A stretch of 30,685 nucleotides of DNA from a virus. Below the pieces are notes generated by a model. That model searched no databases. It worked only from the letters and a program-made list of their open reading frames with translations, and had not been told where the DNA came from. This document shows positions 1 to 30,685 of the stretch, one piece after another (position 1 is the first letter of the stretch; each line of letters begins with the position of its first letter). Location: the IMG/VR virus record IMGVR_UViG_3300033146_001114, positions 1 to 30,685 of that record. The stretch is one strand, 5' to 3'. The translations under genes were made by a program, and so were the position numbers.

Positions 1-72
1 GGACTGGATAAACATCACTCTTTGAAAATCATAGATACCATTCAAGAAAATAAACTAGGACTTATGAAATGA
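1..72 (+). CDS. C-terminal end of an unidentified gene (partial)
   Basis: The frame starting at base 1 is open for 23 codons and stops with TGA at 70-72. That stop overlaps the ATG of the next gene (69) in the ATGA arrangement used throughout this operon, which is why I take it as the tail of a real gene entering from the left. The visible tail is polar and ends in GLMK. It is too short to assign a function. Confidence 0.5.
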   Translation, partial: GLDKHHSLKIIDTIQENKLGLMK

Positions 73-260
73 ACATAAGAAATAAAGATTTTAAAATAGA
101 TGAGCCTGTTGATTTAACAGCAGATGAGTTAAAACTGCTTATTGAGGCAGTATATAGCTTTCATAGACCAGATATGATTAAGTTGCACACTAAACTATTA
201 AGCATAGGTATGCTGGAGTATGACGATTACAAAGGGGATAAAGATGAAATACGAGATTAG
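69..260 (+). CDS. Small hypothetical early protein (63 aa)
   Basis: An acidic 63-residue protein that I do not recognise. It is predicted to be helical (segment DLTADELKLLIEAVYSF around residues 15-31) and has a charged C-terminus rich in Asp and Lys. It has no membrane segment or cysteine motif. It overlaps the upstream fragment by 4 bases and the next small gene by 17 bases, so it is translated within the early operon. Confidence 0.55.
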   Translation: MNIRNKDFKIDEPVDLTADELKLLIEAVYSFHRPDMIKLHTKLLSIGMLEYDDYKGDKDEIRD

Positions 261-393
261 AATTTATAATAAAAGAAAAAGAGTGACAACTTTTAAATAT
301 AAAACATTTATTGGTATGATATTTAATTATGCTACAAGCATAGAAAAAAAATATGATAGAGTTATATTTTATATAGCAAAGGATAAGCAATGA
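244..393 (+). CDS. Small basic hypothetical protein (49 aa)
   Basis: ATG at 244 gives 49 codons ending in TGA at 391-393. The product begins MKYEIRIYNKRKR and is strongly basic with alternating hydrophobic residues, suggesting a small beta-rich fold. The reading frame fills what would otherwise be a gap between two genes. It starts inside the previous gene, with GGGGATAAAG upstream as a possible ribosome site, and its stop overlaps the next ATG (390) as ATGA. Function unknown. Confidence 0.5.
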   Translation: MKYEIRIYNKRKRVTTFKYKTFIGMIFNYATSIEKKYDRVIFYIAKDKQ

Positions 394-680
394 CTAGAGA
401 ACAAGCAAAAGAAAGAAATTTTAAAATATTTAGACTAAGAGGTATAATCTCTTTATTGCCTACACTTATTCCAGAGGATGTGTATAAAGAGATGTTTTAT
501 GATAAAGAAGACATAGAAACTATTTGTAAAAATATAAAAATAGCATTAAATAAAGTAAAAAAGATTGAATATATATGTGAAGATTGTGGCGGAACAGGAA
601 AAGTAAGTAGGAGTAAAAGTGTTCTCCTTTGCGACAAATGTGGACGCTATGGAGAACTCTATAGAGTAAAGAATAAATAA
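390..680 (+). CDS. Small zinc-ribbon protein (96 aa)
   Basis: A 96-residue protein whose C-terminal third carries two CxxC pairs: C63/C66 (in CEDCGGTGKV) and C81/C84 (in CDKCG). The spacing and the CGGTG context match a DnaJ-type or rubredoxin-like zinc ribbon, so one bound zinc is expected. The first 60 residues are basic and helical without a recognised domain. Such small phage zinc-ribbon proteins often bind nucleic acid or protein partners, but the role here is unknown. The gene overlaps both neighbours by 1-4 bases and belongs to the early operon. Confidence 0.6.
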   Translation: MTREQAKERNFKIFRLRGIISLLPTLIPEDVYKEMFYDKEDIETICKNIKIALNKVKKIEYICEDCGGTGKVSRSKSVLLCDKCGRYGELYRVKNK

Positions 681-1444
681 TGCAGTTAAGAAAATGGAAC
701 AATAGAGAGGTTATATTTGAACTAGAATGTAATTCAATTACTAAGCTATTAGAAGGTGCTATCAAAGAAAAAGTAAATTTAAGCAGTGTTAATTTAATTA
801 ATGCTGATTTAAGGAGTATTAATTTAAGCGGTATTAATTTAAGTAGTGCTATTTTAATTAATGTTAATTTGACTAATGCTAATTTAACTAATGCTATTTT
901 AGTCAATGCTGATTTAAGGGGTAGTGATTTAACTAATGCCAATTTAAGTAATAGTGATTTAAAAAATGTTGATTTAATTAATGCTAATTTAAGTAATAGC
1001 AATTTAACTAATACTGATTTAAGGAATAGTGATTTAAGAAATGCTATTTTAATCAATGCTGATTTAAGAAATAGCAATTTAATTAATGCTAATTTAAATG
1101 ATGCTATTTTAACTAATGCTAATTTAAGTGGTAGTGATTTAAGAAACATTGATTTAACTAATGCTAATTTAAGAAATGCTATTTTAAAGAATACTACTTT
1201 AATCAAAGCTGATTTAGGTAATGTTGTAGGAAATATGGGAGAAATAAAAACTATGCAGTTAGAGAAGTATCAAATAGTGTTTACCAAAGATGTCCTTCAA
1301 ATAGGGTGTAAGCAACATACTATCGAAGAATGGAGAAATTTCAGAGACTCACAAATCAAAGCTATGGATACAGATGCATTAATCTGGTGGAAACATTGGA
1401 AAGAATTTATTTTTAAAGCTATAGAATTAACAAAGGATAAGTAA
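680..1444 (+). CDS. Pentapeptide-repeat protein with phage-type C-terminal domain
   Basis: 254 residues. After a short N-terminal segment (RKWNNREVIFELE, typical of phage pentapeptide proteins) there are about 29-30 consecutive pentapeptide repeats of the A(D/N)LxN type, residues ~32-180. These should fold as a right-handed quadrilateral beta-helix of about seven coils. Residues ~186-254 are non-repetitive and contain IGCKQHTIEEW and ALIWWKHWKEF, a tail seen on many phage pentapeptide proteins. Known family members include DNA mimics that block gyrase, but most phage copies are uncharacterised, so the function is open. The DNA is a 15-base tandem array (about 775-1219) with little codon variation. 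Its start overlaps the upstream stop by one base. Confidence 0.85.
   Translation: MQLRKWNNREVIFELECNSITKLLEGAIKEKVNLSSVNLINADLRSINLSGINLSSAILINVNLTNANLTNAILVNADLRGSDLTNANLSNSDLKNVDLINANLSNSNLTNTDLRNSDLRNAILINADLRNSNLINANLNDAILTNANLSGSDLRNIDLTNANLRNAILKNTTLIKADLGNVVGNMGEIKTMQLEKYQIVFTKDVLQIGCKQHTIEEWRNFRDSQIKAMDTDALIWWKHWKEFIFKAIELTKDK
775..1219 (+). repeat. 15-bp tandem repeats encoding pentapeptides
   Basis: About thirty imperfect copies of a 15-base unit resembling AATGCTAATTTAAGT run in frame through the pentapeptide-repeat gene. Units near each other are nearly identical, so slippage or recombination between units could change coil number. The array is protein-coding, not a CRISPR: there are no unique spacers. 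Confidence 0.85.
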
Positions 1445-1854
1445 TGAAGATACAACTAATTGACGAAAAATGTATGCCCAAATATAAAAATATTTACTCT
1501 ATCTGTATGGACTGTAGAGCAAGAACAGATATAGAATGGGTATGGGAAAAAGGTTTAAAAGTAGCATATATACCTCTTGGATTTAAAGTTAAAGTGCCAA
1601 GAGGATATATATTAAAATTATATGCTAAAGAACTGTTTGATAATACTCATATTATATCGATATCTGATTCTACAAGTGTTTTTGGTGAAGCAGATAATGA
1701 GGAAATAACAATTAAGCTTATTCATCATAGCATATCTATTGATACACCTCCTAATATTAAAAAGCATGATATAGTATGTCAAATGACATTAATTAGAAAT
1801 CCTATTATTTTATTAGACACAGTAGATCATATACTAGAGTATTTTTATGAGTAA
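1444..1854 (+). CDS. dUTPase-like (trimeric fold) protein, degenerate motifs
   Basis: 136 residues that align along the trimeric dUTP pyrophosphatase fold. The opening QLIDEKCMPKY and CMDCRAR (D23) correspond to motif 1; IPLGFKVKVPRGYILKLYAKE covers the central strands and motif 2; SDSTSVFGEADNEEI (D75) corresponds to motif 3; KHDIVCQMTLI (107-116) corresponds to motif 4. The PRSG signature of motif 2 is replaced (YAKE), and the glycine-rich motif 5 that closes on the phosphates is missing. It may therefore hydrolyse a related dNTP (dCTP or dUTP), or be a non-catalytic binder. Family assignment is from motif order; activity is inference. The operon also holds a ThyA-family enzyme and a MazG-like pyrophosphatase, consistent with pyrimidine nucleotide metabolism. 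The gene shares 1 base with the upstream gene and 8 with the helicase. Confidence 0.65.
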   Translation: MKIQLIDEKCMPKYKNIYSICMDCRARTDIEWVWEKGLKVAYIPLGFKVKVPRGYILKLYAKELFDNTHIISISDSTSVFGEADNEEITIKLIHHSISIDTPPNIKKHDIVCQMTLIRNPIILLDTVDHILEYFYE

Positions 1855-3102
1855 TCTAAATAACTATAAATTATATAAACACCAAGAAGAAGTGGTAGAG
1901 GAGGGAATGCGCATTTTAAGCAAGTACAACATGTTATACTTAGCTTTAGAAATGCGTTACTGACTGGCAAAACTCCTATCTCTCTAACTGTATTAAGTAG
2001 ACAAAATAAGTTTCAATCAATCTTATTTATTACAACTAAATCTGCTTTAAAAGGTATTAAATCTACTTTATTAGATTTTAACATCGATCTACCTAATTTA
2101 GAATTAGTTAATTATGAAAGCTTACATAAATTAAAAAATAGGATTTTTGATACTATAATCCTAGATGAAGCCAATGTTAAAATTAGTTCTTTTCCTAAAC
2201 CTTCTAAAACTTATATAGAAGTAAGGAAAAGAATTAAACCTAAAACACAAATTATCTGGTTATCAGGTACACCTCAAATAGAGTCTTCTGCTAAGATGTT
2301 TCATCAACTAAGCTTAAGCCCAAAACACAGCTTTTATTATTACAAAGATTTTTATGAATGGTATAATGGAACAGAGCATTATAAAAATAGAAAAAAATAT
2401 AGACCTGGTTATGGTATTCAAGGGATATTTAAGTATCATGGAGGATCAAGACCTGCTATAGATTACTCTTGTGTTATAAATTTTAATCATAAATTTGATC
2501 CTATTCTCATTAAACGAGTTAATAAAGATCATAATATGCTTCCTATTGTAATTTTAAGGTATGTAGAAACACCAGAGTTTATAAAAGAGTATATTTACTC
2601 TATTAAAACAAAAAACATCGTAGAGAGTAAATATGGTACCTTTATAGCTGACGGTGGTGCAAGTAAGTTATCTAAGTGCCATCAATTAAGTGGTGGCACT
2701 TGTATAGATGTTAACGACTTAAGAGTAGAGCTAAGCTGTTTCAAAGCACAATCAGTGTATAATAAACATAAAGATACAAAAACTGCTATCTTTTATAAAT
2801 ATAAAGCTGAGCTAGAACTGTTAAAAAAATACTTCAATGAATCTGATCTGTATCAGATAGATTCAATGGTAACTGGAACAGATATGTCTCATTATGAAGA
2901 TATGGCTATATATAGTCTTACTTTTTCTGGATCTAATTACACTCAATGTATAAGTAGATTATCTAATACAAACAGAAAAAAAAGACCTAATATATATATC
3001 TATATAGCTACAGATATAGACCAAGCTATATACAACACAGTTTCCATGAAAAAAGATATGAATACAAAATTTTTACTAAAGGAGAAAAATGGAAGAAAGT
3101 AA
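1847..3102 (+). pseudogene. SF2 DEAD-like DNA helicase, frame broken in Walker A
   Basis: Encodes a superfamily 2 helicase of about 418 residues if the frame is restored. The N-terminal piece (from ATG 1847) has a Q-motif-like YKLYKHQEEVV and runs to LYLALEMR, then hits TGA at 1961-1963. The rest continues in the -1 frame: TGKT (Walker A, from 1963), ITTKSAL (motif Ia), ILDEAN (motif II, DEAN box), LSGTP (motif III), and QCISRLSNTNRKK (motif VI with the arginine fingers) near the C-terminus. The break is a 5-base insertion (duplicated ACTG plus T) between Arg and Thr of the Walker A motif. Everything after it stays open for 1.1 kb, so the lesion is recent or a sequence error. The likely role is unwinding or annealing during phage DNA replication or recombination. 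The gene overlaps the VRR-NUC nuclease by 14 bases. An internal ATG at 2296 could give only the C-terminal half. Confidence 0.8.
1955..1968 (+). other. Frameshift site in helicase gene
   Basis: The bases read CGT TAC TGA CTG GC. Removing five bases gives CGT ACT GGC, restoring the expected EMRTGKT Walker A. An ACTG-ACTG tandem duplication is visible at 1959-1966, suggesting slippage or an assembly error. I see no slippery heptamer that would support programmed -1 frameshifting. Confidence 0.75.
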
Positions 3103-3352
3103 AGTAGTTCAATCAATCCGTAAATATCTTAAATCTAAAAAATATATTACTATTAATTTTCAAGTTGTTACACCATCAGGTTGTCCTGATTTGGTAGCTA
3201 TTGATACAAATGGTAATCATATATATTTTGAGATTAAAGATAAAGGAGGAAGAGTTAGTCCTATACAAAAGTATAGGATAGAACAACTAAGAAAACAACA
3301 GTGTGAAGTATATGTTGTTTATTCATTAACTGAACTAAAGGAGATTATATGA
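3089..3352 (+). CDS. VRR-NUC domain nuclease
   Basis: 87 residues forming a complete VRR-NUC fold, a compact PD-(D/E)XK nuclease. Visible motifs are SGCPDLVAI (the PD aspartate, around residues 31-39), YFEIKDKGG (the E-x-K pair, ~48-56) and SPIQKYRIEQLRKQ (the conserved Q helix). Free-standing phage VRR-NUC proteins are thought to act as structure-selective nucleases, resolving branched DNA or processing replication intermediates. It overlaps the end of the helicase gene and begins after an AAAGGAG ribosome site, so helicase and nuclease are probably made together. Its stop overlaps the next start (ATGA, 3349). Confidence 0.85.
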   Translation: MEESKVVQSIRKYLKSKKYITINFQVVTPSGCPDLVAIDTNGNHIYFEIKDKGGRVSPIQKYRIEQLRKQQCEVYVVYSLTELKEII

Positions 3353-4116
3353 ATATAAACGAACTATATCGCAACCTTGGATTAGAAATCTTACACAAGG
3401 GTGTCGATAAAGAAAGTAGAAACGGTAAAACCAGATCATTATTTGGAACAACCATCAAATATGACATGGGTAAACATGGTTTTCCATTATTATCTATGCG
3501 TAAAATTAATTACAGAGCAGCTATAGGCGAATTTAAAAGCTTCCTTGAAGATTGCAAAAGCGAAAAAGAATTTACAAACAATGAGTGTCCTTACTGGAAA
3601 CTATGGGCAGAAAAAAATGGTAGTCTTAAGCTCGATTATTCACCTAGAAAGCAACTGGATTATGTTATTAACTTATTAAAAACAGATCCAAATTCAAGAA
3701 GAATTATAATTGATTTATGGAATCCAGAAAATAGAGGTAAACTCAGTTTAGATCCTTGTCACACACAATATCAATTCAACGTAATAGGAAAAAAGCTAAA
3801 CACGATCTGGACACAAAGATCTGTTGACTATGCTATTGGAGCTCCTTATGATTTCCTACTAGCAGGTTGTTATGTATTGCTATTATGCAAAGAAGCAAAC
3901 TTAGAACCAGGTGTTATAACGTTTAATTTTGGTGATACTCATTTATATAAAGAACATATAGAAAGATTCAAAACTTTAATGAAAAGAGATACACGTTCAT
4001 TATGTATTGAAGCTGTGTGTTTAGATAAAAAAGCTGATTTTAAAATAAGTAGTATTTCATTTGATGAAGATTGCTATCTTTATCAGGAATCAATAAATTT
4101 TTTACTAAAGGAGTAA
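3349..4116 (+). CDS. ThyA-family enzyme, predicted dCMP methylase/hydroxymethylase
   Basis: A 255-residue thymidylate-synthase-family protein, near normal length. Conserved features: RNGKTRSLFG (folate/phosphate loop), catalytic-base Glu E61 (IGEF), W83 in YWKLWAEKNG, SRR (117-119), nucleophile C137 in DPCHTQYQF, QRSVD (156-160, phosphate site) and GDTHLYKEH (195-203). The key oddity is D168 in GAPYDF, at the position of E. coli Asn177 (GLPFNI). In known enzymes Asn there selects dUMP, while Asp is found in T4 dCMP hydroxymethylase and in engineered dCMP-using mutants. The C-terminus (ends FLLKE) also lacks the PHPxIKxxxAV tail that closes over the thymidylate synthase active site. I therefore infer methylene transfer to dCMP, giving 5-hydroxymethyl- or 5-methyl-dCMP. 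Ordinary dUMP methylation cannot be excluded without an assay. It starts after AAAGGAGATTAT. Confidence 0.85.
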   Translation: MNINELYRNLGLEILHKGVDKESRNGKTRSLFGTTIKYDMGKHGFPLLSMRKINYRAAIGEFKSFLEDCKSEKEFTNNECPYWKLWAEKNGSLKLDYSPRKQLDYVINLLKTDPNSRRIIIDLWNPENRGKLSLDPCHTQYQFNVIGKKLNTIWTQRSVDYAIGAPYDFLLAGCYVLLLCKEANLEPGVITFNFGDTHLYKEHIERFKTLMKRDTRSLCIEAVCLDKKADFKISSISFDEDCYLYQESINFLLKE

Positions 4117-4118
4117 AT

Positions 4119-4325
4119 ATGTTAGTAGTTGTTTTAAACTGTAATAACAGCTCTGTTTCAATAGAAGATATTGAAAAACCAGAAGACCTTTGGGATATGC
4201 ATTATAAAGAATCTGAATGTTCTTGGATGGAAATAGATAGTGATATAAAAGTAATGGAGGCTTTTATAGACTTTACAAATAAACGTAGGAATAAAAATGA
4301 TAGTATCAGCCATACTTCTTACTAA
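4119..4325 (+). CDS. Small acidic hypothetical protein (68 aa)
   Basis: I place the start at ATG 4119 because AAGGAG lies seven bases upstream. An in-frame start at 4071 would sit deep inside the previous gene without a ribosome site. The product is 68 residues, acidic, with a hydrophobic beta-strand-like opening (MLVVVLNC) and a central DLWDMHYKES segment. No family is recognised. It overlaps the next gene by 29 bases. Confidence 0.6.
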   Translation: MLVVVLNCNNSSVSIEDIEKPEDLWDMHYKESECSWMEIDSDIKVMEAFIDFTNKRRNKNDSISHTSY

Positions 4326-4647
4326 AGATAATGTGTATGTATCAAAAGGTGGTAGCTTACCTAAGAGACCAAGTTTTGATAAAGAGCTACTTAGGTGCCT
4401 AGTAAAAGGACAAATCATATCTAAAGAAGCAGCTAAAATGCTTCCTAAATCAATCAGTAAAACTGCTTGTAACATAACTGATCTTATTGAACCAGAAGTT
4501 GGGATAACTATAGAAGAAATAGATGGTTTAACCGATCTATTAATTATAGTAAGAAGTCCTCATTGTGTAGAAGGTAAAAAATTTAGGTTAAATAAATTTA
4601 GACCTATAGTAAAAACAAAGGAGTTAGAAATATGGACAAGAGTATAG
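4297..4647 (+). CDS. Hypothetical protein, faintly dihydrofolate reductase-like
   Basis: 116 residues. The opening MIVSAILLT, then GGSLPKRPSFDKELL, KGQIISKEAAKMLPKSI and a closing LEIWTRV follow the order of elements in dihydrofolate reductase (first strand, LPW loop, helix B, second strand and helix C, final strand). However, the protein is about 40 residues short and lacks the LPW tryptophan and the GG cofactor loop. The position two genes after a ThyA-family enzyme is where a folate enzyme would make sense. I treat the DHFR idea as weak, and a plain hypothetical call is safer. Start: ATG 4297 with ACGTAGGAATAAAA upstream. Confidence 0.45.
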   Translation: MIVSAILLTKDNVYVSKGGSLPKRPSFDKELLRCLVKGQIISKEAAKMLPKSISKTACNITDLIEPEVGITIEEIDGLTDLLIIVRSPHCVEGKKFRLNKFRPIVKTKELEIWTRV

Positions 4648-4952
4648 ATGAACTTGTTGTGCTGATTGATAAATGGCACAAGGATAGAAAAATTACTATT
4701 AACGGTAATGTGCAAACACAAACTATAAAATTAATTGAAGAGTTCGGTGAACTAGGAGAAGCTATAGTAAAAAAAGACCATGCAGGTGTTAAAGACAGTC
4801 TTGGTGATATGTTCGTAGTTATGGTGGCAATAGCTAAGCTATCTAACACAAACATGAATGAATGTATAGATATAGCTTATAATGAAATTAAAGACCGTAC
4901 AGGCTATTTAAATAGCTTAGGTAATTTTATAAAGGACGACAATGAAAGTTAA
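4632..4952 (+). CDS. MazG-like all-alpha nucleoside triphosphate pyrophosphohydrolase
   Basis: 106 residues, the usual size for a single-domain MazG/dCTPase-like protein. The metal-binding signature EExxE is at residues 36-40 (EEFGE, followed by E43), and the second acidic pair is at D55 and D59 (DSLGD) on the next helix. NEIKDRTGYLN and a terminal Lys/Asp tail match phage MazG proteins. It should cleave (d)NTPs to NMP plus pyrophosphate using magnesium. In this operon the likely role is emptying a dNTP pool, for example dCTP or dUTP, to feed the nearby ThyA-family enzyme. Substrate is not readable from sequence. The start follows AAGGAGTTAGAAAT and overlaps the previous gene by 16 bases. Confidence 0.85.
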   Translation: MDKSIDELVVLIDKWHKDRKITINGNVQTQTIKLIEEFGELGEAIVKKDHAGVKDSLGDMFVVMVAIAKLSNTNMNECIDIAYNEIKDRTGYLNSLGNFIKDDNES

Positions 4953-5037
4953 AATAAGAACTTGGAAAGAAATGAAAAAAAAGTATTTTGATTACACAAT
5001 CACTTCAAATATGATTAAGGAGTATATAAATGACTAG
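4942..5037 (+). CDS. Very small basic ORF (31 aa)
   Basis: ATG 4942 to TAG 5035-5037 gives 31 residues beginning MKVKIRTWKEMKKK. It fills the only gap between the MazG-like gene and the DUF3310 gene, has AAAGGACG upstream, and overlaps both neighbours by about 10 and 8 bases. That spacing is the sole reason to call it. It could instead be a leader that couples translation. Confidence 0.4.
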   Translation: MKVKIRTWKEMKKKYFDYTITSNMIKEYIND

Positions 5038-5428
5038 AAAAGAAAGAATAGAAACAATAAACTATTTGCTAGATAACGATCTTTTAAGCGTACAAGTAGC
5101 TATAGAAGCAACAAAGGAGTTGAAAGAACTGAAAGAATCAGAACTTAAGGAAAGTAAAGAAGAAGTTAAGACTGAAGTTAAGGAAGATGAAATAAGTCCT
5201 TCGCATTATCCAAAGATAAATGGAGTAGAAATGTTTGACATCTTTAAAAATATAGCAGAAAGTTATAGCCACTATGAAGGATATCTGCATTTAACTGCTT
5301 TAAAGTATCTTGTTAGATTTCACAAAAAAGATGATAAGTTAATAAATCTAAAAAAGTGTAGAAAATTTTTAGATAAATTAATAGGAGAACTGGATGGATC
5401 CAATACACTTAATAAAAAGACTCTATGA
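5030..5428 (+). CDS. DUF3310 protein, T7 gp1.7 (nucleotide kinase)-like domain
   Basis: 132 residues. After a helical N-terminus and a Lys/Glu-rich linker (~28-54) comes a DUF3310 domain: PSHY at 57-60, MFDIFKNIAESYSHYEGYLHLTALKYLVRF, then LINLKKCRKFLDKLI. This matches the C-terminal half of T7 gp1.7 in motif order (PSHY, GY, LKY-R, DL-KA). T7 gp1.7 phosphorylates dGMP and dTMP without a P-loop. If the activity is shared, this protein could supply the dNMP to dNDP step for nucleotides made by the upstream genes; that is inference. AAGGAG lies upstream of ATG 5030. Confidence 0.7.
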   Translation: MTRKERIETINYLLDNDLLSVQVAIEATKELKELKESELKESKEEVKTEVKEDEISPSHYPKINGVEMFDIFKNIAESYSHYEGYLHLTALKYLVRFHKKDDKLINLKKCRKFLDKLIGELDGSNTLNKKTL

Positions 5429-6053
5429 ATATGATACGCATAAAGATTCTAAAAAAGAAAATGCAATAAGTGTATCAACACTTATTGGCAGTATGTATAA
5501 AGCTAAATTGTATTTATATAAAACAAAAAAAGATGAATCTTTAGTCGACTTTAAATTTAAACGATCATCAACTTTTGGTACAGCTTTGCATGAAAGAGCT
5601 GAAAAATGCTTTGAAGACGATCCAACTATAAATCAAGAGCTTTATAGAGAAAGACAAGTAACAGTTGATGGTATAACATATACTATATCTGGTTGTTGTG
5701 ATTTATTAGAAAAGCAGAAAGATGGTCTTTGGGATCTTATAGACTGGAAAACCTTTTATGGTAAAGAAAGAAAACCAGAAGCATTAAAAAAAGATGCTAT
5801 GCAAATGAGTCTTTATCGATGGTTACTTGAAGAAGAGTATGATATAAATGATCGTGCTTGGGTATTAGGTATTAGCCAAAGCAATAACGAACAAGCAGTT
5901 TACCCTGTTGAATTAATGTCTCTCTCTCGAGTTGATAGATATGTAAGGGATAAAATTTCTGCTATCATTGATAACGAAAGAATAGACTGTCAGGATGGTA
6001 TCAAGTACAACGCTTGTAACTACTGTCCCTATATCTGTTCACACAGAAAGTAA
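5394..6053 (+). CDS. RecB/Cas4-like PD-(D/E)XK exonuclease
   Basis: 219 residues with the order of catalytic elements of the RecB/Cas4 nuclease family: H66 in GTALHERAEK, D103 in GCCDLL, D117-W-K119 in LIDWKTF, and the QxxxY motif Q137-Y141 (QMSLYRW). The C-terminus has three cysteines (C208, C211, C215) arranged like the C-terminal half of the iron-sulfur cluster of Cas4/AddB nucleases. There is no matching N-terminal cysteine, so the fourth ligand is unclear. Next to a Sak4-like ATPase and an ssDNA-binding protein, it is likely the end-resecting exonuclease of a phage recombination module. The start ATG 5394 follows TAGGAGAACTGG and overlaps the previous gene by 35 bases. Confidence 0.8.
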   Translation: MDPIHLIKRLYEYDTHKDSKKENAISVSTLIGSMYKAKLYLYKTKKDESLVDFKFKRSSTFGTALHERAEKCFEDDPTINQELYRERQVTVDGITYTISGCCDLLEKQKDGLWDLIDWKTFYGKERKPEALKKDAMQMSLYRWLLEEEYDINDRAWVLGISQSNNEQAVYPVELMSLSRVDRYVRDKISAIIDNERIDCQDGIKYNACNYCPYICSHRK

Positions 6054-6062
6054 AGGAAAAAA

Positions 6063-6734
6063 ATGAAAGAAGACAAAGTAACAGTTCCTGTTTTAATAAC
6101 AGCAGAATCAGGTTTAGGAAAAAGTAGTGCAGCAAGAACGTTGCCACCTGACAAAACAGTAATTATAAACTGTGAGAGAAAACCTATGCCTTTTAAAGAG
6201 TTTAAAAAGTTTAAGAATATAAACGTAAAAACTTACAAGGAATATAACAAAGTAATTACTGCTTTAAAAAGTAAAGAAGGTGAAAAATATGATTATGTAG
6301 TAATAGATAGTCTAACTTCACTACTTGAAATTTGCAACAAATATTGTAACACAGTTTTTTCTGGCTACACTGTATGGAGCGAATATAACGATTTGGTTTA
6401 CAATATTTTATTAGATATAAAAGAATTGAAACAACAAGTATTTGTTACTGGTATTCCAGAGTATATTGAAACAACCCCAGGAGAGCTAAGAGCAGTTATC
6501 AAAACAAAAGGAAAAGAATTTAAAGGTGCTATTCCGAAAGAATTTGCAATCGTATTACATGGACACATACTAGACGATGAAGAGGGTAACATTACTGATT
6601 ATCAGTTTGATACTAAACCTAGTAGATATACTTCAGCAAAGACACCAGATGGCATGTTTAAAGACAGATATATTCCTAATGATATGTTTCTTGTAGCGAA
6701 AGCCATTGAAGCATATTATAATGACAAAACGTAG
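6063..6734 (+). CDS. Sak4-like RecA-fold ATPase (AAA_24)
   Basis: 223 residues. Walker A is AESGLGKS (residues 14-21), and Walker B is YDYVVIDSLTSL with D82. The rest (VFVTGIPEYIET, IPKEFAIVLHGHI, YTSAKTPDGMF) is typical of phage Sak4/AAA_24 recombination ATPases, a single RecA-like core without extra domains. Family members bind ssDNA and promote single-strand annealing with a partner SSB, and the SSB-like gene lies two genes downstream. The gene starts ten bases after the nuclease with an AAAGGAAAAAA ribosome site. Confidence 0.8.
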   Translation: MKEDKVTVPVLITAESGLGKSSAARTLPPDKTVIINCERKPMPFKEFKKFKNINVKTYKEYNKVITALKSKEGEKYDYVVIDSLTSLLEICNKYCNTVFSGYTVWSEYNDLVYNILLDIKELKQQVFVTGIPEYIETTPGELRAVIKTKGKEFKGAIPKEFAIVLHGHILDDEEGNITDYQFDTKPSRYTSAKTPDGMFKDRYIPNDMFLVAKAIEAYYNDKT

Positions 6735-6954
6735 TCATTTAATTAGTTTTTTAACTAAAGAATTAGGAAGTATAGAAAAAGTAAAAAATTTCTCTAACAC
6801 TCTCAAAGAATTATCTTTATGTGATTTAACAGTAGATAAAGAACTTGAGAGAGTTACAGAAAATGGAGGAGCTGTGCTAGCAGTTCTTATAACCTGGTTT
6901 AACCTGGGACTTCTCGACAAATTGGTCGATACAAAAAAATTAATTAAGGATTAA
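6721..6954 (+). CDS. Hypothetical protein (77 aa) between Sak4 and SSB
   Basis: I choose ATG 6721 over the in-frame TTG 6706; both lie inside the previous gene. 77 residues, helical, with hydrophobic stretch AVLAVLITWFNLGLLDKLV (about residues 51-69) that could be amphipathic or membrane-associated. No family recognised. It lies between two partners of a recombination module (6063-7579), so a role there is possible but unproven. Confidence 0.55.
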   Translation: MTKRSHLISFLTKELGSIEKVKNFSNTLKELSLCDLTVDKELERVTENGGAVLAVLITWFNLGLLDKLVDTKKLIKD

Positions 6955-6955
6955 T

Positions 6956-7579
6956 ATGGAAGATTTTTACACATTTAATGAAGAGGCTGCGTCTAATGCA
7001 GATAGCAGCGATCAAGTAGTTTTAGACACAGGCGTCTATAAAGTAAAGATAGTAACAGCAAGTTCAACTGTTGCTTCAACTGGAGCAAAAGGAATCGATT
7101 GGTGTGTTCAACTACCAGGTAAAAAATATCCAAATATGATATATAATATGTGGGTAATTAAAGCAAACGGAGATCGTATCTTTAATATGGATATTGTTGA
7201 TTCGCTAATGGGCTTGTTGAAGATTAAAAAGCTTACTATTTTTGACAAGACGATAGATACTAAAAATGGTAAAAAAGTTGTCAAAGCTTTCAAAGAACTA
7301 GATGGTAAAGAATGTTTGGTTGCAATTCAAAAAGAATTTGACTTTTACGGAGATAAAGTTAAAGAGAAAAATAATATCAAAGCTTTCTTTGGATTAGATG
7401 AAAAAACCTATGCAGAGAACAAAGGTAAAAAACCTGCTAAACAAATAAAATACTATAGAGAAAAAATGAACGATAACTACACTTCTAGTTACAAAAAACA
7501 ACAAGCAGAGGAAGAAGCTTATGTTGACAATGCCGCTGACAAAAACAATGAAGAAGAAAGCGACGAAGGCATACTTTAA
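6956..7579 (+). CDS. DUF669-like single-stranded DNA-binding protein
   Basis: 207 residues. An N-terminal beta-rich domain opens with DTGVYKVKIVTASSTV and follows the OB-like pattern of phage DUF669 proteins (G-Y-x-V-K-I...). A charged linker leads to an acidic tail ending NNEEESDEGIL, the hallmark of phage and bacterial SSBs that recruit partners through the C-terminus. DUF669 proteins usually sit beside Sak4-type ATPases, as here (6063-6734). The likely role is coating ssDNA during replication and annealing. It starts after AAGGATTAAT. Confidence 0.7.
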   Translation: MEDFYTFNEEAASNADSSDQVVLDTGVYKVKIVTASSTVASTGAKGIDWCVQLPGKKYPNMIYNMWVIKANGDRIFNMDIVDSLMGLLKIKKLTIFDKTIDTKNGKKVVKAFKELDGKECLVAIQKEFDFYGDKVKEKNNIKAFFGLDEKTYAENKGKKPAKQIKYYREKMNDNYTSSYKKQQAEEEAYVDNAADKNNEEESDEGIL

Positions 7580-7919
7580 GTCTTCTAATATAGGACGTAT
7601 TGGTATGAAAATACCACTACAACCTGTGTTAGAATCTGTAGAGATTTCGGAGCATCTAAGAGGTTATCATCCTACAAAAGGCCTTTATAAAAAGCTTACA
7701 AGTTTTTATGAAGGTCATTGTAGAGTTAGATTTGATAGAAAAACATTCCCTAAAACAGGAAAAAGTATTGTTAACAATTGTTTTATAGATTCAAAAGACG
7801 GTATAAGCAGTGTGTATGATTATCATACCAGGGCTTTACTTGGAATCTGTAAGACTGACAATGTTGATAAATATACAAAAAAATGGAAGGAACAATTTAA
7901 TGGAATTAAAAAGATTTAA
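7521..7919 (+). CDS. Hypothetical basic protein (132 aa)
   Basis: No family recognised. The protein is lysine/arginine-rich, with RVRFDRKTFPKTGKSIV near the middle and two cysteines. Start choice is uncertain: ATG 7521 has AGAGGAAG upstream but overlaps the SSB gene by 59 bases; ATG 7548 shortens it by nine residues with no ribosome site; an internal ATG near 7605 is also possible. The first residues from 7521 would be encoded by the same DNA as the SSB acidic tail. Confidence 0.55.
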   Translation: MLTMPLTKTMKKKATKAYFKSSNIGRIGMKIPLQPVLESVEISEHLRGYHPTKGLYKKLTSFYEGHCRVRFDRKTFPKTGKSIVNNCFIDSKDGISSVYDYHTRALLGICKTDNVDKYTKKWKEQFNGIKKI

Positions 7920-8667
7920 TAGACTAGAGCAAGCAGTTATGATAAATACAGAAGGATATAATGTGTCACAAAAATATAATGTTATTAACACAATGGATGT
8001 TGTACAACAGTTTGAAAAATATGGTTTTGAACTAAATGATATAGCCGCTAGTGGTATAAGAAATACTGATAAGGTTGGTAAAGGTAAGCACATGGTTAGA
8101 ATGGCTGCTGACTTTAAAATGGTAGGTGGTTTGAGACCAGAAGTAGTTATACATAACTCTTATGATGGAACAAAAGCTTTGAATATAAGAGTTGGCTTAT
8201 TTAGATTTGTATGTAGTAATGGTTTAATTGCAGGAAGCAATTTAGTACCTGCTCTTCAAATATTTCACAGTAATAATAACTGGTCTGAAGAGATAAATAA
8301 TTTCATAGATACTTATGAAGAGAAACATAATAAGCAAAAAGAATGGATTGAAAGAATGATGGATAAATCTATGTGTTTAGATGAGGCTTATATCCTAGCT
8401 AAAAAAGCACTAGAAATTAGACACACAGATAATCGTATTATAAACGACTTGGTTGATCCATTGGAGTTATTGATTGTACAACGTAAAGAAGACAGGAGCA
8501 ATAATGCTTGGAGCAAATTTAATACATTACAAGAGAATCTAGTACAAGGAAACTTTAGGAAATATGACAACAGTGGAAATATCAGAAAAGCTAAAGTATT
8601 AACAAATATAGATGAATTGATAAGAATGAATATTGATTTATCAGATCTGTTTGAGAAAACATTATGA
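7900..8667 (+). CDS. DUF932 family protein
   Basis: I place the start at ATG 7900 (AGGAACAATTTA upstream), giving 255 residues; an earlier in-frame start would lie 90 bases inside the previous gene. The core contains VVIHNSYDGTKALNIRVGLFRFVCSNGLIAGSN, the characteristic DUF932 signature (HNS.DG...R..G..R.VC.NG). DUF932 proteins are common on phages and plasmids near recombination genes; their biochemical role is not established. Here it follows the Sak4/SSB module and overlaps the Tad2-like gene by 4 bases. Confidence 0.8.
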   Translation: MELKRFNRLEQAVMINTEGYNVSQKYNVINTMDVVQQFEKYGFELNDIAASGIRNTDKVGKGKHMVRMAADFKMVGGLRPEVVIHNSYDGTKALNIRVGLFRFVCSNGLIAGSNLVPALQIFHSNNNWSEEINNFIDTYEEKHNKQKEWIERMMDKSMCLDEAYILAKKALEIRHTDNRIINDLVDPLELLIVQRKEDRSNNAWSKFNTLQENLVQGNFRKYDNSGNIRKAKVLTNIDELIRMNIDLSDLFEKTL

Positions 8668-8897
8668 GATCTACACAACTAGATTTTGGTCTTGCAATGG
8701 CTGCTGCATTAAAAGGACACACAGTTAAAAGAAAAGGTGACTCAAGACTTTCTTTGGTATATAGAGAAGATACTTTACGTATTATTAGAGAAAAAGGAAG
8801 AGATGTAAATCTGTCTAAAAGTCCTATCCCTTTTGAATGCTTAGAAGAAGACTGGTATATAATTGGAGATTGTCGTAACTGGTTAGAAGGTAGATAA
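8664..8897 (+). CDS. Tad2-like (DUF2829) protein, candidate anti-Thoeris
   Basis: 77 residues with the layout of DUF2829: DFGLAMAAALKGHTVKRKG (residues 7-25) matches the opening F-x-x-A-L-x-x-L-K-x-G-x-x-V-x-R helix, followed by a short beta-sheet and the closing EEDWYII. The family includes Tad2, which binds the signalling nucleotide of the Thoeris defence and so blocks its effector. Family membership is reasonably supported; the anti-defence role is inference because many DUF2829 members are untested. The gene overlaps its neighbours by 4 and 1 bases. Confidence 0.65.
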   Translation: MRSTQLDFGLAMAAALKGHTVKRKGDSRLSLVYREDTLRIIREKGRDVNLSKSPIPFECLEEDWYIIGDCRNWLEGR

Positions 8898-11149
8898 TGA
8901 ATATACATTTAAAAAATAGTGAAATAATAAGAAAAGAAATAGAACATTTGCTTCCTCCTAAGGGACCTATAGATTTTGAAAAATTAAACATAAATGTAAG
9001 ATATTTAATTAATACAAGTGCAGACATAAGCTCAGGAATACCATTAAGTATGAATAGCTTGATTGCTAACTATTCTATGTCTAATTTTATTAGTCAGTTC
9101 CAATGGAAGATGCAACTTGGATCAAGCAAGATACCTACGAATATGGTAGGTTTTTTACTTTCTGGCTCCGGTAAAGGAAAAGATTCTACTATAAGTGCAC
9201 AATCTAAAGCATTGGCTCCAGGCTATATAGTTATAGAACAGAAAAGAAAAGAAAAAGCAGTAGAAGCTGCTAAAAAACGAGCTGAAGTTGAAGATGGTGA
9301 AACAACTAACTGGCTTAAGTTTTTTAAACAACCGCAACCTTTAGAGAATGCTATTTCAACTGTGGAAGGTTTGACAAGTCGTTTAAACAATTTTGCCTCT
9401 GCTGGAATAGGGATGCCTTCCATCTTAGTTTCTGAATTAGGTAGTGAATTAGCTACCAATCAAAATATGACAGATAACATAAGATTGATAGCTGAACTGT
9501 ATGATGAAGGAAACAAAAAAAGTAAAGCTATTAAAGATACTGAAAGACAAGATACAGAAGTAAAAGGAATGGGAATGAATGCTCTTTTTGTTGGATCTGA
9601 AGATAATCTTATAATGGATAAACAAATTAGTCAAAAATTTAAACAAGAATTTATTACAAAATTTGCTAGAAGAACAATACTCGTTTATCCTTCAAAAAAA
9701 GAATTTGAAGAGTGTATAATTTCTTATAGAGACTATGCAGACATGAAAGAAAGACAAGTAATTTCTGAAGATAAAGCACATGAAGCTAAAGCATATATAG
9801 GATCAGCATCAACAGATGTGGCTCACATTTTAGTAAACTCTGATAAAAGAATACTAGAGATAGATGAAGACGCTCTACAAGCTTACAAAGACTATAAACT
9901 GTACACTAGTTCACTAGGAGATGGTTTAGACTTTCTCCACAAAAGTGTACAATTAGAGCAGCTACATAGAAGCTGGAAGATGTTGAAATTAGCTGGTGTT
10001 TATGCTTTATGGGATTTGTCAGAAACAGTTAAAATAGAACATATAAAAGAAGCTATTTACTATATAGAAAAAGTAGGTGACTATTTAAAAGACTATGAAG
10101 AGTATGCTTCTAAAGAAAACTATGAACTGTTGTGTGATTACTTTCAAGTAAATCCAGAACGTAAACTGTCTTTACATGAACTAAAGAAAAGAGGTTTTAT
10201 TTCGGGAACTACTAGCTTAGAATCAAGAGTAAAAGATTTGTTAAAAATTGCAGACTCTTTAGCTGGTAGTTCAGGTGCTATAAAATATGAAAACGGAGTA
10301 ATGTCTTTTGTCCCATTTAAAAGTGTTGATGGTAATCATTGGGCTAGTTTCGTACAAGTATCAGGAACTAAAGATGTTCGTGCTACACAATGTTACTCAG
10401 GTTTTGAAGCTAAAGAAGTTAACTTTTTGAAGCTTAAAAACCTTTTAGATAATGATACCGCTTATACTCCATTTAAGTTTGCTAATGGACACCGTAAGAA
10501 TGATAACATAATATCAGGAGCGACTTGGATAGCTTTAGATGTTGATGATAGTGATTGTAGTATATCTGAAATGCATGATATGTTAGATGGTATAAATCAT
10601 CATATAGCAACAACAAGTAATTCAGAAAATATATATAAGTTTAGAATAATGATTGAATTTAACAATATAGTTGATTTACCTGTTAGAGAATGGAAGGTAT
10701 TTGGTAAGGAACTTGGTAAAGAATTTGGTATAAATATAGATCCAGTTACTTTTACTAAAAGTCAAATCATGTTTGGATATAAAGGAGCAAAGGTATTTAG
10801 CACAACAGATTGTGAACCATTTGATGTAAGTGATTGTGTAAAAATAGCAGGAACTAAAATAAAAGAAGGTTTTGAAAAGCGAATAAAACCTACTAGAACA
10901 CAAGCTGCTAGCTTACTTGAAAAACCTTTAGATACTTTTAGTTTTGCTTTCTCAGATAAAGGGATGAAGACAAGAAGTTTATCTTTATTTAAAATGTGGA
11001 AATTTGCTAAAGACTTAGGCGCGTCTGAAGATGATTGTGAAAAGCTAATGAGTGACTTAAATTATAGTTTTTGGGATAACCCAATATCTGATAGTAGGTT
11101 TGAAGCTCGTGTACTTCAGATGAGAAATTCTTTCAAGGAAACAACATGA
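8897..11149 (+). CDS. Fused DUF3987-like ATPase and AEP-type primase
   Basis: 750 residues, two modules. The N-terminal half resembles DUF3987 helicase-like ATPases: P-loop GSGKGKDS at 90-97 (Asp96 where Ser/Thr is usual), ILVSELGSEL and later arginine-rich segments. The C-terminal part (about 480-680) resembles an archaeo-eukaryotic primase: WIALDVDDSD with acidic residues D548 and D550, then HHIATTSNS, KFRIMIEF and SQIMFGYKGA, the order seen in phage primases. It is likely the primase-helicase of the phage replisome. The order, ATPase first and primase second, is the reverse of the common primase-helicase layout. It ends with a helical domain. Its stop overlaps the next ATG (ATGA). No DNA polymerase is in the window. 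Confidence 0.7.
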   Translation: MNIHLKNSEIIRKEIEHLLPPKGPIDFEKLNINVRYLINTSADISSGIPLSMNSLIANYSMSNFISQFQWKMQLGSSKIPTNMVGFLLSGSGKGKDSTISAQSKALAPGYIVIEQKRKEKAVEAAKKRAEVEDGETTNWLKFFKQPQPLENAISTVEGLTSRLNNFASAGIGMPSILVSELGSELATNQNMTDNIRLIAELYDEGNKKSKAIKDTERQDTEVKGMGMNALFVGSEDNLIMDKQISQKFKQEFITKFARRTILVYPSKKEFEECIISYRDYADMKERQVISEDKAHEAKAYIGSASTDVAHILVNSDKRILEIDEDALQAYKDYKLYTSSLGDGLDFLHKSVQLEQLHRSWKMLKLAGVYALWDLSETVKIEHIKEAIYYIEKVGDYLKDYEEYASKENYELLCDYFQVNPERKLSLHELKKRGFISGTTSLESRVKDLLKIADSLAGSSGAIKYENGVMSFVPFKSVDGNHWASFVQVSGTKDVRATQCYSGFEAKEVNFLKLKNLLDNDTAYTPFKFANGHRKNDNIISGATWIALDVDDSDCSISEMHDMLDGINHHIATTSNSENIYKFRIMIEFNNIVDLPVREWKVFGKELGKEFGINIDPVTFTKSQIMFGYKGAKVFSTTDCEPFDVSDCVKIAGTKIKEGFEKRIKPTRTQAASLLEKPLDTFSFAFSDKGMKTRSLSLFKMWKFAKDLGASEDDCEKLMSDLNYSFWDNPISDSRFEARVLQMRNSFKETT

Positions 11150-11319
11150 GTGATAAACTATTAAAAATGTTACACATATACCAAAGTGGTTACAGCACAC
11201 ATAGTATGCACACATTAGAGGAGTGGTTTGAAGCAAGAGATTATTGCAAAAGAAATTTTGTTTCTGTAAAAGTGTTCACTGATAAAATATCAGGAACTAT
11301 CCCACAATTAAACAGATAG
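11146..11319 (+). CDS. Small hypothetical protein (57 aa)
   Basis: ATG 11146 overlaps the primase stop as ATGA and the frame runs 57 codons to TAG 11317-11319. The product (MSDKLLKMLHIYQ...) has a TLEEWFEARDYCKRN segment that looks helical and DNA- or protein-binding in character, but no family is recognised. It is followed closely by two tiny membrane-protein genes. Confidence 0.55.
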   Translation: MSDKLLKMLHIYQSGYSTHSMHTLEEWFEARDYCKRNFVSVKVFTDKISGTIPQLNR

Positions 11320-11329
11320 GAGGTAAATA

Positions 11330-11410
11330 GTGTATACTATTGCAGCTGTTATCATAGTACTCATGACTATGATTTGGAGAATATTTACAGAGGAGGAAAA
11401 CGATGTTTGA
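11330..11410 (+). CDS. Tiny single-span membrane protein, GTG start (26 aa)
   Basis: A consensus ribosome site TAGGAGGTAA precedes GTG 11330. The 26 residues have a hydrophobic stretch (YTIAAVIIVLMTMIWRIF, residues 2-19) and an acidic tail TEEENDV. The stop (11408-11410) overlaps the next ATG. The strong ribosome site and overlap argue that it is translated despite its size. Role unknown; a holin-like or host-membrane function is possible. Confidence 0.5.
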   Translation: MYTIAAVIIVLMTMIWRIFTEEENDV

Positions 11411-11513
11411 GTTTCTTATAATTGTATTTATTCTAGGTGCCGTCATTTCATTTTATTTAAACAATAAAAGAAAAGTTGACAAAGTCAAAAAGAAACTAAA
11501 AGATATCTTTTAG
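11403..11513 (+). CDS. Tiny single-span membrane protein (36 aa)
   Basis: AGAGGAGGAAAACG precedes ATG 11403. The protein has one membrane segment (FEFLIIVFILGAVISFYL, residues 2-19) and a strongly basic tail (KRKVDKVKKKLKDIF), predicting N-out, tail-in topology. It is the last plus-strand gene and its stop codon lies inside the terminator palindrome. It forms a pair with the 26-aa membrane protein just upstream. No enzyme motif; function unknown. Confidence 0.55.
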   Translation: MFEFLIIVFILGAVISFYLNNKRKVDKVKKKLKDIF

Positions 11514-11520
11514 TTTCTTT
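11489..11520. terminator. Perfect 32-bp palindrome, bidirectional terminator
   Basis: AAAGAAACTAAAAGAT is followed directly by its exact reverse complement ATCTTTTAGTTTCTTT. It lies where the plus-strand early operon and the minus-strand structural operon converge, overlaps the stop of the 36-aa gene and ends ten bases from the stop of the 2502-aa gene. On the minus strand it runs into a T-tract (CTTTTTGAC). A second small inverted repeat, TTGAC-AAA-GTCAA, lies beside it at 11476-11488. Confidence 0.75.
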
Positions 11521-11529
11521 ACCTAACTG

Positions 11530-14500
11530 CTATTTCGGTGTTGTCATCGGATTTAGCAGTTCCACTATATCTATCATACTTTTTGTTGCTGAATAAGCAA
11601 AAGTAACATCAATTACTTTTGTTCCAGTAACACCTCTTAGTGGTGAGTTATAAGGACTCATACTACCTGTACTTTTAAATACATTATCTATTGGTTGAAT
11701 AAAATCATTATCATAAAACCATTGATCCTCCTTGGTCACCTCTTCATCATAGGTAGCTTTAGTACCTAACATTATCATCGCAGATATAGCAGTTAATCTA
11801 ACCTTATTTTCAGAAGAAGCAAACATTAACATTTTAGGATAATTAAGTAGATACTTAGTGAATGGACTAAATAGATCAAAAACTCCCGGAATAACACCCA
11901 TATTATTATAAGTTGGAAAAGCAAGAAGAACTTCTTGTATTGCCAACTGTTTACCTATTTTATTTTTTCTAGATAAGTACATCATAACTTTAGGTAGTAC
12001 TTCTGTCATATCATAAACAGTACCTATTTTCTTACCCCATTCAGTAGAAGGATCTGCTAATAATGTTTTAAACTTATTTCCAGCCTCTTTATCTTTAAAT
12101 ATATGATTTAACGATGAAATCAAAGCATTCTCTTGCATACTTCCAGTTGAATAAGCATCAGATCTAATTGTAGAAAAGATACCAGACAAATAAACATCAT
12201 GTAGTTCATGCTTTTCTAAAGCAGCTAAAGCTTTTACTCGACCTTCTTCTGTGGTAAGATTAGTTGCTTCAGTTAATAATTTTTTATATTCTTTCATAAG
12301 TTTTCTAGCTTTTAATGAATGTTCTTTCATTTTATATATATCAGATCCATTAACCATATAAGTAATCATGCTTGAACTAAAAGAGTTTATATAACTTGCT
12401 GGACTATAATTAAGTAATACTCTTTTTAATTGTTCTACATATTTAATTAATAATCTTAGTAGTGGAGCTACTACATCTCCAACAGCAGTACCAACAATTT
12501 TACCCATTGCTTCATTACTAAAATCTACACCTTTCGTTCCTACAAAGTATTTATCCCAAGTCTTTTTGTAATAGTGTTTACCATTAAGACTTGTGTTAGC
12601 AACAGAATCATTTGTAACACTATAGTGTTCCTGTAAATCTATAGGAAGTTTATCAAAAACAGCTTTAGGTATTAACACTCCAGCATCTACTAATGTCTGT
12701 TGTGTCTTATGTACTAACCTACCTGCTGTGTCTTGATAGTTTTTTAAATGAGCATTTTTTATTATCTGTGTTGATATGCTAGCATCTACATTACTTGAAT
12801 CAAGATTCAGATTTGTTGGATTAAAGGATATAACATTTTTATCATTATCTTTAAAAGAATAAAGACCTTTCATTTCATTAGTTACATCGTAAGTCATTAG
12901 TTGTCCTGACTCTGCTGCAAATATATGACTTTCTATATCCTGTGTTACTAAGTACATAGTTTTATTGTCTAAGATCACAGTTCCTAATAAACGATCTGGT
13001 TCTGGTTTATCTAAAGTAAGATAACCTCTTTTAGTACTGGAGTTAGCATTTACTTCTATATTTGTCCCCAGTAAAGTATTAGCATTAGAATGTTGTTTAT
13101 CTAACATTGTTAAAAGATCAGCTGCTACTTGTCTTAAGTTGGTATCTGGATCTGTTGCTTTTGAATTACGTGCTTTTTCGTAAAAAGCTTTTATTCTCTT
13201 TATATTACTAGCAGATCCTGCTTTTTTAATAGCGTGCATATCTTTGATCACGCTTATAAAATTATCATACATTGCTACCTGTATATTTTTATCTGCAGTT
13301 AATTTTTGTGTCCATTTTTTAGCCATAGCTTCAAGACTACTTGTTTTTTCTAAAGTATTTATTTCTTTCATAAAATCATCAAAAGCACTTAGTTTATTTG
13401 CTTCTTTAAAAATGTTTTTAATCTCTTTTGTTAATTTAACATCTTTAATATTAATTGCCCTAGAGAAACTTCCAGAAGAATTAGACTCTAAGAATTCTTT
13501 TATAAATTTATGTGTAGCACCTAAAGCAGCTAAAGTTCCAACATCTTTATCAAAAGAACCTTCATAGTCTGATTGTTTAACAACCTTTTGTAACTCTTTA
13601 GCTAAAGCAATACTTTGCTCCATCATAGTAGCTTCATGCTGTCTTTTAAAACCAAGAACAGATTCAATTGCTTCTCTTGTTGGTGTTAGTGTAAATATAT
13701 CAGAAAAACCAATAGTAGATAATTTACTTTCAACTAACTTTTTGGTTTTATTGTTATTGTCAGTAATTGATTTAGCAATTCCTTTCATTGAAGATTTAAA
13801 CTTTTCTACTTTTTGTCCATTCATAAAAGCAAGTATTTCTGGATTAGTATTTAAAGTAGCAGAGTATCTTTTTCTTATATCATTAAGTTGATTTATAGCT
13901 GTTTCATATCCCTTAGATACTAAGTACTTATTAAAATCATCAGGAGTTATCATCTCAACACCATCAAATTTTATTTTTTGAATATGTTGTGAGAGATCAT
14001 AAGTCTTTGTATCTGTACCTTTTGCAAAAATAGTTGCAAAGTTTTCTTGATTAAGCATAAGCTCTTCATTACCTATTAGTATTTCAAAGAACTGTGATAA
14101 AGATTCTCCTTCTATTGCAGTTTCTAATTTTATACTCATCTTTCCACTGTCTGACATTTCATTTATTAAACTAAGTAATGTTTTATCATTTTCAATTTTT
14201 GAAGTATCAAATAATAAATCTAATTTATCTTTAGTTACTACGTGTACAATTTCATGAACCAATTCTCTATGAGCATCAGGAGTAAATTTTTCATGACCTA
14301 TCTTAACGGTAAAAGCTATATTATCCCCACTACCTGTTTTGATAGCCACACTTTGTTTGGTTCCTTTTTTAAATGACTTTATGCGTGCACCGTGAAAGTT
14401 AGATTCTATACCATGTTTTATTTTAGTCATAAAAGAACCAAGCTTAGTAGACATTTTTTGCATTCTACCTAAAGTTAATACTCTATCACTTGTTAGTATA

Positions 14501-17500
14501 TCTTCTGAAAGTTTTTTAGGGGATGTTTCTTTTAAAGTAACTTCTCCATTACTAGCTTTAGCACCATTACTTTCCATACCATCAGATACATTGTATATTT
14601 CAGTATCTGGTGTAATACCATTTTTCTTTTTATTCTGTTTAATATTCTCAGATAGAACTTCAAGTCTTTTTTGAAAAGCTGTTAATCCCTTTGAATCACC
14701 TATCATCATTGTATTAAGTTGATCAGCGATAAGAGCTGTTTCTAGTTCAGGGGGTGGTAACCTACCTCCATTTGCCTTGAGATACTTTTGTTCTGCTATT
14801 TTTTTAGCTATTGCTGTTTTAGCTTCAATATCAATTTCATTTATACCGATACCATTTTCAGTCATCTCTACTAGTGACGTGTATGCAGCAAGTATATTTT
14901 CTCCGATATTTACTTCGTTTATAAGATGAGCTATAGTCTCATTTGCTATTCGTGTTCTTTCTTGTAAACTATCTATTCCAACCAAAGCATCTTGAATATT
15001 ATAGTATCCATCAGCAATAGCTTTTGAGGCTATAATTGCGTCTTGTGATATAGTGAATATTGGTTGAAAAGTAACTTGTAAGGTTGGTCCTTTATAATTG
15101 ATATGTGATTCGTTATTTGCATAACCTTTAACTGTTATTAATTTTATATTCTTACCGTTAGCTACTGGGATCTCAGGTATGATATTATTTAAAATAGAAA
15201 TAGATGTCATATCTTCTTTAAAGATATTATGTTTAGATAGAATACTTATTATACCTTCTACTGAAGTAGGTCCATTAAACTTTCTTTTCATTTCTAATAT
15301 AAGATCATGATCAACTTTTTCTCCAAGTTCCTTTATTGCTTTTTCTAAAACTCCTGCAATTTCACTTTCAGGAATAGTTTTCTTTAGATAATTACTATAA
15401 AAATTCTCTGTAGCTATTTTAACTAAATCATTTATCGCTCTATCATAGTGTCGTTTCATATTATAGTTATTTCCGTCACTATCTACAAAATTATAATTAG
15501 CCTCTTCTATTTTTGCAAAAGCAGTTTTATTTTTTTGTGAAAACCTAGAAGATGCATATTTAACTAATTGTTCTATTTCATTTTCTGATAATAAAAACTC
15601 TGGTTCAAAGGTTCCTCTTTTCTTAGCTTTACCTGTAGTATCAAATATTTTATATAAAGCAGAGAAAGGTTTATTTCCCTTTTTCATCATAGCATCAGCT
15701 ATTTTACTTATATCAGCAGTAACGCTTTTTGTTAACGAACCAGTTTTTAGCAAAGCATTTATATTATCAATAAGTTCTTTTCTTATTTCAACTTCTGTTT
15801 TTCCACTTGTATTTTCAACTGTAATATCTTCTAATTCTTTTAGAATATCTTTAACTATGTTTTTATTTTCTATTTTTCTTAATAAATCATCAAATATTTT
15901 AAATGTAGCTAAATCAGTCGTTATAGTAGCCTGTAGCGCATCTTGTAAAGGAGCTGGCATTTCACCCTTCTCAAAATAACTTTCAAGCATAGCCTTGCTG
16001 TATGCTTCTGTAACAGCCCCTAGTGATGCTTCGTAGTTCTTAGGTATAAACAAAGTTTTAGCTAACTTTCTACTTATGCCTAAAATATCACCTAATTCAG
16101 TATATGGATCAGGAATAGTTATATCAATTTTCCCTCCAATACCTACCCTTGTATCTTTAAAACCTAAAGCAGATTTAACTAATGTATATCCAGAGTTAGA
16201 TGAATCTATCTCTTTAAACACATGTACTTTTTCCCCTTTAGAATTTCTTATCGCTACCATCTGTTCTATAGAACCTACAGTTATAATACCTTCAGAATCA
16301 AACTTTAAATAAGGAGGAAGTTTTTTTGTTAACTCTTTAAATTTATTATCCATTTTAGAAAGATCAATGTGAAGTTGATCCATGCTACCTGTCTCATGAT
16401 TAGCTGTACGATTATATATTTCTGGATCTAAACGATATTTACCATTTTCTTCAATCATGAAAGCATCTTGTGTATATTTGAACAAAAGATCAATTGCTTC
16501 TTCTGGTGTTTTAACACCCAAGTCTTTTAATACTTTTGTTGCATCTGCATGAATACCTTCAACTTTTATACCAAGGTTAGCAAGTACTGCTCTTTTTGCA
16601 CTTTCTAAATTATGACTTTTTTTACTCCAGTCTAATTTTACTTCTGATTTGTTTGTATTAGAAACAACTCTAAACAAAGTTGAACTTAATGGATTTGTAT
16701 TACCTGAGTATATAACTCTAGTTAAATCTAATATCTCTACATCGAAGGTAAAATCAGCTCCTGCATAGTCTCCCATCATTCTATGGATATCTTCTACCTC
16801 TCTAACTTTACTCATTATTTTTTTTCTAATAATTTCTTTAAAATTAGGAGATGAAGAATTATATATCCTTTCAGTCATGTGGGGATCAATGTCACCCATT
16901 ATTTTACCAAACTCCAGCATTACTTTTGTCTTGCCTTCCATTCCATCTACTAATGCTTTTAAGTAGTTAATTAACTTTGTGCCTTCTTCTGTAAAGTTTA
17001 CTTTTGTTTCAGCAAGAACTTTAGCCATTATATTTGTATCTTCATCATTAACAAATGATTTATTAGTTATGTATCCACTTTCTCCAGTGAAGTTAGCCCC
17101 ATACTTTTCGCTATCATATCCTTTCTTTAATATGTTGTTAACAAAAGTAGATCTCTCTTCAAAAGTTGCACCAAATAAATTTCTTAAATCTTGTACCCAT
17201 TGTTGTAATTCTCTTTTGCTTGTAGGAGTACCATCTTCCATTGCTGCATTAGAGTCTTCTGCTCTAAATAAAAGGTCTTGAGTTGTATCTGCTTTACCAA
17301 CTAAGTCATTAGCAAGAGCCTGTACAAAGTTATTTAATGAGCTAGTATCTGTCTTACCATTTATACCCATTATGTTAATGGCTCCATCTATAACCTGTTT
17401 AGTAAGATCTTTACCTAAATAACCATCTACTGATTCAGGTAAGTTTATTAGTGTCATTCCAAGAGAAGCTTCTAAAGCATTTTTAAATTCATCCTTGAGT

Positions 17501-19038
17501 CCTAGTATTTTAAAACCTTCACCTTTTTCTAATTCTTGTGTTTCAAAGAAAGCTTTATAAGTTCTAGAGTTAGCATCATTATCTTTAAAAGTTGCATCTT
17601 GTAATCCAATAAACATATTAGTTATACCACTAGATATATTATCATTATTTCTAACTGCTTCGTATAGTAGTTTAAAATCCTTTAGATTGATATCTATAGT
17701 TCCATCCAATTTACTGAGATCACTAAATTTTTTAGCCACTAACATTTGTTGAAAGATAGATCTTTCTCTCTTTATACTAATTTCATTATCTGGTTTTTCA
17801 TAACCTGATTCTTCAATAATGTTTTTTATTTTTGGATTAATTTCTGTTGAACCACCTCTAGTTTCTTTTGAACTTGGAACGACTTTACCGTTTTCATCTA
17901 TCTTAACAGTATAACTAGAAGATTTAGTATAAGCTGACGATCCTTCATCTTCTGCCATCTTTGCTAGAAGTTCCATCACAGATACAGTTGATTTATCTAA
18001 ACCAGTAAGAACTGGATTGTTTCCAAATTTAAGATCATACATTCCTTTTTTTATGTTTGAATCTTTTAAGTCTAATACTTTTGCTCCATTAGATAAAATT
18101 TTTCCTTTAGCCATTCCAAAAGATTCTGATAGTATATATATTTCACCTGTTGCTTCATCTATAATTGCTGCATGTTCAATATCTAAGTCACCACTGTTAA
18201 GGGCTTCTCTCATTTCCTCTATAGTTTTAAAATCATTTTCAGTTATTCTATTAAATTCTTCTAATGATACAAAACCATTTTCATTAAGTTTTATATCAAC
18301 ATCTTTAAGACCACCAGTATTAAAAGTTGAAATTGCATCTGAATCTAAATTCAATAATGTATGATTTCCCACGTTTGCTTGCTTTCTATAGTTTTTATTT
18401 GAAACACCTTTTTTAATAGACCAAGCAACACCACCAGCAGTTGCTCCAAATGCACCTTCAAATAAAGTATTTAATTTAAAGGCTTGATTAAAGTTTTCCC
18501 ATTTACGTTCATGATAAACTTTATCTTCATTTACACCTATTTCATTAATATCAGCAGCAGCTCCAGCAACTGATTGAAAAACTACATCTGCATTAAACTT
18601 TGTTAATTCCTTAAGTGTTTCTATTCTACGAGAAGCGTTTAGTAAAGCTCCAGTTGGTCTAGCTCCAATGCCAAAGCTTTTTAAAGCCATTGAACCAGCA
18701 GCAAGGGCTCCTCTAAAACCGAATGATAATGGTATTCCCTGAACCATTCCTCCAGCAAGCATATTAATATCACCTGTGGTTTCGTTTAATACTGGCCCTT
18801 CTTTTGTATGATCTAATCCAAAAGCCCCCATCATGTGTTTTGCATTATTTTCAGATCCACCTAACTTTAATAAAGGTAAAGCTAAACCTCTTCCAAAATC
18901 TCTTAATGCAGTATTTCTTGAGGCAGCTGGAATATTTAATGCTGCTGTATCTCTTATTTGTTTGTCTGCTATAAGTGCTTCATTCTCTATTCTAAAAGCA
19001 CGTTCAAGACTACTTTGTAGTGGATTATCAACTGCCAT
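11530..19038 (-). CDS. Giant internal virion (ejection) protein with HExxH metalloprotease motif
   Basis: 2502 residues, the last gene of the structural operon. The N-terminus has Gly/Ala-rich hydrophobic helices (about 92-119 and 190-212), suited to membrane insertion during DNA ejection. A zinc-protease motif HEIVH lies at residues 1595-1599 in DAHRELVHEIVHVVTKDKL. E1652 (SQFFEILIGNEEL) is placed like the third metal ligand in phage polyvalent-protein metallopeptidases. A hydrophobic segment lies near 2175-2225, and the rest is helical and Lys/Glu-rich. I infer a capsid-internal protein injected with the DNA, similar in role to T7 gp16 but nearly twice as long. N4 virion RNA polymerase is comparable in size, but I found no T7-type polymerase motifs. 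It starts 11 bases after the 752-aa gene with AAGGAAAAAAA upstream. Confidence 0.75.
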   Translation of the reverse strand: MAVDNPLQSSLERAFRIENEALIADKQIRDTAALNIPAASRNTALRDFGRGLALPLLKLGGSENNAKHMMGAFGLDHTKEGPVLNETTGDINMLAGGMVQGIPLSFGFRGALAAGSMALKSFGIGARPTGALLNASRRIETLKELTKFNADVVFQSVAGAAADINEIGVNEDKVYHERKWENFNQAFKLNTLFEGAFGATAGGVAWSIKKGVSNKNYRKQANVGNHTLLNLDSDAISTFNTGGLKDVDIKLNENGFVSLEEFNRITENDFKTIEEMREALNSGDLDIEHAAIIDEATGEIYILSESFGMAKGKILSNGAKVLDLKDSNIKKGMYDLKFGNNPVLTGLDKSTVSVMELLAKMAEDEGSSAYTKSSSYTVKIDENGKVVPSSKETRGGSTEINPKIKNIIEESGYEKPDNEISIKRERSIFQQMLVAKKFSDLSKLDGTIDINLKDFKLLYEAVRNNDNISSGITNMFIGLQDATFKDNDANSRTYKAFFETQELEKGEGFKILGLKDEFKNALEASLGMTLINLPESVDGYLGKDLTKQVIDGAINIMGINGKTDTSSLNNFVQALANDLVGKADTTQDLLFRAEDSNAAMEDGTPTSKRELQQWVQDLRNLFGATFEERSTFVNNILKKGYDSEKYGANFTGESGYITNKSFVNDEDTNIMAKVLAETKVNFTEEGTKLINYLKALVDGMEGKTKVMLEFGKIMGDIDPHMTERIYNSSSPNFKEIIRKKIMSKVREVEDIHRMMGDYAGADFTFDVEILDLTRVIYSGNTNPLSSTLFRVVSNTNKSEVKLDWSKKSHNLESAKRAVLANLGIKVEGIHADATKVLKDLGVKTPEEAIDLLFKYTQDAFMIEENGKYRLDPEIYNRTANHETGSMDQLHIDLSKMDNKFKELTKKLPPYLKFDSEGIITVGSIEQMVAIRNSKGEKVHVFKEIDSSNSGYTLVKSALGFKDTRVGIGGKIDITIPDPYTELGDILGISRKLAKTLFIPKNYEASLGAVTEAYSKAMLESYFEKGEMPAPLQDALQATITTDLATFKIFDDLLRKIENKNIVKDILKELEDITVENTSGKTEVEIRKELIDNINALLKTGSLTKSVTADISKIADAMMKKGNKPFSALYKIFDTTGKAKKRGTFEPEFLLSENEIEQLVKYASSRFSQKNKTAFAKIEEANYNFVDSDGNNYNMKRHYDRAINDLVKIATENFYSNYLKKTIPESEIAGVLEKAIKELGEKVDHDLILEMKRKFNGPTSVEGIISILSKHNIFKEDMTSISILNNIIPEIPVANGKNIKLITVKGYANNESHINYKGPTLQVTFQPIFTISQDAIIASKAIADGYYNIQDALVGIDSLQERTRIANETIAHLINEVNIGENILAAYTSLVEMTENGIGINEIDIEAKTAIAKKIAEQKYLKANGGRLPPPELETALIADQLNTMMIGDSKGLTAFQKRLEVLSENIKQNKKKNGITPDTEIYNVSDGMESNGAKASNGEVTLKETSPKKLSEDILTSDRVLTLGRMQKMSTKLGSFMTKIKHGIESNFHGARIKSFKKGTKQSVAIKTGSGDNIAFTVKIGHEKFTPDAHRELVHEIVHVVTKDKLDLLFDTSKIENDKTLLSLINEMSDSGKMSIKLETAIEGESLSQFFEILIGNEELMLNQENFATIFAKGTDTKTYDLSQHIQKIKFDGVEMITPDDFNKYLVSKGYETAINQLNDIRKRYSATLNTNPEILAFMNGQKVEKFKSSMKGIAKSITDNNNKTKKLVESKLSTIGFSDIFTLTPTREAIESVLGFKRQHEATMMEQSIALAKELQKVVKQSDYEGSFDKDVGTLAALGATHKFIKEFLESNSSGSFSRAINIKDVKLTKEIKNIFKEANKLSAFDDFMKEINTLEKTSSLEAMAKKWTQKLTADKNIQVAMYDNFISVIKDMHAIKKAGSASNIKRIKAFYEKARNSKATDPDTNLRQVAADLLTMLDKQHSNANTLLGTNIEVNANSSTKRGYLTLDKPEPDRLLGTVILDNKTMYLVTQDIESHIFAAESGQLMTYDVTNEMKGLYSFKDNDKNVISFNPTNLNLDSSNVDASISTQIIKNAHLKNYQDTAGRLVHKTQQTLVDAGVLIPKAVFDKLPIDLQEHYSVTNDSVANTSLNGKHYYKKTWDKYFVGTKGVDFSNEAMGKIVGTAVGDVVAPLLRLLIKYVEQLKRVLLNYSPASYINSFSSSMITYMVNGSDIYKMKEHSLKARKLMKEYKKLLTEATNLTTEEGRVKALAALEKHELHDVYLSGIFSTIRSDAYSTGSMQENALISSLNHIFKDKEAGNKFKTLLADPSTEWGKKIGTVYDMTEVLPKVMMYLSRKNKIGKQLAIQEVLLAFPTYNNMGVIPGVFDLFSPFTKYLLNYPKMLMFASSENKVRLTAISAMIMLGTKATYDEEVTKEDQWFYDNDFIQPIDNVFKSTGSMSPYNSPLRGVTGTKVIDVTFAYSATKSMIDIVELLNPMTTPK

Positions 19039-19048
19039 TTTTTTTTCC

Positions 19049-21307
19049 TTATTGTATTTTTTCAGTAATATCTTGCATTACTGAAAATACTATTGTTGTA
19101 TTTAATTTAGCAACTTCATCAGGGCTTATTGTAATTTTTTTACCTTCTGTTATAAAGGTATATGTTAAAGCTGGATTATTAGTTACTTCATTATGAGCAT
19201 ATTCATTACATATTTTTTTTATTCCGCTCATAACTTGTTTTTTAAATTCTTTATTTTTCATTATTTTTTCAAACTGTTTTGCTCTTGCTGATTTATGGGA
19301 TAATCTATCATCAAAATTTGTTCTATAATCCCTAGTTTTCTTTACGGGTGTTTTACTAGGTGTTCTATCATAATTTTTTTCATAAATATTTCTATTTTTT
19401 TCATATTGATTTTGTATTTTATATTTAGGCCAATTTGTTACTATATCAGCTATAGGCTCCATTGAGGTGGTTAGGTCTGTATCTACTACCTTAGCACCTA
19501 TAAATTGTGTTTTTGTAAGTCCTCCAAATTCAGGCCAATCTCTAATACCTATACTTAAATTATATTTACCTTTTGTTTCTGCAGTAACTGCTAGGTTTTC
19601 TATATCTTCTTTTGTTCTAACTATATTTATTTTATCTTCTATAAAACTTGAATCAATCCATTTCGTAAACCCTTCTCCAAAAATAGATCTAGTCACTTTT
19701 CCTAATATAGTATTACTTGTTTTAAAATCGCTTACATCGGAAATATATTTATTAAAAGTTTCCGAGGAATATACACCTGAATCACCATATATATTATCAA
19801 CTTTACGTAGCAAGTGATTTATCTGACTTGATAAAAAAGCTTTTTCTCCAAAAGAAGAAGATTGTTTAAGTGTTTTAATAAGATCTTTAGTTTCTTTCTT
19901 AGTATTAGTAGCAGAAGTTATAAACTGTACTACATCATACAATTCCTTTTCTGAAGTGTTTAATATACCATGTGCATCAAGACCTAATACTTTTTTAAAT
20001 AAAAGAGGACTATTAGTAATTACTTCTCTTAAATTCTCCTTATACTCTTTACTATAATCTCCTTTATAATATCTTCTCATAAAATCTCTAGTTTGTTTTC
20101 CAGTAAGATTTAGACTTAATCCATCTAATAATACACCAGGTTTTAATTCATGTGAATCTTTTCTTAAGTAACTCTTATTTCCTTTAATTGCATTATAATT
20201 AAAAGAATCTATTATTTTAAAACCTCGAGGAAGAGCTTTGTTTACTAATTCAAGTGCTTTAGTATTATCTATAGTGAGTGGAACTTTTTTATTATTATTA
20301 TATATTGCATCGCTTAATTTCTGTTTTTGACTTTGTTCCATAAGTTCTACAGAAGATGAATAAGGTACTTTATCTTCAAATATAGTTCTTTCTACATAAG
20401 GTTCTAATTTTACTGAATCTGTTGTTAATGCTGTAGGTGCGGTAGATGTAGGTTGAACAAGATCTTCTTGTTCTTTTACAGAACTTTTAGTAGTAGTATT
20501 AGGTTTAGTAACAACACTAGGTTCAGTAGTTGTTTTTAACGAAGTAGGAGCTGTTGTGATTCCTCCTGCTGCTGTATAAAGATCTGGGTTTAAAGAAAAT
20601 TGTGTTACAGTTTCTTCTGATCCTGGAAGTTTCACTTGATTTCTATTTATACCATTTATAAGTAAATCAGCAAAAGATAAAACTGAACTCGGCGCTCCAC
20701 CTGCTTTTATCTTTTCATACACTTTAATCATTTCATTTAATATTGTTTTGGATTCTAGAGTAGGATTTTTAGTTCCTGTTTTATCTACTACTACAAGTTT
20801 TTCGTGTAGTTCATTAAGAGTATCTACTTCTGCTTTATATTGTTTTAAATTCGGGTTGCTTGTTACTTTATTTCCCAAAGTAGCTACGTCTGTAATAACT
20901 TTATTATTATTTGCATTTATAGTCTGTTTTGCATTAAAAATTCCTATTTCTTTTGCTTGCTCATAGTTTTTATTTTGTATTTCAGACTGATCTTGATTTA
21001 ATTTAAAATTTTTATTAAACTGATCTTCTTTTATTTTAGCTTGTTCTCTTTGAAACTGCAATTGTTGTTGTTGAAAACCTTGACTAATGCGAGAGTTTAT
21101 CATATCTCCTACCATTTTTTGTGATTGCATAGCTCTATTGTGTAGTCGACTTTCCTCTTCTTTTAACAACTGATCCATCTTTAATGCTATTGAAGCACTA
21201 TTTTGAAAAGATTGATTAGCTGATTGTAAAGAACGTGAAGCCCCAGCAAAAGATTCTGCTGAAGTATCTGATTTCATTATATCCATTACTGGATTTGTAT
21301 AAGCCAT
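19049..21307 (-). CDS. Internal virion protein with coiled coil (752 aa)
   Basis: 752 residues without a recognised enzyme domain. Residues ~15-135 are Gln/Asn/Lys-rich and strongly coiled-coil (for example QQQQLQFQREQAKIKEDQ). A Thr/Ser-rich linker lies near 250-300, and a mixed alpha/beta C-terminal half follows. Position between a small Gly/Ala-helix protein and the giant internal protein, and the coiled-coil character, fit a podovirus ejection-complex component like T7 gp15 in role. That is inference from order, not homology. AAGGAATTATT precedes ATG 21307. Confidence 0.65.
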   Translation of the reverse strand: MAYTNPVMDIMKSDTSAESFAGASRSLQSANQSFQNSASIALKMDQLLKEEESRLHNRAMQSQKMVGDMINSRISQGFQQQQLQFQREQAKIKEDQFNKNFKLNQDQSEIQNKNYEQAKEIGIFNAKQTINANNNKVITDVATLGNKVTSNPNLKQYKAEVDTLNELHEKLVVVDKTGTKNPTLESKTILNEMIKVYEKIKAGGAPSSVLSFADLLINGINRNQVKLPGSEETVTQFSLNPDLYTAAGGITTAPTSLKTTTEPSVVTKPNTTTKSSVKEQEDLVQPTSTAPTALTTDSVKLEPYVERTIFEDKVPYSSSVELMEQSQKQKLSDAIYNNNKKVPLTIDNTKALELVNKALPRGFKIIDSFNYNAIKGNKSYLRKDSHELKPGVLLDGLSLNLTGKQTRDFMRRYYKGDYSKEYKENLREVITNSPLLFKKVLGLDAHGILNTSEKELYDVVQFITSATNTKKETKDLIKTLKQSSSFGEKAFLSSQINHLLRKVDNIYGDSGVYSSETFNKYISDVSDFKTSNTILGKVTRSIFGEGFTKWIDSSFIEDKINIVRTKEDIENLAVTAETKGKYNLSIGIRDWPEFGGLTKTQFIGAKVVDTDLTTSMEPIADIVTNWPKYKIQNQYEKNRNIYEKNYDRTPSKTPVKKTRDYRTNFDDRLSHKSARAKQFEKIMKNKEFKKQVMSGIKKICNEYAHNEVTNNPALTYTFITEGKKITISPDEVAKLNTTIVFSVMQDITEKIQ

Positions 21308-21316
21308 AATAATTCC

Positions 21317-21850
21317 TTATGCCATATAGTCAAGTGTTATTTTATCTCTAACACCTTTGATTCGATTCATCTCATCTTTAGTTACTGCCCATTTTTCTTT
21401 AGCTATATCTAGTTGATCTTCTGCCATTCCTAATTCTTTAAACCCAGTATAGATACCAGCTAATGAAGCTAGACCACCTGCTATATTTGCAAAACCTTCT
21501 ACATACGGAGATGCTTTACCCATGAAGCTATTTTGATAGTCTATTTTTGCTTTATTGTCTAATTCATTTCCTCTTATTCCAGCTCTAAGAAATTTATTTT
21601 GTAAGTCAAGATTAACTTGAGAAGGATCGATTTGTATTGGATTAAAACCTGCATTATTAAAAGCCATATCGGTATATGGCGCATTCAAATAATGTTGTCC
21701 AGAATTTAATGATTGCAGATTATTTACTGGTTGTGAATTATTTACTGGTTGTGTTGCATAACTTTGTAATGATGGTAACCCATAAGGAGTTAATGGTACT
21801 TGTTTCGCTTGTTCTTGTTCTGCTAGTTTTAATGAGGCTAGTTCTGACAT
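21317..21850 (-). CDS. Small internal/ejection-type virion protein (177 aa)
   Basis: 177 residues. The N-terminal half is Gln/Asn/Pro-rich and low complexity, with the repeat QPVNN twice. Around residues 110-140 is a Gly/Ala hydrophobic helix (FANIAGGLASLAGIYTGF) followed by MAEDQLDIAKEKWAVTKDEMNR, a pattern common in small podovirus virion proteins beside the internal core genes (Gly/Ala helix, then LGLAxDQL coiled coil). Probably an ejection-complex protein. CTAAAGGAAAT lies upstream of the start. Confidence 0.6.
   Translation of the reverse strand: MSELASLKLAEQEQAKQVPLTPYGLPSLQSYATQPVNNSQPVNNLQSLNSGQHYLNAPYTDMAFNNAGFNPIQIDPSQVNLDLQNKFLRAGIRGNELDNKAKIDYQNSFMGKASPYVEGFANIAGGLASLAGIYTGFKELGMAEDQLDIAKEKWAVTKDEMNRIKGVRDKITLDYMA
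21719..21753. repeat. Two 17-bp direct repeats (18-bp period)
   Basis: ATTATTTACTGGTTGTG occurs at 21719-21735 and again at 21737-21753. It encodes the repeated peptide QPVNN in the 177-aa virion protein. A short in-frame duplication, probably from slippage. Confidence 0.7.
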
Positions 21851-21868
21851 GATAGATTTCCTTTAGTT

Positions 21869-21904
21869 AGTATATATTAGAACTTCATATTTCTATGAAG
21901 CTCT
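21869..21904 (-). promoter_or_regulatory. Hairpin and possible -10 box upstream of ejection genes
   Basis: In the 61-base gap between the head genes and the ejection genes, the minus strand reads AGAGCTTCATA-GAAA-TATGAAGTTCT (21904-21879): an 11-base-pair stem with one G-T pair and a GAAA loop. There is no T-tract after it, so it may be an RNA-processing or partial terminator hairpin. It is followed by TATACT (21874-21869), a possible -10 box for the downstream genes. Weakly supported. Confidence 0.35.
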
Positions 21905-21911
21905 GTATAGA

Positions 21912-22253
21912 CTAAGCAGCTTGTACTATGTACTTTTGTCTCCACTTAATCGTTTTACCGCCTATCTCTTTATGTTGAGCTTGAGCAGCAACTATTTTAG
22001 TCGCAGCAGCTTGATCACATTGATATTTATCCATTGCATCATAAACCGTTAAATGATTGTCTACCTGAAAAGGTTCTCTTTGATGTTCTAATGCTTTAAC
22101 TTCTCTTTGAGTTAAAGACACTACTACTTCAAAAGGTATCTTTCTACCATTTGCTATTGCAAACTTTTCATCATAAGTAGTCTGATTTCTTGGTATAACA
22201 AGATAAGAACTTCTTTCTTTTTTATCAACTGTTGCTTTTTTTACATTTGCCAT
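21912..22253 (-). CDS. Small head-region protein (113 aa)
   Basis: 113 residues, basic, with RKIPFEVVVSLTQREVKALEHQREPFQ in the middle and QDQAAATKIV-like helix later (CDQAAATKIVAAQA, around 79-92). No family recognised. It follows the capsid and the 91-aa protein in the same operon with an 18-base gap, so it is probably a minor head or neck component. AGGAGAGAAT precedes the start. Confidence 0.55.
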   Translation of the reverse strand: MANVKKATVDKKERSSYLVIPRNQTTYDEKFAIANGRKIPFEVVVSLTQREVKALEHQREPFQVDNHLTVYDAMDKYQCDQAAATKIVAAQAQHKEIGGKTIKWRQKYIVQAA

Positions 22254-22271
22254 ATTCTCTCCTGTCTTTAT

Positions 22272-22547
22272 TTATGCTATCAATAAAGTTGGTACTGTTG
22301 ATAAAGTACTTTCTCTTTGATTAGCGACGTATAATGCTTTACCATTCTGAGCTGCGAGGACTGTGTAAGTTACTCCCGCAGCAATTCTAGTAACATCAAT
22401 ACCTCTTGTTACAACACCTGATGTGTTTAATCCCTCTACTACTTCTAATACTGCTTTAGTATTATTAACGATTGTATCGCCTGTAGCAACGCTTGCTTTT
22501 AGTAGCTCCAAACCTGGAGCCAAATATGTAACTGTGTGTGCAGCCAT
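22272..22547 (-). CDS. Small head protein, possible capsid decoration (91 aa)
   Basis: 91 residues, beta-rich with many Val, Thr and Gly and almost no charged clusters (VTYLAPGLELLKASVATGD... GVTYTVLAAQNGKALYV). Size, composition and the position directly after the major capsid gene fit a decoration or head-stabilising protein, but no specific family is recognised. AAAGGATAATAAA precedes the start. Confidence 0.5.
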   Translation of the reverse strand: MAAHTVTYLAPGLELLKASVATGDTIVNNTKAVLEVVEGLNTSGVVTRGIDVTRIAAGVTYTVLAAQNGKALYVANQRESTLSTVPTLLIA

Positions 22548-22571
22548 TTTATTATCCTTTCTTATTTAGTA

Positions 22572-23639
22572 CTAGAATAGTACTCTAGCTGAAATAACGC
22601 CTAATCTCTCAGGGTATAAAACTTTAGCACCCAACCAACTTTTCCAACCAGTTGTACCTGCTCTTTTTAAAGGATCAGATGTTCCACCAGAGCCTATTGT
22701 TTGAAGTACAAATTCAGTTGAACCCTTACCTCTAATAGGTACATGTGCAGTATGGTCTTTTCCAACTACAATCATGTCTGCTCTGTAAACGCCTGAAGAT
22801 ATTTCAGTTAGAGGAGCATTATCATTTTCAATAACTCTAATTTCACCTATAATACCTTTTTCATTTTCCATCAAAGTAGTACCTGCCGCATACTTCTCAG
22901 CTGGGATAAAGTCTTCATTACCAATTAAAGCTTCTGCTCCAATTGTATGAATATACCCAGTATACTTAGCTGTAACAGGAACTGTGCCGTAATTAGCAGA
23001 TGAAGTCATTAAAGTATTCATTGGTTTAGCACCAGAAAGTTTTAAAGCAATATACATATTTCTACATTCTTGTGTAAATGTAGGATCAACTACATTGTTT
23101 GCACCACTAGAACCACCTGATATATCTGCGACATGTCCTGCTCCATTAACATATAGGTCTCTATAATAACCATCTATAATAAGTCCTGCCATTTCACCCA
23201 TTTGTTTTGACGTTTCACCTACTGACCATTTATCATGGAACATTTCCATTTCTTCAGTATAAGGCATCCAGTCACCAATTGGAAAAACAGTAGCACTTTG
23301 CTTAATTAAACGCATAGTTGATTTAGAAGTTCCTGAAGAACCTTCGTCAAGTATGAAGTTTTCATATTCAGCTGTTGGTACTAGCTGAACAGTTTCTTCT
23401 CCTGTATTTACATTGTTACCTGTAAAGTTTGTATTTATGTTATTTGCAAGATACAAGTCTACCATTCTAATCCACTTTTTAAATTCAAGATCTTTTGAAT
23501 TTTTAAGTGGTAAAACTTTTTGCATCGTAGCTAATTTATCAAAGATTGTATTCTCACTAATATTAGTAAGAAGCGTCTTATCTAAATATGCTTGCATTTC
23601 TACACCTAGTCCATCCCCTAAATTATTTCCATATATCAT
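22572..23639 (-). CDS. Major capsid protein, N4-gp56 family
   Basis: 355 residues. The middle (KSTMRLIKQSATVFPIGDWM, YTEEMEMFHDKWSV, MGEMAGLIIDGYYRDLYVNG) and later YTGYIHTIGAEALIGNEDF follow the N4-gp56-type HK97-fold capsid pattern: a strand with VFPIGDW, an amphipathic spine helix, then the P-domain. The gene lies just after the scaffold, the usual order. This is the best lineage marker in the window. AAGGAATAAAAA precedes ATG 23639. Confidence 0.85.
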   Translation of the reverse strand: MIYGNNLGDGLGVEMQAYLDKTLLTNISENTIFDKLATMQKVLPLKNSKDLEFKKWIRMVDLYLANNINTNFTGNNVNTGEETVQLVPTAEYENFILDEGSSGTSKSTMRLIKQSATVFPIGDWMPYTEEMEMFHDKWSVGETSKQMGEMAGLIIDGYYRDLYVNGAGHVADISGGSSGANNVVDPTFTQECRNMYIALKLSGAKPMNTLMTSSANYGTVPVTAKYTGYIHTIGAEALIGNEDFIPAEKYAAGTTLMENEKGIIGEIRVIENDNAPLTEISSGVYRADMIVVGKDHTAHVPIRGKGSTEFVLQTIGSGGTSDPLKRAGTTGWKSWLGAKVLYPERLGVISARVLF

Positions 23640-23653
23640 TTTTTATTCCTTAA

Positions 23654-24667
23654 TTAACTGAATAACCTTGCTTCTACTTCTTTGAAGTAAGCATCGTCAT
23701 TCCATACTCTATCTCCATCATTGCCTCTATTGATATCTCTACCACTATTGTTATTTGATGGAGCAGCAGCACTAACAGGAGGTTCTTTTTGAGTAACACC
23801 AGGTTGGCTCATTTTACTTATTGCATGTGCATAAGCTTGGAGCCACGTCATAGCTGGATTAAGAGTTTTCTCTTTAATAGCTACTGGATATACTGTTTCA
23901 AATTCACCTGTTCCTACTGCTTCTACAAAGGATTGAAACACTTGATCTTTATAGATCTCTGATTTAAATCCTTCCTCTAAAGACTCATATATGTCTCCGA
24001 CCTTTGCTGCTTGTTGTTTATTATTTGTAACAAAATCTTCCCAAAAGTTTTTAATTGGATCTTCAACTGTTATTGTTGGAGAATAGTTTTTATCTTTTGG
24101 TTTTTCCTCTGGAGAATTCCAAGGATCATCAGATTTTTTTTCTTCTATTCCGTACTGTTTTTCTATATAAGATATAGCATCTTTGTTTCCATTATGAATA
24201 TCTGCAACTGCTTGTAAAACCTCCATAGGAACTCCATCTATTATAGATAGAATTTTCTTTTTTGGTTTCATAGCTGCTGCTTCAGTTTCCATTCGAAAAC
24301 CTTTTTGTGCTAAAGTGATTAACTCTTCTTCAGTATCAATCGGTATATCTTTACCTTTATAGGTTAAAACAGGTTTATCTGCCATAAATGCTCCGATGTT
24401 ATTATTTGTACCTTGTGTAGTATTTAAAGAATCATCTATAGGTTCTGCAGGAACCTTAGAACTTTCTTCATTGGTACTAAAAGATTCAAAAATTTTATCA
24501 TCTGTAACATCTATTCTATTCCAAGCATTTTCATAAGCTTTTTCTTCAGATTCAGTGGTAGTCTCTTCAACTATTTGTTCTTCAGAATTAGCTATTGATT
24601 CTGTTTGTACCTCTTCATTAACTTGCAGGTCTTGATCCTCAGTGGTTAATTCCTGTTCTTTATCCAT
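23654..24667 (-). CDS. Capsid scaffold/assembly protein
   Basis: 337 residues. The first ~95 are highly acidic, Glu/Thr/Ser-rich and probably unstructured. A helical middle follows (LAQKGFRMETEAAAMKPKKK, IEKQYGIEEKK, FWEDFVTNNKQQAAK), then a Pro/Ala/Asn linker and a basic-acidic C-terminus ending EVEARLFS. Composition, size and place between portal and major capsid match podovirus scaffold proteins, which chaperone capsid assembly and leave before or during packaging. A probable promoter lies just upstream (24699-24707). CAGGAGAAGAAA precedes the start. Confidence 0.75.
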   Translation of the reverse strand: MDKEQELTTEDQDLQVNEEVQTESIANSEEQIVEETTTESEEKAYENAWNRIDVTDDKIFESFSTNEESSKVPAEPIDDSLNTTQGTNNNIGAFMADKPVLTYKGKDIPIDTEEELITLAQKGFRMETEAAAMKPKKKILSIIDGVPMEVLQAVADIHNGNKDAISYIEKQYGIEEKKSDDPWNSPEEKPKDKNYSPTITVEDPIKNFWEDFVTNNKQQAAKVGDIYESLEEGFKSEIYKDQVFQSFVEAVGTGEFETVYPVAIKEKTLNPAMTWLQAYAHAISKMSQPGVTQKEPPVSAAAPSNNNSGRDINRGNDGDRVWNDDAYFKEVEARLFS

Positions 24668-24698
24668 TTTCTTCTCCTGATTAATATGATCTATTTAC

Positions 24699-24721
24699 AT
24701 TATAACATATTATGTTATAAT
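24699..24721. promoter_or_regulatory. Extended -10 promoter inside a 10-bp hairpin
   Basis: In the gap before the scaffold gene, ATTATAACAT (24699-24708) and ATGTTATAAT (24712-24721) form a perfect inverted repeat with a 3-base loop. On the minus strand it contains TGTTATAAT (24707-24699), an extended -10 box that would start transcription near 24692, about 25 bases before ATG 24667. It overlaps the stop codon of the 81-aa gene. No clear -35 is seen. It could also be an operator or a phage-polymerase hairpin promoter. Confidence 0.45.
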
Positions 24722-24960
24722 CCTGAAATTTTACCATTTGTTATTGTTTGAAATAAATACTTATGAAGTATCTGTCTCGCCTTTAATTCATCTACAGTAT
24801 GTGTATTGTCTAAATTAGAATTTACTGATATTTCTATAATTCCTTTTTCAATAAAATCTTTCAATATTAACTCTTGAAATAAATCATTTTCAATAAGCTT
24901 AACCATCTTAGCAGCTTTATTTGCATCATTTTCTCTCTGGTGGTTTGCTATTTGGGCCAT
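24715..24960 (-). CDS. Small hypothetical protein after portal (81 aa)
   Basis: 81 residues, helical and charged (NANKAAKM-like opening: NDANKAAKMVKLIEND, then ARQILHKYLF). It overlaps the portal gene end by 35 bases, and its stop lies in the hairpin before the scaffold gene. No family recognised. AAAAGGAGCAACAC lies upstream of ATG 24960. Position suggests a minor head-assembly protein, but this is not proven. Confidence 0.55.
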   Translation of the reverse strand: MAQIANHQRENDANKAAKMVKLIENDLFQELILKDFIEKGIIEISVNSNLDNTHTVDELKARQILHKYLFQTITNGKISGL

Positions 24961-27037
24961 GTGTTGCTCCTTTTATTTTTGCATAGGCATCTGCATTTGT
25001 TTTAACTTCTTCTTGTCCTATCTTGGTAGCTTTTGCTAAGTTGTCAATATTTTTACCTTCAACATTAGGTTGGATATTCTGAGCATTCGCAATAGCTTTA
25101 ATCTCTTCAGATTTAGTTCTTGCCATTGCATTCGCAGCTAAAGCCTTATCTTTAAGTCCATCTGCTTTAACACTTTCTATTTCTGCATCTTGTAATTCTT
25201 GTTGTTTAGGATCTGGTTGAGGTACAAAGTTGTTGACTTCTCTTGCTATATCTGGTCTATCCATTGCATCTGCCATATCTGAGAATAGCATTCCCATTAC
25301 TTTAGGAGGTACAACATTAAGCTGTATAAGGTTTCCTGCTTGTTGCATCAACATATTCGTCTGTGCTATTTTAATTTCCTTTAGACCATCAGTTCCTACT
25401 TTCATTGATATATCATACTTAAGATCTTTCATATTAAACATGTCTTCAACTTCTTTTATGATTAACATCATAGCTTTCTCTTGTGTTTCAGGAGGTAGTT
25501 GATCTATACCCATTTCCATAGCTATTCTTTTAGTCTCTTTAACTTTTAATTCTGGAATATAAAGACCTGTTATTTTTTGTATTTCTTCATCATTTAAGTA
25601 TTCCATTGCCATACTTAACCACATGTAAAATATTTTACGAAGACCAGAAGTTACTGAAGTAGTCATATCAAGTAATCTAATTTGTGACTGACTCATCACT
25701 GCTGCAAAGTTACTCGAAGCAGTTTTCATTTCAGATCCTGGAATACCTTGCATCATTTTTGAAACGCCAGATAACCCTTCTGCTTGACTTTCTATAAGAT
25801 TTAAAGTATTATAAACAGAAGGTGGTAGTTGATTAAAAGAACCATCAGCAATTACAGAATTTATATTTTCATTAGTATTTAATTCAACTACTTTTTCTCC
25901 ATTTTGTAACCTTTGAAAATTGATAGTATCTAAAGCCCCTTTTCTTATAAACTTTATACCGTTGTTAGAATTTTCCATATTATCTATTATACCTCTAATT
26001 ATAGAAGTATAAAAATTTTGTTCATCTGATATCAACTCAGATAAACTATCTCCATATACTGAAAATTCTTTTTCAATTAGGGGTATACACACAAAAGGTA
26101 TATTTTTAAAAGGCAACTTATTTTTTTCTATTTTCATCAAAACACGATCGTCACCATATTTTGCAGTAACCGCCATAGCAGAAACGTTTACCCCATTATT
26201 ATCCAGATCTAATTCACCCCAATATTCGTTAAGCCTTACTTTTTTTCTGCTGTTCTCAGATGATTCAAAAGAATACTTGTTGTGTTGATGAGACTCTTCT
26301 TGAGGTCCTTCTGTTTTATCATCTTGCTGCTCAATCATTCTTTCTAATTTATCAACAGATTCTTTTGTGTATAAATGTTTTTGTTTACGTAGATCAGATA
26401 TTGTTGTAACATAGTCAAACGAAAAGAACTGTATCTCTTCAAATGAATCTGCGGTACAATCGAATACACAGTCTTCTAATCGAAGTGGTTTAGCTGTTGG
26501 TTTATTAGTTATTATTTCTTTTTTTATAATCTTTATTTTACCATCAGACATCTTTTCGATAATAGCACCTTTATTCTTTAATCTTTCTAAAAATTTAGGA
26601 GGTATACCGCCTGGTATAATCTCTTCTTTAGTATCTACTTGTTTTTCCCAACCTATTCTAAGGAAACAAGTACCTTCTTTAACTGCTAACCTGGAAATTG
26701 TTTTTACAAGTTTATTTGAGTTTGTTTCTTTAGCCCAAAAATGGTTAAGCACTTTACTATAAATAGGTGCCTTCACTGTGTCTTTATGAGTTAAGGGAAT
26801 TAAGTCCGCTATCTCGTGAGCTCCTAAAAAAGGTTTTGATAGATTAGAGATTAAACTTTCACCTTGTTTTTTTATGAGCTTCCAAATCATATTTGATTTG
26901 TTTTCATCAATATCTGTAGATATTTCGCCTTCATAGTCTTCTATCCATTTAGCGACTTTTGCCACCTGATTATTTCTTAAACTACTATTTCCATCTAAGT
27001 CATGTTCAATCATTTCTAATAAATCTTCGTTATTCAC
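24926..27037 (-). CDS. Portal protein (podovirus N4/P22-type)
   Basis: 703 residues, close to the N4 portal in length. The N-terminal region has the recurring portal pattern (WIEDYEGEISTDIDENKSNMIWKLIKKQ...). The central domain has a long beta-rich stretch and NENINSVIADGSFNQLPPSVY leading to the crown/stem helices (SQAEGLSGVSKMMQGIPGSEMKTASS, a motif seen in many podovirus portals). The C-terminus is a long helical, Gln/Ala/Lys-rich barrel-like tail (~600-703). It forms the dodecameric DNA-entry ring at the capsid vertex. It starts 2 bases after the 566-aa gene. Confidence 0.8.
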   Translation of the reverse strand: MNNEDLLEMIEHDLDGNSSLRNNQVAKVAKWIEDYEGEISTDIDENKSNMIWKLIKKQGESLISNLSKPFLGAHEIADLIPLTHKDTVKAPIYSKVLNHFWAKETNSNKLVKTISRLAVKEGTCFLRIGWEKQVDTKEEIIPGGIPPKFLERLKNKGAIIEKMSDGKIKIIKKEIITNKPTAKPLRLEDCVFDCTADSFEEIQFFSFDYVTTISDLRKQKHLYTKESVDKLERMIEQQDDKTEGPQEESHQHNKYSFESSENSRKKVRLNEYWGELDLDNNGVNVSAMAVTAKYGDDRVLMKIEKNKLPFKNIPFVCIPLIEKEFSVYGDSLSELISDEQNFYTSIIRGIIDNMENSNNGIKFIRKGALDTINFQRLQNGEKVVELNTNENINSVIADGSFNQLPPSVYNTLNLIESQAEGLSGVSKMMQGIPGSEMKTASSNFAAVMSQSQIRLLDMTTSVTSGLRKIFYMWLSMAMEYLNDEEIQKITGLYIPELKVKETKRIAMEMGIDQLPPETQEKAMMLIIKEVEDMFNMKDLKYDISMKVGTDGLKEIKIAQTNMLMQQAGNLIQLNVVPPKVMGMLFSDMADAMDRPDIAREVNNFVPQPDPKQQELQDAEIESVKADGLKDKALAANAMARTKSEEIKAIANAQNIQPNVEGKNIDNLAKATKIGQEEVKTNADAYAKIKGATHGPNSKPPERK

Positions 27038-27038
27038 T

Positions 27039-28739
27039 TTAAACTCCTAGTTTAGGTTTTAACATTATATCAAAATTATACGCTGTACTATATACTGTAG
27101 TATAAGCCTCTTCTGCTATTGAGTACATAGAGTCGTAATACATAGAGTATGAATCCATTGGTATATATAGTGTTTCTTTTTTTATTTCAGCTATAGCTTC
27201 TCTAGCTGTCTCTTCTTGTTTTTGAGTATAGGTTATATCTTTCTGTATGCCTTTTTGTTCATATATAAAAAACACTTGGCTTATTTGATTTGCTACACCA
27301 GCCATAGTAGCAAAAGTTTCTAAATTAACACCAAATTCTATATCCATACGATATATAGTAATTGCTAAAATAACTATATTTGCAACTTCTTCTCCAAATA
27401 AATCAGTTATCAAAGTTATTCCTGCTGGTGCACCAACTGCCATCATCAAATAGATAGCTTCACCAGTAGTTGCAGTAAGATAAATCGCTATAATAAGAAA
27501 TAGTATTTTAAAAAAACCCGATTGATACCAAGCCATCTCTACTGTTACTACAGTATTTGCCCATATCCTTAATGTCTTACGTATATGTTGATACTTCACA
27601 TCTATAGTTTCCATACGCAATACTTCTAATGGAAGCATAGCAATGTTTTTACCATCTACAGAAAATCTAAAACTATCTATAGATATGCAGTATCCGGGAG
27701 GATTTGACATAGGAGGTTGATTAAAATATTTAATATCATAATTTTCTGTAAATAAAGTTACTTCATTTCTATTTCCAGAAGGTCCATAAATTTCATTAAT
27801 TTCGTCTTGAAAATCTTCGTCTGTAAAATCTGTCGAATGAGATATTAAAGCTCTTTTAATATCTGAGTTATCTAAAGATTCTTCTAGTGCTCCATTTCCA
27901 AGACCCAGGTCATTTAATAAAGCTTTAACATACCCTGGATTTTCTACCATCTCTCCTTCATCTTTTATTGGAAGCATTAAGAAAGTCCAATTAGTAGCTT
28001 CAGAAATTATGTCATCTTTAAAAAAATGAGTAGGATCTGCTAACTCATAAACACCTGCAGGTTTATTTAAGTGTCTGCAAACATAAAAAGACCTATTATC
28101 TTCTGGTATTTCTAATTCTATTTCAAAACCAGTAGGATTAAGGGAACCATCCAGTTCTCCCATTGTTACTTTATTTAAAGAACTTATGTTATCATTTACT
28201 AGATAATACCAACTTCCGGGAAACAATTCATAAGCATGTGTATAGCAATTAACAGTAGCTGTATCTGGACCAGTTAATCCTGTAGCCCAAGTATATTGAG
28301 TATGATTATAACTTATATTAAAGGTATAAGTATACTCATATAAATCCATTCTACTTGCATCAACATTATAAGTTTCCTCTAAATGATCTTTTATACTAAA
28401 AGCATTTAAAACTAATGGAATACCATTAATATCTTCTGTTGAAAAATATAGTAAATAAACACGTGAGTCCCCAGTAGTTTCTCTTAAGAAAGTAGTTACT
28501 CCATCTTTTGTAATTGATCTAGCGATCGAAGTTATCTCTGATGAAACACCAAGTGCTTTAAATTTCTCTGCAGAATAGTATTTTTGAGAAGCAAGTAACA
28601 TACTACGTGTAAAGTTAGGAATATTAATAGTCTTAGTTAAAGCAAAAATACGAAGCAACTCCTTTGAATACAGATTATCAACTTCTGCAAAAATTGCTTG
28701 TGCTTGCAAACCTGTGTAAGTTTGGGTCTTGCCTCCCAT
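27039..28739 (-). CDS. Virion protein with C-terminal membrane segments (566 aa)
   Basis: 566 residues. The N-terminus MGGKTQTYTG recalls small Gly-Lys starts of tail assembly proteins. The first ~390 residues are beta-rich with many aromatic residues. Residues ~409-475 hold two or three hydrophobic helices (FFKILFLIIAIYL, GITLITDLFG, VANIVILAITIY), followed by a Gln/Glu coiled coil and a Tyr-rich C-terminus (YSMYYDSMYSIAEEAYTTVYS). Beside the portal gene, this could be a tail-tube or ejection protein that enters the host membrane. I do not recognise a family. Confidence 0.6.
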   Translation of the reverse strand: MGGKTQTYTGLQAQAIFAEVDNLYSKELLRIFALTKTINIPNFTRSMLLASQKYYSAEKFKALGVSSEITSIARSITKDGVTTFLRETTGDSRVYLLYFSTEDINGIPLVLNAFSIKDHLEETYNVDASRMDLYEYTYTFNISYNHTQYTWATGLTGPDTATVNCYTHAYELFPGSWYYLVNDNISSLNKVTMGELDGSLNPTGFEIELEIPEDNRSFYVCRHLNKPAGVYELADPTHFFKDDIISEATNWTFLMLPIKDEGEMVENPGYVKALLNDLGLGNGALEESLDNSDIKRALISHSTDFTDEDFQDEINEIYGPSGNRNEVTLFTENYDIKYFNQPPMSNPPGYCISIDSFRFSVDGKNIAMLPLEVLRMETIDVKYQHIRKTLRIWANTVVTVEMAWYQSGFFKILFLIIAIYLTATTGEAIYLMMAVGAPAGITLITDLFGEEVANIVILAITIYRMDIEFGVNLETFATMAGVANQISQVFFIYEQKGIQKDITYTQKQEETAREAIAEIKKETLYIPMDSYSMYYDSMYSIAEEAYTTVYSTAYNFDIMLKPKLGV

Positions 28740-29161
28740 TAATCGCTCTTTACATATATACCATATCTATTATATTTCTGATATGGTCTAAATCCTATTA
28801 ACTTATTTAGTCTTTGTGCTTCAGTATACCAATAAGCTGTTTTAGTAAAGATAGGTCCTACCCATAAGATAGTTTCATCAGCTAGTCTTTTAAGTGCCTT
28901 CACAAGGCTTATATGACTTGAAATAATGTTACTAATGAAAAACACTAAGTGACCATCTCTTTGTAGCATAATGGTCACTACAGGAGTCCCATTGTCCTCA
29001 CAGATAAGATAATATCTCGCAAAAGAATGATTAGCTTTATCGTAGCATACTTTTATAGAAGTACAACCAAATTCAAAAGCTTCTTTAATATCTTGCTCTC
29101 TATAATCTATACCATCAATAGCTTTATAAAAATCTTCCCTTGATACTGTTTTAACTAACAT
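28739..29161 (-). CDS. GNAT-like virion protein (T7 gp13-type position)
   Basis: 140 residues with an acetyltransferase-like layout: strand-rich middle (YYLICEDNGTPVVTIMLQRDGHLVFFISN), a helix, and EAQRLNKLIGFRPYQKYNRYGIYVK at the C-terminus, resembling the last strands of GNAT folds. T7 gp13 and related DUF2833 proteins have the same fold signature and are small virion proteins needed for assembly. No acetyl-CoA P-loop is obvious, so catalysis is doubtful. Family assignment is a best guess. It shares its last base with the start of the 566-aa gene. Confidence 0.5.
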   Translation of the reverse strand: MLVKTVSREDFYKAIDGIDYREQDIKEAFEFGCTSIKVCYDKANHSFARYYLICEDNGTPVVTIMLQRDGHLVFFISNIISSHISLVKALKRLADETILWVGPIFTKTAYWYTEAQRLNKLIGFRPYQKYNRYGIYVKSD

Positions 29162-29519
29162 TAACTACTCTATTTTTCATATAGTTATAAAGAGAAGACA
29201 CTTCATCATTTGCAATAACTCCAGGTTTATCTGTTAACAACCCAGATGAAAACATCATAGCCCAAGAATTCATTTGAATATCTAGCATCTTACGTCTAAG
29301 ATCGTCGTCAAAACCCTCTCTTTGTCTGTCATATAATTTTGTTTGAGCTTCTTTAGCCGGAGCATCCATTGCTAATTGTAAACATGTATTCATTAAAGCA
29401 GAATATACATCTGCATATTCTGTTCCTTTGATTCTTTTAGATTCCCATAGTTCATTTAAATCTGTTTTTACTAAATTAGTTAGCGTTGTATAAGCTTCTG
29501 TTGTTTTTGATAAATCCAT
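29151..29519 (-). CDS. Small helical structural protein (122 aa)
   Basis: 122 residues, almost wholly helical, with QTKLYDRQREGFDDDLRRKMLDIQMNSWAMMFSSG (about 59-93) as a dense amphipathic core. The set of small conserved proteins between appendage and portal genes in podoviruses often has this character, but I cannot name the family. Starts three bases after the appendage gene (AAGAGGATAACAA upstream) and overlaps the GNAT-like gene by 11 bases. Confidence 0.55.
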   Translation of the reverse strand: MDLSKTTEAYTTLTNLVKTDLNELWESKRIKGTEYADVYSALMNTCLQLAMDAPAKEAQTKLYDRQREGFDDDLRRKMLDIQMNSWAMMFSSGLLTDKPGVIANDEVSSLYNYMKNRVVNVS

Positions 29520-29522
29520 TTG

Positions 29523-30176
29523 TTATCCTCTTTTCATTACATTACTATACCAACCGTGTACAGTTACTGTAGCTCCATGACTAGAAGACATCTTAAACCT
29601 TCCACCATTTGTTCTAACATTTTCATTCTCTATATAGATACCATTAAAACTATTTAGTTCGTAAGTGCCAATATCTTTAAAAAATCTTTCTATATATACT
29701 ATATCGTGTAAACTACTACCACTTCCTATTTCTAAAACAAGAGTAACTTTTTGATTTACTACAGATGTTGTTACAGAAAGATCTGCTCTTATATTTACTA
29801 TATCCCCAATAGATAGTTCACTGAACTCAAATCTGTTTGTTGTTGTGTTCCATACTTCAGTTACTCCATCTGGTAACATATTAACACTACCAGTTCCTGC
29901 TCCATCATTAGTTAAGGATGCAGGTGATGTTGTTAAAGTAATAGGTGTAGCAATAGTAGTATTGTCTCTATAATCTACAATACCTGTTCTTTCAACTAGA
30001 TATGTATTATCTATTTTTTGATCTGCATCTAAAGGTGCTATACCTGACGCTGCTCCGATTAATACACTATCTGCTTTTAAATCTATATCTTCTGATAAAT
30101 CAGTAGCTTGTACTACCATTAAAGATTCTACTTCTTCTTTTGTATATACCAAACTTGTTAATTCTATATCTGCCAT
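29523..30176 (-). CDS. Tail appendage protein with beta-sandwich C-terminus
   Basis: 217 residues. The N-terminal part has the fibre-like phrase IAPLDADQKIDNTYLVERTG (approx. 46-65), common in tail fibres, attached to a short coiled segment. Residues ~115-217 look like a jelly-roll/TNF-like beta-sandwich (IGDIVNIRADLSVTTSVVNQ, VTLVLEIGSGSS, GGRFKMSSSHGATVTVHGWY) typical of phage receptor-binding or decoration proteins. It is short for a full tail fibre, so it may be one part of the adsorption apparatus. A likely promoter lies just upstream at 30194-30202. AAAAAAGGAAAAAA precedes ATG 30176. Confidence 0.6.
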   Translation of the reverse strand: MADIELTSLVYTKEEVESLMVVQATDLSEDIDLKADSVLIGAASGIAPLDADQKIDNTYLVERTGIVDYRDNTTIATPITLTTSPASLTNDGAGTGSVNMLPDGVTEVWNTTTNRFEFSELSIGDIVNIRADLSVTTSVVNQKVTLVLEIGSGSSLHDIVYIERFFKDIGTYELNSFNGIYIENENVRTNGGRFKMSSSHGATVTVHGWYSNVMKRG

Positions 30177-30193
30177 TTTTTTTCCTTTTTTAT

Positions 30194-30202
30194 ATTATAT
30201 CA
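30194..30202 (-). promoter_or_regulatory. Extended -10 promoter TGATATAAT
   Basis: On the minus strand TGATATAAT lies in the 30-base gap between the endolysin and appendage genes, giving a predicted start near 30187 and a very short leader carrying the ribosome site. No good -35 is seen. The same TGnTATAAT form occurs before the scaffold gene, which supports it as a late promoter. Confidence 0.4.
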
Positions 30203-30206
30203 CAAA

Positions 30207-30575
30207 CTAATATGTCCACATCACATTGATCTTTTTTAATGGATCATCATCTATATGAATAAAATTCTTTGCTATACCTATTCTATTAAAACCAGCTTCA
30301 AGTAAAGCACAGATTAGTCTATACCGAGAACCATCTGTTGATACCTTAATATCTACTGCATGAGCCTTATCATACTCGGTAGCTATATGTGAAGAAGTTT
30401 TAGAACCACCTACATTTTCATTATGTACAGAACAACTACAACCTCTATTTAAAGTTATGGGACCACCGTATATGCTTCTAGCAGTATCTAGTTTCTCCAT
30501 AGTACTTTTAGCCATATTGTTTAATCCACAACCACACCTACACACAGTTTCTATTTTTTTAAAAAACTTACTCAT
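30207..30575 (-). CDS. Peptidase M15 family endolysin (D,D/L,D-peptidase)
   Basis: 122 residues, complete M15_3-type domain. The N-terminal cysteine cluster CRCGCG (12-17) and NRGCSCSVHNENVGGS (43-58) are typical. Zinc ligands are H63 in TSSHI, D75 in AHAVDI and H108 in FIHID, with the closing VMWTY. The gap between H63 and D75 is longer than the usual H-x6-D, so the loop has an insertion. It should cut peptide bridges in peptidoglycan. There is no signal peptide, so it would need a holin or act in the virion. It overlaps the upstream partial gene (ATGA). Confidence 0.8.
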   Translation of the reverse strand: MSKFFKKIETVCRCGCGLNNMAKSTMEKLDTARSIYGGPITLNRGCSCSVHNENVGGSKTSSHIATEYDKAHAVDIKVSTDGSRYRLICALLEAGFNRIGIAKNFIHIDDDPLKKINVMWTY

Positions 30576-30685
30576 TCTACAACCTTTAGTTTTACCACTG
30601 GTGTTTCACTTAATGTTCTCCAAAATGGAAAATCTCTTATAACTATATAGGTTCGTAATTCCCATAAACCTGTTTTTACAAACGG
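30572..30685 (-). CDS. C-terminal end of an unidentified structural gene (partial)
   Basis: The minus-strand frame is open from the window edge for 37 codons to TGA at 30574-30572, overlapping the M15 start as ATGA. The visible tail (PFVKTGLWELRTYIVI ... VKLKVVE) is beta-rich with several aromatics. That suits a tail or head-completion protein, but the piece is too short to name. Confidence 0.45.
   Translation of the reverse strand, partial: PFVKTGLWELRTYIVIRDFPFWRTLSETPVVKLKVVE

Follow-up and report, generated by a model that had tools for sequence, protein, structure and literature searches.

A thymidylate synthase-family enzyme with aspartate at the pyrimidine-selecting site

A gene in the virus record analysed here (the window: the whole linear stretch of 30,685 bases, GC ∼30%) encodes a ThyA-family enzyme in which the residue that selects the pyrimidine is aspartate. 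The reading that we favour, with some reserve, is that it is a thymidylate synthase (TS)-type dCMP C5-methylase, making 5-methyl-dCMP for phage DNA in which cytosine would be largely 5-methylcytosine (5mC). The open reading frame (3349–4116, plus strand) is intact, with 255 codons from ATG to stop, and its product matched the Pfam family Thymidylat_synt (PF00303, E 3.8e-50) and the PHROG family phrog_160 (E 5.8e-57). Alignments bore out what the initial annotation had read from the sequence, namely that the catalytic Cys137 (codon 3757–3759, in SLDPCH; E. coli Cys146), Glu61, the motif Q156-R157-S158-V159-D160 and the motif G195-D-T-H-L-Y200 are preserved, and that G164-A-P-Y-D168-F takes the place of GLPFN177I in E. 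coli. Equivalents of E. coli Cys146, Glu58, Tyr94, Arg126/127/166, Ser167, Asp169, His207 and Tyr209 are all present in the window protein. Where TS has Asn177, which selects dUMP, stands Asp168 (codon 3850–3852), aligned with Asp179 of T4 gp42; these and the other codons given below are on the plus strand.

The window is organised with its early genes on the plus strand and those for head, portal and lysis functions on the minus strand. It is probably a fragment, because no match to a terminase or to DNA polymerase A was obtained among its proteins scanned. Megablast of positions 1–25000 revealed no near-identical phage in GenBank; the sole close relative of the phage that was found is a short viral contig whose portal (L113:3751–5859) is 74% identical to that of the window (24926–27037). 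A helicase-like gene (1838–3102, plus strand) is split over two frames near TGKT, the N-terminal part lying at 1838–1963 and the rest, stop to stop, at 1879–3102; this could reflect an assembly error, a frameshift or a broken gene. A pentapeptide-repeat protein of 254 residues (680–1444, plus strand) is encoded upstream in an operon-like run with the enzyme gene, and such a protein also occurs in the related phage ctXG1253 (L005:6113–6823). In the structural half, a frame of 2,502 residues (11530–19038, minus strand) had no Pfam or PHROG match.

The aspartate is conserved throughout a diverse clade

Because one aspartate on its own might be noise, relatives were gathered from a phage collection and from viral contigs. 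A scan with the single sequence gave just three weak loci for close relatives, so that an alignment scan was needed. Residues were counted in 106 proteins with Asp (43) or Asn (63) at the column of E. coli residue 177. In a maximum-likelihood tree of 66 rows, the window enzyme fell within a clade of 28 rows (support 100/100), every one of which has Asp; Asp168 was invariant in the 17 clade members that were aligned, and Asn177 was absent from the clade, which is very diverse. The sister of the window enzyme comes from contig L013 (43% identity, support 99/98), and the other members include those of Edwardsiella phage KF-1, Vibrio phage VPMS1, Pseudoalteromonas phage PH1, Dickeya phage Amaethon, two Manatee Spring podoviruses, Pelagibacter phage Kolga and metagenomic relatives. 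The second-shell position 180 shifts together with residue 177: Ser180 is found in 60 of the 63 Asn177 proteins but in none of the 43 Asp177 proteins, and the window protein has Leu171 there. Similarly, the residue before the catalytic Tyr is Asp in 30/43 Asp177 proteins and Val or Ile in 60/63 Asn177 proteins; in the window protein these residues are Asp96-Tyr97 (codons 3634–3639; Tyr97 is E. coli Tyr94). Since it is invariant across the clade and position 180 changes with it, Asp168 is a lineage trait, neither a chance substitution nor a sequencing slip.

The enzymes of the KF-1-type podoviruses (KF-1, VPMS1, PH1, Amaethon, ctXG1253 and ct1fd225) and Kolga, mostly annotated as thymidylate synthase, are 34–38% identical to that of the window over the alignment, and share with it Asp177, Leu143, an NTP pyrophosphohydrolase neighbour and the type of tail. 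They differ from it in having Cys before the catalytic Cys, where the window has Pro, and a longer loop after the catalytic Tyr (Tyr97 in the window). As for cellular homologues, 84,980 genomes yielded six loci. Their contigs are 26–150 kb long, five being titled as metagenome-assembled and one as an uncultured isolate bin; four of the genes were readable throughout, three with Asp and one (L112) with Asn.

T4 gp42 and the enzymes of DLP4 and AXL1 all have Asp, but fall elsewhere on the tree on long branches. DLP4 and AXL1 are closely related to Xp12, a 5mC phage, and represent its lineage here, Xp12 itself being outside the tree; the window enzyme does not group with them. From the alignments and tree, the window clade would thus be a third lineage, distinct from both gp42 and the Xp12-type enzymes. 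On the best tree Asp at position 177 requires at least two changes, in keeping with the earlier proposal of an independent conversion of a thymidylate synthase; a single Asp clade was nevertheless not rejected (AU p 0.315), so such a conversion is a possible history.

Evidence for dCMP as the probable substrate

Residue 177 decides the choice of pyrimidine, and N-to-D mutants of TS (L. casei N229D and E. coli N177D, in which Asn is changed to Asp alone on a TS framework) make 5-methyl-dCMP, according to work as cited in PMC8670742. Asp also occupies the selecting site in T4 gp42, MilA and BcmA (PMC5175136). In the MetaGPA study (eLife 2021), Asp177 marked those TS homologues whose contigs carried modified cytosine, and PRA-PH and dCMP deaminase co-occurred with TS homologues on such contigs; the selection used retains 5mC as well as hydroxymethylcytosine (PMC8670742). 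The Asp177 group described here resembles that of MetaGPA in the residue itself, in a PRA-PH-type pyrophosphohydrolase and in dCMP deaminase. MetaGPA, however, takes the Asp177 group as one, puts residue 147, where the window enzyme keeps His138, in second rank, and pairs it with a carbamoyltransferase (PMC8670742), which was absent from the 32 Asp177 records in our set.

Inference of dCMP use from Asp177 is partly published already, as a general rule. With the clade-wide Asp, these published data and the NTP pyrophosphohydrolase neighbourhood described below, the dependence of the enzyme on dCMP that the initial annotation had predicted is well supported, and the same evidence, with the N177D and MetaGPA data, supports modified cytosine in the phage DNA. 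The enzyme could instead be an ordinary dTMP synthase, its Asp being a neutral variant or one with dual specificity; indeed, the remaining catalytic residues and the fold are TS-like and a dUTPase-like gene lies nearby. This we consider very improbable, as Asn177 never occurs in so diverse a clade, position 180 co-varies, and mutagenesis shows residue 177 to be decisive (PMC5175136 and the work cited in PMC8670742).

The active site and tail are of the TS type

An AlphaFold2 model of the window protein (28 sequences, mean pLDDT 92.8, pTM 0.90) superposed through residues 4–255 on residues 1–264 of E. coli TS, with an rmsd of 1.3 Å over 248 residues, and matched Mycobacterium tuberculosis ThyA with a Z score of 33.6 (248 residues, rmsd 1.2 Å), as expected for a ThyA fold. 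A structure search with the model returned TS structures as the best matches, with closed TS ligand complexes at the top. Together with the tree, this upholds the view that the enzyme is more like TS than like T4 gp42.

The initial annotation had considered the C-terminal closing tail to be missing, which proved wrong: 55 residues follow the final Tyr of the H-x-Y motif both in the window protein (Tyr200) and in E. coli ThyA (Tyr209). The tail aligns through to the last residue, and by its length and in the model it would lie as the TS closing tail does. A missing tail can therefore not be used as evidence for a hydroxymethylase. The tail sequence, INFLLKE (4093–4113, plus strand), is specific to the clade, the pattern I-x-F-x-L-K-E replacing IKAPVAI/V in the window protein and several relatives.

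The alignments and model place a selecting Asp in a TS-type site that is intact. By analogy with N-to-D mutants of ordinary TS, the simplest prediction is that dCMP is methylated reductively. The window enzyme differs from those engineered proteins in being natural, in having accompanying changes at positions 180 and 93, and in its tail.

Marks of a hydroxymethylase are absent

T4 dCMP hydroxymethylase is marked by Asp at position −3 from the catalytic Cys, Ser at −2 from the catalytic Tyr and the lack of a tail, and the signature has been defined as Asp or Glu at the first position with Ser or Thr at the second (PMC6400193). In gp42, Asp145 activates the attacking water and D145N is dead, TS having Leu there; Ser94 holds water; and Val replaces the TS residue Trp83, which with Leu143 controls solvent access in TS (PMC6400193). 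The window enzyme shares with gp42 the ThyA family, the selecting Asp that recognises cytosine in T4 (Asp179) and the catalytic Cys, Glu and Tyr, but carries none of these marks: it has Leu134 at −3 (codon 3748–3750; E. coli Leu143, T4 Asp145), Leu95-Asp96-Tyr97 without Ser, Trp86 (codon 3604–3606; E. coli Trp83, T4 Val85) and a full tail, and gp42 is distant from it on the tree. As a control, Asp was found at −3 in T4 gp42 and in the known or annotated pyrimidine hydroxymethylases of SPO1, Bordetella phage CN1 and the ViI-like phage STP55, and also in the gp42-like proteins of Nebulous and L002.

The main rival to the 5-methyl-dCMP reading is that the enzyme is a dCMP hydroxymethylase, in which water adds to the methylene intermediate to give 5-hydroxymethyl-dCMP and, as in T4, hydroxymethylcytosine DNA. 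Asp177 is common to gp42, the record of one relative is annotated 'pyrimidine hmase', and the clade-typical Asp96, beside the catalytic Tyr and near the place where Ser94 holds water in T4, could hold or activate water, which counts against a methylase. Nevertheless we think hydroxymethylation unlikely: the signature is lacking, no carbamoyltransferase accompanies the Asp177 genes and some clade members encode dihydrofolate reductase (DHFR). DHFR recycles dihydrofolate and is required after methylation, not after hydroxymethylation. The initial annotation had not chosen between the two products; since the hydroxymethylase signature is absent, 5-methyl-dCMP is favoured over 5-hydroxymethyl-dCMP.

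To our knowledge, no natural lineage other than the Xp12-type enzymes has been linked to 5mC. The enzymes of DLP4 and AXL1 share with the window enzyme Asp177 and an NTP pyrophosphohydrolase encoded next door, and the product is likely the same, but they differ in having Asn at −3, Phe at position 83, Pro at 147 and a long insertion, and in lying on a separate branch. Given Asn and Phe at these closure positions, Leu and Trp cannot be a general mark of methylation. The residue at −3 of the catalytic Cys offers a simple sequence rule, not a universal one, for telling which Asp177 proteins are predicted methylases and which are hydroxymethylases. Two Xp12-type Asp177 enzymes (L093:1767–2708 and L097:2623–3564) have Asn where gp42 needs Asp145; because D145N abolishes hydroxymethylation in T4, the 5mC of the Xp12 type may go back to a hydroxymethylase-like ancestor that lost its hydroxylating Asp.

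The gene neighbourhood suggests a possible cytosine nucleotide pathway

Near the enzyme gene lies a gene for a MazG-type NTP pyrophosphohydrolase of 106 residues (4632–4952, plus strand; PF03819, 29.2 bits against a cut-off of 22), a candidate dCTPase that would supply dCMP. It is homologous to the pyrophosphohydrolase encoded beside the Asp177 gene in L013, as well as to the ones at the Asp177 loci L044, L045 and L002–L004, and matches the pairing with Asp177 described in MetaGPA. PRA-PH or MazG was found in 21/25 Asp177 contigs and 3/25 Asn177 contigs (p 4.9e-7, which is only a guide because related contigs are not independent); the Pfam models used were not derived from the loci compared, and the Asn177 contigs were mostly much longer. 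A weakly matching dUTPase-like protein (1444–1854, plus strand; phrog_135, E 2.6e-5; PDB dUTPase, E 0.037) may feed the dUMP pool. A DUF3310 protein (5030–5428, plus strand; PF11753, E 1.5e-9; PHROG 'nucleotide kinase' phrog_236, E 1.3e-15), which we take to be of the T7 gp1.7 type, might speculatively serve as a kinase for the modified dNMP.

Matches to dCMP deaminase were present in 19/32 Asp177 records, the gene adjoining the Asp177 gene in several, and each Asp177 record examined had a single TS-family gene. DHFR was encoded in four clade members (L015, L020, L028 and L084), again with one TS gene apiece. Neither dCMP deaminase nor DHFR was matched among the window proteins scanned, from a record that looks incomplete. 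Among side observations, KF-1 ORF27 (L006:17611–18219) has a dCMP-deaminase-like domain fused to a dATP/dGTP diphosphohydrolase domain (PF18909), and this second domain stands alone at L013:1394–1687. VPMS1 MS_034 was considered as a diverged deaminase and rejected, having no similarity to KF-1 ORF27 and no deaminase match.

The deaminase genes and the lack of a second TS gene raise the idea that 5-methyl-dCMP is made only to be deaminated to dTMP by a phage or host dCMP deaminase. Thymidylate would then come from the cytosine pool without dUMP, leaving the DNA unmodified, or with 5mC as an option dependent on the deaminase. We judge this improbable: no deaminase match came from VPMS1 or Kolga, whose genomes are complete, or from the window fragment, MetaGPA ties Asp177 to modified DNA (PMC8670742), and an enzyme with Asn would reach the same end from dUMP.

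A proposed route to 5-methylcytosine DNA

In the favoured reading, dCMP C5-methylation for 5mC DNA, the pyrophosphohydrolase would probably convert dCTP to dCMP, which would provide substrate and at the same time reduce the amount of unmodified dCTP. Asp168 would recognise N3 and the 4-amino group of dCMP, Cys137 would attack C6, and methylene-tetrahydrofolate would donate the carbon. The TS-like closed site (Trp86, Leu134 and the full-length tail) is proposed to exclude water, so that the intermediate would be reduced by hydride from the folate, giving 5-methyl-dCMP and dihydrofolate. Kinases would phosphorylate 5-methyl-dCMP up to the triphosphate, from which the phage polymerase would incorporate 5-methylcytosine, yielding DNA that should resist many restriction enzymes. 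In the literature we found no virion DNA measurement or enzyme assay for any clade member, the sole lead being a published HhaI digest of VPMS1 DNA (PMC4870561). The VPMS1 genome has 148 HhaI sites, and by computation unmodified DNA would give no fragment greater than 1,824 bp.

What is new here is that a clade has been defined whose site and tail are of the TS type, that the hydroxymethylase signature fails in it, and that the link to pyrophosphohydrolases has been quantified. Isolates of the clade exist and the proposal is therefore open to direct testing. If it is true, a widespread clade mostly annotated as thymidylate synthase would be nature's equivalent of the engineered dCMP methylase, and restriction-resistant DNA rich in 5-methylcytosine would be expected in phages of Vibrio, Edwardsiella, Dickeya, Pseudoalteromonas and Pelagibacter.
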